NCBI GenBank assembly: GCA_017541105.1
Contig: JAFXZS010000015.1
Coordinates: forward strand, 1 to 64,000
DNA: 64,000 nucleotides
Origin: Clostridia bacterium
GTDB taxonomy: Bacteria > Bacillota > Clostridia > Christensenellales > Aristaeellaceae
Direction: 5' to 3'
Below the pieces are notes generated by a model, which was given only the letters and a program-made list of their open reading frames with translations, did not search any database and had not been told where the DNA came from. Below, in pieces: positions 1 through 64,000 of the stretch (positions are counted from its first letter, which is position 1; the number at the start of each line of letters is the position of its first letter). A program made the translations under genes and the position numbers.

Positions 1-3
1 CAA

Positions 4-25
4 TCGAACTTATGGTCCCCACGAT
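4..25 (-). repeat. Diverged copy of the tRNA-Val 3' half
   Basis: These 22 bases match bases 115-136 of the adjacent tRNA-Val gene at 19 of 22 positions, in the same orientation. They cover the 3' side of the anticodon arm, the variable loop and the T-arm. The rest of a tRNA cannot be built around them: the base at the invariant C61 position reads G and no D-stem partner is visible. It is therefore not a working tRNA. Duplicated tRNA 3' halves are what integrase attachment sites leave behind, but no integrase is present in this window, so that reading is inference. Confidence 0.45.
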
Positions 26-60
26 CGCGGGGCTCCGGATTGCGTGCTGCGAATCTGACC

Positions 61-92
61 AAGAAAAAACAGGCCCGTGAAGGACCTGTCTT
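61..92 (-). terminator. Rho-independent terminator of tRNA-Val
   Basis: On the minus strand an interrupted stem (ACAGG-x-CC pairing with GG-x-CCTGT, 5-base loop) is followed by a run of six T and then CTT. It lies directly behind the CCA end of the tRNA gene. Confidence 0.75.
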
Positions 93-96
93 TTCT

Positions 97-173
97 TGGT
101 GGGATTAGTAGGACTCGAACCTATGACCCCCACGATGTCAACGTGGTGCTCTAACCAACTGAGCTATAATCCC
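97..173 (-). tRNA. tRNA-Val (anticodon GAC)
   Basis: On the minus strand the acceptor stem GGGATTA pairs fully with TAATCCC, followed by discriminator A and an encoded CCA. The D-arm (GCTC...GAGC), the anticodon arm (CCACG, loop TTGACAT, CGTGG) and the T-arm (loop TTCGAGT) are all present, for 77 bases in total. The loop gives anticodon GAC, which reads the valine codons GUC and GUU. The only irregularity is an A-C mismatch at the outer T-stem pair. It has its own promoter and terminator, so it is probably a single-gene transcript. Confidence 0.97.
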
Positions 174-194
174 ATGCGGTTTCGAACGGGTTGC

Positions 195-223
195 ATTATA
201 TCACATTGCCGGATGCTTTGCAA
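195..223 (-). promoter_or_regulatory. Promoter of tRNA-Val
   Basis: On the minus strand TTGCAA and TATAAT are separated by exactly 17 bases. The -10 ends about 22 bases before the mature tRNA 5' end, leaving a short leader for RNase P to remove. Confidence 0.88.
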
Positions 224-286
224 GCTCTTTTTGGCGTGTTGATTTTTTTGTTTTTTTCTGCCGCGGAGCATATTTGGGAACAGCTA

Positions 287-315
287 TTGACACAAGTCTG
301 CAATTCACGTACACT
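287..315 (+). promoter_or_regulatory. Promoter of the accessory Hsp70 operon
   Basis: TTGACA, 17 bases, TACACT. It is the only strong forward promoter before the GrpE-like gene and predicts transcription from about 322, with a 5' leader of roughly 138 bases. No CIRCE-type inverted repeat (TTAGCACTC form) is seen, so HrcA control is not supported. Confidence 0.75.
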
Positions 316-360
316 CCATATCGACAAAGACGGGAAGCGCCCATTGCAACAATTCAAACC

Positions 361-412
361 GGTTATGCCCGTGCATGCTGCACGGAAACGGTATAACCCG
401 ATGAAGGTTTTT
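361..412 (+). promoter_or_regulatory. Leader hairpin with T-run, possible attenuator
   Basis: An outer stem GGTTAT/ATAACC (361-366 with 393-398) encloses a perfect 7-base-pair inner stem CCGTGCA/TGCACGG (369-375 with 379-385). Six T follow at 407-412. It lies between the predicted start site and the first gene of the Hsp70 operon. The 8-base gap before the T-run makes it a weak terminator as drawn, so its role in attenuation is inference. Confidence 0.4.
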
Positions 413-459
413 TCACAGAATTGTGCAACCGCAAAAATGGCTCAGAGGTGTGGAAGGGA

Positions 460-903
460 ATGAAACGTAACAGATCCAGGAGCGCACCCGATACGGAAGC
501 CCCGGAAAAGATGATTGAAAAGGAAAACGAGCATCTGCGATCCGCCTTGGTGGAGATTGCAGCGGAGAACTGGCGTTTTGAGCATGCGCTGAAAAAGGTC
601 CTTCAGGGGATGGATATTATGGAAGCGGAACGTTTCAGCCGCCAGTACAGCTATTTTTCCTCCCGCGTATCCCAGGCTATGTCCCTCGCGGGGCTGACCT
701 GCCTTGACATGAGCGGCCAGCTCTATGATGTGGGCATGGCGGTTCAGGGGATGAACCTGGAGGAATTCGAAGAAGAGGAGTCCCTGATCATTACCCGGAT
801 GGTGGAGCCGGTCATTCTCTGGAACGGCAGGGTCGTCAGAAGCGGGATGGCTATGCTGGGAAGAGCGGCGCATCCTCAGGAAGCGGAGGAAGAACAAACA
901 TGA
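460..903 (+). CDS. GrpE-like nucleotide exchange factor (divergent)
   Basis: A 147-residue protein. Residues about 15-75 are predicted helical and charged (coiled-coil-like). The C-terminal half reads like the GrpE beta domain: a Gly-rich segment with YDVGMAV where GrpE has a FDP...H.AV-like stretch, then an acidic linker, then VEPVILWNGRVVRSGMAMLG, which matches the end of GrpE (Q-K-G-Y-x-L-N-G-R-x-x-R-x-x-M). GrpE releases ADP from Hsp70, and the next gene, overlapping by four bases (ATGA), is an Hsp70, so the pairing is coherent. The ATG at 460 is chosen over the upstream TTG at 421 because a purine-rich AAGGGA precedes it. It is shorter and more diverged than housekeeping GrpE (about 180-200 residues). 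The assignment rests on motif and context, without a database search. Confidence 0.72.
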   Translation: MKRNRSRSAPDTEAPEKMIEKENEHLRSALVEIAAENWRFEHALKKVLQGMDIMEAERFSRQYSYFSSRVSQAMSLAGLTCLDMSGQLYDVGMAVQGMNLEEFEEEESLIITRMVEPVILWNGRVVRSGMAMLGRAAHPQEAEEEQT

Positions 904-3377
904 AGCATTATGTAGGGATTGACCTGGGGACCACCAACAGCGTGATCTGCACTTTCGACGGGCAGGATACCCGTGTCTGGAAAAGCCCGGAGATGAACGA
1001 TGTTACGCCGTCCGTCATCTATATTGACAAGCGGGGCAACCGGTTCTATGGCCGCCGTGCCTACGACATGGCCCCGCTGAATGAAAAAAACGCCGCCTCC
1101 CTTTTCAAGCGCTATCTGGGAACCAATATGCGCTTTACCCTCCAGGGCGTGGAGATGACGCCGGAGGAGTGCAGCGCGGATATCCTGAAGGTGCTCTTTG
1201 GATATCTGCCGCCCGAAATCGCCAATGATCCCGAAACGGCCACGGTCATTACCGTTCCTGCCGCGTTTAACCAGATGAAGAAAGACGCTACCCTGGACGC
1301 CGCCCGGATGGCGGGCATTCAGCGGGTCACGCTGATGCAGGAGCCTGTCGCCGCGGTCATGAGCGTTATGAAAGCCGCTCCGGGCGAAAAAACCTTCCTG
1401 ATTTACGACCTGGGCGGCGGCACGTTCGATGTTTCCGTCGCTGAAAGCGTGGGCAACCGGGTCAATCTGCTGGTTCAGGGCGGACGGGAGATGTGCGGTG
1501 GCCGGGACTGGGACCGCATGATTTTCCAGCAGGCAGCGCTGCCCTGGCTGCAGGAGCATTTCCGCCTTCCGGAAAACTGGATGACGGATCCCGCCTGGCG
1601 GGCCCTGTCACGGCTGACCATGTATGCCTGTGAACAGGCGAAAATCGAACTGTCCTCCCTGGAGCACACCGAGATCCGCATGGACGAGTTTCGCATGAAC
1701 ATGCAGGATCTGGACGGCGCGGAGATTTACCTCGATATTCCTCTTTCCCGCGAGACCATGAACAAGATCATTGACGAGACAGTGCAGGACACCGTTGATG
1801 TGACCCGCCAGACGCTGGAAAAGATCGGCCTGTCCGAAAAGGATGTGGATCAGATCGTTTTCGTAGGCGGCCCGACGAAATACTCTCCCCTGCGGGACCG
1901 GATTATGGAAGAACTGCATCTTCAGGGAGAAATCGTGGTAGACCAGATGACGGCCGTGGCGGAAGGCGCCAGCATTTTCGCGGAGTCCATCGACTGGTCA
2001 GACACCCAGCACCGCCGCAAGCAGACCCGCGAGGAGGTCAAAGCCACGCCGGAGATCACCCTGCGGTATGAGAAGCGCACCTCCGCCGCCTCCGCCAAGG
2101 TCGCATTTGTTACGGCTGAAGCCGTTGACTTCACCGTGGAAATCACCAGCACGCAGACCGGATGGACTTCGGGACGGATCCATCTGGAAAAGAGCATGAT
2201 GCTTACCCTGCCGCTTTCCATCGCTGGGGAGAATATGTTCCGGGTGCAGGTTTGGGATCAGTCAGGCCATCAGGTGGAGCTGCCCGATGACAGTGTCTGC
2301 ATCATCCGGACCATGGCGGTGATCGGCACCATCCCGGCCACCAGCCCCTTCGCCGTCAAGGCGCTGGACCGGATCGGCGGCAAGGCGGTGCCCGTTTATC
2401 TGGTGGAAGAAAATGATTCCCTGCCCAAGCAGGGCCAGGTCACGTTTGTAGCAGGCCAGACGCTTTATGCCGGCAGCGAGGATGCGCTTGTGTTTACGCT
2501 TTGGGAGGGAGATATCAAGGATCCCATTGAGGATAACCGCTATATCGGCACATACCGGATCTCCGGAAAATCCCTCCCCGAGGGAACCGTCCCTGTTGGC
2601 GCCGAAATCATCTGCGATTATGAGATGAGCGATGCCGGCGCCCTGCGGCTGGGTGTTTCCATTCCCTGCATTGGAGTCAACCTGCATGCGGCCAATTTCT
2701 ATTCCCGCCAGGACGGCCAGACCGCCCTGGATGACCATCCCCGCCTTCTCCGGCAGATCGCGGCGCTGGAACAGCGCCTGGCCCTGATCGCGGGGCGGCT
2801 GCCTGATTCCGCGGAGGTGAAATCCCTGCAGAAGAAGACGGCTTCCATCCGGGACATGGCGGAGCATACCGATGACCCTGAAAGCCTGTTGCAGGCCAAC
2901 AATGACCTGCTGGACTGCCTGCGGGCTCTGTCACGCGTAAGCCGTGCCCATCGCCGGGAAATCCGGATGCTGGATCTGGATCAGGTCACAGAGAAGTTTA
3001 ACCATTTCAAGGCAGTTGCCACCGAACAGGAAATCACCGCGTTCCAGGTTGCCCGGGAAGCGGCTGTGCGTGCGATTGACCGGGATTCGGGCGCGTTTGA
3101 GGCCAATATGGATGAACTGCAGACCCGGGCGAATTCCCTGCTTTGGCGGCAGGATGAAATCATTGAGCTCAATCTGATGCGCCGGCTTGTCCAGCCGGAC
3201 AACTTCGTCGACCGGGCGAAGTTCGACCAGCTGCGGGTCGCGGGGCTGACCGCCCAGCGCAGCAGAAATTTCCAGCAGATGCGCCAGGTGCTGGCGGAGC
3301 TTATGGCCATAGAAAAGCCGGATAATGTGAGTGCCGCCGGACAGATGATGGAGCAGGTCAACGTGATTCGGAAATAA
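900..3377 (+). CDS. DnaK-like Hsp70 chaperone, enlarged
   Basis: An 825-residue Hsp70 family protein, against about 610-640 for DnaK. The ATPase domain spans about 1-370: phosphate 1 motif GIDLGTTNS (6-14), EPVAAV, phosphate 2 motif DLGGGTFDV (170-178) and the adenosine motif VGGPTKYSPLR (about 321-331). The canonical hydrophobic DnaK linker (DVLLLDVTP) is missing; KATPEITLRYEKR stands in its place. An extra beta-rich segment follows (about 395-480), then a substrate-binding-like beta domain with a YIGTYRI-like strand, then an unusually long helical C-terminus (about 610-825). There is no EEVD-like tail. It overlaps the GrpE-like gene by four bases and is followed 12 bases later by an AAA+ gene. 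It is probably a specialised Hsp70 that acts with its operon partners rather than the housekeeping DnaK. Confidence 0.9.
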   Translation: MKHYVGIDLGTTNSVICTFDGQDTRVWKSPEMNDVTPSVIYIDKRGNRFYGRRAYDMAPLNEKNAASLFKRYLGTNMRFTLQGVEMTPEECSADILKVLFGYLPPEIANDPETATVITVPAAFNQMKKDATLDAARMAGIQRVTLMQEPVAAVMSVMKAAPGEKTFLIYDLGGGTFDVSVAESVGNRVNLLVQGGREMCGGRDWDRMIFQQAALPWLQEHFRLPENWMTDPAWRALSRLTMYACEQAKIELSSLEHTEIRMDEFRMNMQDLDGAEIYLDIPLSRETMNKIIDETVQDTVDVTRQTLEKIGLSEKDVDQIVFVGGPTKYSPLRDRIMEELHLQGEIVVDQMTAVAEGASIFAESIDWSDTQHRRKQTREEVKATPEITLRYEKRTSAASAKVAFVTAEAVDFTVEITSTQTGWTSGRIHLEKSMMLTLPLSIAGENMFRVQVWDQSGHQVELPDDSVCIIRTMAVIGTIPATSPFAVKALDRIGGKAVPVYLVEENDSLPKQGQVTFVAGQTLYAGSEDALVFTLWEGDIKDPIEDNRYIGTYRISGKSLPEGTVPVGAEIICDYEMSDAGALRLGVSIPCIGVNLHAANFYSRQDGQTALDDHPRLLRQIAALEQRLALIAGRLPDSAEVKSLQKKTASIRDMAEHTDDPESLLQANNDLLDCLRALSRVSRAHRREIRMLDLDQVTEKFNHFKAVATEQEITAFQVAREAAVRAIDRDSGAFEANMDELQTRANSLLWRQDEIIELNLMRRLVQPDNFVDRAKFDQLRVAGLTAQRSRNFQQMRQVLAELMAIEKPDNVSAAGQMMEQVNVIRK

Positions 3378-3389
3378 GGAGAATTTACC

Positions 3390-4811
3390 ATGGATGAGAA
3401 CCGATGGCTGCCGGCAGACCATACGCTGGCGGACGGGAATCACATTCGCAGCCTGTATGTCCGGGGCACCTCCTGGCAGTTATACACAACCGGGGAGGAC
3501 GGATATGCCCTGGCTGTATCGGATGAGCTGTATCACCGGTGGCTGTCGCTGGGATGGGTGGAAGCCGGCCTGTTTGAAACCACAGAGACCGCCGGAAAAC
3601 CGGTTCATGTGCTGAACAGCCGGGCGGGAAGCCAGATCGCCAGCTTGGCATACGGCCCCTATCCTCATCAGCGGAGCCAGGCACTGTCCTTTGTCAAAGC
3701 CCTGCGCCGTTCCCTGGAACGTATGGGCCAGTTCCGGCTGGAAAGCGCGATTTATATTGAGCGTTTTTCCCTGGTTCTGGCAACCGCCTGGGAAGGAACC
3801 GGAAGCGCATCGGTCAACCAGGCAGCGGGAAAACACCTGACCGGCGGCCTGGATGTCCCCCTCAGTTCTGTTTCGCTCGTCCTGCAGTACGCGCCATACC
3901 TGACCGAGAGCGATGTCAACCAGTTCCTGGACCGGCTGCATCTGAGCAGGGATGAAGGCGCCGCCGGCATCCTGACAGACGGGGCTGCCGAGGCTGCAAC
4001 CGTGAAGAGTCCCCGGGACAGGCAGCCCCGGAAGAACGGGCCGTTCTGCCTTCCGGGCCGGCCGGCGCTGGAAAAGTTTTTCCGGGAAGAGATCATCGAG
4101 ATCGTGGACCATGAGGAAGAATACAAACGGCTGGGGGTTGGCTTTCCGGGAGGCACCGTGCTGTACGGGCCTCCGGGCTGCGGAAAAACCTATGCGGTGC
4201 AGCAGCTGACAGATTATCTCGGCTGGCCGGTGTACTACATCGATTCCGGAAGCATCGGCAGCAAATATATCCATGAAACCAGCCGGAAGATCAGCGAAAT
4301 CTTCGACCAGGCGGCGGAGAACGCGCCGTCGGTTGTGGTCATTGACGAGTTTGAGGCCTTCCTCTCCAGCAGGGAGGGCAGCATGGGTTCCCGGGAAGTC
4401 CACTTGGAGGAAGTGGCAGAGTTCCTGCGGAAAATTCCACAGGCGCAGGAAAAGCGGGTGCTGGTTTTCGGGATGACCAATCTGCTGGACGTGGTGGATC
4501 ATGCCATCCTGCGCCGCGGCCGCATCGACCATATGATTGAAGTGGGAATGCCTTCCGCGGAAGAGATCAAAGCCCTGCTGGAAAGCTTGCTGCAGAACAT
4601 TCCGGCAAGCGATGACCTTCCCCTGGAACAGCTCAGCCATGAATTGACGGGGCGCCCCATTTCCGATATTTCCTTCCTTGTGCGGGATGCCGCGCGCCGG
4701 ACTGTGCGGGCGGGAAAAGACCGGATCTGCGCAGAGGCGCTGCTGGAGTCCGCGAAGGCTCTGCCGCAGAAGGACAAAAAGGAAAGGCGCATCGGGTTCG
4801 GCGTGGGATGA
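3390..4811 (+). CDS. AAA+ ATPase of the Hsp70 operon
   Basis: A 473-residue protein. The C-terminal half is a single classical AAA module: Walker A GPPGCGKT (260-267), Walker B VVVIDEFE (315-322), sensor region FGMTNLL and an RRGRIDHMIEVGMP arginine-finger/sensor-2 neighbourhood, like proteasomal or Cdc48-type ATPases. Residues 1-215 are unrecognised and do not resemble ClpB N-domains or FtsH membrane segments. There is no second ATPase domain and no protease domain. The RBS AAGGAG lies seven bases before the ATG. An AAA+ unfoldase beside an Hsp70 suggests a remodelling or disaggregation pair analogous to ClpB with DnaK. That pairing is inference; the ATPase call is firm. Confidence 0.88.
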   Translation: MDENRWLPADHTLADGNHIRSLYVRGTSWQLYTTGEDGYALAVSDELYHRWLSLGWVEAGLFETTETAGKPVHVLNSRAGSQIASLAYGPYPHQRSQALSFVKALRRSLERMGQFRLESAIYIERFSLVLATAWEGTGSASVNQAAGKHLTGGLDVPLSSVSLVLQYAPYLTESDVNQFLDRLHLSRDEGAAGILTDGAAEAATVKSPRDRQPRKNGPFCLPGRPALEKFFREEIIEIVDHEEEYKRLGVGFPGGTVLYGPPGCGKTYAVQQLTDYLGWPVYYIDSGSIGSKYIHETSRKISEIFDQAAENAPSVVVIDEFEAFLSSREGSMGSREVHLEEVAEFLRKIPQAQEKRVLVFGMTNLLDVVDHAILRRGRIDHMIEVGMPSAEEIKALLESLLQNIPASDDLPLEQLSHELTGRPISDISFLVRDAARRTVRAGKDRICAEALLESAKALPQKDKKERRIGFGVG

Positions 4812-4868
4812 TTGCTTCATCAGGAAAAAGAAACTTGCACATCGGCGCGGGAAGGGAGAAGCAGGAAA

Positions 4869-6566
4869 ATGGCCATCGTGAACGACTGGCAGAAACCGCT
4901 GGAAGAATCGTTGGAATCGGTCATGAACAGGAAAAGCATAACGGCGGAGGAACTGGACCGGATCAGAAACACGCTTGACATGCTGGATCCGGGAACGGAA
5001 GGCGCTGTTCATCTCCGCCATCACCTGGAGGAGTGCTGCCAAAAACTGGAAAAGAAATATCAGGAACTGGTTCAGAAAATTGACAGTGCCCGGAACAGCA
5101 GCGAAACGGAGCGTACGGTCGATGCCCTGAAGGCGCTGGGCCCCTATAAGGATTCCTCTGAAGTTATCGCCCGGGGGGAACAGCGGGCGGAGCAGCTTCG
5201 CCGCGAGGAAGCGGAGAAAGAGGCGCGGATGAAGGCCCGCGCAAAGAAGCGCAGGATCTTTGCTTGGGCCGCCGCCGCGGCACTTTTGTGCGTAGTGATT
5301 CTCATTATCATTTTAAGCGCACAGGCCCATCAGGAAAAAATCAAAACCGTCAAGGCGCAGATTCAAACCATGATTGATACGCGGCAGGAGGCTGAAACCG
5401 GCGATCCGCTGGAGGAGCTGGCATCCATGGGCATTCCCATGGAAGAACTGTATCCGCTGTCCGAAGCCGCATTGGAAAGCCTGGCACTGCGGGAAGGGCC
5501 CGATGCCGCGTATGCTTTGCTGGAGGAACTGAACGGGAGGAAGGTTTCCGTCGTCAAACCCACGACGTTTAACGAGTGGGTGCGCCAGCAGTTCCACGCG
5601 GAAAACCTGTCCGCTGAACAGCGCTGGGCGTTTGCCAGAGCTTATCCGAATGATTTCAATATCCAGTCAGCGGCCGATGACATTTGTGCTGTCTTTAACG
5701 AGTATCTGCTTTTCCTGGCTGAAAACGGGGAAGCCTGGGACGGGAGCAAATGGAACGCCTGGGCGGAGGAAACGCGCCCCTATACGGACGTTCTTCCGGC
5801 GGATCCGGAAACGGCCCTCCTCCTCTGCGGGCGGATGAACGATGCCGGCGCGGATCTTAAGAGCGCATTTCCGGACGGAATCCTGGTCAATGTGCCCGTT
5901 GCCGCTTCCGTCAGCGCGGCGAATGAATGGTTCGGCAGCGAAAACGAATCCTCTGTATGGCCAAGCCTGAAAAAACTGCTGCCCCTTCGCGTGACAGAGA
6001 AAGCTCCGGAAGAAATGTACACGAAAACATACGGTTCCATGACGAAACTTGAGTCGGGAATCAAAGAAATGCAGGCGGAAGATGACCATTACTCCGTATA
6101 TCTTCTGTGCGGCTATCTGTCGGATATCCCAGAGGAAAGCAGAGCGAAAACCTTCGCGGAATGTACCGCGTACCTGACCATGCAACAATCCTATGTGCTG
6201 TCCGGGTATACCTATACCACCACAACCTATTCCAATACCACATACAACTACTTCAACCTGGATTCCGGCCTGACTTCGAATTACCGCGGTTACTACATCG
6301 CGCTGGATGCGGTCATGCTGTACAGCCCGGGGGATGCCGGTCAGTTTGCCGCGTACAATACCTCTTCCCACGAACCGGTGATCGCGGAAGAGGGATGGTA
6401 CGACGAGAACAAGAACAGAAGCAACAGCACCGTTTTCACGCAGGAAAACACCCTGGGTGTTCACGACAGGCAGGCACTCGGGATCGCTTATGAAGACTCC
6501 CTGAAAAACCTGGAAACGCTGAAACTCCTGTCCCTGATCCTGTCTGCGGGCGCGGCAGAAGAGTAA
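4869..6566 (+). CDS. Single-pass membrane protein of the Hsp70 operon
   Basis: 565 residues from the ATG at 4869, which has GGGAGAAGCAGG upstream; a TTG at 4812 in the same frame has no clear RBS. Residues 1-128 are charged and helical and contain an LGPYKDSSE segment like the YKDS repeats of other Firmicute membrane proteins. A Lys/Arg-rich stretch then precedes one strong transmembrane helix (about 130-152). The positive-inside rule puts the first 128 residues in the cytoplasm and the remaining ~410 outside. The outer part is helical, then carries a Thr/Tyr/Ser-rich patch (about 445-490) and an acidic end. No family is recognised. It could anchor the Hsp70/AAA complex to the membrane. Confidence 0.75.
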   Translation: MAIVNDWQKPLEESLESVMNRKSITAEELDRIRNTLDMLDPGTEGAVHLRHHLEECCQKLEKKYQELVQKIDSARNSSETERTVDALKALGPYKDSSEVIARGEQRAEQLRREEAEKEARMKARAKKRRIFAWAAAAALLCVVILIIILSAQAHQEKIKTVKAQIQTMIDTRQEAETGDPLEELASMGIPMEELYPLSEAALESLALREGPDAAYALLEELNGRKVSVVKPTTFNEWVRQQFHAENLSAEQRWAFARAYPNDFNIQSAADDICAVFNEYLLFLAENGEAWDGSKWNAWAEETRPYTDVLPADPETALLLCGRMNDAGADLKSAFPDGILVNVPVAASVSAANEWFGSENESSVWPSLKKLLPLRVTEKAPEEMYTKTYGSMTKLESGIKEMQAEDDHYSVYLLCGYLSDIPEESRAKTFAECTAYLTMQQSYVLSGYTYTTTTYSNTTYNYFNLDSGLTSNYRGYYIALDAVMLYSPGDAGQFAAYNTSSHEPVIAEEGWYDENKNRSNSTVFTQENTLGVHDRQALGIAYEDSLKNLETLKLLSLILSAGAAEE

Positions 6567-6580
6567 CGGAGGAAAAGAAA

Positions 6581-7690
6581 ATGAACCTGCAAGAGAATCC
6601 TTTTGCTGTTTTAGGCGTCTCCCCGAGGGATAACCGCCACACGCTGCTGGAAAAAGCGGACGAAGCAGCCCTGCTGAACGGCGCTGCGGTGGAAGATGCG
6701 CTGGCGTCTCTTCTGAAAATGAATCAGCGCGTCGAGGCGGAGCTCAGCTGGTTTCCCGGAACCGATCCATCTGCTGCCGAAACCTTCCTTCGTTACGCGA
6801 AAGAACTTTCCGGCGGCGGCCGTGTGCCCATGCCCTCCCTGGAAGGACTGGGATGCCCCCTCGCGCAGGCCAACGCGCTTTCCGCTTTTTTCGCCGCCTG
6901 GCCGGATGATTACCCGGAGTATACCTTTGGGCTGTGCCGCAGCCTGGACCGGATTCTGTCGCAGGTCACGGCAGATGAAACCCTGAGCATGATCAACGAA
7001 GACCGCCAGGCGGGCGGCTGGGATCCGATTCAGGATGAGCTTGCGCTGGCCGATCCGCTGGAGGCCAGGCTCAGGGAGCTTGTCCAGGTGGTCCGAATCC
7101 GGATGGACCGTGCTGCGAACGAGAAAAACTTACTGGATACGCTGAACCGGATCATGAGCTCCGATATGGACAAACAGGGCACCGTTGCCCAGGCAGCGTC
7201 TGATGCCTATGTCTTCCGGATCCATGATCAGGAGGAAAGCCTCCGCACCCGGATCAATCAACAGCTGTCCGCGCTCCTGAAGGACAGGATCACCGCGACC
7301 CGGATCGCGGCCCTCAAGCCAAATGTTGAAAGCTGGTGCCGCCTCACCGGGCCACTCCGGCAGACGGCGGGGGCGTTCCGGAACCACGCGGAAAGCATCT
7401 GCCATGATCTGCGGGAGTGCATTGTCTCCTGCTTTAACAGCGCCCCGACATCCACGGAGAAACGTTCCAGAATTCTGCCGGTGGCCGGCGGAACCCAGAC
7501 GCGGACCGTTACTTATGAGAGCAAGAAGAACGCCTGCCAGCAAGCAATTGATTTCTCCAAATGGCTGGCAGCGCTCTTTCCCGAACAAACCCGCTTCGTT
7601 GAAATGCTGAAAGAAGATCAGAAAAAACTGTCGGGGATCATCACGGATGAAGAACGCATGGTCGAAAGCAAGCTGATTCTCGGCCGGTGA
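6581..7690 (+). CDS. J-like protein lacking the HPD motif
   Basis: A 369-residue cytoplasmic protein with a GGAGG RBS, 14 bases after the membrane protein gene. The N-terminus (residues about 4-60) has the look of a divergent J domain: it opens with NPFAVLGVSPRDNRHTLLEK and continues with a basic helix and a conserved ELSWFPG end. The His-Pro-Asp signature that J proteins use to stimulate Hsp70 ATPase is not present; RDNRHT occupies that loop. The rest is predicted almost all helical, with no zinc-finger or client domain. As the last gene of an operon with an Hsp70 and a GrpE-like factor, a J-like co-chaperone role is likely by context, but whether it stimulates ATPase without HPD is open. 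Confidence 0.62.
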   Translation: MNLQENPFAVLGVSPRDNRHTLLEKADEAALLNGAAVEDALASLLKMNQRVEAELSWFPGTDPSAAETFLRYAKELSGGGRVPMPSLEGLGCPLAQANALSAFFAAWPDDYPEYTFGLCRSLDRILSQVTADETLSMINEDRQAGGWDPIQDELALADPLEARLRELVQVVRIRMDRAANEKNLLDTLNRIMSSDMDKQGTVAQAASDAYVFRIHDQEESLRTRINQQLSALLKDRITATRIAALKPNVESWCRLTGPLRQTAGAFRNHAESICHDLRECIVSCFNSAPTSTEKRSRILPVAGGTQTRTVTYESKKNACQQAIDFSKWLAALFPEQTRFVEMLKEDQKKLSGIITDEERMVESKLILGR

Positions 7691-7725
7691 TTTCCGGATT
7701 CCGCCGGAGGCCGTGCTTCCGGAAA
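7691..7725 (+). terminator. Hairpin behind the Hsp70 operon
   Basis: TTTCCGGA at 7691-7698 pairs perfectly with TCCGGAAA at 7718-7725 across a 19-base GC-rich loop, immediately after the last stop codon. No T-run follows, so termination here is only possible. Confidence 0.35.
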
Positions 7726-7734
7726 CGCAATGGT

Positions 7735-7763
7735 TTGACTGCCATCTGTTTTTTCTGTATAAT
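7735..7763 (+). promoter_or_regulatory. Promoter of the lipoprotein gene
   Basis: TTGACT, 17 bases, TATAAT. It ends 34 bases before the ATG at 7798, which has AAAGGAG in front of it. It separates the lipoprotein and esterase from the Hsp70 operon. Confidence 0.88.
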
Positions 7764-7797
7764 CCATTCATGCAGAAAATAAAGGAGACCGATCGCC

Positions 7798-8253
7798 ATG
7801 AAACGTACCAGACACGTTGTTTTGCTTGCCTTCCTGCTCCTGGCCGCTGCCCTGCTTACCGCGTGCGGAGGAGGAACCAGCGGAACGGACAACAAAAAGG
7901 AAACGGAAAAAACCTACACTTGGAACGAGACGAGCTTTACGGTCAAGCGTATTGCGGAAGACAAAAGTGAAGCGCAGGATGAGGCTGATCCGACGAAAAA
8001 AAGGATTGCTGTTGTTCTTGACTTCGGAAAAGGAACCCTGGCACAGGATAAATTCGAGAAAGAAGTGAGCAGCGGCAAAATTCTGTTTGCCGGGAAAAAG
8101 CCGGAAAAGAGCTATACTTATTCGATGTCTTCGATGACTTTTTCACCAGGCAGCGGCGGATTTATCGCACAACTGACCGGGGAACTTACCCTGTTTTTCG
8201 AAGTCGACAAAGACTATGAAATCAAGGACAGCGATCTGGTCATCCAGGAATAA
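7798..8253 (+). CDS. Small secreted lipoprotein
   Basis: A 151-residue protein with a classical lipoprotein signal: basic MKRTR, a hydrophobic core and lipobox LTAC with the lipidated Cys at 23. A short Gly/Ser/Thr linker follows, then a compact mixed domain of about 110 residues rich in Lys, Glu and aromatic residues, ending in alternating strand-like segments. No enzyme motif is visible and the family is not recognised. It has its own strong promoter and may be co-transcribed with the esterase 37 bases downstream. Confidence 0.85.
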   Translation: MKRTRHVVLLAFLLLAAALLTACGGGTSGTDNKKETEKTYTWNETSFTVKRIAEDKSEAQDEADPTKKRIAVVLDFGKGTLAQDKFEKEVSSGKILFAGKKPEKSYTYSMSSMTFSPGSGGFIAQLTGELTLFFEVDKDYEIKDSDLVIQE

Positions 8254-8290
8254 TTATCGGGAATGACAGCAACCAGGAAGGGGTGTGTCC

Positions 8291-9064
8291 ATGGCTTTTT
8301 TACAGATTCAGTTTTTCTCGGCAGCACTGCATGCCGCTTCCACGGTCAGCGTGATTCTTCCGGAAACCGATCAGGGCATCGGGATCGGCGCGTCCAAGGA
8401 TGAGAGGCTGCCGAAGGTGCTTTATCTGCTGCACGGCTACAGCGATGACCATTCCGCCTGGGCGCGGCGGACTTCCGTGGAGCGGTACGCCGCGAATCAT
8501 AACCTGGCGATCATTATGCCTGCGGTCAACCACAGCTTTTACTGCAACGAGACCTATGGCGAGAACTATTGGGACTATGTGAGCGATGAACTGCCGAGGA
8601 CGATGCGCCGTTTCCTGCGGCTGAGCGACAGGCCAGAGGACACCTATGTGGCCGGCGCAAGCATGGGCGGCTACGGGGCCATGCGGCTGGCGCTGACCTA
8701 CCCGGAGCATTTTGCGGGCGCGGCTTCCTTCAGCGGCACGGTCGACCTGGCCGCGATCCTGTATCAGCGCAGCCAAAGCGCGGAGGTCCACCGGGTTTTC
8801 GGAGACCTGGAAGAGATCAAGGGTTCAGAGTATGACACTTTTTCCCTGATGGAAAAGAACGCGAAAGCCGCGCGCAAACCCTGGCTGTATGTCAGCTGCG
8901 GCACGAAGGACTTTCTGTTCGACCAGCACAAGGCATTCGTCTCCGCGCTGCGAAAGAACGGATGGGACGTGATGGGGCATGAGGAACCGGATGGCATTCA
9001 TGAATGGGGATTCTGGGATGATCAGATCAAGGCGTTTATCGAGCTGATCTTCGCAAAGGAATAA
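8291..9064 (+). CDS. Alpha/beta-hydrolase, esterase D / tributyrin esterase type
   Basis: 257 residues from the ATG at 8291, which has AGGAAGGGG upstream; an in-frame GTG two codons earlier is less well placed. The fold markers are those of the putative esterase family (PF00756): oxyanion segment LLHGYSDDHSAW, nucleophile elbow GASMGG with Ser124, acid Asp207 in GTKDF and His237 in GIHEW. There is no signal peptide, so it is cytoplasmic. Relatives hydrolyse short-chain acyl esters such as acetylated sugars or S-formylglutathione. The nearby GH2 and GH112 genes make deacetylation of imported glycans plausible, but the substrate cannot be read from sequence. Confidence 0.9.
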   Translation: MAFLQIQFFSAALHAASTVSVILPETDQGIGIGASKDERLPKVLYLLHGYSDDHSAWARRTSVERYAANHNLAIIMPAVNHSFYCNETYGENYWDYVSDELPRTMRRFLRLSDRPEDTYVAGASMGGYGAMRLALTYPEHFAGAASFSGTVDLAAILYQRSQSAEVHRVFGDLEEIKGSEYDTFSLMEKNAKAARKPWLYVSCGTKDFLFDQHKAFVSALRKNGWDVMGHEEPDGIHEWGFWDDQIKAFIELIFAKE

Positions 9065-9157
9065 CCGGCAGAGATCCATCGTTTTCCGATCCGGCCTTCT
9101 TCCGCCGGCTTCGGTAACGGAAACACAGAAAACGGAAAAAACCAGGAGGTGCTAACA

Positions 9158-10867
9158 ATGAATCAACCCAGGAAAGAACTGCATCTGACCGCCAGACTGA
9201 TCTGCCTGCTGCTCGCGCTGCTGCTGGCGATTCCCGCGGCATCGGCAGATTCGTCCTCCGGGATTCTGGAGACTCTGCTCGGGGATGTGGACGGGGACGG
9301 AAAGCCGGACCTGATCACGCTTTACAATGATTATTCCCTTACAGCCGACGCGATTACATCCGCGGGATATACCCGGATGAAACTGGACGAGGTACAGAGC
9401 GCCGCCGCGTATCTTCTGGCCGGGAACATGCTGAAGGAAAAATCGCCTGGAGACGCGACCATGTGCTTCCTCAAGGCATATACCCTGAACCCGACGAAAG
9501 AAACACAGGAGGCCTTGCTGGCGGACTACCGGCAGCAGGAAGGCTCCCAGCAGGGCATTCCCGGGGAACAGGACGAGGATGACGACGACGAAGACGATGA
9601 GGACGATTACGACGACGATGAGGAGGAAGACGACGAAGACGAGGAGGACGGCGAGGAAGCCGATACGGTGAAAGATATCGGGGGGAAAGGCGCGGAAGAT
9701 ACCCCGGAGGAGGATGACGAGGAAGAAGACGAGGAGGATGAAGAAGAGGACGACATCTCCTCGAAAACCATCACAGAAACGAAGACCTCAAGAAAGATCG
9801 ATCCCGGATACCATTTCCGGTTCGGCAGTTTTGAGCAGGATACTTTCACGGCCAACGGAAAAGAACCCATCATCTGGCGGGTGCTGGATGTGGATGAAGC
9901 GGGCGGAAAGGCGCTGGTGCTTTCCGAGTATGGCCTGCAGGCGATGAGATACAACAGCCGGAACGAGCCCACCAAATGGAAAGACGCGGATGTCCAGCGC
10001 TGGCTGAACAACGACTTTATGGGATCCTTCACCCCGGAAGAAAGGGAATGGATTGTTCCGACGACGGTCAGCGGATCGAAGGATAAAGCGTTTTTGCTGG
10101 ATGCCGACCAGATCCGGAAATATCTGAGCAGTCCTTACCAGTGCTTCGCTACCCCCTGGGCGATCTACCATGATCCGGACCATCCCGCGGATGTCCATCC
10201 GGATACCGGCGCCAGTTCCTGGCTGGTGCGCAGGGATAAGACGGAGAGCAGGATCACCTTTGTCGGCGGAAGCGGAAAGCTGTATGTGCCGGAAGAAGGC
10301 TCCAAGATGAAGGATACCATGAAGACCCAGAACAATGTGGTGCGCCCAGCAATGTGGGTCCGGCTGGAGGCCATCGGGGAAGAGGTTACGGATTACAGCC
10401 TGCCGCTCTTCGCGATGCCGCTGACGGCGAAGCTTCCCACCTGTTCCGGGCCGGCGAATGAATACCTGACAGTGGGGGAATACGAAACCAACGGGAAGCC
10501 GGTTCATGTGATCTCCAAGGCGCATGACGGCAACATCGTCCTGTGGATCCAGTACGAGTATGAAAAGAGCGGCAAAATGGTCCGCTGCTATGCGGGATCC
10601 CAGCGGTTTGATTTTGACACCGGCCGGCTGCCGGAAGATCCGAAAAAAGCGCTGGGGAAAGGAACCGTGCTTTCGGTTGATACGGTGCATCTCGGCCCCG
10701 GCACGCAATACAGGGAGGCGAAATTCCCGCCGACGGTCGGGATGAAGGGAGCGATCATCTTCGAGGAAGACGGGTGGTACTGCCTGGAGTACACCGTGGA
10801 AAGAAAAGGGGAGAAGCATCCGGTGCGCGCCTGGCTGCCGAAGGACGCCGTGAAAGTGAAAAAATGA
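9158..10867 (+). CDS. Secreted acidic DUF6273-like protein
   Basis: 569 residues from the ATG at 9158, seven bases after a perfect AGGAGGT. The signal peptide is Leu-rich and ends in an ASA cleavage site near residue 30. Next comes a DVDGDGKPD loop (about 42-52), like the calcium loops of dockerins and EF-hands, then a TPR-like helical stretch, then an extreme Asp/Glu tract (137-199, nearly every residue acidic apart from a short interruption). Residues about 208-415 resemble DUF6273 (start: FRFGSFEQD, ...PIIWRVLDVD, a W-x-x-A-D-V-Q-R-W-L-N segment, end: RPAMWVRL). The C-terminus looks like one or two SH3-type wall-binding modules. Likely cell-surface. The acidic tract may bind calcium or other cations. 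Function unknown. Confidence 0.8.
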   Translation: MNQPRKELHLTARLICLLLALLLAIPAASADSSSGILETLLGDVDGDGKPDLITLYNDYSLTADAITSAGYTRMKLDEVQSAAAYLLAGNMLKEKSPGDATMCFLKAYTLNPTKETQEALLADYRQQEGSQQGIPGEQDEDDDDEDDEDDYDDDEEEDDEDEEDGEEADTVKDIGGKGAEDTPEEDDEEEDEEDEEEDDISSKTITETKTSRKIDPGYHFRFGSFEQDTFTANGKEPIIWRVLDVDEAGGKALVLSEYGLQAMRYNSRNEPTKWKDADVQRWLNNDFMGSFTPEEREWIVPTTVSGSKDKAFLLDADQIRKYLSSPYQCFATPWAIYHDPDHPADVHPDTGASSWLVRRDKTESRITFVGGSGKLYVPEEGSKMKDTMKTQNNVVRPAMWVRLEAIGEEVTDYSLPLFAMPLTAKLPTCSGPANEYLTVGEYETNGKPVHVISKAHDGNIVLWIQYEYEKSGKMVRCYAGSQRFDFDTGRLPEDPKKALGKGTVLSVDTVHLGPGTQYREAKFPPTVGMKGAIIFEEDGWYCLEYTVERKGEKHPVRAWLPKDAVKVKK

Positions 10868-10921
10868 GAACGGCATGAGCATGCAAAGCGCCATGCCGGG
10901 GACGCGCGCGGGGTGGACGGA

Positions 10922-13624
10922 ATGAAGGCCATCGATCTGTCAGGAAACTGGGAATGTGTGATCCCGGGGCAGCGGGGAAGCATCCGCCTGCCCGGCACGC
11001 TGGACGAGGGAGGATTCGGGACGGAGGACGATCCGCGGCACCAGTGGAAGGCGGAGGAAGTCCGGCGCCTCGGGTTCTGGCAGGAAGGCGATCCCATCGT
11101 AACCCGGCTGACACGAAAAAAGGTTTATGAAGGAGAGGCGCGGTTCAGCCGGAGAATTTCCTGGAAGATGCCGGCCGGATGCCGGATCTTCGCGGAATAC
11201 GAAAGGACACGGCAGCTGCGCCTGACAGTCAACGGCATCGAGGCGCCGGCGGTACAGCCGGCCTGCCTTTCGGCCCCCTGCGCCTTTGAGGTTACCGGCC
11301 TGGTCACAGGACAGGACGAGTTCACGATGATCTCAGATAACAGTTATCCGGGCTGGCCGCGGGAAGCGATTGTCTACGCGTCCGCCGCTTCGGATGAGAC
11401 GCAGACCAACTGGAACGGCATCACCGGATTCATGCGGCTGCGGACAGAGCAGGCCGACTTCATCTCCGGCATCCGGGTGTATCCCCGGGGGGACCGGGCG
11501 GAGATCCGGGTGGAACTGGATCTTGCCGGAGACTGGGAAGGCTCGCTTCGGATCGCCTCTCCCGCGCTGCGGAACGAACAGGAAATCCGGGTCCGGGAGA
11601 AGGCCGGCGTCCGCGAAGTCCGGTGTGAAGCGCCGCTCCGCCCGGATGTGAAACGGTGGGACCTGGGAGAAGGAAACCTGTATACGCTGACGGTAAGCGC
11701 GGAGGGAATGGAAAGCCGGACCGCGCGCTTCGGCGTGCGGGATTTCGCGGCAGGCGGCGGCCGCCTGACGCTGAACGGACGGCACATTTTCCTGCGCGGG
11801 GAAACGAACTGCGCGGTCTTTCCGGAGACGGGCTATATACCCACGGAAGAGGAAACCTGGAAAGGGATTCTGGAACAATACAAAGCTTACGGTGTCAACT
11901 GCGTACGCTTTCACAGCCACTGTCCCCCGGAAGCGGCTTTTGCCGCGGCGGACGGGATCGGTATGCTGATGCAGCCGGAACTGCCGCAATGGGACCCGGA
12001 GGATGCATTCGGCACGGAGGAAGCGCGGAACTGCTACGCGGCGGAAGCACGGCAGATTCTTCGGCATCTGGCGAACCATCCTTCCTTTGTGATGCTCACG
12101 CTCGGGAATGAGCTGCAGTTCGGGGAGGAAAGCCGGGCGTTTGCGGACCGCCTGCTGCGGGAACTGCGGGATACGGATTCCACACGGCTGTATGCCGACG
12201 GATCCAATACTTTTTACGGCGCAAAAGGCCCCGATCCGCACAGCGATTTTTACACGTCGTCGGATGACAGGGGCCGGATGCTGCGGGGCACTTCCTCGGA
12301 GTTTCAGGGCTGGCTGAACCGGGGAGAAGCCAACGCCTGCAGGGATTACAGCGCGGAAATGGAAATCCTGCGGCAGGGGGCGGAGCAGCCGGTGTTCTCC
12401 TTTGAAGTCGGGCAGTACGAAGTGCTCCCGGATTTCGGGGAGATCCGGGAATACCGCGGCGTGACCGTGCCTGGCAATCTGGCACAGATGGAGAAAAAAA
12501 CGCAGGATGCCGGGATCGGCAGGGATCTCTGGGAAAAGATGGTTAACGCCACGGGAGAAAACGCGCTGCAGTGCTATCGGGCGGAGATTGAGGCCGCGCT
12601 GCGGACAGAGGCTTTCAGCGGGATTTCGCTGCTGAGCCTGCAGGATTTCCCGGGCCAGGGCACCGCGCTGGTGGGCATGATGAACGCGCATATGGAGCCG
12701 AAGCCGTACGGGTTCGCGAAGCCAGAGCGGTTTGCCACGTTCTTCCGGGACGTCCTGCCGATGGCACTGCTGCCCCGGTACGTTTATACTGCCGGGGAGG
12801 AGATATGCTTTACCGCACGCGTTGCCAACTACGGAAAAACCGATCTGGAAGGCCCGCTTGCCTGGTCGCTTGAAGGAGAGCGGACCGTGCTTTCCGGGGC
12901 AGGAGGTTTTCCGCGGATCCCGGCCGGCACCCTGTCCCGGGGAGAAACGATCCGGATCCGGCTTCCGGAGGCGGAGGCAGCGGCCCGGCTGACGCTGACG
13001 ATCCGGTACTGCGGCAGCGGCAATCAATACCCGCTGTGGGTCTATCCGGACCGGCAGCCGGCCTGCCCGGCGGATGTGCTGGAATGCCGCGCGCTGGACG
13101 GGGAAGCCATGGCAGTGCTGGCCTCCGGCGGGAAAGTGTTCCTTGCGCCGGACAGTACGGTGGAGGCGATTCCCAGGTCCGTACCGGCCCAGTTCAGCCC
13201 GGATTTCTGGTCGGTCTGCACGTTTCCTGCCCAGTCCGGATGCATGGGACAGCTGATCGACGCGGAGCATCCGCTGTTCCGGAGCTTTCCCACGGATTCC
13301 TTCAGCAGCTGGCAGTGGCATTCCATGGCCTGCCGGAGAGCTATGCTGCTGCCCCGCAGAATGAAGGCGATCATTACGGAAATGGATTCCTGCGCACTGC
13401 TCCGCCCCATGGCACAGCTGTTTGAATGCCGGTGCGGCGGCGGCAGGATGATGGTTTCTTCCCTGGGACTGCACCAGCTGAAGCAGGAACCGAACGTACG
13501 GACACTGCGGCAGGCCATTTACGAATACATGGATTCGGAGCTTTTCCGGCCGGAGGAGGAACTGACCCCGGAAACCGCGGCGTCCTTTCTGCCTGTCGGG
13601 TCCGGATGGGCGGGAAAAACATGA
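10922..13624 (+). CDS. Glycoside hydrolase family 2 enzyme
   Basis: A 900-residue cytoplasmic protein with no signal peptide. The GH2 layout is visible: an N-terminal sugar-binding beta domain (about 5-165), an immunoglobulin-like sandwich (about 170-270), and a TIM barrel (about 275-600) beginning with the GH2 hallmark LNGRHIFLRGETN. The predicted acid/base is Glu397 in LGNELQ; the predicted nucleophile is Glu495 in SFEVGQ, 98 residues later, close to the GUS spacing. A further beta region of about 280 residues follows. GH2 includes beta-galactosidases, beta-glucuronidases and beta-mannosidases, and the specificity cannot be decided. The ATG at 10922 follows a modest GGGGTGGA. Directly downstream is the start of an AraC-type regulator that has been cut off, so this gene may have lost its local control. 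Confidence 0.88.
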   Translation: MKAIDLSGNWECVIPGQRGSIRLPGTLDEGGFGTEDDPRHQWKAEEVRRLGFWQEGDPIVTRLTRKKVYEGEARFSRRISWKMPAGCRIFAEYERTRQLRLTVNGIEAPAVQPACLSAPCAFEVTGLVTGQDEFTMISDNSYPGWPREAIVYASAASDETQTNWNGITGFMRLRTEQADFISGIRVYPRGDRAEIRVELDLAGDWEGSLRIASPALRNEQEIRVREKAGVREVRCEAPLRPDVKRWDLGEGNLYTLTVSAEGMESRTARFGVRDFAAGGGRLTLNGRHIFLRGETNCAVFPETGYIPTEEETWKGILEQYKAYGVNCVRFHSHCPPEAAFAAADGIGMLMQPELPQWDPEDAFGTEEARNCYAAEARQILRHLANHPSFVMLTLGNELQFGEESRAFADRLLRELRDTDSTRLYADGSNTFYGAKGPDPHSDFYTSSDDRGRMLRGTSSEFQGWLNRGEANACRDYSAEMEILRQGAEQPVFSFEVGQYEVLPDFGEIREYRGVTVPGNLAQMEKKTQDAGIGRDLWEKMVNATGENALQCYRAEIEAALRTEAFSGISLLSLQDFPGQGTALVGMMNAHMEPKPYGFAKPERFATFFRDVLPMALLPRYVYTAGEEICFTARVANYGKTDLEGPLAWSLEGERTVLSGAGGFPRIPAGTLSRGETIRIRLPEAEAAARLTLTIRYCGSGNQYPLWVYPDRQPACPADVLECRALDGEAMAVLASGGKVFLAPDSTVEAIPRSVPAQFSPDFWSVCTFPAQSGCMGQLIDAEHPLFRSFPTDSFSSWQWHSMACRRAMLLPRRMKAIITEMDSCALLRPMAQLFECRCGGGRMMVSSLGLHQLKQEPNVRTLRQAIYEYMDSELFRPEEELTPETAASFLPVGSGWAGKT

Positions 13625-13683
13625 TTTGTCCGGAGACGGGCTGAAAGCGAACAGAAGAGCGGTAAGGACGGAGGAAAGAATTG

Positions 13684-13797
13684 ATGGCGCGCCCCAAGCA
13701 TACGATGCTGGAATACCGGAACTATGAACTGCCGCCGGATTTTCCCATACTGGTGCTGACCGGGGAACGGTGGCATATCAGCCCGGTGCCCGGCATT
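13684..13797 (+). pseudogene. AraC-family regulator, 5' fragment
   Basis: A GGAGG RBS and an ATG at 13684 open a frame whose first ~37 codons resemble the N-terminus of Clostridial AraC regulators with a cupin sensor (KHTMLEYRNYELPPDFP, then a short ..TGERWHISPVPG). Such proteins continue with an LHFHN-type metal/sugar-binding motif and two C-terminal helix-turn-helix units. Here the reading frame passes instead into antisense of the neighbouring GH112 gene, so no DNA-binding domain remains. The break is at about 13790-13800, inside a shared CCCGGCATT. It was probably the regulator of the flanking glycan genes. Confidence 0.65.
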
Positions 13798-15015
13798 GAT
13801 GAGCACGTCCGCATCCCGGAGCGCACCGTTTTTCACATCATCAAAGCAGATGAAGCGCACACGGACCGGGAGGCCGGAGAGCGCTTCGCTGACATGGATC
13901 AGAGGATTCCAGTCCGTCTCATGAAAGTGCCCGGAAAGCGTCCAGGAGCGCAGCGCACCCCAGGCATGCAGCACGGCGACGGTCACGGGGAGCTCCGCCG
14001 GGGCGCCGAGGGCGTGCAGTTCCTTCAGATGCCGGAAAGCTTTGGCCATTCCGGCAACGGCCTCGTTGAAGGCGTCCTGCCCGACGGTCAGATGCAGGTA
14101 ACCGCCCAGGCCGATCCGGTCCACACATTGGCGGGCCAGCGCCCGGCGCACATGCAGCCAGTACTCCTCCGCGTCCTTTTCCGGATGCCCGCCCTCTGAG
14201 AAGGTGGGCAGGCCGCCCAGGCCCACTGGAAACAGATAGGGATGGAACCGCAGCTCATGTACCGGCACCTCCGCGCCGGCGCACAGGCGGCATTCAAAGC
14301 CGGAGAACACGCATTTGATCAGCCCGTCAAACCCGATGGAGGAGAAGTATTTCCCGTAGGGTTCCATCCCGACCCAGCTGTCGTCATAGAACACATACGC
14401 TTCTTTTCCGAAGGAATGGATGATCTCCACCAGCGCCCGGGCTTTTTCCGCCACAAAGCGCTGGATGAAGTCCATATAATCCCGCTTGCGGGCGGTCGGC
14501 GGACGGTGCGTCGCCTGCAGCTTTCCCCGGTTGATAAAATCTTCCGCCGTCAGGGCGTATCCGTATTCCCGCTCAAAGGCCCGCAGCGCGGCGGGGCTGA
14601 CCGTAAAGTCATAGCTGGCCCAGTCCACAAAGCGCGTGCGGCGGCGCAGATCACTTCCGAAAATCCAGACAAAATTATAGAACAAAGAAGTCAGCCGGAC
14701 CACATTTGTGCCCGGATTTTTTTCGCACCAGGCACGCAGCCAGCCCTGCAGGTATTCCCAGGCCAGCGGGTGGCGCGGATCCAGCTGGCGAAGGTGCTCG
14801 CTCTGCCAGTGATTCGTCGTGTGGTTGTACATGTTGATCTCTTCCCGGATCCGCCAGGCCAGGAAGGAGCCCGCTTTCACGATTTCCGGAGAGAGCTTTG
14901 TCCCGTCGGAATCGCGGATTACGTCCGCGCCCCACTGCCGGGCTCTTTCCAGCGTCAGGGATTCATAGCCTGCCTCACCCGGCAGCGTAAATCCGCCTGA
15001 AGAATAATCGCTCAT
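13791..15015 (-). pseudogene. GH112 galacto-N-biose/lacto-N-biose phosphorylase, doubly truncated
   Basis: It starts at the ATG at 15015, eight bases after AGGAG. The protein clearly belongs to GH112, which phosphorolyses Gal-beta-1,3-HexNAc: FTLPGEAG, ERARQWGADVIRDSDGT, then NMYNHTTNHW, RFVDWASYDFTVSP, EDFINRGK, YDDSWVGMEPYG (with the likely general-acid Asp), RIGLGGYL and a VRFICFDDV segment. Two parts are missing compared with ~720-750-residue family members. About 105-110 residues are gone in frame between PEIVKAG and SFLAW (at about 14868), and everything after DVLINAG (about 250-280 residues) has been replaced by antisense of the AraC fragment. About 408 genuine codons remain. The frame stays open to 13519 only by chance. 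Confidence 0.75.
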
Positions 15016-15189
15016 TGTGGATTCTCCTGTTCTGTTCAATTCGGGACCCCCAGCCTTTGTTCTGTTTCTATTCTAACAGATGGAAATGGCCGATTCTTCG
15101 CATTTTTTTCACGCATTATTGCAGTTTCGCCCATAAACACGCTCCGGAGATTGCTGACGGAATTCTGTCCGTGCGGGACACGGCGCATA

Positions 15190-15251
15190 TTGACAACCGA
15201 AGGTCCGGCTGATATTGTGAGGGAGACCTTCGGAAACCGGCGGGATGCCGG
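15190..15251 (+). promoter_or_regulatory. Promoter with overlapping inverted repeats before the DMT exporter
   Basis: TTGACA (15190), 17 bases, TATTGT (15213). A perfect 9-base inverted repeat, CCGAAGGTC (15197-15205) and GACCTTCGG (15225-15233), brackets the -10, as expected for a repressor site or a start-site hairpin. A second hairpin, CCGGC/GCCGG (15237-15251, 5-base loop), follows. The whole element sits about 35-90 bases before the ATG at 15284. Confidence 0.6.
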
Positions 15252-15283
15252 AAGACAAGTAACTTGATTGGATACGGACGGAC

Positions 15284-16207
15284 ATGAATCGGAAAGCATT
15301 GCGTGGCAGCCTGCTGCTGCTGTTCGGCGCGGTGATCTGGGGCGCGGCCTTTGCGGCCCAGCGTATGGGAATGGATCATGTGGGGCCCTTTACCTTTTCC
15401 GGGGTACGGATGCTGCTGGCCGGGCTGGTGATGATTCCCGTGGCGGCGGCGGCCGGGCGGAAGGTTCCGGAAAAAACGGCGGAGGACCGGAAACGGCAGC
15501 GGACCGGCGGGCTGATCTGCGGCATCCTGCTTTTCGCGGCGACATCGCTGCAGCAGATCGGCCTGGTAGATACGGCGGCAGGGAAGGCCGGGTTTATCAC
15601 GGCGCTGTATGTGGTGCTGGTGCCGGTGGCCGGATGGCTGATTCTGCGGAACAATCCCGGAAGAGTGATATGGATCGGCGTGGCTCTTGCCGTAGCGGCT
15701 CTGTATCTGCTGTGCGTACCGGACACGGGGTTTCAGGTGGAACGGGGAGACCTGCTGCTGCTGGGCTGTGCCGTATGCTTTACGGGACAGATCCTGTGCG
15801 TGGATCACTACGCGCCGCGGGTCAGCGGCGTGGCGCTGGCCAGGGATGAATTCCTGGTTACCGGCGGGCTGTCCATGATCACAGCCATCCTGACGGAGGA
15901 GATCCGGTGGGACGGCATTACGGAAGCGATGATTCCGATCCTGTACACCGGGATCTGCTCCGGAGCGCTGGGGTATACGCTGCAGATTATCGGGCAGAAG
16001 GAAGTGAACCCGACGCTTGCTTCCCTGATCATGTGCCTGGAATCGGTGTTTGCCGTGCTGACCGGCGCAGTGCTGCTGGGAGAACGGATGACCGGGCGGG
16101 AAGTGCTGGGCAGCGTGCTGATGTTCACGGCGGTGATCCTTGCACAGCTGTCTCCCGTGCTGGAAGGAAAGATGAAAACTTCACGAACCGAAAAGAAGGA
16201 GGACTGA
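15284..16207 (+). CDS. EamA/DMT-superfamily transporter
   Basis: A 307-residue membrane protein with about ten hydrophobic helices arranged as two five-helix EamA repeats (about 5-145 and 155-295). Motifs typical of the drug/metabolite transporter superfamily include FGAVIWGAAFAAQ in helix 1, TSLQQIGL, a TAGKAGFIT-like segment, and PTLASLIMCLESVFAVLTG in the second repeat. The family exports or imports small metabolites (amino acids, nucleotide precursors, sugars); the substrate is not predictable. The stop codon is three bases before the next ATG, so it forms an operon with the SDR-type gene. Confidence 0.88.
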   Translation: MNRKALRGSLLLLFGAVIWGAAFAAQRMGMDHVGPFTFSGVRMLLAGLVMIPVAAAAGRKVPEKTAEDRKRQRTGGLICGILLFAATSLQQIGLVDTAAGKAGFITALYVVLVPVAGWLILRNNPGRVIWIGVALAVAALYLLCVPDTGFQVERGDLLLLGCAVCFTGQILCVDHYAPRVSGVALARDEFLVTGGLSMITAILTEEIRWDGITEAMIPILYTGICSGALGYTLQIIGQKEVNPTLASLIMCLESVFAVLTGAVLLGERMTGREVLGSVLMFTAVILAQLSPVLEGKMKTSRTEKKED

Positions 16208-16210
16208 AAC

Positions 16211-17233
16211 ATGAAAGCGTTGTTTATCGGCGGAACGGGAACCATCAGTATGGCCATTGTCAGGCGCCTGGCGGAAAAGACGGACTGGGAGGTCTGGCTG
16301 CTGAACCGCGGAAACCGGGCGGCGGAGGTTCCGCAGGGGGTTCGGACGATCACGGCGGATATCGGGGATGAAGCGGCGACGGCGGAAAAACTGAAGGGCA
16401 TGACTTTTGACACCGTGTGCGAATTCATCGGCTTTACGCGGGAACAGGCAGAGCGGGACTGGCGCCTTTTCCGGGATAAAACCCGGCAGTATATCTACAT
16501 CAGCTCCGCCTCCGCTTACCAGAAACCGGCGGCGTCGTATCTGATTACCGAGGGAACCACCCTGGCCAATCCTTACTGGGAGTATTCCCGGAACAAGATT
16601 GCCTGCGAGGAGTTCCTGATGCAGAAATACCGGGAGGAAGGTTTCCCGGTGACAATCGTCCGGCCCAGCCACACCTATGATGAACGGAGCATTCCGATCG
16701 GCGTGCACGGGCACAGGGGCTCGTGGCAGGTGATCCGGCGGATGCAGCAGGGCAAGCCGGTCATCATCCAGGGAGACGGTTCCTCCCTGTGGACGCTGAC
16801 GTTCAATACGGATTTTGCCAGGGGCTTTATCGGCCTGATGGGCAACCGGCATGCCATCGGCGAAGCTTTCCAGATTACCGGCGACGAGACGCTGACCTGG
16901 GATCAGATTCACCGGACCATCGCGGATGCCCTGGGCGTGGAGCTGCATCCCTACCATGTGGCGGCTGACTTCCTGGCGGCGGCCGGCAGAAAAGCCGGAT
17001 ATGACTTCGAAGGCGGACTGACCGGGGACAAATCGGTCTCTGTGGTCTTCGACAATACGAAGCTGAAGCGCGCCGTTCCGGACATGAAGACGAAGGTGCC
17101 TTTCCATCTCGGCGTGCGGAAGGCGCTGAACCATATTCTGGCCCATCCCGAGCTGCAGGCCGAGGATCCGGAGTTTGACGCCTGGTGCGACAGCGTGATT
17201 GCGGCGCTGGAAAAGGCAAAGGAAAGCGTCTGA
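16211..17233 (+). CDS. NAD-dependent epimerase/dehydratase-like protein
   Basis: A 340-residue cytoplasmic protein with an AAGGAGGA RBS. A Rossmann fold opens with FIGGTGTISMAI (residues 5-16; a variant of GxxGxxG with Ser at the last place), followed by the basic LLNRGN patch. SSASAY occupies the active-site region, with YSRNKIACE giving Tyr-x-x-x-Lys. The C-terminal part (after about 180) is the substrate lobe. It fits the atypical/extended SDR group that includes CSP41-like and sugar-nucleotide epimerase relatives. The substrate is unknown. It shares a transcript with the DMT transporter. Confidence 0.85.
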   Translation: MKALFIGGTGTISMAIVRRLAEKTDWEVWLLNRGNRAAEVPQGVRTITADIGDEAATAEKLKGMTFDTVCEFIGFTREQAERDWRLFRDKTRQYIYISSASAYQKPAASYLITEGTTLANPYWEYSRNKIACEEFLMQKYREEGFPVTIVRPSHTYDERSIPIGVHGHRGSWQVIRRMQQGKPVIIQGDGSSLWTLTFNTDFARGFIGLMGNRHAIGEAFQITGDETLTWDQIHRTIADALGVELHPYHVAADFLAAAGRKAGYDFEGGLTGDKSVSVVFDNTKLKRAVPDMKTKVPFHLGVRKALNHILAHPELQAEDPEFDAWCDSVIAALEKAKESV

Positions 17234-17234
17234 A

Positions 17235-17274
17235 AAAGAAAAGAACCCGTCCGGCTGGAACGCAGCCGGACGGG
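17235..17274 (-). terminator. Terminator of trpS
   Basis: A perfect 11-base-pair stem, CCCGTCCGGCT (17246-17256) with AGCCGGACGGG (17264-17274), seven-base loop. Read on the minus strand the stem is followed by TTCTTTTCTTTTT. It can also limit read-through from the forward SDR gene. Confidence 0.85.
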
Positions 17275-17310
17275 AAGGATTCCCGTATTACCGCGGATAT
17301 GGGCGGAAGA

Positions 17311-18411
17311 TTACACTTCCGCCTGTTTCAGCATGTTTTCCCACTGCCTGATGATTGAACGATCCTCAAAGTAATCGATCCGCATGGCTTTCCGGACGCG
17401 GGCCAGGGTGGCATTGGTGGTCTCCACCGCTTTCGCGGTTCCTGCCTGCAGGATATCATAAACGGCGCCGATATCATTTTCCCACTTTGCCCGTTCCGCG
17501 CGGATGGGGCTGAGGGTTTCTTCCAGAATATTGATCAGGAATTTCTTGCAGGTGCCGTCCCCCAGGCCGCCGCGGCAGTAGTGGGCCTTCATCTCGTCCA
17601 GGTTCGCGTAATCCGGCAGGAATTCCGCAAAGTGCGCGTCGGTACAGAAGGCATCCAGATAGGTAAAGACTACGTTGCCCTCGAGATGCCCGGGATCGGA
17701 GATCTGCAGATGCTGCGGATCGGTGAACATCTTGCCGTTTACCTGCTTTTTGACGGTTTTCGCAATGTCTGAGAGGTAAATGCAGTTTCCCAGCGATTTG
17801 CTCATTTTGGCTTTCCCGTCCACACCGGGAAGACGGCGCTGGGTCTCATTTTCGGGAATCATGGCCTTGGGCAGCACCAGGGTTTCTCCGTAAATCTTGT
17901 TGAACTTTTCCACGATTTCCCGGGCCTGCTCCAGCATGGGGAGCTGATCCTCCCCGACGGGAACGACGTTTGCGTCAAAGGCGGTGATATCCGCCGCCTG
18001 GGAAACCGGATAGGTAAAGAAGCCGGCCGGAAGCCCCTCATCCGCGAAGCCGCGCATCTGGATCTCCGCCTTGACGGTGGGATTGCGGGACAGGCGGGCG
18101 GTCGTGACCAGGTTCATGTAATAGAAGGTCAGAGCATGCAGCGCCGGCAGGGCTGACTGGACGCAGATCGTCGTCTTTGAGGGGTCGATGCCGACGGAGA
18201 GATAATCCAGCACAACATTGACAATATTATCCCGGATTTTGCAGGGGTTATCCGCGTTGTCCGTCAGCGCCTGATCGTCCGCGATGAGGATGTTGATCTC
18301 ATCGTAAAGGCCTGAGTTCTGCAGCTCCACGCGGCGTTTCAGGGACCCGACATAGTGGCCCAGGTGAAGCCGCCCGGTGGGACGGTCCCCGGTCAGAATG
18401 ATGTTCTTCAT
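17311..18411 (-). CDS. trpS: Tryptophanyl-tRNA synthetase
   Basis: 366 residues. Charges tRNA-Trp with tryptophan using ATP. Class I signatures are present: HLGH (16-19, the HIGH motif) within TGRLHLGHYVG, and KMSKS within GKAKMSKSLGN (about 200). The start is placed at 18411 (MKNIIL) because GGAGG lies seven bases upstream; the ATG two codons earlier directly abuts that site. It belongs to the longer TrpRS subgroup with an inserted loop, slightly longer than the ~330-residue B. subtilis type. Single gene on the minus strand, convergent with the SDR gene. No T-box leader is seen upstream. Confidence 0.96.
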   Translation of the reverse strand: MKNIILTGDRPTGRLHLGHYVGSLKRRVELQNSGLYDEINILIADDQALTDNADNPCKIRDNIVNVVLDYLSVGIDPSKTTICVQSALPALHALTFYYMNLVTTARLSRNPTVKAEIQMRGFADEGLPAGFFTYPVSQAADITAFDANVVPVGEDQLPMLEQAREIVEKFNKIYGETLVLPKAMIPENETQRRLPGVDGKAKMSKSLGNCIYLSDIAKTVKKQVNGKMFTDPQHLQISDPGHLEGNVVFTYLDAFCTDAHFAEFLPDYANLDEMKAHYCRGGLGDGTCKKFLINILEETLSPIRAERAKWENDIGAVYDILQAGTAKAVETTNATLARVRKAMRIDYFEDRSIIRQWENMLKQAEV

Positions 18412-18544
18412 ATCCATTCCTCCATTGCCTTTCCAATATCAAAACCGAAGAACAATATATCACGAAACGTGAACTTTCGAAAGGGGCAAATCGAAAAAAG
18501 CGGGAAGAGCGTGATTCCCATTTCGTGCCGGAAAGCGTACAGGC

Positions 18545-18573
18545 TGGACAATCGGAACAGATCGTGATAGAAT
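18545..18573 (+). promoter_or_regulatory. Promoter of the DUF6465 gene and apt
   Basis: TGGACA, 17 bases, TAGAAT, ending 32 bases before the ATG at 18606 (GGGAGG RBS). Confidence 0.7.
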
Positions 18574-18605
18574 CATCGCTGAAATATTAAGGGAGGAATT
18601 CAATC

Positions 18606-18926
18606 ATGGCTACGACAAAGAAAACTGCTGAGACCAAAGCTGAAAAAGTGACCGCGAAAGCCGCCGCCAAGAAGGCACCGGCGGTGAAGAAAGTACTGGC
18701 CGAGAAGAAGGCACAGGTCGAGAAGAAGGCCGCCCGGAAGCCCGCCGCCAAAAAGGCTGCGGTGAAGGCTGCTGAAATCATCATCCAGAGCCCCATGGGC
18801 GGGAATATCACCCCGGATGAAATCCTCGCCAGGATCGGCAAGGCCGAGAAGGTCTATGTCCGCGTGGATGAGAACAAGGCATATTGGGTCAACGGCGAGG
18901 ATACCGGCAGCGTGGATCTCTGGTAA
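18606..18926 (+). CDS. Lys/Ala-rich protein with DUF6465-like C-terminus
   Basis: 106 residues. Positions 1-58 are almost only Lys, Ala, Thr, Val and Glu in AAKK/KKA repeats, like histone H1 tails and bacterial H1-like nucleoid proteins. Residues about 60-106 form a compact domain (IIIQSPMGGNITPDEI, then VYVRVDENKAYWV, ending in VDLW) that resembles the DUF6465 domain of Firmicutes. A DNA- or RNA-binding role is suggested by the tail but unproven. It lies 38 bases before apt on the same strand, with a good promoter of its own. Confidence 0.75.
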   Translation: MATTKKTAETKAEKVTAKAAAKKAPAVKKVLAEKKAQVEKKAARKPAAKKAAVKAAEIIIQSPMGGNITPDEILARIGKAEKVYVRVDENKAYWVNGEDTGSVDLW

Positions 18927-18964
18927 GGCATCATTCTGTCAGAAACAGCGGGGAGAGGAAAAGC

Positions 18965-19492
18965 ATGGCGAAGAAGCTCGAAGAATACGTCGTGACCATT
19001 CCGGATTTTCCGGAGCCCGGCATTCAGTTCCGGGACATTACCTCGGTGATTCAGGATCCGGAAGGGCTGAAGCTGGCGGTGGACGGGCTGGTGAACCTGG
19101 TCCGCGACATTGACTTTGACCTGGTGGTCGGGCCGGAATCCCGCGGCTTTATCTTTGGCGTTCCTGTGGCGTACCTGCTCGGGAAAGGATTTATCCCCGT
19201 ACGGAAAAAGGGAAAGCTTCCCCGGAAGACCGTCAGCCAGAAGTATGATCTGGAGTACGGGCAGGCCGAAGTTGAAATTCATGAGGACGCGATCCGCCCC
19301 GGGCAGAAGGTCATCATTGTGGACGATCTTATGGCGACCGGCGGAAGCGCCGAAGCTGCCGCCAGGCTGGTTGAAAAGCTGGGCGGACAGGTGGTGAGGA
19401 TGGCGTTCGTGATGGAACTCGCCGGGCTGCAGGGCCGGAAACGCCTGCAGAAGTATCTTCCGGAATCCCTGATTATCTATCCCGGAAAATAA
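18965..19492 (+). CDS. apt: Adenine phosphoribosyltransferase
   Basis: A 175-residue purine salvage enzyme: adenine plus PRPP gives AMP and pyrophosphate. It has the PDFPEPGIQFRDIT opening typical of Apt, VVGPESRGFIFG, RKKGKLP and the PRPP loop VDDLMATGGS (119-128, with Asp120-Asp121). The length is normal for the family (about 170-180). A bidirectional terminator begins eight bases after the stop. Confidence 0.97.
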   Translation: MAKKLEEYVVTIPDFPEPGIQFRDITSVIQDPEGLKLAVDGLVNLVRDIDFDLVVGPESRGFIFGVPVAYLLGKGFIPVRKKGKLPRKTVSQKYDLEYGQAEVEIHEDAIRPGQKVIIVDDLMATGGSAEAAARLVEKLGGQVVRMAFVMELAGLQGRKRLQKYLPESLIIYPGK

Positions 19493-19500
19493 GGCATGAA

Positions 19501-19530
19501 AAAACAGCGGTTCAAAAGAGCCGCTGTTTT
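19501..19530. terminator. Bidirectional terminator between apt and a convergent gene
   Basis: AAAACAGCGG plus TTC pairs with GAG plus CCGCTGTTTT (one G-U pair) around an AAAA loop. A-rich and T-rich flanks allow it to work on both strands: for apt (+) and the secreted-protein gene ending at 19540 (-). Confidence 0.9.
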
Positions 19531-19539
19531 TCACTGCGT

Positions 19540-20007
19540 TCAATCCAGCCACTCGAGCGAGGCAAGTATTTCCTCGATCACAGGCATGGCTTTGGAGGTT
19601 TTTCCGGTGTAGTGAAAGTCCAGGGTCACACCGTCCCTGCCGTTCATCCAGCAGCAGGTATAATAGGAGAAGTCCTCTCCGGTGCCGGCAATATACTGCA
19701 CCTCCCGGCCGGAGAGGAGGCGGACACCCATGTCCGTTTCGTCCCCGGTCAGCACCTGGGGCAGGCTGTCGGAGGAGACATTGCCCACAAAGGTGACATA
19801 GAGCCAGACGGTCATTTTCCGGCTTTCCAGCAGCAGGCACAGGTCCGGATCCTCCTCTGGCAGAGGCGCCAGCGTAAAGGAATCCGGAACGGCCAGCAGA
19901 ATGTCCGCCTCGGGACAGGATACGCTTTGCTCCGCCGCGGCCAGGACCGGCAGCCCCAACCATGCGGCGCACAGAACAATCAGGCATTTTTTCAGGATAT
20001 GGCGCAT
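19540..20007 (-). CDS. Small secreted protein, unknown
   Basis: 155 residues from the ATG at 20007 (AAAGGAG upstream); an earlier in-frame ATG has no RBS. The signal peptide runs MRHILKKCL... to about PVLAAAEQ. The mature part is a compact alpha/beta domain of ~130 residues with hydrophobic strands (TVWLYVTFVG, YYTCCWMNG, VTLDFHYTG) and a closing helix ending in SLEWLD. The layout is like small secreted stress or lipoprotein-like domains (PsbP/DUF1795 style), but no family is claimed. It is divergent from the solute-binding protein gene. Confidence 0.7.
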   Translation of the reverse strand: MRHILKKCLIVLCAAWLGLPVLAAAEQSVSCPEADILLAVPDSFTLAPLPEEDPDLCLLLESRKMTVWLYVTFVGNVSSDSLPQVLTGDETDMGVRLLSGREVQYIAGTGEDFSYYTCCWMNGRDGVTLDFHYTGKTSKAMPVIEEILASLEWLD

Positions 20008-20085
20008 ATCAGACCGCGCTCCTTTCGGGGATTCATCCATTTAACGATAAGGCAGAGGAAAAGCTTCCCGGAAAAGGAGAAAAAG

Positions 20086-20114
20086 TGGATTTTTTCTTTT
20101 GCGGCTGTTATAAT
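20086..20114 (+). promoter_or_regulatory. Promoter of the solute sensor / HD-GYP / BMP operon
   Basis: TGGATT, 17 bases, TATAAT, with a predicted start near 20121 and the first ATG at 20179. No other promoter is seen before 25992, which supports a three-gene transcript. Confidence 0.75.
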
Positions 20115-20178
20115 ACCGGATGACAGACCATCCGTTTTTTCCGGCAGCAGACATGAACGATCTCATGAGGTGAGCGGG

Positions 20179-21111
20179 ATGAAAAGACATTCTCTGGCGA
20201 CAATCAGAAAGAGAGGGGCGGTACTGCTTCTGGCGGTATGCTGCCTGATCGCGATGTCCGTGGCGGCGGAGGAGACGGTCTACGTAGAGAACGAATGGAA
20301 CTATGTGGACGGGAGCATAAATGTGAGCGGCGGCATTCCGGAAAATGCCGGCGGCGTGCTGGGCACGATCCGGGAACGGGGCGTGCTGCGGGTGGCTACG
20401 GAGCCTTATTTCGCTCCCCAGGAGTTTATTGACCCGGATCTGGACGGGCAGGATACCTACGCGGGGGCAGATATGGAATTTGCCCGGCTGCTGGCGGAAC
20501 GGATGGGCGTGGAACTGCTGATCGTTCCGATGGATTTTACGAAAGTGCTGCAGGCAGTTGCTTCCGACGAATGCGACCTGGCGATTTCCGCCCTGTCCTT
20601 TGTCCCGAGCCGCGCGCAGACCAACGCGCTGAGCAAGGGTTACTTTTTCGCGGACTCCACAGCGGCCTGCACCATGATCATCCGCGCGGAAGACGCGGAA
20701 GAGATTCAGTCGATCGAGGATCTGAACCGGAAGGTCATCGCGGCCCAGCAGGGCAGCCTGCAGGAATCGATGGCGGTGGAGCACGTCTTCAGCTACCGGG
20801 AATTCAGGCGGCTGCCGCAGGTGCAGAACGTGCATGACGCCGTGAGCAGCGGAGAAGCGGACGCGGGATTTGTGGACATGGAAACCGCAGATTACTATAT
20901 CCGGAACAATCCGGAGTGCGAACTGGTTCTGGTGGAAGCGGTCCAGTTCAGGCTGGAAGCTCAGTACACCGGGGACCGGGTTGCCGCCAAGAAGGGTGAA
21001 AACGAACTGCTGTATTTCGTGAACGGGGTTATCGACGAGATGATCGCCGGGGATTTGTATACGCAATGGTACGCGGAAGCGGAAAAGCGGGCGAAAGAGC
21101 TCGGACTGTAA
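20179..21111 (+). CDS. Extracellular solute-binding protein, family 3
   Basis: A 310-residue secreted protein. The signal peptide (basic MKRHSLATIRKRG, hydrophobic core, VAA end near residue 30) has no proper lipobox. The mature protein follows the SBP family 3 pattern of amino-acid binding proteins: GVLRVATEPYFAPQEF, GADMEFARLLAERMGVEL, DLAISALSFVPSR, AAQQGSLQE and a DAGFVDMETADYY stretch. No ABC permease or ATPase gene is nearby. The next gene, 15 bases on, is an HD-GYP protein and the third is another binding protein, so a sensory rather than transport role is likely (inference). A GAGGTGA RBS precedes the ATG. Confidence 0.88.
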   Translation: MKRHSLATIRKRGAVLLLAVCCLIAMSVAAEETVYVENEWNYVDGSINVSGGIPENAGGVLGTIRERGVLRVATEPYFAPQEFIDPDLDGQDTYAGADMEFARLLAERMGVELLIVPMDFTKVLQAVASDECDLAISALSFVPSRAQTNALSKGYFFADSTAACTMIIRAEDAEEIQSIEDLNRKVIAAQQGSLQESMAVEHVFSYREFRRLPQVQNVHDAVSSGEADAGFVDMETADYYIRNNPECELVLVEAVQFRLEAQYTGDRVAAKKGENELLYFVNGVIDEMIAGDLYTQWYAEAEKRAKELGL

Positions 21112-21126
21112 GGAGGAGAAGGATTC

Positions 21127-24100
21127 ATGAAGAAAGGGAAGATGACTGCCTTCTGCCTGATGATTGTTCTGAGTTTACTGCTGAACTTCTACGGGCGGCA
21201 GCTCTCCGCCAGCTACAGCCTGCCGATGTGGCTGGACTCGATCGGAACCATGCTGAGCGCGTATCTGGGCGGGCCGATTGTCGGCGGGATTGTCGGCCTG
21301 ACGTCCAACCTGATCTACTGCATTGCCTATGACGCCAGCTGGATGTACGCGCTGGTCAGCGTGGTGATCGGCCTGGTGATGGGACTGGCTTCCCGCCGGC
21401 ACAGTATCGAAACGCTGTTCGGCACCCTGACCACCTGCGCCATGGTGGCCATCAGCGCCTCGCTCGTTTCCATCCCGCTGAATATCCTGCTGAACAACGG
21501 GAGCACCGGCAACATCTGGGGGGACGCGGTGATCGGCTTTATGCGGGAACGGGGTGCTCCGGAGTTTCTCTGCCTGCCGACGGGACAGGTGTATGTGGAA
21601 CTGCTGGACAAGCTGGTTTCCCTGCTCCTGCTGTACGCGATCATCAAACTGCTCCGGCTGGGGATGAGACTGGCCCGGAAGGAGCAGGATCCGCCGCAGG
21701 AGGAGAAGGATGAGCAGGCTGAAGCCAGCCTTTCCAACGCGTCCAACGCGGCAAAGATGACGGCAGTGCTTCTGGCGGCAGGTTTGCTGGCGGCAGGGGG
21801 AATGACAGGCGCACGGGCTGACGCGAAAACGTCCGATGAAGTGAACTACGGCGATTATGTGCAGACGATCTATTCCAGCCAGAACGGCCTGCCCTGCGGC
21901 GAAGCCAACGACATTGCCATGACCAACGACGGGATTCTGTGGATCGGCACGTATGCCGGCCTGTACCGCTATAACGGTCGGGAATTCAAGTGGATGGACC
22001 GGTACGACTCCGTCCGCAATGTGAACTGCCTGTATGTGGACGAAGAAGGCCGCCTGTGGATCGGTACGAATGATAACGGCCTGTCCATCGTCATCAACGA
22101 ACAGGTGGTCAATGTGCTGGACCAGAGCACAGGGCTGCCTGCCAACTCCGTCAAATCCATTATCCGCAGTTCGGACGGATACTATTATATCGGCACGACG
22201 AGCAGCATGCAGGTGCTGAGCCTGAACTACGGCCTGCGAAAGATTACCACGCTGCCGGAAATCTACTACGCGCAGGACAGCGCGGCGGATAATCGCGGAC
22301 ATGTGGCCGCGGTGACAAACAGCGGCACCCTGTACCTGCTTCGGGAAGGGAAAATCCTCAGTTCCCTGCAGACCATGGACGAGGGGGATGTTTTCAAAAG
22401 CTGCGCTTTTGACGAGGATGGACACCTGATTGCCGGTACTACAGGCAACAAGATCTATCACTTTGACATTACGAAGGACTATTTCGAGCAAACCAACACA
22501 TTTGACTGCGAAGACCTGAAGACCATCAAGGATCTGTCACGGCTGGAAACCGGGGAGATCTTTGTCTGCGCAGATAACGGCGTGGGCTTTTTCCGGGAGG
22601 ACGGGGCGTTTGTCCGGGTCAATACCAACGAGTTCAACAATTCCATCGACAACATGATCGTGGATTACCAGGGGAACCTGTGGTTCACTTCGTCCAGGCT
22701 GGGACTGCTGCGCCTGGCTCCCTCCGATTTCCGGGACGTGTATGCCACGGCAGGGATGGAAAACCGGGTGGTCAACACGGTAGCCGAATGGCAGGGCGTT
22801 TACTATATCGGTACGGACAAGGGACTGGACGCGGTGAACCTGACCTGTGACCGCCGGGTGGAAAACGAGCTGACAAATCAGATGGCCGGCGTCAGGATCC
22901 GGTGCATGGCGGTGGACAGCCAAAACCACCTGTGGATCTGTACCTACAGCCAGGGACTGCTGGAAGTGGATCCGGACGGCAGGCAGTATGAGTACAACAA
23001 GAACCATGGGACTTTCGGGAACCGGGCGCGTGTGGTGACGGAGCTGTCCGACGGTTCGATCATGGCGACCGGAGACACGGGGATTACATTTATCCGGGAT
23101 CACCGGGTGGAGAGCACCATCCTTTATCAGGAGGGACAGATTACATCCATGGTGCTGACAGCCACGGAAATGGGAGACGGCAGGATCCTGGCCGGGACAG
23201 ACGGAAACGGGATTGCCGTGCTGGAGGACCGGCAGGTGATCCGGATGCTGACCCGCAAGGACGGGCTGAGCTCCGAAGTTATCCTGCGGACCGTACCGGA
23301 TCCGAATACCGGCGGTGTCTTCGTGGTGACCAGCAACGGCCTGTGCTATATGAATCCGGATGAAACGATCCGGAAACTGGATAATTTCCCGTATTTCAAC
23401 AACTACGATGTCTGGATCCGGGGAACGGATGACCTGTTCGTCATGTCCAGCGCCGGGATTTATATCACGGACCGGGGTGAACTGCTTTCCGGCAGGCAGG
23501 ATCTGAACTATGAGCTGCTGGACACCCGGCGGGGCCTGAACAGCAGCCTGACAGCCAACAGCTGGAACTGGTTCAGCAAGGATACGGGCGAGCTTTTCCT
23601 GCCCTGTGATACAGGTGTGTTCGTGATTAACACCAACCGCTTTTCCAGCGGCGCCAAGGTATACCGGATGAGCGTTCCTTCCGTCCGCATGGACGGGGAA
23701 TACCACCGGGTGAACCGGAATTCCGCCATTCAGATTGCCCGGGGCACCAGCCGCATCGAGCTGAGCCCGGAGGTCATCAACTATACGATTCAGGAGCCCT
23801 ATGTAGGCTACCGGCTGGAAGGGTTCGACAGCGGCTGGACCATCGTTCCCCAGGACAACCTGAATACCATTGTCTACACAAACCTGCCTTCCGGGCAGTA
23901 CACTTTCCACCTGGCGGTATTTGACAATACGCAGGAGACCATTCTGGAAGAACGGACCTACACCCTGGTCAAGGAAAAAGAACTGTACGACAATTCCTGG
24001 TTCGTGCTGTACATCATGACCGTACCGATGTTTACGGTGGGATGGATCGTATGGATGATGGTCAAGCGGCGTGAACAGCGAATGCAGCGGGAGCTGGAAC

Positions 24101-24750
24101 AGGCCAACCGCATGGTGGAGATGGGCACGCAGACGGTGAGGGCCATTGCCCGGGCTGTGGACGCGAAGGATCCACGAACCGGCGGCCACAGCCGCCGCGT
24201 GGCGCTGTATTCCAAGCAGATGGCGAAGGAATACGGCATGAGCGACAAGGACTGCCAGGAAATTGAATGGGCCGCGAACATGCATGATATCGGCAAGATC
24301 GGGATTCCGGATTCAATCCTGAACAAGGACTCCCGCCTGACGGATGAGGAGTATGCGACAATGAAGTCCCATACAACCAAAGGCGCGGAAATCCTGAACG
24401 ATTTTACCCTGCTGGACCATGTGGTGGAAGGTGCGGAATTTCATCACGAGCGGTATGACGGGCGGGGGTACCCGAAAGGTCTGGCCGGGGAGGGGATCCC
24501 GATTTTCGCGCGGATTATCGGCGTGGCGGACGCCTTTGACGCCATGACCGCAAACCGTGTATACCGCAAGCAGATGGATTTCGGATATGTGCTCAATGAA
24601 CTGGAAAAAGGGCGGGGAACACAGTTTGATCCCCAGTTCGTGGATATTCTGCTGAAGCTGATCCGGAACGGCGTGATCGACCTGAACAAGCTGTACGGTG
24701 TGAACCCGGAGGCCTCCGCGGAAGCGGCAGCCGGGCCTGAAAAAGCCTGA
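21127..24750 (+). CDS. HD-GYP protein with ECF-S-like and beta-propeller sensor domains
   Basis: A 1207-residue membrane signalling protein. Residues 1-190 form about six helices that read like an ECF-transporter S component (PMWLDSIGTMLSAYLGGPIVG...). A second hydrophobic segment (about 210-235) is followed by a long extracellular region of two-component-regulator propeller repeats (about 240-835; recurring LWIGT, LWICT and G-L motifs), then a Y_Y_Y domain (about 850-935), a transmembrane helix (about 960-980), a coiled coil and a cytoplasmic HD-GYP domain with HDIGKIGIPD (1053-1062) and HHERYDGRGYP (about 1106-1116). HD-GYP enzymes hydrolyse c-di-GMP, and the metal ligands look intact. It sits between two binding-protein genes. 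Confidence 0.9.
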   Translation: MKKGKMTAFCLMIVLSLLLNFYGRQLSASYSLPMWLDSIGTMLSAYLGGPIVGGIVGLTSNLIYCIAYDASWMYALVSVVIGLVMGLASRRHSIETLFGTLTTCAMVAISASLVSIPLNILLNNGSTGNIWGDAVIGFMRERGAPEFLCLPTGQVYVELLDKLVSLLLLYAIIKLLRLGMRLARKEQDPPQEEKDEQAEASLSNASNAAKMTAVLLAAGLLAAGGMTGARADAKTSDEVNYGDYVQTIYSSQNGLPCGEANDIAMTNDGILWIGTYAGLYRYNGREFKWMDRYDSVRNVNCLYVDEEGRLWIGTNDNGLSIVINEQVVNVLDQSTGLPANSVKSIIRSSDGYYYIGTTSSMQVLSLNYGLRKITTLPEIYYAQDSAADNRGHVAAVTNSGTLYLLREGKILSSLQTMDEGDVFKSCAFDEDGHLIAGTTGNKIYHFDITKDYFEQTNTFDCEDLKTIKDLSRLETGEIFVCADNGVGFFREDGAFVRVNTNEFNNSIDNMIVDYQGNLWFTSSRLGLLRLAPSDFRDVYATAGMENRVVNTVAEWQGVYYIGTDKGLDAVNLTCDRRVENELTNQMAGVRIRCMAVDSQNHLWICTYSQGLLEVDPDGRQYEYNKNHGTFGNRARVVTELSDGSIMATGDTGITFIRDHRVESTILYQEGQITSMVLTATEMGDGRILAGTDGNGIAVLEDRQVIRMLTRKDGLSSEVILRTVPDPNTGGVFVVTSNGLCYMNPDETIRKLDNFPYFNNYDVWIRGTDDLFVMSSAGIYITDRGELLSGRQDLNYELLDTRRGLNSSLTANSWNWFSKDTGELFLPCDTGVFVINTNRFSSGAKVYRMSVPSVRMDGEYHRVNRNSAIQIARGTSRIELSPEVINYTIQEPYVGYRLEGFDSGWTIVPQDNLNTIVYTNLPSGQYTFHLAVFDNTQETILEERTYTLVKEKELYDNSWFVLYIMTVPMFTVGWIVWMMVKRREQRMQRELEQANRMVEMGTQTVRAIARAVDAKDPRTGGHSRRVALYSKQMAKEYGMSDKDCQEIEWAANMHDIGKIGIPDSILNKDSRLTDEEYATMKSHTTKGAEILNDFTLLDHVVEGAEFHHERYDGRGYPKGLAGEGIPIFARIIGVADAFDAMTANRVYRKQMDFGYVLNELEKGRGTQFDPQFVDILLKLIRNGVIDLNKLYGVNPEASAEAAAGPEKA

Positions 24751-24771
24751 CGGGAAGGGAGCGAACAGGGC

Positions 24772-25980
24772 ATGGAGAAGAAAAGGATGATCCTCGCGAC
24801 CGTCATTATCTGCGCCGTTGCACTGGCGGCATGCAGCTTTATTTATGATTTCTGGAACCGAACTCCGCACAACACCAGCCTGAAAGTGGGCTTCGTCTAT
24901 TCCGAGGATGAGAGCACACCCTATACCTACAACTTTGTGCAGGGGCAGTACGCGCTGACGGAGAAGTATGGGGACAAGGTGGAAATCATCGCCCGCAGCA
25001 ATGTGCCAGTCAGGGAGGCGGAAAGCCCCCTGCGCGACCTGGCACGGAGCGGCTGCAAGATCATTTTTATCAACGAGGATACACAGGCGGCCGCGGACAT
25101 CGCTCCGGAATATCCGGATGTGCAGTTCTGCCAGATTTCCATGCCGACCATTAGCATGGAAGGACGGAGCAAGAACTATCATACCTTTAACGGGGAGATC
25201 TATCAGGCACGCTATGTATCCGGCGTAGCGGCCGGCATGAAGCTGAAAAGCATGGCGGACAACGGCGTCATTCTGCCGGAGGATGCCAAAGTGGGTTATG
25301 TCGCAGCCAACAACAGCGCGGAGGTCATCAGCGGATACACCGCCTTTATCCTGGGCGTGCGAAGCGTGATGCCGGAAGCGGTCCTGCGGGTGCGTTACAC
25401 CGGCACCTGGAGCAATTATACACTGGAAAAGAAGTGTGCCAACGAACTGATCAACGAAGGCTGCGTACTGATTGCCCAGCATACCAATACCATGGCTCCC
25501 GCCATTGCCTGCGAGGAAGCCTATCAGGCAGGCCGCAAAGTCTTTTATGTCGGATACCACCAGAGCATGGTGGATGTGGCACCGGCCACGACGCTGGTCA
25601 GCATCCGGACGAACTGGGTTCCGTATATTCTGGGGGCCACAGAGGCTGTCCTGCGCAATCAGGTCATCGAGGAGACCGTACCGGGCCATGTTCACGGGAA
25701 CGACATCAGCGCGGGGTTTGACCAGGACTGGGTTGAGCTGCTGGAGCTGAACAAGCATGCCGCCGTGGAAGGGACGGAAGAGCGGATAAACCAGCTGATC
25801 GAGGCTTTCCGGAAGGAAAAGATTGAAGTGTTCAAGGGCAACTATACCGGCGTGAATCCGGATGATCCGTCCGATACCATTGATCTGAACCTGGGTTATA
25901 AAGAGACAAGGGACTCTTCCTCTCCCAGCTTCCGGTATATTCTGCAGGAATGCGTCATTGAGGAGTCCGAAAACAACTGA
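24772..25980 (+). CDS. BMP/PnrA-family lipoprotein
   Basis: A 402-residue lipoprotein with lipobox LAAC, Cys21. The rest is the basic membrane protein (BMP) fold of nucleoside-type binding lipoproteins: KVGFVYSEDES, a conserved IIFINEDTQAA segment, VSGVAAGMKLK, KVGYVAANN, and a late ISAGFDQDWVEL. In transport operons such proteins feed purine nucleosides to a YufOPQ-type ABC system, but no transporter genes are here. Its place 21 bases behind the HD-GYP gene suggests it supplies ligand information to that sensor (inference). A strong terminator closes the operon. Confidence 0.87.
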   Translation: MEKKRMILATVIICAVALAACSFIYDFWNRTPHNTSLKVGFVYSEDESTPYTYNFVQGQYALTEKYGDKVEIIARSNVPVREAESPLRDLARSGCKIIFINEDTQAAADIAPEYPDVQFCQISMPTISMEGRSKNYHTFNGEIYQARYVSGVAAGMKLKSMADNGVILPEDAKVGYVAANNSAEVISGYTAFILGVRSVMPEAVLRVRYTGTWSNYTLEKKCANELINEGCVLIAQHTNTMAPAIACEEAYQAGRKVFYVGYHQSMVDVAPATTLVSIRTNWVPYILGATEAVLRNQVIEETVPGHVHGNDISAGFDQDWVELLELNKHAAVEGTEERINQLIEAFRKEKIEVFKGNYTGVNPDDPSDTIDLNLGYKETRDSSSPSFRYILQECVIEESENN

Positions 25981-25991
25981 ACAGGGCGATG

Positions 25992-26021
25992 CCGGGAAAG
26001 GGGGATCCCTTTCCCGGTTTT
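25992..26021 (+). terminator. Terminator of the HD-GYP operon
   Basis: Perfect 11-base-pair stem CCGGGAAAGGG / CCCTTTCCCGG with a GGAT loop, followed by four T. Confidence 0.9.
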
Positions 26022-26051
26022 CACACTTCGGCGCTTTTTTTCACACGGGAT

Positions 26052-26075
26052 GTTTCAATTTGAAACAAATTTGTT
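26052..26075 (+). promoter_or_regulatory. Two overlapping palindromes, candidate operator
   Basis: GTTTCAATTTGAAAC (26052-26066; seven-base arms, one central base) overlaps the perfect 12-base palindrome AACAAATTTGTT (26064-26075). They end nine bases before the -35 of the XRE/S24 gene, where an autoregulating repressor or activator could bind. The second is similar in style, but not identical, to Gram-positive SOS boxes (GAAC-N4-GTTC). Confidence 0.5.
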
Positions 26076-26083
26076 ATTTTATG

Positions 26084-26112
26084 TTGACAATTAAAACATA
26101 CCGTGATACAAT
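26084..26112 (+). promoter_or_regulatory. Promoter of the XRE/S24 repressor
   Basis: TTGACA, 17 bases, TACAAT. Predicted start near 26119, giving an almost leaderless message whose RBS GAGGGTG (26124-26130) serves the GTG at 26137. Confidence 0.9.
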
Positions 26113-26136
26113 CCCCTGTGAAAGAGGGTGAGCAGG

Positions 26137-26922
26137 GTGAGCTTCGGAGAGAGAATCCGCAACCGCAGGGTTGCGCTGGGATACAGCCAGGCCCAGCTTG
26201 CCGAGCGCGTCGGCGTCAGCCGGAATACTGTCGCGGGCTGGGAAACAGATCATTCCCGTCCCGATCTGAGTACGCTGCCGGCCCTGTGCACGGCGCTGAA
26301 GATGTCGCTGAACGCTTTTTTCGGCGTGGAACGCAGACGCTCCGCGGAAGAGGCCCGGGTGCTGGAGCTGTTCTTTTCCCTTGAAGAAGGGGACCGGGAA
26401 AGCATCTCCTGGCAGATGGAAGCCCTGCGGGACCGCCGGGCGGATCAGCGCAGGCAGGCTCGGGAGGCAGCGGTCTCCGTACCCCGCACAGTCACGCTGT
26501 TCCGGAATGAGCTCGGCGCCGCGGCCGGCTTCGGAGCCGCCCTGGGAGAGGCGCAGGGGGAGGAGGTCGTTCTCCTGGCCGACCGGGATACCGAGCGGGC
26601 GGACGAGATCATTACCGTCTGCGGCCGCAGTATGGAACCCACCTTTCTGGACGGGGATCAGGTGCTGGTTCAGCATACCAAAGAGCTGCGGGAAGGGGAA
26701 ATCGGGATTTTCCTGGTGGATAACGAAGGGTATATCAAGGAATACCGGAAGGACGGGCTGCATTCCCACAACCCGGAATACAGAACCATGACTTTTCGGG
26801 AAGACCAGAGCATCCGCTGCCTGGGGCGCGTGATCGGAAAGGTGAGGGAAGAGCAGATCCCCACCCGGGAGCAGCTGAACATGATTGCACAGGCCGGAGA
26901 GGCCGGGGAGGAGAAACTATGA
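26137..26922 (+). CDS. XRE-family repressor with S24 (LexA-like) peptidase domain
   Basis: 261 residues from the GTG at 26137, chosen because GAGGGTG lies six bases upstream. Residues 1-58 form a Cro/CI helix-turn-helix (GERIRNRRVALGYSQAQLAERVGVSRNTVAGWE). Residues about 120-225 are a LexA/UmuD-type S24 domain: nucleophile Ser165 in CGRSMEP, general base Lys201 in YIKEY, and an Ala130-Gly131 bond in GAAAGFG exactly 35 residues before the serine, as in E. coli LexA (Ala84 to Ser119). It may therefore undergo RecA-stimulated self-cleavage. It overlaps the next small gene by four bases. No recombinase or prophage gene follows, so it is a chromosomal regulator. Confidence 0.9.
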   Translation: MSFGERIRNRRVALGYSQAQLAERVGVSRNTVAGWETDHSRPDLSTLPALCTALKMSLNAFFGVERRRSAEEARVLELFFSLEEGDRESISWQMEALRDRRADQRRQAREAAVSVPRTVTLFRNELGAAAGFGAALGEAQGEEVVLLADRDTERADEIITVCGRSMEPTFLDGDQVLVQHTKELREGEIGIFLVDNEGYIKEYRKDGLHSHNPEYRTMTFREDQSIRCLGRVIGKVREEQIPTREQLNMIAQAGEAGEEKL

Positions 26923-27170
26923 GCGGCAGAATGAACGAGGACACCATCCGGGCGATTAACAGCGCGCTGCTTTTCACCCTGCAGGATCCGTATGAGGAAC
27001 CGGAAATCCGGCCCTGGCAGTATGTGGATATGGAGTATAAGCGTGTCGGGCTGACAGTTCCGTCAGAGACACCCCGGTTCCGGACCGTGGAGGACGCACA
27101 GATCTGGATGTGCCTGGACAGCCGGTACAACACGCGGCTGCGGGAGATCTCCTGGGAACAGGCGGTATGA
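26919..27170 (+). CDS. Small partner protein of the XRE/S24 repressor, unknown
   Basis: 83 residues, translationally coupled to the repressor (ATGA overlap). It is acidic at the start, with aromatic and Pro-rich core segments (RPWQYVDMEYKRVG, then AQIWMCLDSRYNTRL). There is no signal peptide, membrane segment or cysteine cluster. Not recognised. Coupling to an S24 regulator points to a partner or target in the same response. A perfect inverted repeat follows 24 bases after the stop. Confidence 0.65.
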   Translation: MSGRMNEDTIRAINSALLFTLQDPYEEPEIRPWQYVDMEYKRVGLTVPSETPRFRTVEDAQIWMCLDSRYNTRLREISWEQAV

Positions 27171-27194
27171 CGGGGAACAAAAGCCCGTAGGAAC

Positions 27195-27240
27195 TGCATA
27201 CACAAAGCCCCCGCGTGAAAGCGGGGGCTTTGTGTATGCA
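27195..27240. terminator. Perfect 20-bp inverted repeat between convergent genes
   Basis: TGCATACACAAAGCCCCCGC (27195-27214) and its exact complement (27221-27240) around a GTGAAA loop. The core AAAGCCCCCGC/GCGGGGGCTTT is a usual bidirectional terminator; the extra nine pairs on the outside are unusual. It separates the small XRE partner (+) from the secreted-protein gene ending at 27264 (-). Confidence 0.85.
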
Positions 27241-27263
27241 ATGTGCTGCGTTGTCCGCTCCCG

Positions 27264-27893
27264 TTACGGAAGCAGATAGAAATGCGAGAGAACTTCTTCT
27301 GTCTGGTCCTCCAGAATAGTGGTTGCGGTAAGATAAACCAGGAAGTCTCCGCGCAGGATCCACAGCTGCATAAAATATATCGGGTAGGAGCTGAGGGTGT
27401 AGCTGCCGCCGATACCCGGAATGTCCTCTCCGCTGATGTTCACAGAGTCCAAATGGGTGTCCACATCATTCATTCCGCTGGCTTCAAGGGACTCCTTGAA
27501 CTGGTCAAGTGAACTCTGCGCAATAGAAACAAGTCCGACTTCATTGTAAACAGATGTATATTGCGCTACATTCCGGAGCTGGATGTTCACATTCTGCAGT
27601 GAGTCGGCTGTTTCTGCCACCATAACCGCGATGTTCTCGCTGGCCAGTTTCCTGATTTCCGCGGCCAAGTTTTCCATTGTGATCTGGTTGGTCTCTTCAA
27701 TCTCTTCGTCCGTATAGTAGTGCCAGCCTTCCAGCCGGCAGCCTATGCCCAAAAAACTGTTTTCATAGGTTTCGCCCGTAATGGTACCCAACAGATCAGC
27801 GGTTTCGATCGTGTCAGCCTGCACCGGCATCATCATCAGAACAAGAGTGATGACCAGCAGTACAGCCGCGGGTTTCCGGAATTTGCTGAACAT
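27264..27893 (-). CDS. Secreted protein, unknown
   Basis: A 209-residue protein with a signal peptide (MFSKFRKPAAVLL... to PVQAD, cut near residue 26) and no lipobox. The mature domain has a Gly/Tyr-rich start (TYENSFLGIGCRLEGWHYYTDEE is read in parts), a long helix (about 65-95), and strands ending in SHFYLLP. It resembles small secreted stress-type domains that follow a FLGIGC motif, but no family is claimed. GGGAGG RBS nine bases upstream. Located at the end of a minus-strand group after two surface or membrane proteins. Confidence 0.72.
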   Translation of the reverse strand: MFSKFRKPAAVLLVITLVLMMMPVQADTIETADLLGTITGETYENSFLGIGCRLEGWHYYTDEEIEETNQITMENLAAEIRKLASENIAVMVAETADSLQNVNIQLRNVAQYTSVYNEVGLVSIAQSSLDQFKESLEASGMNDVDTHLDSVNISGEDIPGIGGSYTLSSYPIYFMQLWILRGDFLVYLTATTILEDQTEEVLSHFYLLP

Positions 27894-28048
27894 CTGCAGG
27901 ATCCTCCCTGTGTTTTTTGCTTCGTACGCCTGTACTTTTGATTCATTGCATTTTTACTTGCTTCATCGCCCGAAGAAGCCAGCCCAAACAGTTCTTTTCA
28001 GGAATCCCTGACCTGAACCGCTTTTGCCAGACCGCTTTTTTCGGGCAA
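27894..28048. other. Intergenic stretch with no clear feature
   Basis: 155 bases between two minus-strand genes. Apart from the RBS of the downstream gene and a weak TCAGG/CCTGA hairpin (without T-run), nothing was recognised. No good -35/-10 pair was found on either strand. Confidence 0.5.
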
Positions 28049-28303
28049 TCAGGATCCGGAGCTGTCTTTCTTCTCACGGATCAGGCTGATGATCAGGGAA
28101 ATCAGGAAGGTGGGGAAACCGATAATTCCGGCAGGCAGCCAGAAGTTCACACAGAAGGCACAGAACTGTTCCAGGGAGTAATCGTAGCGGTATTTCTGCC
28201 GGAAAATATCGGGATTCTTCGAACACGCGAGGCCGACGGCGAAGATGATGATCAGCAGCGCTCCGATGAAGATCGCGACAGCACTCGATTTTCTGGCTTT
28301 CAT
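28049..28303 (-). CDS. Small two-helix membrane protein, unknown
   Basis: 84 residues with a GGGAGG RBS six bases before the ATG. Two hydrophobic helices (about 9-27 and 51-72) are joined by a polar loop with Cys and aromatic residues; both ends are charged and probably cytoplasmic. It lies 14 bases downstream of the SH3 protein gene on the same strand and is likely co-transcribed. Not recognised. Confidence 0.68.
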   Translation of the reverse strand: MKARKSSAVAIFIGALLIIIFAVGLACSKNPDIFRQKYRYDYSLEQFCAFCVNFWLPAGIIGFPTFLISLIISLIREKKDSSGS

Positions 28304-28317
28304 GGATGCCTCCCGGA

Positions 28318-29529
28318 TTACTTCTGCTTCTTCAGATATTTCAGCATGACATATCCTTCAATCCCATCCACCCGGACCTTTGCCCAGGACGCGGGATACT
28401 TTGTACCCAGGGCGATGACCTCCACCGTCGTGCCGGGCTCCAGCCGGGCCAGATGGGTGTATCCCTTGCCTTCACCGGAACGGACATTTACCTTTTCACC
28501 TTCGGCGCAGGTGACCACGGCGGTATAGGGAGAGAAGGGAGCCGGGGTCACAGCGGGTTCGGGCGTCGGGGTGGGATCGGGAACCGGGACGGGATCCGGG
28601 GCGGTCAGCTGGATGTACTGTTTCTCCACATAACCGGTGCGGTTATTATAGCGGATTTTATACCAGCTTCCTTCTCCCAGAACGGTGACCTGGGCGCCGT
28701 AAGGAACCGCCAGCACTGTGGCATAGCCCTTGCCGGCCTTTTTCCTCATATTGACGCTCTTTTTATTGGTGCTGGTGATATAAGCGGTATAGGACTGGAA
28801 CGGTGCCGGCGCCGGCGCGACGGTAGGCGTAGGCGCAGGCTCATCCTTCGAAAGGAACTTATTCTTCACATAGCCGTACACGGAACCGATCAGCACATAA
28901 TCCCAGACGGGATTGTGCTCCAGCACGGTGACCACTGTCCCGGAAGGATATGAATCGATGACGTTGGCAGAATCGGAAGGACCGACCCGCAGCTTGACGG
29001 AAAGGCCGTTGTTCATGAGCCACGCGGTATAATTGACAACGGAAGACGCCGGGACGGACTGCTTGCCGGAGGGTTTGACGTATTTCTTGCTCAGGCGGGA
29101 GTTCACAACATATCCGGTGCCGACGGCGGTCCTGACATAGTCATATTTCTGGCCGTGGGACAGAACGGTAACCTTTGCGCCGCGGGCCAGGGTGCCCACA
29201 TCGGAGAAGGTATAATTCGGGCCGGAACGGAGATGCGTGTTATCCCCGGTCACATAAGCCTTGTAGCTCTTGGATTTGGCGATATAGCTGTTGAAGACAT
29301 AACCTTCCGAGCCGTTGGAGAAGGTCACGTAGGACCAGTCGCCAACCTTTCTCTGCACGGTCAGGGCAAAATCCTGCCGGAAGCTGTCCAGCACCTGAGC
29401 TTTCTCCTGGGGCAGCACCCGCAGCTTCAGGGCGGACGTGTTGACACGGTAGTAGGTAACCGCGGCGGCAACGGCAGCGGGAACCACAAGCACCAGGATC
29501 AGCAAAAGCGCGACCAGACGTTTCTTCAT
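28318..29529 (-). CDS. Secreted protein with five SH3 domains
   Basis: 403 residues from the ATG at 29529 (GGGAGGG upstream). A signal peptide or N-terminal anchor (MKKRLVALLLILVLVVPAAVAA) is followed by five bacterial SH3-type repeats (about 30-85, 90-150, 165-230, 245-310, 335-403), each with L-R-x-x-P or N-M-R/N-V-R starts and a GYV end. Pro/Thr/Ala linkers (DEPAPTPTVAPAPAP, VPVPDPTPTPEP) separate the last three. SH3b modules bind peptidoglycan peptides. No catalytic domain is present, so it is a wall-binding or adaptor protein. Confidence 0.88.
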   Translation of the reverse strand: MKKRLVALLLILVLVVPAAVAAAVTYYRVNTSALKLRVLPQEKAQVLDSFRQDFALTVQRKVGDWSYVTFSNGSEGYVFNSYIAKSKSYKAYVTGDNTHLRSGPNYTFSDVGTLARGAKVTVLSHGQKYDYVRTAVGTGYVVNSRLSKKYVKPSGKQSVPASSVVNYTAWLMNNGLSVKLRVGPSDSANVIDSYPSGTVVTVLEHNPVWDYVLIGSVYGYVKNKFLSKDEPAPTPTVAPAPAPFQSYTAYITSTNKKSVNMRKKAGKGYATVLAVPYGAQVTVLGEGSWYKIRYNNRTGYVEKQYIQLTAPDPVPVPDPTPTPEPAVTPAPFSPYTAVVTCAEGEKVNVRSGEGKGYTHLARLEPGTTVEVIALGTKYPASWAKVRVDGIEGYVMLKYLKKQK

Positions 29530-29581
29530 AAATATACCCTCCCTGTAAGACCTTCGTAACGAAGATTTCATACCAGTTCAT

Positions 29582-29610
29582 ATTATAGATAAATACAGAA
29601 GGTTTGAAAA
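29582..29610 (-). promoter_or_regulatory. Promoter of the SH3-protein operon
   Basis: On the minus strand TTTTCA, 17 bases, TATAAT. In the leader, CTTCGT-A-ACGAAG (29552-29564) is a palindrome just downstream of the expected start and could be an operator. Confidence 0.6.
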
Positions 29611-29707
29611 GCCACGAGATATATCATTGCCGGGGGGAGTCTGCCACTACATGTGGGAGGTTTCAGGGAAATTTTATTCATCATGTGCGGTTTTGCTGAT
29701 TTTCCTG

Positions 29708-29736
29708 TTGACTTTATCACGGTAAAGTGATAACAT
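29708..29736 (+). promoter_or_regulatory. Promoter and operator of the histidine operon
   Basis: TTGACT, 17 bases, TAACAT. The spacer holds a perfect inverted repeat TTATCAC (29714-29720), six bases, GTGATAA (29727-29733), ideally placed for a repressor. Downstream, CGTTCCGG (29744-29751) pairs with CCGGAACG (29775-29782). A second TATAAT at 29791 with a poor -35 (CTGGAT at 29768) could be an alternative promoter. No T-box or His-rich leader peptide is seen. Confidence 0.65.
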
Positions 29737-29826
29737 GATGAAGCGTTCCGGAAGAACGAAAAAAGGCCTGGATGCCGGAACGGAATCGTGTATAATGAAT
29801 CAATCAGATGGAAAGGCGGACAGTGT

Positions 29827-30774
29827 ATGCAGATCAACGACCGGGTGATGGATCCGCAGGAACGGATCGGGTTCCGGCTGCGGTCCCTTTATTCCGACGC
29901 AGGGTATTGCCGGTACCGGATGAGCAAGTTTGAGGAATATGACCTGTACAGCAGAAACAAGGACTTTCTTTTTTCCGAGGGAGTCATTACGTTTACGGAT
30001 ACGAACGGACGGCTGATGGCCCTGAAGCCGGATGTAACGCTTTCCATTATCAAAAACGGGCGGGACATCCCGGGGGCTCTCCGCCGGGTGTACTACCATG
30101 AAAACGTGTACCGTGTCGCATCGGCGGAGGACGGATTCCGGGAGCAGACGCAGGTCGGCGTGGAATGCATGGGCGACGTGGACAGCAGCTGTGTGGCCGA
30201 GGTGCTGAAGCTGGCGGCGAAGAGCCTGGAGCTTTGCTCCGCGGACTATGTGCTGGAAATCAGCCATCTGGGCATCCTCGGGACGCTGACGGACGCCGTG
30301 GCCTCCGGAGAGCGGATGCGCGAGGCATTGCTCCAGTGCGCCGGGGAAAAGAACCTGCACGGCATTTCCCGGATCTGCCAGGAAAACGGACTGGCCAAGG
30401 GCGCGGAGGAACCGCTGAAACAGCTGCTGAACCTGTACGGGCCTCCCCGGACGGTCATGCCGAAGATCCGGAAGCTGGCGGAGGAAAACGGCGCCGCAGA
30501 ATACGCGGACGAACTGGGGCAGGCTGCGGCCGCTTTTGCCGGGAGCGATATGGAAAACCGGATCCGGATTGATTTTTCCGCGTCCGGGGATACGAAGTAT
30601 TACAACGGGATCGTGTTCAAGGGATTCATCAGCGGGATTCCGGGCAGCGTCCTGAGCGGCGGGCAGTACGACCGGCTGATGCGCCGGATGGGGCGGAAGG
30701 ACCGGGCGGTCGGGTTCGCGGTATTCCTGAACATGCTGGAAAGACTGACAGAAGGAGGACAGGCGGATGCTTAA
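29827..30774 (+). CDS. hisZ: ATP phosphoribosyltransferase regulatory subunit
   Basis: A 315-residue paralogue of histidyl-tRNA synthetase without tRNA-charging function. It forms the HisZ/HisG complex needed when HisG is the short form, as here. The class II core is seen in ERIGFRLRSLYSDAGY, KPDVTLSIIK (motif 2-like) and a late KGFISGIPGSVLSGGQYDRL. The ATG at 29827 is used, with GGAAAGGCGG seven bases upstream. First gene of the his operon; its end overlaps hisG by eight bases. Confidence 0.93.
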   Translation: MQINDRVMDPQERIGFRLRSLYSDAGYCRYRMSKFEEYDLYSRNKDFLFSEGVITFTDTNGRLMALKPDVTLSIIKNGRDIPGALRRVYYHENVYRVASAEDGFREQTQVGVECMGDVDSSCVAEVLKLAAKSLELCSADYVLEISHLGILGTLTDAVASGERMREALLQCAGEKNLHGISRICQENGLAKGAEEPLKQLLNLYGPPRTVMPKIRKLAEENGAAEYADELGQAAAAFAGSDMENRIRIDFSASGDTKYYNGIVFKGFISGIPGSVLSGGQYDRLMRRMGRKDRAVGFAVFLNMLERLTEGGQADA

Positions 30775-31393
30775 TATCGCGCTTCCCAAGGGAAGGCTGG
30801 GAGAAAAGGTTTACACCATGTTTGAAAAAGCCGGCTTTCCCTGCCCCGCGCTGATGGAGAACAGCCGGAAGCTGATTTTTGACAACGAAGAAGCCGGCGT
30901 CCGGTATTTCTGGGTCAAACCTTCGGATGTGGCGATCTATGTGGAACGCGGCGCAGCGGACATCGGCGTGGCCGGGAAGGACATCCTGCTGGAATACCAG
31001 CCCGAAGTCTATGAGCTGCTGGATCTGGACGTTGGGAAATGCCGCATGGCGGTAGCCGCGCCGGAAGGCTTTCAGGACAACCTGAGCCGGACGCTGCGGG
31101 TCGCGACGAAGTTCAGCCGGATCGCCCGGGATTACTATACGACCCTGGGGCGGGACATTGATATCATCCACCTGAACGGAAGCATTGAGATCGCGCCGAT
31201 TCTGGGACTGTCGGACGTTATTGTCGATATCGTGGAAACAGGGACGACGCTGCGGGAGAACCATCTTGAGGTGATCGAAACCATCGTTCCGATTTCCGCG
31301 CGGCTGATTGCCAACAAATCAGGCTTCAAGTTCAAAACAGAGCAGGTGGAAAGGCTTCTGGAGGAAATGAGAAAGGAAGTGGAGAAAGCATGA
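30767..31393 (+). CDS. hisG: ATP phosphoribosyltransferase, short form
   Basis: 208 residues. It catalyses the first committed step, ATP + PRPP to phosphoribosyl-ATP. Signatures: NIALPKGRLGEK at the start, an ADIGVAGKDILLE segment and a PRPP loop in IVDIVETGTTLREN. It lacks the ~80-residue C-terminal histidine-sensing domain of long HisG, so feedback control must pass through HisZ. It overlaps both neighbours. Confidence 0.96.
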   Translation: MLNIALPKGRLGEKVYTMFEKAGFPCPALMENSRKLIFDNEEAGVRYFWVKPSDVAIYVERGAADIGVAGKDILLEYQPEVYELLDLDVGKCRMAVAAPEGFQDNLSRTLRVATKFSRIARDYYTTLGRDIDIIHLNGSIEIAPILGLSDVIVDIVETGTTLRENHLEVIETIVPISARLIANKSGFKFKTEQVERLLEEMRKEVEKA

Positions 31394-32676
31394 TCCGGAT
31401 TCTGCAGTCAGGAGAGGTTTCCAGCAGGGAAATTTTCGACCGGAACATCCCCACGGTGAACGTGGCGGATACGGTGGCGGAGATTCTGCGCAACGTACGG
31501 GAGCGGGGAGACGAGGCCCTGCGCGAATACACGGAGAAGTTTGACCACGCGAAGCCGGAAAGCCTGACGGTGACGCCGGAGGAGATGGCGGAAGCGCTGG
31601 AACAGGCGGAGCCGGAGTTTCTGCGGATTCTGGAGGAGGCCGCGGAGAATATCCGGAAGTTCCATTCCAGGCAGGTGCGCAATTCTTTCCTTATCAACGA
31701 GGAAAACGGAATCCTGATGGGGCAGAAGGTGATACCGGTGGACCGGGCCGGGCTGTATGTGCCCGGGGGCAAGGCGGTGTATCCGTCCACGGTGCTGATG
31801 GACGTGATTCCCGCGAAAATCGCCGGGGTGAAAGAAGTCATCCTGGCGACCCCTCCGGGACCGGACGGGAAGGTGAACCCGGCCATTCTCGCGGCGGCGA
31901 AGGTTGCGGGAGCGGACCGGATCGTCAAGGCAGGCGGTGCCCAGGCCATCGCGGCGCTTGCGTACGGAACGGCATCCGTACCGAAGGCGGACAAGATTGT
32001 CGGGCCGGGGAATGCCTTTGTGGCGGAAGCGAAACGCCAGGTATACGGAATGGTCTCCATCGATATGATCGCAGGGCCGAGCGAAATCCTGGTGGTGGCG
32101 GACGGGAATTCGAACCCGGCCTGGCTGGCAGCGGATCTGCTGAGCCAGGCGGAGCATGACCAGACGGCCAGTGCGGTGCTGGTGACGGATTCGAAAGAAC
32201 TGGCCGAACAGGTCAGCGCAGAAATCGAGAAACAGATTCCGCAGCTGGAGCGCAGCGCCATCGCACGGGAGTCCATCGACCGGAACGGGAAGATCATCAT
32301 CGCGGAGGACCTGAGAGCGGCCGTGGAGATCGCCAACGAGATCGCGCCGGAGCATCTGGAACTGTGCGTGGACAATCCTTTCGACTATCTGGACAGCATC
32401 CGGCACGCCGGATCCGTCTTCCTGGGACGGCACTGCCCGGAGGCGCTGGGGGATTATCTTGCCGGACCCAACCACACCCTGCCCACACAGGGAACCGCAC
32501 GGTTCTCCAGCCCGCTGAGCGTGGATGACTTTGTAAAGAAAACGCAGTATACTTATTTTACCCGGGAAGCGCTGGCCCGTGTGGCACAGGATGTGGCGTT
32601 CTTTGCCCGGAAGGAAGGACTGACCGGACACGCGCGGAGCGCGGTGATCCGCACGGAGACTGAATCGCCGGAATAA
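31390..32676 (+). CDS. hisD: Histidinol dehydrogenase
   Basis: A 428-residue zinc enzyme performing the last two oxidations, histidinol to histidine with 2 NAD. Family signatures are clear: GLYVPGGKAVYPSTVLM, a VAGADRIVKAGGAQAIAA-like block, DMIAGPSEILVVAD and the zinc-ligand segment SQAEHDQTASAVL. Normal length. The ATG overlaps the hisG stop (ATGA). Confidence 0.97.
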   Translation: MIRILQSGEVSSREIFDRNIPTVNVADTVAEILRNVRERGDEALREYTEKFDHAKPESLTVTPEEMAEALEQAEPEFLRILEEAAENIRKFHSRQVRNSFLINEENGILMGQKVIPVDRAGLYVPGGKAVYPSTVLMDVIPAKIAGVKEVILATPPGPDGKVNPAILAAAKVAGADRIVKAGGAQAIAALAYGTASVPKADKIVGPGNAFVAEAKRQVYGMVSIDMIAGPSEILVVADGNSNPAWLAADLLSQAEHDQTASAVLVTDSKELAEQVSAEIEKQIPQLERSAIARESIDRNGKIIIAEDLRAAVEIANEIAPEHLELCVDNPFDYLDSIRHAGSVFLGRHCPEALGDYLAGPNHTLPTQGTARFSSPLSVDDFVKKTQYTYFTREALARVAQDVAFFARKEGLTGHARSAVIRTETESPE

Positions 32677-32703
32677 CATCAGGCAGGAAAGGCGGGAAAG
32701 ACG

Positions 32704-33789
32704 ATGAGCCGGTTCTATTCCGAAAAGTTCTCGGAGCTGGAAGCATACGTTCCCGGGGAACAGCCAAAGGATCAACAGTACATCAAGCTGAACACCAATG
32801 AGAATGCCTATCCGCCGCATCCGTCGGTGGCGGAGGCCGCCGCGGCGGAAAGCGCACGGCTGCATCTGTATCCGGATCCGGAATGCCGGGAACTGCGGGA
32901 AAAACTGGCTGAGCGGCTGGGACTGACACCGGAGGAGCTCATCCTGACCAACGGATCGGACGAGATTCTGAATTTCGCCTTCATGGCGTTCTGCGACAGC
33001 CATATTCCGGCGGTTTTCCCGGATATTACCTACGGGTTCTATCCCGTGTTTGCCCGGGTGGATCAGGTGCCCTTCCGCGTGATTCCGCTGCAGGAGGACC
33101 TGACTGTCCGGAAGGAAGACTACCTGCACGCGGCAGGCACTATCTTCCTGGCAAACCCGAACGCGCCGACCGGCATCGCGCTGAGCCGGGCGGAGATTGA
33201 GGAAATTCTGCAGGCCAATCCCTACAACGCGGTGATCGTGGACGAGGCGTATGTGGATTTCGGCGCGGAGAGCTGCCTGCCCCTGATCAGGGAGTATGAC
33301 AACCTTCTGGTGGTCCAGACCTTTTCCAAATCCAGATCCATGGCCGGAGGACGGCTTGGCTTCGGAGCGGCGAACCCGGAGATCATCCGGGACCTGGATA
33401 CGGTGCGGTATTCCACGAACCCGTATAACCTGGACCGCCTGACCCTGGCCGCGGGCATTGCCTGCATCGAAAACGACGAATACAATGTCCGGAACTGCCG
33501 GAAGATTATCCGGACCCGGGAATGGACCCGGAAGGAACTGGAACGCCTGGGGTTCGAGATGACGCCGTCCAGGGCCAATTTCCTCTTTGCAAGGCATCCC
33601 GGCATGAGAGGAGAGGAAATCTACCTGAAGCTGAAGGCAAAGGGTATTCTTGTGCGGCACTTCGGAACGGAGCGGATCCGTGACTATAACCGGATCTCGA
33701 TCGGGACGGAGGAACAGATGGAGGCACTCATTCAGGCCCTGGAAAAAATCCTGAAGAAGGGGCAGAAAACGGGAGGAACGGAAAAATGA
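32704..33789 (+). CDS. hisC: Histidinol-phosphate aminotransferase
   Basis: A 361-residue PLP enzyme (fold type I) that converts imidazole-acetol phosphate to histidinol phosphate using glutamate. Seen: IKLNTNENAYPPHPSV at the start, LTNGSDEIL, FLANPNAPTG, IVDEAYVDF and the PLP lysine K209 in TFSKSRSMAGGRLG. It is the only his gene separated from its upstream neighbour (27 bases), and it overlaps hisB by four bases. Confidence 0.96.
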   Translation: MSRFYSEKFSELEAYVPGEQPKDQQYIKLNTNENAYPPHPSVAEAAAAESARLHLYPDPECRELREKLAERLGLTPEELILTNGSDEILNFAFMAFCDSHIPAVFPDITYGFYPVFARVDQVPFRVIPLQEDLTVRKEDYLHAAGTIFLANPNAPTGIALSRAEIEEILQANPYNAVIVDEAYVDFGAESCLPLIREYDNLLVVQTFSKSRSMAGGRLGFGAANPEIIRDLDTVRYSTNPYNLDRLTLAAGIACIENDEYNVRNCRKIIRTREWTRKELERLGFEMTPSRANFLFARHPGMRGEEIYLKLKAKGILVRHFGTERIRDYNRISIGTEEQMEALIQALEKILKKGQKTGGTEK

Positions 33790-34373
33790 GACAGGCGGAG
33801 ATCAACCGGAAAACCGGTGAAACGGATGTCCGGATCACACTGAACCTGGATGGGACCGGGAAGGCTGAAATCGATACAGGGGTCGGATTCCTGAATCACA
33901 TGCTGGAGCTTTTCGCCCGCCACGGGCGGTTTGACCTGACCGTTTCCTGCAAAGGGGACACATGGGTGGATGACCATCATTCCACGGAGGATATCGGGAT
34001 TGCTCTGGGGCAGGCGTTTGACAAAGCCCTGGGAGACCGGGCCGGCATTACGCGATACGGCCAGATGATCCTGCCGATGGACGAGAGCCTGATCCTTACC
34101 GCGGCGGATCTGAGCAGCAGGGGCTTTCTGGCCTATGAGATGCAGATCCCCGCGGCGAAGGTCGGGACCTTTGACACCGAGCTGGCGGAGGAGTTTTTCC
34201 GGGCACTGGCGTGGAATGCCCGGATGACGCTGCACATCCGCCGGATTGCGGGAACCAACAGCCATCACTTGCTGGAAGGCGCCTTCAAGAGCACGGCGCG
34301 GTCGCTGCGGGCGGCGGTGAAACCGGATCCCGACTGCGAGGGCGAGATTCCCTCCACGAAAGGAGTTCTCTGA
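33786..34373 (+). CDS. hisB: Imidazoleglycerol-phosphate dehydratase
   Basis: 195 residues, the monofunctional dehydratase; no phosphatase domain is fused. Manganese ligands are in FLNHMLELFARHG, DDHHSTEDIGIALG and the repeat-half counterpart GTNSHHLLEGAFKS. It makes imidazole-acetol phosphate from IGP. The stop overlaps the hisH ATG by one base. Confidence 0.97.
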   Translation: MRQAEINRKTGETDVRITLNLDGTGKAEIDTGVGFLNHMLELFARHGRFDLTVSCKGDTWVDDHHSTEDIGIALGQAFDKALGDRAGITRYGQMILPMDESLILTAADLSSRGFLAYEMQIPAAKVGTFDTELAEEFFRALAWNARMTLHIRRIAGTNSHHLLEGAFKSTARSLRAAVKPDPDCEGEIPSTKGVL

Positions 34374-34993
34374 TGGTCGCAATCATTGATTACGGAGTCG
34401 GAAACCTGTTTTCCCTCCGGTCCTCCTTTGCCGCCATCGGCCAGGAAGCGGAGGTGACCTCGGATCCGGATGCGCTGCGGCGCGCGGAACGGATCATTCT
34501 GCCGGGCGTCGGCGCCTTCGGGGACGCGGCGGAAAAGCTTCGGAAAAGCGGCCTGGACCAGGCAGTCCGCGAAGCGGCGGCACAGGGGAAACCGCTGATG
34601 GGCATCTGCCTGGGGATGCAGCTGCTGTTTGAAAAGAGCTATGAGTACGGAGAACATCAGGGGCTGGGCCTGCTGAAGGGGGAGATCCGCCCCATCGCGG
34701 AGCGGATCCCGGCGGGGCTGAAGATTCCGCAGATGGGATGGAACGCGCTGAAGATTGTGCGGAAAGCACCGATCCTGAAATACACGGAGGAGGGGGAATA
34801 CGTCTACTTTGTCCACTCCTACAGCGCGGTGAAATGCGAGGACTCCCTGCTGGCGGCAACGGAGTACGGAGCGGAACTGACCGCCTGCGCCGGAAAGGAC
34901 AATGTAACCGGATGCCAGTTTCATCCGGAAAAGAGCGGGAAGGTTGGGCTGAAAATCCTGAAGGCCTTCTGTGAAACGGAGGCGGGCGCATGA
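34373..34993 (+). CDS. hisH: Imidazole glycerol phosphate synthase, glutaminase subunit
   Basis: A 206-residue class I glutamine amidotransferase. Nucleophile Cys79 in MGICLGMQLLFE; the His-x-Glu pair lies in CQFHPEKSG. It delivers ammonia to HisF. The ATG at 34373 (overlapping the hisB TGA) gives a start MVAIIDYGVGNL typical of HisH. Confidence 0.97.
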   Translation: MVAIIDYGVGNLFSLRSSFAAIGQEAEVTSDPDALRRAERIILPGVGAFGDAAEKLRKSGLDQAVREAAAQGKPLMGICLGMQLLFEKSYEYGEHQGLGLLKGEIRPIAERIPAGLKIPQMGWNALKIVRKAPILKYTEEGEYVYFVHSYSAVKCEDSLLAATEYGAELTACAGKDNVTGCQFHPEKSGKVGLKILKAFCETEAGA

Positions 34994-35703
34994 TTCTGTT
35001 TCCGGCGATCGATCTGTTTGAAGGGAAGGCGGTCCGCCTGTACAAGGGGGACTACAATCAGATGACGGTCTACCATGAGCACCCGGAGGAGGTCGCAAAG
35101 GATTTCGCAGCCTGCGGGGCTTCGGCCATCCATCTGGTGGATCTGGAGGGCGCCCGGAGCGGGGATACGCCGAATCTGGATACGGTGCTGAAGATCCGGG
35201 AAAGCACGGGGCTTTTCTGCGAGATCGGCGGGGGGATCCGGAACATGGAGACCGTGGACAGGTATCTGCAGGCCGGGCTGGACCGGGTTATTCTGGGGAC
35301 GGCCGCGGCGGAGAACGAAGCATTCCTGCGGGCGGCGGTGGAAAAGTACGGCGGAAGGATTGCGGCCGGCGCGGATATCCGGGACGGATATGTCGCCGTG
35401 AAGGGATGGACCGAACAGTCCGCGCTGACGCTGACGGATTTCTGCGGGAAGATGGTGGAAATCGGCGTACAGACGCTGATCTGCACCGATATCAGCCGGG
35501 ACGGCGCCATGCGCGGTACCAACCGGGAAATGTACCGCATGCTGTCGGAACGCTACCGTGTACAGATTACGGCGTCCGGCGGGGTTTCCTCCCTGGAGGA
35601 TGTCCGGAGCCTGCGGGAAATGAACCTGTACGGCGCCATTATCGGCAAGGCTTATTACACAGGAGAACTGAATCTGAAAGAAGCAATCGAGGTGGCCCGG
35701 TGA
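34990..35703 (+). CDS. hisA: ProFAR isomerase
   Basis: A 237-residue TIM barrel performing the Amadori rearrangement of ProFAR to PRFAR. Catalytic Asp8 (FPAIDLFEGKAVRL) and the second-half Asp in ICTDISRDGAMRG. Phosphate-binding glycines are in the SGGVSS segment. Overlaps hisH by four bases and hisF by four. Confidence 0.96.
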   Translation: MILFPAIDLFEGKAVRLYKGDYNQMTVYHEHPEEVAKDFAACGASAIHLVDLEGARSGDTPNLDTVLKIRESTGLFCEIGGGIRNMETVDRYLQAGLDRVILGTAAAENEAFLRAAVEKYGGRIAAGADIRDGYVAVKGWTEQSALTLTDFCGKMVEIGVQTLICTDISRDGAMRGTNREMYRMLSERYRVQITASGGVSSLEDVRSLREMNLYGAIIGKAYYTGELNLKEAIEVAR

Positions 35704-36482
35704 TTACGAAACGAATTATCCCATGCCTGGACGTGAAAGACGGACGGGTGGTCAAGGGAGTGAATTTTCAGCGGCTGGGGGATGTGGCATCCCCGGTGGA
35801 GCTGGCGCGCTTTTACAGCGAAAACGGCGCGGACGAACTGGTGTTCTATGATATTACCGCTTCCGCGGAGGGACGGGCGTTGTTCACGGATATTCTGACG
35901 GAGACGGCCCGGACGGTTTTCATTCCGCTGACGGTGGGCGGGGGGATCAACACGACGGAGGACTTTGACCGGGTGCTGAAGTGCGGCGCGGACAAGGTTT
36001 CCGTCAACAGCGGCGCGATCCGGGATCCATCGCTGGTTGGGAAAGCCGCAAAGCTTTACGGCGACCAGTGCGTCGTGCTGAGCGTCGATGTGAAGCGGGT
36101 GGACGGCGTGTTCCGCATTTTCGCAAAGGGAGGACGCGAGAACACGGGCATGGAAGCTGTGGAATGGATCCGCCGGTGCGTGGGGGACGGCGCCGGGGAG
36201 GTCGTCGTCAATTCCATGGACACGGACGGCGTGAAGCAGGGGTTTGACCTGGAACTGCTGGAAAAGGTCTGCGCGGTAGTGAAAGTGCCGGTGATCGCCT
36301 CAGGCGGGGCCGGGAAGATCGAGGATTTCATCACGCTGTTCCGGACGCTGCCGGGCGTGGACGCGGGGCTGGCCGCCTCGATTTTCCACTTCGGAGAAGT
36401 GCAGATTCCGGACCTGAAAAGAGCGATGCGGGAAAACGGTATTCCGGCGCGGGAAGAAAAAACGGAGGGAAAAACATGCTGA
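35700..36482 (+). CDS. hisF: Imidazole glycerol phosphate synthase, cyclase subunit
   Basis: A 260-residue TIM barrel that closes the imidazole ring with HisH-derived ammonia, releasing IGP and AICAR. Catalytic Asp11 in [15 protein letters not shown] and the opposite Asp in [12 protein letters not shown]. The start is a GTG at 35700 that shares GTGA with the hisA stop; any upstream start would lie well inside hisA. Confidence 0.95.
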
Positions 36483-37123
36483 ACATTGACGAACTGAAGT
36501 TTGATGAAAAGGGACTGATTCCTGCAATTGTGACGGACGCAGAGAACGGAAAGGTCCTGATGATGGCCTATATGAACAGGGAAAGCCTGCAGATCTCCAT
36601 GAAGAGGGGACTGACCTGTTTCTGGAGCCGGAGCCGGCAGGAACTGTGGCTGAAGGGCGAGACCAGCGGGAACTATCAGCATATCGTTTCCATTACGGCG
36701 GACTGCGACCGGGATACCCTGCTGATCAAGGTGGAGAAAGACGGCCCCGCATGCCATCTGGGCACGGAAAGCTGTTTCAACGATACAGTGTGGGAGAGCG
36801 ACGAACGGCACGAATTCACGCTGGAGGGCCTGATGACGCTGATCCGCGGCCGGAAGACGGAAAAGAAGGAAGGTTCCTACACCACCTACCTGTTTGAAAA
36901 AGGACTGGACAAAATCCTGAAGAAAGTGGGAGAGGAATCCACCGAGGTCATTATCGCCGCGAAGGACCGGGACCGGAAAAACACGATTTACGAGATCGCG
37001 GATCTCACGTATCACGTGATGGTGCTGATGATTGAAGCGGGGATATCCCTGGAGGATATTCACCGGGAGCTGGCAAGCCGGCATGTGATCGATCATAAAG
37101 TGAAACAGGAGAAGATGACCTGA
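36476..37123 (+). CDS. hisIE: Phosphoribosyl-AMP cyclohydrolase / phosphoribosyl-ATP pyrophosphatase
   Basis: A 215-residue bifunctional protein. Residues 1-110 are the zinc cyclohydrolase ([30 protein letters not shown], cysteines in DCDRDT and [11 protein letters not shown]). Residues about 115-212 are the MazG-like pyrophosphatase ([32 protein letters not shown]). It catalyses steps 2 and 3. Seven-base overlap with hisF. Confidence 0.96.
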
Positions 37124-37881
37124 TGTTTGACCTGCACATGCATACGACCTTTTCCGACGGGAAAAACACACCGGAGGAGATGGTGGAGGAAGCGCTGCGG
37201 CGGGGACTGGACACGGTGGGCATTTCCGACCACAGTTCCGGGGACCCCTGCGGCATGACACTGGAGGAAAGTGCGGCCTACCGGGCGGAAATTGCCCGGC
37301 TGAAGGAAAAATACGCGGGCAGGATCCGGGTGCTGTGCGGCCTGGAACGGGATTTTCTGACGGACGATTTCGGCCCCTACGACTATACGATCGGCTCCGT
37401 TCACTGGCTGGCGATGCCGGACGACCGCCATGTGTCCATTGACTGGACGGCGGAGAAGCTGCGGGAGGGCACACAGAAGTATTTCGGCGGAGACTGGTAC
37501 GCCCTGGCGGAGGCGTATTACGCGGCGGAAGCCCAAGTTGTTGAAGTGACGAAGTGCGACATCATCGGACACTTTGACCTGATGACAAAGTTTATTGAGC
37601 AGGATCCGGCTTTTGACACGGCACATCCCCGGTATGTGAAGGCGTGGCGGCAGGCATGCGAGGCGCTGCTGAAGACCGGGAAACCTTTCGAGGTGAATAC
37701 GGGCGCCATGAGCCGGGGATACCGGACGCAGCCGTATCCGGCCCGGGAAATCCGGCAGTATATTCTTTCCCGCGGGGGGAAGCTGATCCTTTCCAGCGAC
37801 GCCCACGCCAGGGAATTCATCGCCTATGGATTCGAAGAGCCGGAAGACCGGGCGTCTTACCTGGCGCAGTGCCCTGTCTGA
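37123..37881 (+). CDS. hisK: PHP-type histidinol-phosphatase
   Basis: A 252-residue PHP-domain metallophosphoesterase. Metal ligands: H5 and H7 in FDLHMHTTFSDG, SDHS, the Glu of LCGLERDF, the His of IGSVHWL, HFDLM, and SDAHA near the end. The position as last gene of an otherwise complete his operon that has no HisB phosphatase domain supports histidinol phosphate as substrate. Coupled to hisIE by a one-base overlap. A terminator follows. Confidence 0.9.
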   Translation: MFDLHMHTTFSDGKNTPEEMVEEALRRGLDTVGISDHSSGDPCGMTLEESAAYRAEIARLKEKYAGRIRVLCGLERDFLTDDFGPYDYTIGSVHWLAMPDDRHVSIDWTAEKLREGTQKYFGGDWYALAEAYYAAEAQVVEVTKCDIIGHFDLMTKFIEQDPAFDTAHPRYVKAWRQACEALLKTGKPFEVNTGAMSRGYRTQPYPAREIRQYILSRGGKLILSSDAHAREFIAYGFEEPEDRASYLAQCPV

Positions 37882-37914
37882 CCGCGCTGTCCGGAAAAAA
37901 TGAAAAAAGCAGCT

Positions 37915-37949
37915 GAAAAAGTTTCGCGCGAAGCGGAACTTTTTTCTTT
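37915..37949 (+). terminator. Terminator of the his operon
   Basis: Stem AAAAAGTTTCGC (37916-37927) with GCGGAACTTTTT (37933-37944), one G-U pair, loop GCGAA, with a T-rich 3' side. A second A-rich side allows partial action on the other strand. Confidence 0.88.
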
Positions 37950-38007
37950 CCGGGGCGTCAGACAGAGTGAGACCGGGAGAACCGGGAACGGAAAGGAGAA
38001 CAGAACA

Positions 38008-39867
38008 ATGATGAAGCGTTTGACTGCCCTGCTGCTGGCGGTGCTGATGGGAATCGCGGCGGTATCCGCGGTATTCGGAGAAGAAGCGGAGCATATCTGG
38101 AGGAAAGGCGATACCGGAGAGAAAGTCAGCTGGATTCAGCAGCGCCTGATTGACCTGGGATACCTGGAAGGGGAAAGCACAGGCGTGTTTGACGAGGCGA
38201 CGGAAGCGGCGGTGCTGTGGTTCCAGCAGACGCACAACCTGCTGGAGACCGGCATGGCGGACGCGGTAACCTGCCGGCTGCTGGAAGAAGAACAGGAACC
38301 TGTGCAGAAGGAGAACAGCGGCGGATACGGATGGGATCTGTTCGGGCTGAACAAGTCGGCAAGCTACGCGGCGGCCAGCTCGACGGCGGTATGCTATGAG
38401 GAAACGGAAGAGGACGGGTATTATTCCTACGAGGCCTATCCGAGCATTGACGGAATTCCGTTCAGCACGGATGAGTACAAACGGATCGAAAGCAACCGCT
38501 TTCTGAGCACGCTGACCTCCCCGCTGTCCACCTTCGCGGCAGACGTGGACACCTCTTCCTACGCCCAGCTGCGGCGCAGAATCCTGAACGGGGACAGCGT
38601 TCCCGCGGACAGCGTACGGATCGAGGAGATGCTGAACTATTTCCGGTATGACTACCGGCAGCCCACGGGCGGCGATCCCTTCGGCGTTACGGTGGAATAC
38701 GCGGACTGTCCCTGGAACGAACAGACGAAGCTTCTCCAGATCGGCCTGCAGGCCCGGAAAACGGAGGAAGCAAACCGGCCCGGCCATAATCTGGTGTTCC
38801 TGATCGATACCTCCGGAAGCATGGAAGGGGAGGACCGGCTGGATCTGGTGAAGCGGGCGTTTCTGATGCTGCTGGAAGAGCTGAAGCCGGAGGATACGGT
38901 GTCCATCGTGGCATACGCCAGCCAGGACCGGGTTGTGCTGGAAGGCGCACGGGCCGGAGAGAAAACACGGATCATGGAGGCCATCTCCGAACTGGAGGCT
39001 TACGGATCCACCAACGGTTCGGCGGGGATCCTGCGGGCATACGAAATTGCCGGGAAATACTATGTGCCGGGCGGCGTGAACCGGATTCTGCTGGCAACGG
39101 ACGGAGACCTGAACGTGGGCGTCACCAGTGAGGGCGAACTGGTCCGGATGGTGGAGGAAAAGCGGCAGAGCGGCATCAGCCTGACCTGCATGGGATTCGG
39201 CATGGGCAACTATAAGGATAATAAGATGGAAGCCCTGGCAGACTACGGCAACGGCAACTGCTGGTATATCGACACGATTCACGAAGCGCGCAAGGCGCTT
39301 GTCACCGAGGGCGGCGGCACGTTCATCACCGTGGCGAAGGACGTGAAAATCCAGGTGGATTTCAATCCGGCGCTGGTGAAGGGCTACCGGCTGATCGGCT
39401 ATGAAGACCGGGTGATGGCGGCGGAAGATTTCGCGGACGACACGAAGGACGGAGGAGAAATCGGCAGCGGACACCGGATGACCGCGCTGTACGAGATTGT
39501 TCCCATCGATTCCGAATTCGATTTCGGCGGAACGGAAAGCCGGTACCAGAATCCGGGAAGCGCGGACGCGAACGGAGAACTGCTGACCGTGAGCATCCGG
39601 GCGAAGGAACCGGAAGGCACGGAAAGCCGGCTGTATGAATACCCGGTGCAGAACATGCCGGCGGAAACGCTGAGCGACAACATGAAGTTTGCCGCAGCGG
39701 TTGCGGAAACCGGAATGCTCCTGCGGGACAGCGAATGGAAGGGGACCTCCAGCTATGAGGAAGCCCTGAAGCTGCTGCGGGACTGCGGAAGCGTGACCGG
39801 GGACGCTTGCAAGGAAGAGTTCCTTTACCTGGTAACGCTGCTGCAGCGGGAAGCGGACATCCGCTGA
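38008..39867 (+). CDS. Secreted VWA protein with peptidoglycan-binding domain
   Basis: 619 residues from the ATG at 38008 (AAAGGAG nine bases upstream). Signal peptide to about residue 26, a PG-binding-1 domain (about 32-95; RKGDTGEKVSWIQQRL...), a Tyr/Glu-rich linker, a von Willebrand N-domain (TFAADVDTSSYAQLRR), then a VWA domain with an intact MIDAS: Asp267-x-Ser269-x-Ser271 in IDTSGSM, a threonine near ...YGSTNGS and Asp in ATDGDLNVG. The C-terminal DUF3520-like part begins near GGTFITVAKDVKIQVDF. Relatives include E. coli YfbK. Likely a wall-associated, metal-dependent adhesion or assembly protein. Confidence 0.9.
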   Translation: MMKRLTALLLAVLMGIAAVSAVFGEEAEHIWRKGDTGEKVSWIQQRLIDLGYLEGESTGVFDEATEAAVLWFQQTHNLLETGMADAVTCRLLEEEQEPVQKENSGGYGWDLFGLNKSASYAAASSTAVCYEETEEDGYYSYEAYPSIDGIPFSTDEYKRIESNRFLSTLTSPLSTFAADVDTSSYAQLRRRILNGDSVPADSVRIEEMLNYFRYDYRQPTGGDPFGVTVEYADCPWNEQTKLLQIGLQARKTEEANRPGHNLVFLIDTSGSMEGEDRLDLVKRAFLMLLEELKPEDTVSIVAYASQDRVVLEGARAGEKTRIMEAISELEAYGSTNGSAGILRAYEIAGKYYVPGGVNRILLATDGDLNVGVTSEGELVRMVEEKRQSGISLTCMGFGMGNYKDNKMEALADYGNGNCWYIDTIHEARKALVTEGGGTFITVAKDVKIQVDFNPALVKGYRLIGYEDRVMAAEDFADDTKDGGEIGSGHRMTALYEIVPIDSEFDFGGTESRYQNPGSADANGELLTVSIRAKEPEGTESRLYEYPVQNMPAETLSDNMKFAAAVAETGMLLRDSEWKGTSSYEEALKLLRDCGSVTGDACKEEFLYLVTLLQREADIR

Positions 39868-39884
39868 TCAATCAAGGATCCCAC

Positions 39885-39915
39885 GGGGCCGCCTGAAAAG
39901 GGCAGGCCCCTTTTT
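39885..39915 (+). terminator. Terminator of the VWA gene
   Basis: GGGGCC-GCC pairs with GGC-A-GGCCCC (one bulged A) around TGAAAAG, followed by five T. Confidence 0.87.
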
Positions 39916-39942
39916 CCGCGTTTTTTTTCCGCGGGGAAACGC

Positions 39943-39974
39943 TTGAATTCATAAAATGAAACGGGTAATATAAT
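39943..39974 (+). promoter_or_regulatory. Promoter of the PHP gene
   Basis: TTGAAT, 17 bases, TAATAT; an overlapping TATAAT lies three bases further on with a 20-base spacing. Predicted start is just before the AGGAGG at 39987. Confidence 0.65.
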
Positions 39975-40002
39975 AAATCTGAGAGAAGGAGGATGCCGGA
40001 AT

Positions 40003-40785
40003 ATGGGCTATTTATACGAAACACATCTGCATACCTGCACCGCCAGCAAGTGCGGGAAGAGCACCGGAAAGGAACACGCCCGGTTTTACAAGGAGATCGG
40101 GTACACCGGGATCATCATGACGGACCACTTTTTCGGGGGGAATACCGCGGTGGACCGGGAACTGCCCTGGGAGGACCGGATCGACTGGTTCTGGCGCGGC
40201 TATGAGGAAGCGAAAGAGGAAGGGGACCGGATCGGGCTGGACGTGTTCTTCGGGTTGGAGCAGAATTACGGATGGGATGAATACCTGATCTACGGGCTGA
40301 CAAAGGAATACATGAAAAACCATCCGGAAATGGAGCACTGGACCCGGAAACAGCAGCTGGAAGAAGTCCATAAGGCCGGAGGATGCGTGATTCAGGCGCA
40401 TCCTTTCAGGATACGGGGATACATGCTGGATATCAAGCTGGGGTACCTGTACTGTGACGGAATCGAGGCGGCCAACGCGGGGAACGAAGCACTGGACGAT
40501 GCCCGGGCGATGATCCTGGGGCGGGAACGGAACATGGTGATGACGGCAGGGAGCGACAACCACTGCTCTCCGGCGCATACAGTGTACGGGATCGAGCTGG
40601 AAAAAAGATTGACAAGCATACAGGATTATGTCAAAATAATCATGGAAAGAGGGACAATTCATCTGCATGTGCCAGAAGCGCGCTTCCAACTGGCTGAAAG
40701 GCCGGTGCTGGATGAGCGCCACAAGGCGTTTCTGCTGAACGAACAGGAGCAGGTGGTTCCCGCGCAGAAGGAATGGATTGACTGA
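40003..40785 (+). CDS. PHP-domain phosphoesterase
   Basis: A 260-residue protein. PHP metal ligands are visible: H8 and H10 in YETHLHTCTAS, TDHFFGG, the Glu of FFGLEQ, QAHPFR and GSDNH. It differs from the hisK product in having a bulky insert (YGWDEYLIYGLTKEYM), so it is more like the RNase AM/TrpH-type PHP group that cleaves nucleotides or short oligonucleotides. The substrate is unknown. It lies 30 bases before the GGDEF/EAL gene and may share its transcript. Confidence 0.85.
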   Translation: MGYLYETHLHTCTASKCGKSTGKEHARFYKEIGYTGIIMTDHFFGGNTAVDRELPWEDRIDWFWRGYEEAKEEGDRIGLDVFFGLEQNYGWDEYLIYGLTKEYMKNHPEMEHWTRKQQLEEVHKAGGCVIQAHPFRIRGYMLDIKLGYLYCDGIEAANAGNEALDDARAMILGRERNMVMTAGSDNHCSPAHTVYGIELEKRLTSIQDYVKIIMERGTIHLHVPEARFQLAERPVLDERHKAFLLNEQEQVVPAQKEWID

Positions 40786-40815
40786 CAACCGCAGACAATA
40801 GGAAGGAATACAGTG

Positions 40816-43635
40816 ATGAACCCCATACTGATTCTGAGGGAAGAAATTGTCTGTCTGATTATTCTGATCTATATGGCCTTTCTCTCCAGATCATTCCGGA
40901 TGGGAAAGGAAGGCAAGGTCTTTCACCGGATCATGCTGTTCGCGCTGGCCCACGTGGTTCTGGACGCGGTCACCATCTGGACCGTGAACCATCCGGAATC
41001 CGTATCAAGGCCGGTGAACGACATCGCGCATATTCTGTTTTTCCTGACGGCCATTTTTTTCTCCGGCGAAATCATGATCTACGTGTTCAGCCTGTGCCGT
41101 CCGAAACGGGTAAGGGACTTCCGGATCGCGGTGGAAGCGGTCATCGCTGTATATGCCATGCTGGTATGCTTCCGGGTTCTGACAATCGAATATGAACAGT
41201 TTAACGGAACGAAATCCAGTGTCGGCCCTGCGCCGACAGCGGGATTCGCTCTGTGTTTTGTTTTCTTTGTCAGTTCGATCGCCATGATTGTCCGCAACCG
41301 GCAGCAGATCGGGAAGCATATCCGGCTGATGCTGCTGCCGACGCTACTGCTGCTGATTGTAGTGGAACTGATTCAGATGAACGTCAAGGAGTTCCTGTTT
41401 ACGGGAGCAACGATCACAGCGATTACGGTGGGCCTCTTTTTCTCCCTGGAAAACCCGGCCGCGGTGCTGGAGAGAAAGATCATGATGGACGCGCTGAGCG
41501 GGCTGGGATCCCGGTCCAGCTATGAGCACGACATCGAACAGTATGATGCGGAATTCCGGGCAGACCGGGCGGTTCCGTTTACTTTCGTCTTTATCGATAT
41601 CAATAATCTCCGCTCGGTGAACGGGCTGTTCGGGCATCAGGAAGGCGACGCCTATATCAGCGAAATGGCGGTGCTGCTGATTTCGAACATGCGGAATGCT
41701 ACCCATATCTACCGCATGGGCGGAGACGAGTTTCTGGCACTGTACCGGAAAATAGACGAAAAAACCGTTGTGAAAGATATCAAACGGGTGCACGATGCAT
41801 GCCGGAAGGAAGGAGAAAAGAAAGACTATACGCCGGAGCTGGCGATCGGCTACGCGGTATCGAACGCCAAGTACAATACCCTGCGGGATGTGCTGCGCGT
41901 GGCGGATTACATGATGTACCGCAACAAGGCGGAGATCAAGCGGGAGGTCGCGGAAGGCATCCGGCACGAAAACGGAACCCGCATGAACCTTTACGGCCTG
42001 ACAGACCGCGTGTTTGATGCCATGTGCCTGACCAGTGAAGAGTTTTATCCTTACATATCCAATCTGGAAACAGACGTTACCCGCGTGGCACCGGGGATGG
42101 CTGAATTCTTCGGCCTGGAGGGAGAGTTTATCCAGGACTTCATGAGTGTCTGGATGGAACGGATTCATCCGGCGGACCGGGACGGATACGAATCAGACCT
42201 CCGGCAGGCCATGAAGGGGCAGAAGGACTATCACTATTACAGATACCGGGCGCGGGGGAAAGACGGGCAGTACGTGGAATTGACCTGCCGCGGCGGCTTA
42301 TACCACGGGCGGGACGGAGAACCGGATATCTTCTCCGGATATATCGTGAACCACGGGCTGCCGCAAACCCGGGATGACCTGACCGGGCTGCAGAACGTCA
42401 ACGTGCTGATGGACCGGATCGAAGACGCGGTAAACAGCCGGGGCAGCGCAATCATCATGCGGCTGGAGCCCAAAGGGATCAACCGGACAAGAATGCTTTA
42501 CGGCGCCAATATGACGGCGAAATCCACACGCGCCCTGGCAAACCTGTGCCGGGAAACCGTGAAAGGCCAGGGAGAGGTTTTCGGATCTGCCGGACGGTAT
42601 TATACATTCTATCTGCCGGACTGCAAGCAGAGCAAGGCAGAGGAAATCTTCAGCCGGATCCGGGAAATCTGTGCCGGGGGGCTTCTGGTGGACGATGTGG
42701 CGGTGCCGATGGATGTCTGTGCCGGCGCGGTTCAGTTGCCGGCCATCAACCTGACGGATGTGGAATCGGTGCGCTCCGCCATACTGTTCGCGACGGAAGA
42801 GGCCGCCTACAGCCAGCGTGAAGGGGTTGTGTTCTACCGCCAGGATGCGGCAGGCTTCAAGGGAGGGGAAATGCAGCTGCTTCGGACGATTCATCATGAC
42901 TGCGTGATGAACCGGGCGAATTTCTTCCTGCGCTTCCAGCCCATCATCAGTTCCGAAACGGAAACGGTGACCGGCGCAGAGGCATTGCTCCGGTACCGGA
43001 ACCCTGAATTCGGCGAAGTGGCGCCGGGACGGTTCATCTCCTTCCTCGAGAGCGATCCGGGATATACGGAGCTCGGCTTTGACATTATCCGCTACTCCGC
43101 GCTGTATGCGGGCAGGATTCGGAAAACGCTGCCCGAGTTCAATGTCAATGTGAATATTACCGCGCTGCAGCTGTACGCGGAAGATTTCATTCCGCGGGTT
43201 CTTCAGATCCTGGAGGAAGAAAAGTACCCGCCGGAGCATCTGATTCTGGAACTGACGGAACGATGCAAGGAAATGGATTTTAACTTCCTGAAACAGCGCG
43301 TGGAGGAACTCCGCGCGACCGGAATCCGGGTAGCCCTGGATGATATGGGCACTGGCTTTTCCACGATCGATCTGCTCCTGCATCTGCCGGTAAATGAAAT
43401 CAAGGTGGATATGGAGTTTACACGGCATATGCAGGAGAACGACAAAGATATCCGCTTCGCGGAGCTTCTGGCGCATATCGCGGAGGAGAACCAGATGCTG
43501 CTGTGCTTTGAGGGCGTGGAGGACAGGGAACTGCGGGATTATCTGCGCAGGTTCGGCAAGGTGATTCTGCAGGGCTACTATTTTGACAAGCCGCTGATGA
43601 TTGAGGAGTTCGAAAAGAAGTACTGCGCAGGGTAA
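40816..43635 (+). CDS. Membrane GGDEF-PAS-GGDEF-EAL protein
   Basis: 939 residues from the ATG at 40816 (GGAAGGA upstream). Residues 1-215 form about seven transmembrane helices. The first GGDEF domain (about 220-380) has an intact GGDEF (302-306) but no RxxD inhibition site. A PAS-like domain follows (about 405-520), then a degenerate GGDEF copy in which SAGRYYTF replaces the motif (about 525-670), then an EAL domain (about 680-930) with EAL at 722-724, NVNVNITALQL, ELTERC, DDMGTGFS, IKVDMEF and LQGYYF all in place. It could both make and hydrolyse c-di-GMP; the EAL looks catalytically competent. A bidirectional terminator follows. Confidence 0.92.
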   Translation: MNPILILREEIVCLIILIYMAFLSRSFRMGKEGKVFHRIMLFALAHVVLDAVTIWTVNHPESVSRPVNDIAHILFFLTAIFFSGEIMIYVFSLCRPKRVRDFRIAVEAVIAVYAMLVCFRVLTIEYEQFNGTKSSVGPAPTAGFALCFVFFVSSIAMIVRNRQQIGKHIRLMLLPTLLLLIVVELIQMNVKEFLFTGATITAITVGLFFSLENPAAVLERKIMMDALSGLGSRSSYEHDIEQYDAEFRADRAVPFTFVFIDINNLRSVNGLFGHQEGDAYISEMAVLLISNMRNATHIYRMGGDEFLALYRKIDEKTVVKDIKRVHDACRKEGEKKDYTPELAIGYAVSNAKYNTLRDVLRVADYMMYRNKAEIKREVAEGIRHENGTRMNLYGLTDRVFDAMCLTSEEFYPYISNLETDVTRVAPGMAEFFGLEGEFIQDFMSVWMERIHPADRDGYESDLRQAMKGQKDYHYYRYRARGKDGQYVELTCRGGLYHGRDGEPDIFSGYIVNHGLPQTRDDLTGLQNVNVLMDRIEDAVNSRGSAIIMRLEPKGINRTRMLYGANMTAKSTRALANLCRETVKGQGEVFGSAGRYYTFYLPDCKQSKAEEIFSRIREICAGGLLVDDVAVPMDVCAGAVQLPAINLTDVESVRSAILFATEEAAYSQREGVVFYRQDAAGFKGGEMQLLRTIHHDCVMNRANFFLRFQPIISSETETVTGAEALLRYRNPEFGEVAPGRFISFLESDPGYTELGFDIIRYSALYAGRIRKTLPEFNVNVNITALQLYAEDFIPRVLQILEEEKYPPEHLILELTERCKEMDFNFLKQRVEELRATGIRVALDDMGTGFSTIDLLLHLPVNEIKVDMEFTRHMQENDKDIRFAELLAHIAEENQMLLCFEGVEDRELRDYLRRFGKVILQGYYFDKPLMIEEFEKKYCAG

Positions 43636-43670
43636 TATGCGGCATGATCCGCGGCCACCCTGCCTGCCCC

Positions 43671-43711
43671 AAAAGCCAGCCGGTTTGCTCATTCAAACCG
43701 GCTGGCTTTTT
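43671..43711. terminator. Bidirectional terminator, 17-bp stem
   Basis: AAAAGCCAGCCGGTTTG (43671-43687) pairs perfectly with CAAACCGGCTGGCTTTT (43694-43710). The loop and right arm overlap the last codons of the convergent phosphoesterase gene, whose stop is at 43689-43691. Confidence 0.92.
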
Positions 43712-44354
43712 CCATGAGACGGAGTCCGCGGCGAGTGGGTTCCTTTCGGTCCGGCGTCTCCGGCAGATCAAACACATAAGAGTTGGAGGCATTAATGACC
43801 GGAATTCCGTGGTATTCTCTCTCCCGCTTGAAAAAAGCGGTATAGGACTGGTGCATATGGCCATGTACCATGACGGCGGGCCGGTACCGGTCCAACAGGG
43901 GACCAAAGCATTCGAAACCGCGATGGGACATCGTGTCCTGATCACCGACCCCCCGGATCGGAGCATGGGTCAGAAGAATATCAAATCCGCCAGTGGCACG
44001 CAGCTTTCTCCGGAGAGAAGAAATCCGGGAGGCCATCTCCGACTCGGAATACATATGCACCGCGTCGGGGCGGTACCGTACGCTGCCGCCGAGGCCGAGG
44101 ATTCTAACCCCCTGAATCTGCAGGATTTTTCCGTCGGAACACAGGCAGCCTTCCGGCGGCTTTTTTGCATAATGATCATCGTGGTTTCCGTGAACATAGA
44201 CAACAGGCGCATTCGTAAAGCAGGTCAGAAAAGACAGATAGGCGGAAGGAAGATCTCCGGCGGAGAGAATCAGATCAATTCCGCGGAGCATCTCCCGGCA
44301 CCGGTCTCCCCAGAGCCGGTCGGAGGGTTCGTCTGAAATTGCCAGAATGCGCAT
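43689..44354 (-). CDS. Metallophosphoesterase
   Basis: A 221-residue calcineurin-like phosphoesterase. It has a D-x-H-less start (ILAISDEPSDRLW), then AGDLPS, VHGNHDDHY, LTHAPIRG and VHGHMHQS, so most metal ligands are present, but the first DxH motif has lost its His (SDE), which is atypical. It may act on nucleotides or phosphoproteins. It lies 10 bases after the ParB-like/BMP gene and is probably co-transcribed with it. Its last codons lie within the shared terminator. Confidence 0.8.
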   Translation of the reverse strand: MRILAISDEPSDRLWGDRCREMLRGIDLILSAGDLPSAYLSFLTCFTNAPVVYVHGNHDDHYAKKPPEGCLCSDGKILQIQGVRILGLGGSVRYRPDAVHMYSESEMASRISSLRRKLRATGGFDILLTHAPIRGVGDQDTMSHRGFECFGPLLDRYRPAVMVHGHMHQSYTAFFKREREYHGIPVINASNSYVFDLPETPDRKEPTRRGLRLMEKASRFE

Positions 44355-44364
44355 CTTCCTGCCC

Positions 44365-46290
44365 TCACTTTCTGTTCCAGCTGAAAGAAGAAAGCTCGGG
44401 CAGCAGCTCGCCGTGGATGCCCTGAAGGCGGACCAGCGGACGGGCTGATTCGATCATTTCCTGCTCAGAGGGGAAGGAACCCACGATATTATCCACCAGA
44501 TAGTCCATACAGAGGATTTCTGCCGGGGTCAGCATCCGGTCCGCCTCACAGCGGAGGGTTCCGCTCTGATCCCTGATTTCCCCCTCAAAGGGAGAAAAGG
44601 TTCCTTCCTTCAGTTCCTGGCGGAAATGGTTGATGATCCGGGCAGCATAGGGATCAAACCTGGCGGAGAAGACCACGTCCACAATATGCGACCCGAGGCC
44701 CCACCAATAGTTGGTGACGCTCTGACGGTTTTCCGACGGATTGAAGGTGCCGTTCAGAATCATCTCAGAGCAGAGGCGGTAGAAGAGGCCCCAGCGGGGT
44801 ACCATGGCGGCCATATGGATAATGCTGTCCCCGTCCCGCACGTAAAGCCCGTAGTCCCGGGCATCATGCTTCGGCGCCGTGATATCCCGGTTGCAGACAA
44901 CCCTGATTTCCGGGTCCTCAAACGGGAGCCTGTCATTGTACCAGGAGGCGGAGAACCAGTTCATATAAACGGTCGCTTTGGGATTGACCATCCGGGCTCC
45001 CAGCGCGAAGGCATTGGCCGCGGAAGGAGAACCGTAGATGGGGAAATCGGCAATGTAGCCGATTTTCCCGTTTTCCGAAAGAATACCGGCGGCAAGGCCC
45101 AGCAGGAATTTCGCTTCATAGAAGCGGATGTAATAGCTGCGGATATTGGTATAGCTGGACAACAGCGAACAGCACATGAACCGGGCTTCCGGATGAGTCA
45201 GGGCAGGCTCGATGGTGCTGTTCAGCATGACAGGGGAGGTGGCAAAGAAGGCGGTGTACCCCTCCGAAATGAGCCGATCCACTTCCTTTTCAAAGTCTGC
45301 CCGGGAGGGCACCACGCAAGCGGCGGTTTCCAATTTGCCGCCCAGTTTTTCCTCCGCTTCCAGGCGGCCGAGGTTGTGCCAGTAATTCCAGGCGGAATCC
45401 TCCACGGGACGGTTGAAAAGGAAGGCCGCCTTTAATTTGGAGGGCCGGAAAAGGGTGCCCAGAATCGGGACCGGAGGGGCGGGATTGGCCCGGTCCATCA
45501 CCAGATTCATTTTCCCGTCGTGGATTTCAAAGTCATGGGCGATGAGGCGAACCCGCTCCCGGGTTTTTTCCAGATCCTCATCCCGCACATCCTGATAGCC
45601 GAAAGCAGTAAGGTATTTCAGGAAAGCGTCTCCCACGGAGAGCGCTTTGGTATCGTGGATGACTGCCTCGTAAGATTCGGAAAAATAATGGTAGATTTTC
45701 CGAAGGGAGAGGATTTCATCCTCCGTCCATGTCTCCCCGGCACGCATGCCGGGGAGGGAGACAAGTTTCTGGTATGATCCGGGACGGGAAAAGAGAATGC
45801 TGTACAGCCCGGTTTCCTTAGTAAAATCCACATACTCATAATAGGCAACGATTTCCGGATCCCCGGTGCGGGGCGGATAAACGCGGGTCACGTCCGCTTC
45901 CAGCTCCCGCGCTCCCATGGCCTTCATGACGGAGACCCGCTTGTTCCCTTCAACGACATAATAATATCCGAGATATTCCAGGGCGGTAATGGGCTGATTC
46001 ACCCCTTCCGCCTCCACGCTTTCATAAAGCCGGTCCCACTTGGAGGCGAACTCGCTGCCGCCGTCCAGGATCGGGAGAAAATTCTCCGTAAACGCATAGG
46101 AGCGCCCCTGGGAGACGGAGCCCACCACCCGGGCGAGCGGGATCGAAATTACCCCAAGGGAAAGGCGGGAAAGCTGGGCCAGGTCGGGCACCTTCTTTTC
46201 CAGCACAGGGAGATAGGGATCGGCATTGGCCTGAATGGCGGCCGTATAGATGCGCAGCCCGTCCCTCCGGGCTTTTCCGTAATGATCCAT
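44365..46290 (-). CDS. Cytoplasmic ParB-like / BMP fusion protein
   Basis: A 641-residue protein with no signal peptide. Residues about 90-145 carry a ParB/sulfiredoxin-like nucleotide-binding motif (QPITALEYLGYYYVVEGNKRVSVMKAMGA; the G-N-K-R-V-S segment corresponds to the ParB GxRR/x core). A helical linker of ~130 residues follows. Residues about 285-560 resemble the BMP/PnrA ligand fold (KAAFLFNRPVEDSAWNYWH, FFATSPVMLN, LGLAAGIL, KIGYIADFPIYG). BMP domains normally sit outside the cell, so a cytosolic BMP joined to a ParB-like module suggests a ligand-sensing switch. Function unknown. Start at 46290 is preceded by GGAAGGA about 12 bases upstream. Confidence 0.78.
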   Translation of the reverse strand: MDHYGKARRDGLRIYTAAIQANADPYLPVLEKKVPDLAQLSRLSLGVISIPLARVVGSVSQGRSYAFTENFLPILDGGSEFASKWDRLYESVEAEGVNQPITALEYLGYYYVVEGNKRVSVMKAMGARELEADVTRVYPPRTGDPEIVAYYEYVDFTKETGLYSILFSRPGSYQKLVSLPGMRAGETWTEDEILSLRKIYHYFSESYEAVIHDTKALSVGDAFLKYLTAFGYQDVRDEDLEKTRERVRLIAHDFEIHDGKMNLVMDRANPAPPVPILGTLFRPSKLKAAFLFNRPVEDSAWNYWHNLGRLEAEEKLGGKLETAACVVPSRADFEKEVDRLISEGYTAFFATSPVMLNSTIEPALTHPEARFMCCSLLSSYTNIRSYYIRFYEAKFLLGLAAGILSENGKIGYIADFPIYGSPSAANAFALGARMVNPKATVYMNWFSASWYNDRLPFEDPEIRVVCNRDITAPKHDARDYGLYVRDGDSIIHMAAMVPRWGLFYRLCSEMILNGTFNPSENRQSVTNYWWGLGSHIVDVVFSARFDPYAARIINHFRQELKEGTFSPFEGEIRDQSGTLRCEADRMLTPAEILCMDYLVDNIVGSFPSEQEMIESARPLVRLQGIHGELLPELSSFSWNRK

Positions 46291-46344
46291 TTCAATAACA
46301 ATCCTTCCGAATAATCGCGATGGACGCCAGGAGGCGCCGGCATT

Positions 46345-46373
46345 ATTTTACCTTTTTCGCAACCGGGATGCAA
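46345..46373 (-). promoter_or_regulatory. Promoter of the ParB-like/BMP operon
   Basis: On the minus strand TTGCAT, 17 bases, TAAAAT, about 55 bases before the ATG at 46290. Divergent from the purC promoter. Confidence 0.75.
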
Positions 46374-46461
46374 GACCGGAGAGACGAACGATCCGAGCGT
46401 GAAAAGAATAAACGTCCGGGAAATGTTCTTTTTGGGTCATGAAAGGAACAGATTAGACGTC

Positions 46462-46490
46462 TTGAGAAAAAAGGCCGAAGATGTTAAAAT
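46462..46490 (+). promoter_or_regulatory. Promoter of purC
   Basis: TTGAGA, 17 bases, TAAAAT, 33 bases before the ATG at 46524. There is no room for a purine riboswitch, and no PurR box was recognised. Confidence 0.8.
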
Positions 46491-46523
46491 ACAGCTGTTA
46501 AGCAAGGAACGGAGGAACGCCGG

Positions 46524-47240
46524 ATGCCTGATATCGGGATGCTTTTGCGTGAAGGAAAAGGCAAGAAGGTTTACGCGACGGATGATCCGGACAAGGCAAT
46601 CGTATATTTTAAGGACGAGGCCATGGCTTTTCACGGCCTGAAACGCGGCCGGATTCTGGGAAAGGGCGAAGTCAACAACGCGGTCTGCGAACATCTTTTC
46701 TCCCTGTTGGAGGAGAACGGGATCGAAAGCCATTTCCTGGAGCGGATTGACGCGCGGCACAGCCTGGTAAAGCGATGCGATATGCTGCCTTTCTCCGTGA
46801 AGATCCGGAACCGGGTTGCCGGTCAGCTGGCAGCCCGCACAGGGCTGCCGGTCGGACAGAAGCTGGAACCTCCGGTGGTGGAATACGTCATGCGGGACAC
46901 GGAGATGGACGTGGATCCGATGATCAATCATACACATATCTACGCGATGAAGGCTGCCACACCGGAAGAGATGGAGCAGATTGACCGGATTTGCCTGAAG
47001 GTGAACGATGTGCTGATGGCCTACCTGAAGGAGATCAATATCGAGCTGATCGATTTCAAGCTGGAATTCGGGAGATATCACGGGCGGATTCTCGTGGCAG
47101 ACGAGATTACACCGGACACCGCCCGTTTCTGGGACAGCAGCACGCACGAACCGCTGGACAAAGACCGCTTCCGCAGGGATATGGATCATGTGGCAGAAGC
47201 GTATCAGGAAGTGCTCCACCGGATGATGGGCGCCAGCTGA
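46524..47240 (+). CDS. purC: SAICAR synthase
   Basis: A 238-residue enzyme that joins CAIR and aspartate with ATP in purine synthesis. Signatures: REGKGKKVYATDDPD, VYFKDEAMAFHG, SVKIRNRVAG, a late LIDFKLEFGR and ILVADEITPDTARFWD. Normal length. It stands alone, away from any other pur gene in the window, which is unusual since most Firmicutes keep purC in a large pur operon. Confidence 0.97.
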   Translation: MPDIGMLLREGKGKKVYATDDPDKAIVYFKDEAMAFHGLKRGRILGKGEVNNAVCEHLFSLLEENGIESHFLERIDARHSLVKRCDMLPFSVKIRNRVAGQLAARTGLPVGQKLEPPVVEYVMRDTEMDVDPMINHTHIYAMKAATPEEMEQIDRICLKVNDVLMAYLKEINIELIDFKLEFGRYHGRILVADEITPDTARFWDSSTHEPLDKDRFRRDMDHVAEAYQEVLHRMMGAS

Positions 47241-47259
47241 ACAAACCGGGAAGAAACTG

Positions 47260-47320
47260 TTGCAAAGCTCAATAAATTATGTTAGTATAACATTCGGCGT
47301 ATTTTGCGCCGAGGTTTTTT
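47260..47320 (+). promoter_or_regulatory. Promoter of tig with a hairpin at the start site
   Basis: TTGCAA (47260), 17 bases, TAGTAT (47283). Right at the expected +1 begins TCGGCG (47294-47299) pairing with CGCCGA (47307-47312), followed by TTTTTT (47315-47320). The hairpin could stop read-through from purC or attenuate tig. Confidence 0.6.
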
Positions 47321-47350
47321 ATCTGACAAGATTCAGGAGGAAGAGGATTC

Positions 47351-48676
47351 ATGAGCCATACCTATGAGAAGGTTTCCGGAAATAAAGCAAAGCTGACATT
47401 TACGATTCCCGCCGAGCAGTTTGACGAAGCGCTGCAGAAGACTTTTCTGAAGATGCGCGGCCGTATCAACGTTCCCGGATTCCGTAAGGGCAAGGCCCCC
47501 AGAAAGATGATTGAAACGATGTACGGCGAGAGCGTCTTCTATGATGACGCATTTGAGGCGGTGGCGCAGGAAGCGTATGACGCCGCTGTGAAGGAACTGG
47601 ATCTGCATCCGGTGGACAGGCCTGACGTCCAGGTGGACGAGATCGGCGCCGGAAAGGATCTTCAGTTCCATCTGGAAGTGTTTGTCCGTCCCGATGTGAC
47701 GCTGGGAGACTATAAGAACCTGACCGTTGAGGCGGAACAGCGGAAGCTGACGGATGAGATGGTGGACGCCCGCATCAGCCAGGACCAGGACAAGGCCAGC
47801 CGTACAATCGACGTGGACGACCGCCCTGTTCAGGAGGGGGACACCGTAAACCTGGACTATGCCGGCACGGTGGACGGCGTGGCGTTTGACGGCGGCACAG
47901 CCTCGGGACAAACCCTGAAGATCGGCAGCCATCAGTTCATCGAAGGCTTTGAGGAGCAGATGATCGGCATGAACATCGGCGAGGAAAAGGACCTGCAGGT
48001 CCGGTTCCCCGAAAAGTACCATTCCGAAGCGCTGCAGGGCAAGGACGCAGTGTTCCATGTGAAGGTCAACGGCATCCAGGTGACGGAGAAGCCCGAGCTG
48101 GATGACGACTTTGCCGCGGACATCAGCGAGTACAACACGTTTGCCGAGTACCGGGAAGCCATTGTCAAGGAGCTGACGGAACAGATTGCCCGGAGCAACG
48201 ACGCCGCCGCGGAAAACGCGCTGGTGGAGAAGGCTGTGGAGAATGCCCAGGTGGATATTCCCCAGGCCATGATTGACGACCAGGCAAGCTACATGGTGCG
48301 CGAAATGGCCATGCGGATGAGCTACCAGGGCATGAAGATGGAGGATTACCTGAAGTATACGGGCCAGACGCCGGAAGACCTGGTGAATATGTACAAGCCA
48401 GAGGCTGAAAAGCGCGTGAAGACCGATCTGGTGATCGACGCGATCCGCAAGGCAGAGAAGATTGAGCCTACGGAAGAAGACGTGGAGAAGGCCACGCTGG
48501 ATCAGGCGGAACGTTCCGGCATGGATGCGGAAGAGTTTAAGAAGAACCTGACGGATGAGCAGAAGGAATACCTGAAGGACAATGCCGCCATCCGGAAAGT
48601 GCTGGATCTGCTGAAGGACGGAGCCGAAATCCTGGAGAAGAAGGAACAAGAACAGACCGAGAAGACGGAAGAATAA
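47351..48676 (+). CDS. tig: Trigger factor
   Basis: A 441-residue ribosome-bound chaperone and peptidyl-prolyl isomerase. The N-terminal domain holds the ribosome-docking [11 protein letters not shown] (about 43-53). The FKBP-type domain is at about 155-245 ([17 protein letters not shown]), followed by the helical C-terminal chaperone arms. AGGAGGAAGAG RBS. First gene of the tig-clpP-clpX-lon-engB block common in Firmicutes. Confidence 0.97.
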
Positions 48677-48701
48677 TTCTTTCCGAAAGATTCCAACCAT
48701 T

Positions 48702-48723
48702 CGGCGGCCCGGCCGGGCCGCCG
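48702..48723 (+). repeat. GC-only perfect palindrome between tig and clpP
   Basis: CGGCGGCCCGG and its complement form a 22-base palindrome, a hairpin of nine base pairs with a GGCC loop. No T-run follows, so it may be a pause or processing site rather than a terminator. It lies 26 bases after the tig stop and about 39 bases before the clpP start. Confidence 0.75.
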
Positions 48724-48761
48724 TTCCTGTCCATAAAACCCGCAGAAGGAGGATGACTGAA

Positions 48762-49358
48762 ATGCCGCTGGTACCGATGGTCATTGAACAAACCAACCGT
48801 GGAGAACGCTCCTACGACATCTATTCCCGCCTGCTGAAGGATCGGATTGTTTTCCTGGGCGGGGAAATCACCGACGATACGGCCAACCTGGTGGTGGCGC
48901 AGCTGCTGTTCCTGGAGATGGAAGATCCCGACAGCGATATCAGCCTGTACATCAACAGCCCGGGCGGATCCGTGACCGCGGGGATGGCTATTTATGACAC
49001 GATGCAGTATATTAAGCCGCAGGTTCGTACCGTATGTGTGGGGATGGCAGCCAGCATGGGCGCGTTCCTGCTGATGGCAGGAGAAAAGGGGAAACGCCTG
49101 GCGCTTCCCAACGCGGAGGTCATGATTCACCAGCCCCTCGGCGGAGCCCAGGGACAGGCGACAGATGTGGCCATCCGGGCGGAATGGCTGATGAAGACGA
49201 AGAAAAAGATGATTTCCATGATGGCGGAAATGACCGGGCAGCCTCTGAAGAAGGTGCAGGCGGACGTGGAACGGGACTACTTTATGAGCGCCGAGGAAGC
49301 CCTGGAATACCATATCATCGACGAGATTTACCAGCCGAGAGAACAACAGGCAAAGTGA
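48762..49358 (+). CDS. clpP: ATP-dependent Clp protease proteolytic subunit
   Basis: 198 residues from the ATG at 48762; AAGGAGG ends nine bases upstream, while the earlier ATG at 48753 touches that site. Catalytic Ser98 in GMAASMGA, His123 in MIHQPLGG, and Asp about 172. Normal length with a short N-terminal loop [11 protein letters not shown]. Partner of ClpX, whose gene begins 10 bases later. Confidence 0.97.
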
Positions 49359-49368
49359 GGACCAGAGC

Positions 49369-50673
49369 ATGGCGAACAATATGAACCGCCAGGGACCCCG
49401 GTGTTCCTTCTGCGGAAAGTCCCAGAACATGGTGGAGCGGCTGGTGGCCGGTCCGAATGTCTATATCTGCAATGAATGCATCGGGCTTTGCAATGACATT
49501 CTGCGCGATGAGGATTTCATGAGCGGGAACGGCGGGGACAGCGCCTCTGAGATGAAGAAGCTGCCGACGCCCGCGGAAATGAAACGGACACTGGACGAAT
49601 ATGTCATCGGCCAGGAACGGGCGAAGCGCGCCCTGAGCGTGGCGGTGTACAACCACTATAAGCGGATCAACCGGAAGCAGAAGAAAGGCGATGTGGAACT
49701 GCAGAAGAGCAACATTCTTCTGCTTGGCCCCACAGGAAGCGGCAAGACCTATCTGGCCCAGACGCTGGCGAAGATTCTGGAAGTTCCCTTTGCCATCGCG
49801 GACGCGACAAGTGTGACTGAAGCCGGCTACGTGGGCGACGATGTGGAGACCATTCTGCTGCGGTTAATTCAGGCGGCGGACTGGGATATCGAAAAAGCCC
49901 AGCGGGGGATCGTATATATCGATGAAATTGACAAGATCGCCCGGAAGGGGGAGAACATGTCCATTACCCGGGACGTCAGCGGTGAAGGCGTACAGCAGGC
50001 GCTGCTGAAGATTCTGGAGGGGACGGAAGCCGCCGTGCCGCCTCAGGGCGGGCGGAAGCATCCCCACCAGGAGATGGTCCGGATTGATACAACGAATATT
50101 CTGTTTATCTGCGGGGGTGCCTTTGACGGACTGGTTCCGATCATTGAAAACCGCATCGGCAAAAAGGTGCTCGGCTTCGGCGCGGAAGTGCTGAGCCAGC
50201 GGGATCCGAACCGGACGGATGCCCTGAAGGAGGTCCGGCCGGAGGATCTGACCAAGTACGGATTGATTCCGGAATTTGTCGGCCGGCTGCCGGTGGTGGT
50301 GACCCTGGACGGACTGGACGAGGATGCCCTGATCCGCATCCTGACTGAGCCGAGGAACGCTCTGTGCAAGCAGTATGAAGTACTGCTGGATATGGACGGC
50401 GTGAAACTGACATTCGAAGAAGAGGCGGTCCGCGAAATCGCGAAGCAGGCGATCGCACGGAAATGCGGCGCCAGAGGCCTGCGGGCCATCATCGAGGATG
50501 CCATGCTGGATACGATGTTCGACCTGCCCGGGCAGACGGACATCAACGAATGCGTGATTACCCGGGAAGCCGTGACCGGCGGAAAACCGACATTGATTAC
50601 CGGTGTTCGCAGAAGAAGCACCAAGCGTTCCGGCGGCACGGTTCAGAGTGACGAAGCAAAAGAAATCAGCTGA
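49369..50673 (+). CDS. clpX: Clp protease ATP-binding subunit ClpX
   Basis: A 434-residue AAA+ unfoldase. N-terminal zinc-binding domain with Cys12, Cys15, Cys34 and Cys37. Walker A GPTGSGKT (120-127), Walker [10 protein letters not shown], and sensor/arginine-finger segment in ...[12 protein letters not shown]; the IGF-type ClpP-docking loop is read here as LGFGAEV. It feeds tagged or damaged proteins into ClpP. Confidence 0.97.
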
Positions 50674-50684
50674 GAGAGGAACCT

Positions 50685-53030
50685 ATGAGAAAACCGCAAA
50701 CCATCCAACTGCCGGTACTGCCGCTGCGCGGGCTGATGATATTCCCGAACATGGTGCTCCACTTTGACGTGGGGCGCCGGAAATCCGTTATGGCCCTGGA
50801 GCAGGGAATGACAGACCGGCAGAAGGTTTTTCTGGTCAGCCAGAAGGACGAGGATACAGAGGATCCGGGCTGGGAAGACCTGTGCAAGGTCGGTACCGTG
50901 GCAGAGATCCGCCAGGTGATGAACCTGCCCGGAGAGAATATCCGTGTACTGGTTGAAGGCAAAAGCCGCGGCGTGGTGGAAGAACCGCTGAACGATGATC
51001 CGTGCATGACCGCCAGAATCCGGGTGTATGAGGATAAGAATCCCCGCGGCGCAGAAGCGAAAGCCCTGCTGCGCACCTGCCAGGACCTGTTTGCTGAATA
51101 TGCCAGGACTTCCCAGCGGGTCAGCCAGGAAGCCGTGGATTCCGTCCGCTCGGTGGAAAAGCCGGGAGAGGCGGCGGACCTGCTGGCAGCCAACGTGCTG
51201 ACCAAGCAGGAGGACCGGCAGGAAATCCTGAACGAGCTGGATGCCGTCAAGCGGCTGGAAAAAGTCTGTGCTATTCTGATGCGGGAAACAGACATGGCCG
51301 ATACGGAAAAGCAGATTCAGGCCAGAATCCGGAAACAGGTGGAAAAAAACCAGAAGGATTACTATCTGCGGGAACAGATCAAAGCCATACAGAACGAGCT
51401 GGGCGAGCAGGACGATTCCGAAACGGCGGAACTGCGGAAGCGGATGGAGGCAACGCCTCTCAACGAAGAAGCCAGAACCCGCTGCGAAAAGGAACTGGAC
51501 CGGCTGAGCCATATGGCTCCCGGATCTCCGGAAGCCTCTGTCAGCCAGACCTATATAGAATGGATTCTGGATCTTCCCTGGGGTAAAGAAACGGAGGACA
51601 ATCTGGACCTGAACCGGGCCCGGGACATTCTGAACCGGGACCACTACGGCATGGAAGATGTCAAGGAACGGATTGTTGAGTACCTGGCGGTTCTGAAACT
51701 GAAGAAGGATATGAAAGGCCCGATCCTCTGCTTTGTCGGGCCGCCCGGTGTGGGTAAAACGAGCATTGTCCGGGCAATCGCCGAGGCTGTAGGCCGCAAG
51801 TTCGTCCAGATGAGCCTGGGAGGCGTACGGGATGAGGCGGAGATCCGCGGACACCGCCGCACGTATATCGGATCGATTCCGGGGCGGATCATTTCCGGCC
51901 TGCGCCAGGCAGGTACGATGAATCCCGTTTTCCTTTTTGACGAGATTGACAAGATGAGCGGCGACTTCCGCGGGGATCCCGCTTCCGCCATGCTTGAAGT
52001 GCTGGACGCGGAACAGAACAACGCGTTCCGGGATCATTACCTGGAACTGCCTGTTGACCTGAGCAAGGTGATGTTTATCACCACCGCCAACAGTATGGAA
52101 TCCATTCCGGCACCGCTGCTGGACCGGATGGAGCTGATCGAAGTGCCCAGCTATACCGAAGAGGAAAAGCTTCAGATTCTTAAGCGCCATCTGATGCCGA
52201 AGCAGATCCGGGAGCATGGGATGCGGCCTGCCGCCCTGAAGGTCAGCGAGGACGCCATGAAGGCCATGATCGAGGGATATACCCGGGAGGCCGGTGTCCG
52301 GACGCTGGAGAGAACCGCGGCCCGGGTTTGCCGGAAGGCGGCGGTGCGAATGCTTGACAACGGGAAACGCACCTTCACGGTCAATGCGAAGACCCTTCGG
52401 GAGCTTCTCGGCGCGCCCAGATATCTGCGGGAAGACCTGGAGAAGGAACCCCGGATCGGCGTGGTCAACGGACTGGCATACACCTCTGTCGGGGGCGAGA
52501 TGCTGGAGGTTGAGTGCACCCTGATGCCCGGTAAGGGAAGCCTGAAGATGACAGGACAGCTGGGAGATGTCATGAAAGAATCCGCGGAAGCGGCATTCAG
52601 CTGGGTACGCGCACACAGCGAGGAACTGGGGCTGGACACGGATTTTTACCAGACAAGGGATATCCATATCCATGTTCCGGAAGGCGCGGTGCCCAAGGAC
52701 GGGCCGTCCGCAGGTGTGACGATGACCACCGCCCTGGTAAGTGCGCTGACGGGAGAACCCGTGCGGCAGGACGTTGCCATGACCGGAGAAATTACGCTCC
52801 GGGGCCGGGTTCTGCCTATCGGCGGGCTGAAGGAGAAGACACTGGCAGCGTACCGGGCAGGGATTCATACGCTGATTATTCCGGAGGAGAACCAGAAGGA
52901 TCTGGAGAAGATTCCGGAATATGTGCTGGAGAGATTCCGGATTGTCCCGGTGCGTGATATCCATGAGGTCCTTGAAACGGCCCTGATCCGGAAACAGAGG
53001 AAAACAACAGATGGAAATCAAGTCGGCTGA
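50685..53030 (+). CDS. lon: ATP-dependent protease Lon
   Basis: A 781-residue LonA protease. N-terminal substrate domain 1-200, coiled coil to about 300, AAA+ module with Walker A GPPGVGKT (352-359), and protease domain with the Ser675-Lys718 dyad ([11 protein letters not shown] and GGLKEKT), spaced 43 residues as in E. coli Lon. It lacks a transmembrane insert, so it is cytosolic. No CIRCE or CtsR-like direct repeat was noticed upstream. Overlaps engB by 20 bases. Confidence 0.97.
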
Positions 53031-53595
53031 ATTTGTCACGTCCATGGCGGAGTATGGGAAGTTTCCCGGCAAGGGCCTTCCGCAGATTGCCGTGGCCGGA
53101 AAGAGCAACGTGGGGAAGAGCACCCTGATCAACAAGCTCTGCCGGAGGAACAAGCTGGCCCGGACCAGCTCCACACCCGGGAAAACGCGCCTGCTGAATA
53201 TCTTCCTGCTGAACGGCAGCTTCCATCTGGTGGATTTGCCGGGGTACGGCTTCGCAAAAGTGGACAAGCAGGAAAAGCTTCGCTGGGGCAAGATGATGCA
53301 GGATTATTTTTCCACGGCGGAGGAGCTGAAACACGTGCTGTGCCTGGTGGATATCCGCCATGAACCTACCGAGGACGACCTGACCATGAACAGGTTCCTG
53401 CGGGAAAGCGGGATTCCCTTTTCCGTAATCGCCACCAAGGCAGACAAGATCAGCCGCGGCGCACGGATGAAATACCTTGCACCGATCTGCCGGATGCTGT
53501 GCGTGCAGCCCTGGGAGGTTCTGTGCTTCAGCGGAGAAGACGGTACAGGACGGGAGGAACTGCTGAAGCTGCTCGAGACAGTTCTGTCCTCATAG
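53011..53595 (+). CDS. engB: Ribosome-biogenesis GTPase EngB/YsxC
   Basis: A 194-residue GTPase for 50S assembly. G1 GKSNVGKST (about 29-37), G2 Thr in STPGKT, G3 DLPGYG, G4 TKAD and G5-like FSGED. It lies directly behind lon as in B. subtilis (ysxC). Normal length. The ATG lies within the lon end, implying translational coupling. Confidence 0.96.
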
Positions 53596-53641
53596 GAAGA
53601 GCGGAAAAACCGGATTCATACAAAATTCCAGAAATTCCCTA

Positions 53642-53670
53642 TTGCATATGCAGGGGGAAAAGAGTATAAT
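53642..53670 (+). promoter_or_regulatory. Promoter of the leader RNA / zinc-ribbon operon
   Basis: TTGCAT, 17 bases, TATAAT. Predicted transcription start near 53677, 185 bases before the first ATG. Confidence 0.88.
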
Positions 53671-53676
53671 CACGAG

Positions 53677-53861
53677 CCGTGAATAAGGGACGTTCATAGC
53701 AGGAACATGCGGTGGGGCAGATTGCGTGAAAAGTGGTTTTGATGCCCACCTGTAGCCATGTACACAAACACGAAGTGGGATGATCCGCTGGAAAACGGCC
53801 ATTAATCACAATCCGGGTGGGAGGCAATCCCTAAACCTGTCTGATTCGAGGAGGAGTCGGG
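53677..53861 (+). ncRNA. Structured 185-nt leader, candidate cis-regulatory or small RNA
   Basis: A strong promoter drives a long leader without any ORF. Recognisable stems: GTTC/GAAC (at about 53702 and 53713); GGTGG-G-GCA with TGCCCACC; GGGA-GGCAA-TCCC near 53819-53831; and at the 3' end CTGATTC (53841-53847) with GAGTCGG (53854-53860), which holds the ribosome site AGGAGG in its loop next to the ATG at 53862. No intrinsic terminator separates it from the gene. I could not match it to a known riboswitch, 6S RNA or SRP RNA consensus by eye. Translation control through the last hairpin is the simplest reading. Confidence 0.5.
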
Positions 53862-54290
53862 ATGAATCTGGTAAAGTGTCCGCGCTGTGATCTGAACTAT
53901 ATCCGGGAAGATGAGAAATACTGCAAGGTCTGCCTGCGGGAGATGAAGGGTGACAGCGGCGACGATGAAGTGGAGCTGTGCAGCATCTGCAATGAGGAAC
54001 CCGCGCTGCCGGGGCGGGATGTATGCCTGTTCTGCTTGAAAGAAATGAACAAGAGCAATAACACGCCGGATGACGAAAATGAATCTGACGGGACAGAGAA
54101 TGTGGATACCAGCAATATCGGCGATATGGACTCTGTCAGCGGAATGGACGAAATTATTCCCGAAGTGGAAGAGAATGAGGAGATTCCGAGCCAGGAGTTC
54201 GGTGAAATCGAGGAAGAACTGAGCCTGGAGGATGTCCGGGAGGACGAGGAAAGGGAAGCGGAAGAAGACGAGGAGGACGAGGACCGTTAA
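53862..54290 (+). CDS. Double zinc-ribbon protein with acidic tail
   Basis: 142 residues. Two four-cysteine ribbons: Cys6, 9, 21, 24 and Cys40, 43, 55, 58 (C-P-R-C ... C-K-V-C; C-S-I-C ... C-L-F-C). Residues 60-142 are disordered and very acidic, ending in EEDEEDEDR. Zinc ribbons of this kind bind RNA, DNA or partner proteins; no enzyme domain is present. Conserved-looking start MNLVKCPRCDLNYI. The RBS lies in a hairpin loop. It is followed 25 bases later by a phosphoesterase gene, presumably in the same transcript. Confidence 0.8.
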   Translation: MNLVKCPRCDLNYIREDEKYCKVCLREMKGDSGDDEVELCSICNEEPALPGRDVCLFCLKEMNKSNNTPDDENESDGTENVDTSNIGDMDSVSGMDEIIPEVEENEEIPSQEFGEIEEELSLEDVREDEEREAEEDEEDEDR

Positions 54291-54315
54291 TCTTCTGCGG
54301 CGGAAAGGAATCATC

Positions 54316-55035
54316 ATGCGCCTGTTTGCCATTGGAGACCTGCACATGCCCGGGGGAGACGATAAACCCATGGATGTGTTCGGCCCTCAATGGGACAGGC
54401 ATTTTTTACGTATTTCCGAAAACTGGCGGAACCTGGTGAAAGAAGAGGATACGGTTCTGATTCCCGGGGATATCAGCTGGGCGATGCAGCTTGAAAACGC
54501 AATTCCGGATCTGGAGAGCCTTGGAGCCCTGCCGGGACGAAAAATCCTGTGCAAGGGGAACCACGAATACTGGTGGTCTTCCGTAACCAGGGTGCGGAGC
54601 GCGCTTCCCGCCGGGATGTACGCATTGCAGTTTGACGCGATGGATCTTGGACCCTGCGTGGTTTGCGGAACCAGAGGGTGGAACTATCCAACGGAGAAAA
54701 ACCCGCTTGCTCCCGAGGACGGGAAAATATTCCGGAGAGAGCTGCAGCGTCTGTCCATGGCGCTGGAACGGGCCAGACAGGCGGCGCCGGAAAAGCCGGT
54801 CCTGGTGATGATGCATTTTCCCCCATGCATGAAGGAGGACGCGGAGACACCTTTCACCCGGATGCTGGAGGAACATGGAAGCGTACAATGCGTGGTTTAC
54901 GGTCATTTGCACGGGGAAGCCTTTGCGGGGGGCGTTTCCGGAATCCGGAACGGCATCCTGTACCGGCCTGCCTCCTGCGATGGAATCGGGTTCTGCCCGG
55001 TAGAAATCCCCTGGCCGAAACCGGCTGAATTATAA
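54316..55035 (+). CDS. Metallophosphoesterase
   Basis: 239 residues from the ATG at 54316, with AAAGGAA upstream. A full calcineurin-like set is present: GDLHM (Asp8, His10), PGDISW, GNHEYWW, MMHFPP and YGHLHG. There is no signal peptide. Its relatives include YkuE-like and serine/threonine phosphatase-like enzymes; the substrate is unknown. A terminator follows 33 bases after the stop. Confidence 0.88.
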   Translation: MRLFAIGDLHMPGGDDKPMDVFGPQWDRHFLRISENWRNLVKEEDTVLIPGDISWAMQLENAIPDLESLGALPGRKILCKGNHEYWWSSVTRVRSALPAGMYALQFDAMDLGPCVVCGTRGWNYPTEKNPLAPEDGKIFRRELQRLSMALERARQAAPEKPVLVMMHFPPCMKEDAETPFTRMLEEHGSVQCVVYGHLHGEAFAGGVSGIRNGILYRPASCDGIGFCPVEIPWPKPAEL

Positions 55036-55068
55036 AATTTTCGTAACAATTCAATCCCTGCCAGCCAT

Positions 55069-55101
55069 GAACCGGACCCTTGCACAGGGCCCGGTTCTTT
55101 T
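55069..55101 (+). terminator. Terminator of the zinc-ribbon/phosphoesterase operon
   Basis: GAACCGG-A-CCCT pairs with AGGG-C-CCGGTTC around TGCAC, followed by TTTT. Confidence 0.9.
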
Positions 55102-55236
55102 ATGCATACAAAATGTAGTGAACGATCTGTAAAGCATCTACAATGGTATACATAAATATTGCAATTATATTACAAAAATATTAAGTTTATAAGAAATCTT
55201 CTGTAAAAAACGGCTGTAAACCTTTGAAATTCATGC

Positions 55237-55332
55237 TTGCGCAGGAGAAAAATGTATGCTAAATTTGTGGGGAAAAAGGGAATTTCCGCCCAAAAATATA
55301 CATAAAAGTGGTAGAAAGGGGTGAAGGTGTCC
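55237..55332 (+). promoter_or_regulatory. mraZ promoter region with G-rich boxes
   Basis: TTGCGC (55237), 17 bases, TAAATT (55260). The 230-base gene-free stretch 55102-55332 is AT-rich on its left, with a second possible pair TTGCAA (55159), 17 bases, TAAGTT (55182). Just before the gene, GTGGGG (55267) and GTGGTAG (55308), GGGG (55318) and GGTG (55326) lie in about 10-base steps, the arrangement MraZ uses for self-repression. Box identity is tentative. Confidence 0.5.
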
Positions 55333-55809
55333 ATGGGTGACAGGAGCCTGAGATTTATCGGCTCGTTCAATCACAGCCTGGACACCAAGGGCCGGCTGGT
55401 GATTCCCCAGAACTTCCGCGAAAAACTCGGGGAAAAATTCTGTGTGGCCCCTTCCTACGATTTTCAGTCCATTGCCGTATATCCCACAGAAAAATGGGAA
55501 GAGAGAAATGAAGCATATGAACAGCTGGGAAAACTGAATCCGGCTGTCAACAGATATCTGGAGCAGTTTTACGCCCTGAGCTATGACGAACAAACCTGCG
55601 ATGCCCAGGGACGCGTCCTGCTGCCGGCCAATATCCGGCAAAAGATTCTGGGAGAAGAACGGGATGTTGAAATCACGGGCGCCAATGACCATATCCGCGT
55701 GGTGGCAGAGACGGTCAGCAGAAACAGCTGGGCACAGTTCGGCGACGAGCTGCCTGCGCTCCTGGAAATGATCGCGGGCCTGGAGCGAAAAGAGACACCC
55801 GGAACCTAA
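55333..55809 (+). CDS. mraZ: Transcriptional regulator MraZ
   Basis: 158 residues from the ATG at 55333 (AGGGGTG nine bases upstream); an in-frame GTG at 55321 would place the RBS poorly. Two SpoVT/AbrB-type halves, each with its D-x-x-G-R motif: LDTKGRLVIP and CDAQGRVLLP. It binds DNA as a ring and represses the dcw cluster that it heads. Slightly longer than the usual 143-152 residues. The next gene is not rsmH, as would be expected. Confidence 0.95.
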   Translation: MGDRSLRFIGSFNHSLDTKGRLVIPQNFREKLGEKFCVAPSYDFQSIAVYPTEKWEERNEAYEQLGKLNPAVNRYLEQFYALSYDEQTCDAQGRVLLPANIRQKILGEERDVEITGANDHIRVVAETVSRNSWAQFGDELPALLEMIAGLERKETPGT

Positions 55810-55832
55810 AATAAAACCTGGAGTGACAGAAC

Positions 55833-56423
55833 ATGATGGAGATGCCGATTCGCACCGGAAGAAGATTCCAGGATGCGGCAATCAGGGTGCGTGAAGGGAT
55901 TACAGAGCGGAAGGACCTCCGGCAGCAGCAGAACAGCCTGCACCGGCAGCGGATGACCTGCGCCTCCTCCCTGCGCAATGTGTCGCAGACACAGGACTGG
56001 ACAGACGGAATGAACATCAGCCCCAGCGGCCGCTTTCAGATCGTGGAACAGGCGAAGCCCCACACCCGGATTATCAGCCGGGAGGGCATCCGATGGGACG
56101 TGGCATGGATCGTTCTGGCCGCGGTGACCGTGCTGTGCATCGCGACCCTGCTGGCAGATCTGGCAGGCATCGGCATCGGATCCAGATCCATTTCCCGCCT
56201 GCAGGCGAGAATCGAAGACTACACGAGAAAGAACGATGTGCTGAAAGCGGAATGGACGGCCAGCACAGGGGATACCAATATTGTGACAAGAGCGGTGGAT
56301 TACCACCTGATTGCCGGAAGCGCAGCGCCGACAATCCGGCTGACCCTGCCGGAAGAACTGAGCACCAACGCAATCACCGCTGAGACGCGCAACAATGGAT
56401 CCGGAAAGAGCAACACATACTGA
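55833..56423 (+). CDS. ftsL: FtsL/DivIC-like cell-division protein
   Basis: A 196-residue bitopic membrane protein: a basic cytoplasmic N-terminus (1-92), one transmembrane helix (about 93-113), a short extracellular coiled coil (SRLQARIEDYTRKNDVLKAE) and a DTNIVTRAVDYHLI segment similar to the conserved end of FtsL/DivIC. The place between mraZ and murE fits ftsL. Sequence identity in this family is always weak, so position carries much of the call. The cytoplasmic part is longer than usual. Confidence 0.75.
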   Translation: MMEMPIRTGRRFQDAAIRVREGITERKDLRQQQNSLHRQRMTCASSLRNVSQTQDWTDGMNISPSGRFQIVEQAKPHTRIISREGIRWDVAWIVLAAVTVLCIATLLADLAGIGIGSRSISRLQARIEDYTRKNDVLKAEWTASTGDTNIVTRAVDYHLIAGSAAPTIRLTLPEELSTNAITAETRNNGSGKSNTY

Positions 56424-56443
56424 CAAGCTGGGGGGTAGACCGG

Positions 56444-57919
56444 ATGAAACTGTGTGAACTGCTGACAGAACTGCCCTATGTGGCGGAAACCCGGGGAAAC
56501 ATGGATACCGAAATACGGGAGATCACTTCTTCCAGCCGGGATAAAACAGACTGCGGTCTGTTTTTCTGCATTGTCGGGGCACGGTTTGACGCTCACGACT
56601 ATGCCTGGGAAGCGGTTGAAAACGGCTGTGTGGCACTGATTGTGGAGCATTTTGTGGAACTGAACGTTCCGCAGGTACTGGTGACCAACGGCCGTGCGGC
56701 CATGGCCCGGATCGCGGATGCGTTTTTCGGGCATCCTTCCCGCCGGATGCGGATGATCGGCATTACCGGCACAAAAGGAAAGACCACGACCACCTATCTG
56801 CTGAAGAGCATCTGCGAGAGGGCAGGGCTGAAGTGCGGGATTATCGGCTCCACCGGCACCCTGGTGGAGAATCAGCACCTGGACAGCAAGCTGACCACAC
56901 CGGATCCCATCGATCTCCAGAAGACACTGAAAATGATGGCGGACGAGGGAGTTCAGGTCTGCTGCATGGAGGTGTCTGCCCATGCCATCGACATGAACAG
57001 GCTGGACGGTATGGTTTTTGAGGTGGGATGCTACACCAATCTGAGCCAGGACCATCTGGATTATTTCTACACCATGGAGCGCTATTTTGAAACCAAGAAA
57101 CAGTTTTTTACCAGCGGGATGGTGCAGAACGCGGCGGTGAACGCGGACGATGAAACCTCGGGCAGGCTGACCGGAGATATGCCTGTACCCTACATTACCT
57201 ACGGAATCTGTGTCAACGCGGATGTCTTTGCCAGGGATATTGAGATTACGGAGGAAGGCGTGCATTTCACGGTGCGGATGCAAGGCCTGGACGAGATCGG
57301 TATCCATATGCATATGACGGGCATGTTTAACGTATACAATGCCCTGGCCGCATCAAGCTGCGCACTGATTATGGGGATTGCACCGGAGAAGATCCGGGAA
57401 GGACTGGAGACCGTGATCCGGGTTCCCGGCCGTATTGAGGTCCTGCCGACCGGCACACCCTATAAAGTGATTCTAGATTACAGCCACTCTCCGGACGCGC
57501 TGGAAAATATCCTGAAGACCGTACGCCAGTTTACCCGGAACCGCCTGATTGCCGTTTTCGGCTGCGGAGGGGACCGGGACAAAGGCAAGCGGCCCATGAT
57601 GGGAGAAATCGGCGGACGGCTGGCAGACCATTGTATCCTGACGTCAGACAATCCGCGGACAGAGAACCCGATGGTGATCCTGGCCGCGATCGAGAAAGGG
57701 ATGAAAACCACAAAAGGCAGCTATGAAGTGATCGAAAACCGCCGGGAAGCAATCCGTAAGTCGCTGACCATGGCGGAAGACGGGGACATTATCGTGCTGG
57801 CCGGCAAAGGACATGAGACGTATCAGGAGATTATGGGCATCAAGCGGCCGTTTGATGAGAAAGTGATTGTCAGCGAATTGCTGACAGAGATGCGGGAAAA
57901 GCAGGAAAACCTTCCCTGA
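56444..57919 (+). CDS. murE: UDP-MurNAc-tripeptide synthetase (meso-DAP adding)
   Basis: A 491-residue Mur ligase. P-loop GTKGKTTT (109-116), the carbamylated Lys region near EVSAHAID, SHSPDALENIL, and DNPRTENP (402-409), the motif that selects meso-diaminopimelate over lysine. GGGGGGT RBS. It follows the FtsL-like gene by 20 bases; murF, expected next, is absent. Confidence 0.96.
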   Translation: MKLCELLTELPYVAETRGNMDTEIREITSSSRDKTDCGLFFCIVGARFDAHDYAWEAVENGCVALIVEHFVELNVPQVLVTNGRAAMARIADAFFGHPSRRMRMIGITGTKGKTTTTYLLKSICERAGLKCGIIGSTGTLVENQHLDSKLTTPDPIDLQKTLKMMADEGVQVCCMEVSAHAIDMNRLDGMVFEVGCYTNLSQDHLDYFYTMERYFETKKQFFTSGMVQNAAVNADDETSGRLTGDMPVPYITYGICVNADVFARDIEITEEGVHFTVRMQGLDEIGIHMHMTGMFNVYNALAASSCALIMGIAPEKIREGLETVIRVPGRIEVLPTGTPYKVILDYSHSPDALENILKTVRQFTRNRLIAVFGCGGDRDKGKRPMMGEIGGRLADHCILTSDNPRTENPMVILAAIEKGMKTTKGSYEVIENRREAIRKSLTMAEDGDIIVLAGKGHETYQEIMGIKRPFDEKVIVSELLTEMREKQENLP

Positions 57920-57975
57920 AAGGCGAATAAATACAAGATCAGTATGCCTCAGGGAAAGGAAGTCGTCACGAACGT

Positions 57976-58983
57976 ATGTACAGGATGATCGGCGCGTTGC
58001 TTTTGTCAACAGGGATCGCACTGGCGATCGGGCCGAAATTGATCGCTTATCTGAAAAAACTGCATTTCGGGCAGACAATCTATGAGCTGGGCCCTGCCCA
58101 TCAGCAGAAGCAGGGTACTCCGGTGATGGGCGGTCTGATGATGGCGGCCGGTATTGTGGCCGCCAGCCTGGTATTTCATCCGGCGAAATGGAGCGGGAGA
58201 TGGGACTTTATCTTTCCGCTGCTTGCCGTATCCCTGCTGAGCATGGCTGTCGGGTTCGCGGACGATTATATCAAGGCGGTCAAAAAACGGCATGACGGCC
58301 TCTCTCCATGGCAGAAAATCGCGGGGCAGGTGCTGATCGCCGCCGGATTCAGCGCCTATTGCTATTTTTCCCCCGCGGTGGGAAGCCGGATCCGGGTCCC
58401 CTTTACCGGTACGGAATGGGATCTCGGGATCTTTTATCTTCCTGTGATGATGCTGCTGATTATTTTTATCGTGAACAGCAGCAACCTGCAGGACGGGCTG
58501 GACGGACTTCTGGGATCCGTTACGGCGGTCAGCTCATCCGCATGGGCGGTTATCGGCCTCCTGATCCTGCTGGTTCCCTCCATGGGCACGATCATGAACC
58601 GGAACGGAACGGCCGTCGTGTGCACGTTTGCCCTGTCGATGGCAGGGGCATGCATCGGTTATCTGCGGTATAACCGGTATCCCGCCCGAACCTTCATGGG
58701 AGACACCGGCAGCATGCTGCTGGGGGGCGGTACGGTGGCCATGGCCATGCTGCTTCGGCTGCCGCTGCTGCTGATTCTGATCTACTTCACACCGGTGATG
58801 AGCAGCGTCAGCGTGATCCTGCAGCGGTATTATTTCAAACTGACGCACGGCAAGCGTATTTTCCTGATGAGTCCGATTCACCATCACTTTGAGAAGAAAG
58901 GGTACAGCGAAACGCAGATTGTAAGCATGTATACGGGAGTGACGGCGGTGCTGAGCCTGATCGCTATTCTCAGCCTGACATAA
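57976..58983 (+). CDS. mraY: Phospho-MurNAc-pentapeptide translocase
   Basis: A 335-residue polytopic enzyme that makes lipid I from UDP-MurNAc-pentapeptide and undecaprenyl phosphate. Catalytic Asp96-Asp97 in FADDYIK, NLQDGLDGL (170-178; the family usually has NLTDGLDGL, so Thr to Gln here), GDTGS and MSPIHHHFE (about 299-307). About ten helices. The RBS AGGAAG is 13 bases from the ATG, so translation may be weak or start elsewhere. Confidence 0.95.
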   Translation: MYRMIGALLLSTGIALAIGPKLIAYLKKLHFGQTIYELGPAHQQKQGTPVMGGLMMAAGIVAASLVFHPAKWSGRWDFIFPLLAVSLLSMAVGFADDYIKAVKKRHDGLSPWQKIAGQVLIAAGFSAYCYFSPAVGSRIRVPFTGTEWDLGIFYLPVMMLLIIFIVNSSNLQDGLDGLLGSVTAVSSSAWAVIGLLILLVPSMGTIMNRNGTAVVCTFALSMAGACIGYLRYNRYPARTFMGDTGSMLLGGGTVAMAMLLRLPLLLILIYFTPVMSSVSVILQRYYFKLTHGKRIFLMSPIHHHFEKKGYSETQIVSMYTGVTAVLSLIAILSLT

Positions 58984-59005
58984 CCGGCACAAGGAAGGAA
59001 TCAGC

Positions 59006-60376
59006 ATGGATTTTGAGCATAAGAAGATTCTCGTGGTCGGAATGGCCCGCAGCGGTGTCGCGGCGGCCCAGCTGCTGCGCGCAAGCGGAGCGGACGTGAC
59101 GGTCAACGACAGCAAGAGTGAGGAGGAACTGGGAGCTCAGCTGAAATCCCTGGAAGGGCTGCAGCTGACCCGCAGGTTCGGCTGCGGGGCTATGGACCTT
59201 CTGGAGGGAATGGACTGCGTCGTGATTTCCCCCGGCATTCCAGACACCGCGCCTTTCGTGGTGAAAGCCCGGGAGATGGGCATCTACGTGATCGGAGAGC
59301 TCGAGCTGGCGGCCCAGCTGTCGCGCGGAACGCTGACAGCCGTAAGCGGCACGAACGGCAAGACCACAACGGTATCCCTGCTGGGCGAGATCTTCGCCAA
59401 CAGCGGGAAGGTGACCCATGTAGTGGGCAACATCGGCTATCCTTTTTCACTGGCCGCCCTTGTCAGCCGCAAGGAGGATGTGATCGTCTGCGAGGTTTCT
59501 TCCTTTCAGATGGAAACGGCGGATACGTTCCATCCGCACGTGGCGCTGCTGACCAACATTACAGAGGATCACCTGAACCGCCATGGCACCATGGAGGTTT
59601 ACACGGCGCTGAAGATGCGCATGTTCAAAAATCAAACCGCAGAGGATTACGCCGTATTTAACGCGGATGATCCCGGGCTTGCCGGCCTTTCATCCCAGGT
59701 GCACAGCCGGGTGCTGAAATTCAGCCGGAAGGAAGAGGTGCGGGAAGGGGCTTTTGTCCGGGACGACACGATTATCCTGAGGCTGGACGGAAGCGAAAGA
59801 AAGGTTTGCAAAACGGAGGAAATCTATATTCCGGGGCCGCACAACCTGGAGAATGCCCTCGGCGCGGTCTGCGTGGCCGGCGCGATGAAAGTGCCTGTGC
59901 CGGTGATCCGCCATACGCTGAAAACTTTCAGGGGTGTGGAGCATCGGATTGAACGGGTCCGGGAGCTGGACGGGATTACCTATATCAACGACAGCAAGGG
60001 GACCAACACGGATTCCACCATCAAAGCGGTGCAGACCATGACGGATCCCACCGTGATCATTCTGGGCGGATATGACAAGCATACCTCCTTTGATCTTCTT
60101 TCCCGGGAAATCGCAAACAGTCCCATGATCCGGCGGGCTGTACTGATCGGAGAGACAGCGATGCTGATCCGGACCAGCCTGGAGAGAGCGGGATTTACCG
60201 CCATTGAAGAGGCGGAAAGCATGGGCCAGGCTGTGGAAAAGGCCCGGAACGCCGCGGGAAAAGGATGGAATGTGCTCTTAAGCCCTGCCTGCGCGAGCTT
60301 TGACATGTTCCGGGATTATGAAGAACGCGGTCGGGTTTTCAAGGAAATCGTAAAGCATCTGGAACCGAGAACATAA
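59006..60376 (+). CDS. murD: UDP-MurNAc-L-alanine:D-glutamate ligase
   Basis: 456 residues. N-terminal Rossmann start VVGMARSGVAAAQLL, P-loop GTNGKTTT (115-122), EVSSFQME, NITEDHLNRHG, and a C-terminal DSKGTNTDST and LSPACASFDMF. All ligase landmarks are in place and the length is normal. AAGGAA RBS, 22 bases behind mraY. ftsW and murG, its usual followers, are missing. Confidence 0.97.
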   Translation: MDFEHKKILVVGMARSGVAAAQLLRASGADVTVNDSKSEEELGAQLKSLEGLQLTRRFGCGAMDLLEGMDCVVISPGIPDTAPFVVKAREMGIYVIGELELAAQLSRGTLTAVSGTNGKTTTVSLLGEIFANSGKVTHVVGNIGYPFSLAALVSRKEDVIVCEVSSFQMETADTFHPHVALLTNITEDHLNRHGTMEVYTALKMRMFKNQTAEDYAVFNADDPGLAGLSSQVHSRVLKFSRKEEVREGAFVRDDTIILRLDGSERKVCKTEEIYIPGPHNLENALGAVCVAGAMKVPVPVIRHTLKTFRGVEHRIERVRELDGITYINDSKGTNTDSTIKAVQTMTDPTVIILGGYDKHTSFDLLSREIANSPMIRRAVLIGETAMLIRTSLERAGFTAIEEAESMGQAVEKARNAAGKGWNVLLSPACASFDMFRDYEERGRVFKEIVKHLEPRT

Positions 60377-60419
60377 AAACAGACCATAGTCTAGTACAAA
60401 TGAATGGGAGGTGAATCGG

Positions 60420-61502
60420 ATGCAGGACCCCATGAACCCACAGTCCACAAGGCGCGCAGGGGAATCTGCAAGAAGATCCGATTCACCGGACGGACATCTG
60501 AGCGACTGGCAGAGACATACGGCGTGGATCGGGCCGGTTCCGTCCAATCCGGATCCTTTTGACGAGCCCGCGGATTCTCCGGAAATCGGAGAAATCCGGT
60601 CCGATGATGTCCGGAACCGCACGGGTGATTTCTGGAAAGATCCGGACGATATGAGAGAACCCAGCGGCCTGATGGCAGATCCGTATTCGGTCCGAAAACA
60701 CGCGGAGGAAGAGCAGAGAAAGCAGGACCGCAGGATTCGGATCCGGATTTTCTGGACCTTTCTCGGCCTCCTGACGGCGGCGGCGCTGATCCTGTATTTC
60801 GGGGTATTCCGGATCACGGAGATCCGGGTGAGAGGCAATCATGACATTTCCGCCTCGGAGATTATCCGGCTGAGCGGAATCCGGCGGGGCTCCAGCATCC
60901 TGCGGCTGAGCGAGAAGGAAACGGAACAGCGGCTGAATGAGGCAGCCGTATCCGCGGCAGCGTCAGAGAACCGGCTGGAATTTTACCGGATTCAGTTCCA
61001 GTACCTGGAAAAGGAGATGCCGGGGACCGTGATCCTTTCCATCCGTGAGCGGGAATACTGCTGCTGGCTGAGCTGGTGCGGCATTATTTACGTCATGGAC
61101 AAGAGCGGCCTGGTGCTGTATGAATCAGAAAACCCTGCCAACAGGCCGTCGGAACTGGTTGAGGTCAAAGGCCTGGAAATCCGGGCGGGCGCCATGGCCG
61201 GGCAACGGATTGTGCTGTCTTCCGACAAGCAGGAAGAAGTTTTCAACGACCTGTTTATGCAGATGAAGGTGCTGGGATGCACCGATATTATCCGGGAAGC
61301 GGATCTGAGCAATACTGCTTCCATTCTGCTGACGACGAAGGAAGGTTATACCGTCTCCCTGGGGAACCGGAAATCCATGCACGCCAAATTGCGCAGCATG
61401 ATGATGGTGCGGGAGAAACTGATCGAAATGGGCGAATCCGGCGGCTCCATCAATGTCTCAAATCCGGAAAGCCCGATCTATTCTCCGCCCGCCGCACAGT
61501 AG
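60420..61502 (+). CDS. divIB: Cell-division protein DivIB/FtsQ
   Basis: 360 residues from the ATG at 60420 (GGGAGGTGA upstream). A long disordered cytoplasmic tail (1-108) leads to a transmembrane helix (about 110-130), then a POTRA domain starting FRITEIRVRGNHDISASEI, and a FtsQ/DivIB beta domain with SIREREYCCWLSW and a YVMDKSGLVLY segment. It coordinates septal synthesis with FtsL/DivIC. It ends the murein part of the cluster; ftsA follows after a 158-base gap with its own promoter. Confidence 0.9.
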   Translation: MQDPMNPQSTRRAGESARRSDSPDGHLSDWQRHTAWIGPVPSNPDPFDEPADSPEIGEIRSDDVRNRTGDFWKDPDDMREPSGLMADPYSVRKHAEEEQRKQDRRIRIRIFWTFLGLLTAAALILYFGVFRITEIRVRGNHDISASEIIRLSGIRRGSSILRLSEKETEQRLNEAAVSAAASENRLEFYRIQFQYLEKEMPGTVILSIREREYCCWLSWCGIIYVMDKSGLVLYESENPANRPSELVEVKGLEIRAGAMAGQRIVLSSDKQEEVFNDLFMQMKVLGCTDIIREADLSNTASILLTTKEGYTVSLGNRKSMHAKLRSMMMVREKLIEMGESGGSINVSNPESPIYSPPAAQ

Positions 61503-61553
61503 CACAGAAATGTAACAAAACACACCGAAATTGTAATAAACAGCGCCAAACAC

Positions 61554-61582
61554 TTGCATTTAAACAGCGGATTGACTATAAT
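61554..61582 (+). promoter_or_regulatory. Promoter of ftsA-ftsZ
   Basis: TTGCAT, 17 bases, TATAAT, in the 158-base divIB-ftsA gap. The start site is predicted near 61589, about 70 bases before ftsA. Confidence 0.9.
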
Positions 61583-61660
61583 ACTTTTCGTACGCATTTA
61601 TTAGTAGGGATTTCACAGATCCTTCCCGGCGATATGCTGAAACAGGGGGAATGAGAAAGT

Positions 61661-62854
61661 ATGAAAACGACGGTTGCGGCCATCGACTTCGGAACGAGCA
61701 AAATTGTCACGCTTGTTGCCGAGAACAGCGGCAGCCAGCGCTGCGACATTGTCGCGGCCGGTGTCGCGAAATATGATGGCTATCTGGAAGAGGGATGGAA
61801 CAACCCGGGCCTGCTGGACGAGGCGATCCGCCGCTCCATCAGCGACGCGGAGGAGCAGGCCGGTTCCAAGATCCGGGAGATCAATGTGGGAGTTCCCGGC
61901 GCCTTCACCCATGTATATGCCACCAAGGTGACCGTTGCCCTGAAGGGAACGGATCCGCGGGTCACCTCTTCGGACGTGAAGGCGGCTTTTAACCGCGCCG
62001 CGGAGAATCTTGCGGATGTTCCCGGCGTCGTGGTGCATTCCAGCCCTGCCTGGTTTATGGTGGACAGCGGGAAGAAAACCCTGGAGCCCGTCGGAATGAA
62101 AGGGCGCGAGATGACCGCGTTCATCAGTTTTGTGGTCGGCAACCGCTTTTTTGTGGATGACGTGACCAACCGAATGGCGGATCTGGGGATCGTGGTGGCC
62201 GGATTCTATTCCACCTCCGCGGGAGAGGCGATGCTGTATCTGAACGAGCAGGAGCGCGACAGAACCTCCGCCCTCATCGATATGGGCTACCTGAACACAG
62301 AGATTATCGGCGTGGAAGGGGATGCCATTATTTACCACAAGATGCTGGACCTGGGCGGCGGGGACATTGCCGTTGCCCTGGCAGAGGAACTGGATATTTC
62401 CCTCAGTGCAGCAGAGGATATCAAACGGAAGTTTGTCTATGGCATAGAGACCTCGGGAGAGACGTATGAGGTTCCCGGGACGGATGGGCAGAAGAGCATT
62501 TCCTTTACCCGGGATCAGATCAAACCCATTATCTGCCGGACAGTGGATGAGATCTGCGACAAGATCAAGGAATGCATCGACGAGGATTTCGGTTCCCTGG
62601 GCAGCTGGAGCAGTGTGTTTCTTACCGGCGGCGGCCTTGGATTCAACCGGGGCGGGAAGGAATACCTGGCAGGACGGCTCGGCCGCCCCGTGCAGGAGAC
62701 GCCCAGGAGAACCACAAAGCTCAACAGCCACAGCTTCTCCAGCTCGCTGGGGCTGATGGACCTTATTATCGATACGATTGAGCAGCAGCATCAGCCTGCA
62801 GCCGGTGCGGGCGGCAGGATCAAAGAATTTTTCCGTAGTCTGTTGGGAGGGTAA
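61661..62854 (+). CDS. ftsA: Cell-division protein FtsA
   Basis: A 397-residue actin-fold ATPase that tethers FtsZ to the membrane. Phosphate 1 [14 protein letters not shown], the 1C-domain after about 85, phosphate 2 [13 protein letters not shown], adenosine motif FLTGGGLGF, and the amphipathic membrane helix at the end ([12 protein letters not shown]). Normal to slightly short. The next gene, ftsZ, begins four bases after the stop. Confidence 0.96.
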
Positions 62855-62858
62855 GCAA

Positions 62859-64000
62859 ATGATCGAATTCCAGAACGAAGAACAGAGCACCTTTGCTTCC
62901 ATCAAGGTTGTAGGCTGCGGCGGAGGCGGAAACAACGCGGTGAACCGGATGGTAGCCGCCGGGCTTCGCGGTGTAGAGTTTATCTCCATCAATACCGACA
63001 GGCAGGCTTTGGGCCAGTCCAATGCCCAGGTCAAGATCCAGATCGGCGAGAAGCTGACAAAGGGACTGGGCGCCGGCGCGATTCCTGAGGTGGGCCGCCG
63101 GGCTGCCGAAGAGAGCCGGGAGGAAATCGCTTCTGCCCTGAAAGGCGCGGACCTTGTCTTTATCACCGCCGGGATGGGCGGCGGTACCGGAACCGGCGCA
63201 GCGCCGATTGTAGCGGAAATTGCCCGGGACCTCGGCACGCTGACCATCGCCGTCGTTACCAAGCCCTTCAACTTCGAAGGCAAACAGCGGATGAAGAACG
63301 CGGAGGCCGGCATCGCGGAACTGAAGCAGCATGTGGATACCCTGGTGGTCATTCCGAATGACCGGCTGCTGCAGGTGGTGAACAAAGGCACTACCATGAT
63401 TCAGGCTTTCGAGATCGCGGATGATGTGCTGCGCCAGGGCATCCAGGGCATCAGTGACCTGATTGCCGTTCCCGCCATGATTAATCTGGACTTCGCAGAT
63501 GTCAAGACGGTAATGGAATCCGGAGGAATGGCCCACATGGGCATCGGTACGGGTACGGGTGAGAACCGACTGGTGGAAGCCGCCAAGAGCGCCATCGAGT
63601 CTCCGCTGCTGGAGACCACCATCGACGGAGCCCGCGCTGTCCTGATCAACATTACCGGCGGGACAGACATTTCCATTGTGGATATCAATGAGGCCGCCAA
63701 CCTCATTATGGAATCCGCCGATCCGGACGCCAATATCATTTTCGGTGCCGGTATCGATGAAACCATGCGCGACGAAGTGCGCATCACCGTCATTGCCACC
63801 GGTTTCGAGAAGACGCCTTTCCCGGCAAAGGAGCCGGCGCGCAAACCCCGGGAGATCGAGCACGACAGGCTGTTCGGCACATTCGGGACGAACTTCTCCA
63901 AGCCGGAAACCCCGGCAACGCGTGACCTGTTTGATTCCTCCGCTCCCGTTTCCTCCGCTTTCTCCGCCGGCAATCCGGGGGATATCCCCACATATATGAG
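62859..64000 (+). CDS. ftsZ: Cell-division protein FtsZ (3' end beyond the window)
   Basis: A tubulin-like GTPase that forms the division ring; 380 codons are visible from the ATG at 62859 (GGGAGG eight bases upstream). [15 protein letters not shown] near residue 18, the tubulin signature GGGTGTG (107-113), and the T7 loop with [11 protein letters not shown]. The window stops at GDIPTYM, which looks like the start of the conserved C-terminal peptide (DIPxFL) that binds FtsA, so only a few residues are cut off. Confidence 0.97.

Follow-up and report, generated by a model that had tools for sequence, protein, structure and literature searches.

What kind of machine is encoded where an Hsp70, a GrpE-like protein, a J-like protein, an AAA+ ATPase and a membrane protein lie side by side, none of them in its housekeeping form? 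The question is raised by a locus near the start of the window, the 64,000-nucleotide stretch of clostridial DNA analyzed here. Five tightly packed plus-strand ORFs, A to E, fall within positions 460–7690 of the ORF listing (Table 1); A and B overlap by 4 nt, and gaps of 12 and 14 nt separate B from C and D from E. A sequence-only reading had described these genes as a full chaperone set on one promoter. ORFs, Pfam and profile comparisons bear out the five-gene set, largely the identities of its genes, and the claim that every partner departs from the housekeeping form. As to the promoter, a TTGACA-17-TACACT sequence is present and the genes are packed, but sequences of this kind are about as frequent as chance predicts (4 found vs. 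3.6 expected), so the case for a single promoter comes from the packing. A separate grpE-dnaK-dnaJ set on contig C3 (79168–81800) of the same genome rules out A–E as the sole dnaK/grpE locus of the organism.

Table 1. Positions in the window of the five genes and their parts.
Feature	Positions	Strand	Basis
Candidate promoter, TTGACA-17-TACACT	287..315	+	upstream of the five genes A–E
Gene A, short GrpE-like protein, 147 aa from ATG 460	460..903	+	ORF listing, hhalign, family HMM
Gene B, divergent Hsp70, 825 aa	900..3377	+	Pfam HSP70 1.8e-54, residues 5-362 only
Nucleotide-binding domain (NBD) of B, residues 1-362	900..1985	+	Pfam, alignment
Extra segment of B, ~110 residues (366-475), between NBD and substrate-binding domain (SBD)	1995..2324	+	alignment
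Probable divergent SBD-beta of B, residues 483-584	2346..2651	+	hhalign prob 49
Gene C, classical-type AAA+ ATPase, 473 aa	3390..4811	+	Pfam AAA 2.5e-28, residues 257-386
Gene D, single-pass membrane protein	4812..6566	+	hydropathy; D-type relatives
D transmembrane segment	5256..5312	+	Kyte-Doolittle 3.03 over 19 residues
Gene E, J-like protein, 369 aa	6581..7690	+	hhalign vs. diverse J set
J-like part of E, HPD loop deleted	6596..6736	+	hhalign

Full-length relatives of the Hsp70 B share 44–87% identity with it. In an alignment of 33 B proteins (L050, L052 and L152 left out), the equivalents of D8, K70, E171, D194 and T199 are kept in every row, and judged by these residues B is a working ATPase. 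The equivalent of DnaK R167, residue 144 of B, is alanine in 24 rows, threonine in seven and serine in two; the genome's own DnaK has arginine there. The alignment contains neither a DVLLLD nor a VKDVLLLD linker, in agreement with the earlier description of an 825-residue Hsp70 without the canonical linker. Its place is taken by the extra segment, which has no similarity to the DnaK SBD. Residues 483–584 that follow are probably a divergent SBD-beta: the hhalign score of 30.6 exceeds the best of 60 shuffles (22.6), with an earlier attempt having reached a probability of only 3. A profile of the C-terminal half of B did not retrieve DnaK from the PDB sequences.

The candidate exchange factor A is short, as had been proposed, and lacks the long N-terminal helix of GrpE. 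When 23 A rows were compared with 31 GrpE rows, hhalign gave a probability of 93.4 and a score of 47.7, against 19.9 for the best of 30 column shuffles. By this profile comparison A is GrpE-like, and it is a predicted nucleotide exchange factor. Single sequences match Pfam GrpE in two of 17 A members, the best at 0.048 and under the cut-off, and E. coli A matches at 0.018, also under the cut-off; the window's own A has no Pfam match, and neither a profile search nor phmmer found a useful match for A in the PDB.

Gene E appears to contain a J domain with a deleted HPD loop, an identity held less firmly than that of A. When 32 E rows were aligned with 28 diverse J domains, hhalign returned a probability of 76 and a score of 28.2 (best of 60 shuffles, 15.1). 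A narrow set of 30 DnaJ-type domains returned a probability of 3 and a score of 15.8 (best of 30 shuffles, 13.6), and in global mode shuffles outscored the real pair; both results count against the reading given below. DnaJ was absent among the best 25 of 50 Pfam families matched by 21 E members, the window's own E has no Pfam match, and profile search and phmmer gave no useful PDB match. The string HPD occurs in two of 33 E proteins, where it belongs to L(L)HPDxRL, which lines up with the end of helix III; none of the 33 has it at the J loop itself. The earlier description of a J-like protein without HPD thus stands for the loop, and its J-like character varies with the set compared.

R167 and HPD are the contacts named for J-Hsp70 in a section of PMC8215388, where HPD is held essential for J-Hsp70 action in all systems tested. 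Judged by the alignments, the J dock in the Hsp70 and its counterpart in the J partner have changed together here. A DnaJ-DnaK cycle of the classical kind is doubtful, since HPD loop, linker and docking arginine are all missing.

In the AAA+ protein C, an N-domain (residues 1 to ~230) precedes the AAA domain, and an IGF motif lies at the C-terminus. A profile of the N-domain found no meaningful PDB match, consistent with the sequence-only reading of a domain of unknown kind. Walker A is present in 31 of 32 C rows, the remaining row being an N-terminal fragment, and the RRGR, pore-loop SKY(I/V)HET and C-terminal IGF patterns are each found in 29 of the 32. Assignments of C as FtsH, CDC48 or IetA were rejected, since their matches are confined to the AAA domain.

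Does this gene set recur? Whole or partial, it was found in 36 loci selected by their Hsp70, the window included: 23 clostridial-type, eight proteobacterial and five IMG/VR contigs. All five parts occur in the order A-B-C-(D/X)-E in 16 of these, X being the proteobacterial membrane partner. A is found in 29 loci by a family HMM, C in 31, E in 33, and a D- or X-type membrane protein in 32, counting four clostridial E proteins that carry their own transmembrane segment by hydropathy. Several missing parts coincide with contig ends. Chance does not explain a set that recurs in 35 further loci, and the genes do co-occur, as the sequence-only reading supposed. The spread is patchy: the whole cluster is present in one of 5426 E. 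coli genomes, and the counts are one of 391 genomes for the class (the organism's own) and two of 45 for the genus, with Hsp70s only 47% alike. In all eight congeners compared by esterase synteny, no A–E gene lies within ~9 kb upstream, and the neighbors differ too. Among 80 putatively viral loci in IMG/VR, two (L152, L153) were analyzed, and nearly all others match the NBD only. In a phage collection, Hsp70 match coverage was at most 45% in the best ten rows, no record reached 80%, and nothing matched the E. coli Hsp70 at 1e-60.

Gene D starts at TTG 4812 (584 aa) or ATG 4869 (565 aa). Its one hydrophobic segment (~149–167 in TTG-form numbering), which agrees with the single-pass topology first proposed, is preceded by KARAKKRR, and by the positive-inside rule the N-terminus would lie inside. 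D-type relatives are found in 16 of the 36 loci. Common to the X proteins are a GFAGLSSLVSDVD-type motif at the N-terminus, a hydrophobic stretch, and an outer domain of 85 residues. In Proteobacteria, X carries peptidoglycan-binding or SH3 domains: PG_binding_1 was found in both X proteins scanned by Pfam (L051, L054), and X of L053 has an SH3 annotation. X and E form one ORF in two alphaproteobacteria (L055, L118) and are neighbors in L119. The 19-residue hydropathy of X exceeds the analysis threshold in only three of eight proteins, which counts against an envelope-tethered machine.

The flanks differ between lineages. Recognized defense genes (Zorya, Gabija, BREX, RADAR, Hma, restriction) lie near the cluster in six of 12 non-clostridial contexts: Zorya, Gabija (1.5e-276, 2.3e-237) and BrxD/PglZ in Polaromonas; RdrB and a dptF remnant in E. 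coli HeN100, where the cluster is chromosomal; Gabija (5.1e-275, 6.9e-241) and a type IIG restriction-modification gene (9.7e-147) in S. meliloti; HmaA (E=0) in L233; a GajA-like gene (3.7e-41) in Aminobacter; and a restriction endonuclease in Sinorhizobium 05631. The other six have no resolved defense neighbor. Polaromonas weighs less, because a control stretch elsewhere on its defense-rich plasmid also holds AbiE and Hachiman. Apart from these six, the cluster directly follows the tns genes of a Tn7-like element in Shewanella and Aeromonas, and integrase or toxin-antitoxin genes lie nearby in Vibrio; its locations thus include plasmids, a Tn7-like element and IMG/VR contigs. Seven of 12 plasmid records were taken with flanks, leaving out four Sinorhizobium and one Aminobacter. 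The non-clostridial PADLOC sample comprised 52 ORFs picked partly by annotation, with the best 25 of 246 families considered; flanks of L153 and L235 were covered only within this pool, and those of L152 lay outside the scan. On the clostridial side, 101 of 128 listed flank ORFs were sampled and matched 39 PADLOC families, the best 25 of them all kinase-type with at most three members each. The 45 flank ORFs of the window are housekeeping genes with one marginal PADLOC match, and its neighborhood was accordingly rejected as a defense island; one MMR_HSR1 protein is among them. In these samples PADLOC revealed no clear defense island at the clostridial loci, window included, and these contigs look chromosomal, with no tns genes seen.

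We give an even chance to the operon encoding a dedicated Hsp70-AAA+ remodeling machine at the cytoplasmic membrane, most likely for anti-phage or anti-invader defense, a function read from genomic context. The five proteins would form a complex in which D, or X in Proteobacteria, spans the membrane, in Proteobacteria also binding the cell wall, and holds the adjoining E. Keeping a J-type fold but no HPD loop, E would probably serve as a bound adaptor, presenting either a client or a conformational signal, and not as the classical trigger of ATP hydrolysis. B would be reset by A and hand its client to the ring of C, whose pore-loop aromatic implies protein threading; at loci without C, Hsp70 and E may work alone. 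The trigger could be an envelope perturbation or an invader protein at the membrane, and the machine would then unfold either this invader protein or one of the host's own. Conservation of the gene set across Clostridia, Proteobacteria and IMG/VR contigs favors this reading, as do the membrane and wall features of D, X and E, the ATPase left intact while R167 and HPD were lost, the defense neighbors, the tns genes and the patchy occurrence. Against defense stand the clostridial flanks, the six contexts without a resolved neighbor, and the absence of any nuclease or known toxin domain in A–E by Pfam. Of the three earlier guesses, membrane remodeling, stress and defense, outside support now exists for membrane tethering and for defense, and none for stress.

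In its most specific form, which we rate somewhat below an even chance, the remodeling machine would be an undescribed immune system in which a wall-tethered sensor signals through the HPD-less J adaptor to an Hsp70 without J-docking site or linker, and from there to an AAA+ unfoldase whose targets are proteins of the invader or the host. The chaperone parts, their ATPase residues intact, together with wall-binding and membrane domains, would also suit an accessory envelope-proteostasis machine that, under stress, rescues damaged membrane or secreted proteins by refolding or extraction, with no direct immune role. The patchy spread would then reflect gene exchange specific to a niche, such as that of rumen Clostridia, and the many relatives labeled as ruminant gut MAGs and the lack of clear defense genes around clostridial loci are consistent with this; we consider it rather unlikely given the proteobacterial Zorya, Gabija, BREX, RADAR and Hma neighbors, the tns genes, and the rarity in E. 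coli and among congeners. The doubtful allosteric cycle, with linker and J-docking arginine absent, also suggests a regulatory or assembly switch, in which an Hsp70 that oligomerizes or reshapes with ATP gates the AAA+ and membrane proteins and peptide binding is secondary. NTP-dependent assemblies are proposed for HSP70/GrpE/DnaJ conflict loci in part of Kaur et al., 2020 (PMC7159879), but the retained SBD-beta-like region and GrpE-like partner fit a substrate cycle, making such a switch improbable. Plasmid, Tn7-like and IMG/VR locations and the Vibrio integrase or toxin-antitoxin genes would agree with a helper in plasmid upkeep, conjugation or transposition, near defense genes only through shared mobile DNA; set against the chromosomal-looking clostridial contigs without tns genes and the chromosomal E. 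coli copy, this seems very improbable.

If the immune reading is true, B would represent a fourth type of Hsp70 in bacteria, one controlled in a new way. A lineage that keeps its ATPase without HPD and docking arginine makes testable what else drives Hsp70, and genetic coupling of an Hsp70 to an AAA+ ring is a rare form. Should the defense context reflect function, chaperone remodeling at the envelope would join the known means of bacterial immunity.

Our last question was whether any known system resembles this one. We found no description of the five-gene system in the literature, as the sequence-only reading, aware of no characterized counterpart, would lead one to expect. The DnaK-DnaJ-GrpE machine likewise has an NBD with catalytic residues, GrpE-like and J-like partners and an SBD-beta, here probable; it differs in that this cluster has ~110 extra residues for the linker, no R167, no HPD and a GrpE without the long N-terminal helix, and adds AAA+ and membrane partners. 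Of the three prokaryotic Hsp70 types named in the relevant section of PMC8215388 (DnaK, HscA, HscC), B fits none by its linker. The GAP1-N2 conflict systems, as outlined in part of Kaur et al., 2020 (PMC7159879), similarly combine HSP70, GrpE and J-type partners with membrane and wall-binding domains, Firmicutes hosts and a predicted conflict role, around a central GAP1 GTPase and an FNIII protein fused to DnaJ. Pfam found no GTPase domain in A–E and no FNIII match in the window's D or E, which excludes membership, and the present cluster has an AAA+ ATPase with its own N-domain and also occurs in Proteobacteria with recognized defense neighbors. CoCoNuT, in an excerpt of PMC11090510, places an Hsp70-like NBD/SBD unit, CnuD, in a predicted defense locus, fused or linked to a McrBC-type GTPase and nuclease and with a Walker A-like motif said to be degenerate. 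A–E have no McrB/McrC part, which rules out CoCoNuT membership, and their Hsp70 keeps its ATPase residues. The PADLOC IetA model of IetAS matches C at 1.7e-30, but only in the AAA domain, over residues 233–462; with NCBIfam IteA, whose cut-off is 510 bits, C reaches 97.6, and CDC48 and PAN models score as well. IetS, the subtilase partner of IetA in IetAS, is not among A–E. Finally, bNACHT25, whose proteins are unrelated and which uses host DnaJ/DnaK with HPD function, likewise ties chaperones to phage sensing, through DnaJ, according to passages of PMC12169576.

The five-gene cluster is real and conserved. It is a mobile, rare, accessory Hsp70 system, and its architecture is new. Its packed genes encode a short GrpE-like protein (A), a divergent Hsp70 (B), an AAA+ ATPase (C), a membrane protein (D) and a J-like protein (E), and lie at the start of contig C21 of a 1.92 Mb, 62% complete genome. 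Pfam identified C as an AAA+ ATPase and matched Hsp70 to B over residues 5-362 only; no Pfam family exceeded its cut-off for A, D or E. A separate canonical grpE, dnaK and dnaJ set, which the sequence-only reading had proposed to look for, is present on contig C3. As in the window, a tRNA gene lies near the cluster in L032 and L033; a scan of 24 further related loci showed no other case.

Features of the window, its genome and related loci (L handles); G059 is a genome, C3 and C8 are contigs
Feature	Location	Remarks
Cluster A-E	window 460-7690	+ strand
tRNA-Val (gac)	window 97-173	- strand, just 5' of cluster
DUF6273 protein	window 9158-10864	3' of cluster; very acidic low-complexity stretch
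Canonical grpE	C3:79168-79641	host genome
Canonical dnaK	C3:79759-81474	host genome
Canonical dnaJ	C3:81612 onward	host genome
Second E-type gene	L030:15731-16501	after the first; contig ends within it
Split Hsp70	L052:8995-11492	Aeromonas; two ORFs
C-X-E remnant	L120:12013-15684	E. coli NH-21; between IS elements, not far from dptF remnant, as in strain HeN100
392-residue open frame	L019 (G059:C8:6559-7206)	AAA domain 35% identical to C's; another family of the order
Shared genes 5' of A	L042:4995-8619	
Shared genes 5' of A	L043:4978-8627	
Shared genes 5' of A	L049:4645-6922	
Six genes 3' of E	L051:16446-20253	Tn7-like element
1008-aa protein	L043:14487-17510	directly 3' of E
Polaromonas context		zorA with OmpA, EH, SNF2 neighbours; GajA 1.5e-276, GajB 2.3e-237; brxD, pglZ
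E. coli HeN100 context		rdrB, dptF remnant
S. meliloti context		GajA 5.1e-275, GajB 6.9e-241; type IIG RM 9.7e-147
L233 context		HmaA (E=0), ~2 kb from A
Aminobacter context		GajA-like, 3.7e-41
Sinorhizobium 05631 context		annotated restriction endonuclease, Fic, TA

The most telling feature is that E lacks the HPD motif and B lacks the dock for it. Across 33 aligned Hsp70 rows, a set without L050, L052 and L152, the positions matching DnaK D8, K70, E171, D194 and T199 are invariant and that of N170 is always Q, while the R167 position holds A (24), T (7) or S (2); the genome's own DnaK has R. According to the review PMC8215388, D35 of HPD bonds R167 and Q378, H33 touches linker residue L391, and stimulation is lost in all tested systems when HPD is altered. 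The linker VKDVLLLD is absent from the cluster Hsp70, as the sequence-only reading had said. About 110 residues come after the nucleotide-binding domain, and region 483-584 shows a moderate likeness to SBD-beta (probability 49, score 30.6 against a shuffled maximum of 22.6), an earlier comparison having been weak (probability 3, 25.3 vs. 21.7). A profile search of PDB sequences with the Hsp70 C-half retrieved no DnaK. The claim that E is J-like without HPD held in part: the HPD loop is deleted, and the first 50 residues align with a diverse J set (probability 76) and not, by profile, with a DnaJ-only set. The J comparison used local mode only, some global-mode shuffles having outscored the real pair (127 vs. 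27). The string HPD occurs in 2/33 E proteins, both times in an LxHPDxRL stretch ending helix III. Because the motif and its dock are missing together, B and E look co-adapted to a different contact.

The GrpE-like identity proposed for A is supported by a 101-column profile match to GrpE (probability 93.4). In C, Walker A is found in 31 of 32 rows, the remaining row being an N-terminal fragment, and the Arg finger, pore loop and C-terminal IGF patterns in 29; a profile search of PDB sequences with its N-domain retrieved no relative.

An Hsp70 scan of genome contigs gave 22 loci, 21 titled Clostridia or other Bacillota and one a Synergistales fragment; best-segment identity of the full-length relatives is 43-87%. 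With tblastn against plasmids, full-length relatives were found at about 42% (40-42%) in Shewanella, Aeromonas, Polaromonas and Vibrio and at 34% in Sinorhizobium; viral-contig scans added L153, three further full members (L233-L235) and the distant L152. The entire A-C stretch occurs in 1/5426 E. coli genomes, with a 28% remnant in a second. Among 36 loci typed with family HMMs, window included, A is present in 29, C in 31 and E in 33. The five-part set does recur: 16 loci keep the full order, ten as A-B-C-D-E and six as A-B-C-X-E, where X is the proteobacterial membrane partner. Contig ends cut the cluster in L036 and L038 (stopping inside) and L050 and L235 (starting inside). A is absent from L046, L047 and L048, a multi-TM protein stands 5' of B in its place in L038, L044 and L047, and C is absent from L037, L046 and three alphaproteobacterial loci.

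The system very probably sits at the membrane. D has one TM, as the proposed single-pass anchor should, preceded by a positively charged stretch; by sequence reading, it has an additional zinc-ribbon-like start in L037, L039 and L041. The partner is D-type in 16 loci and X-type in 12, and in four beyond these counts (L042, L043, L045, L049) E carries its own TM. Proteobacterial X proteins have a common N-terminal motif, a hydrophobic stretch and an 85-residue outer domain; the hydrophobic stretch exceeds the 19-residue threshold in 3/8 and is shorter in the others. PG_binding_1 was found in 2/2 X proteins scanned and SH3 is annotated in that of L053. E and X form a single ORF in L055 and L118 and are neighbours in L119.

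Among genomes related to the window's the cluster is rare. Of 395 genomes in the order, E matched two, the second of them only weakly (2.5e-4); the Hsp70 C-half profile matched 1/391 genomes of the class, the window's own, and 2/45 of the genus. The Hsp70 of the second congener (G842, taken as the same genome as L039) shares 47% identity with that of the window and groups in a different supported clade. The simplest reading is separate acquisition.

The cluster possibly has an immune role. A recognised defence gene lies nearby in 6 of 12 non-clostridial contexts; the Shewanella and Aeromonas copies have their tns genes in common and count as one context, and the L152 flanks were outside the scan. 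Control stretches of 48 kb on pSymA and HeN100 held no gene annotated as defence; that on pPNAP01 held HipA, AbiE and HamA, so the Polaromonas context counts for less. The L234 context has a helicase with ambiguous matches (5.3e-43) and the Vibrio context an integrase and TA pair only; those of L153 and L235 gave no clear defence neighbour. The Shewanella/Aeromonas copy lies immediately 3' of genes annotated tnsA, tnsD and tnsE, with six more genes after it. Since the first post-E gene of L051 also follows E in L233 and L234 (~75% identity), it may be part of the system. Clostridial flanks matched 39 PADLOC families, the best 25 of 39 being kinase-type models with ≤3 members each; the window flanks gave one marginal match. 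The genes shared 5' of A encode HTH, M78-type peptidase, and membrane or TPR proteins. By eye, the 1008-aa L043 protein joins a metallophosphoesterase to a P-loop NTPase, reminiscent of STAND-type defence proteins.

No description of this gene set was found in the literature, most subscription journals being outside the search's reach; the sequence-only reading, too, knew of no characterised system with it. The components are distantly related to known chaperones, and a related idea, that of HSP70 conflict loci, has already been published. Of the described systems, the closest are the CoCoNuTs and the GAP1-N2 systems, the latter with HSP70, GrpE and DnaJ.
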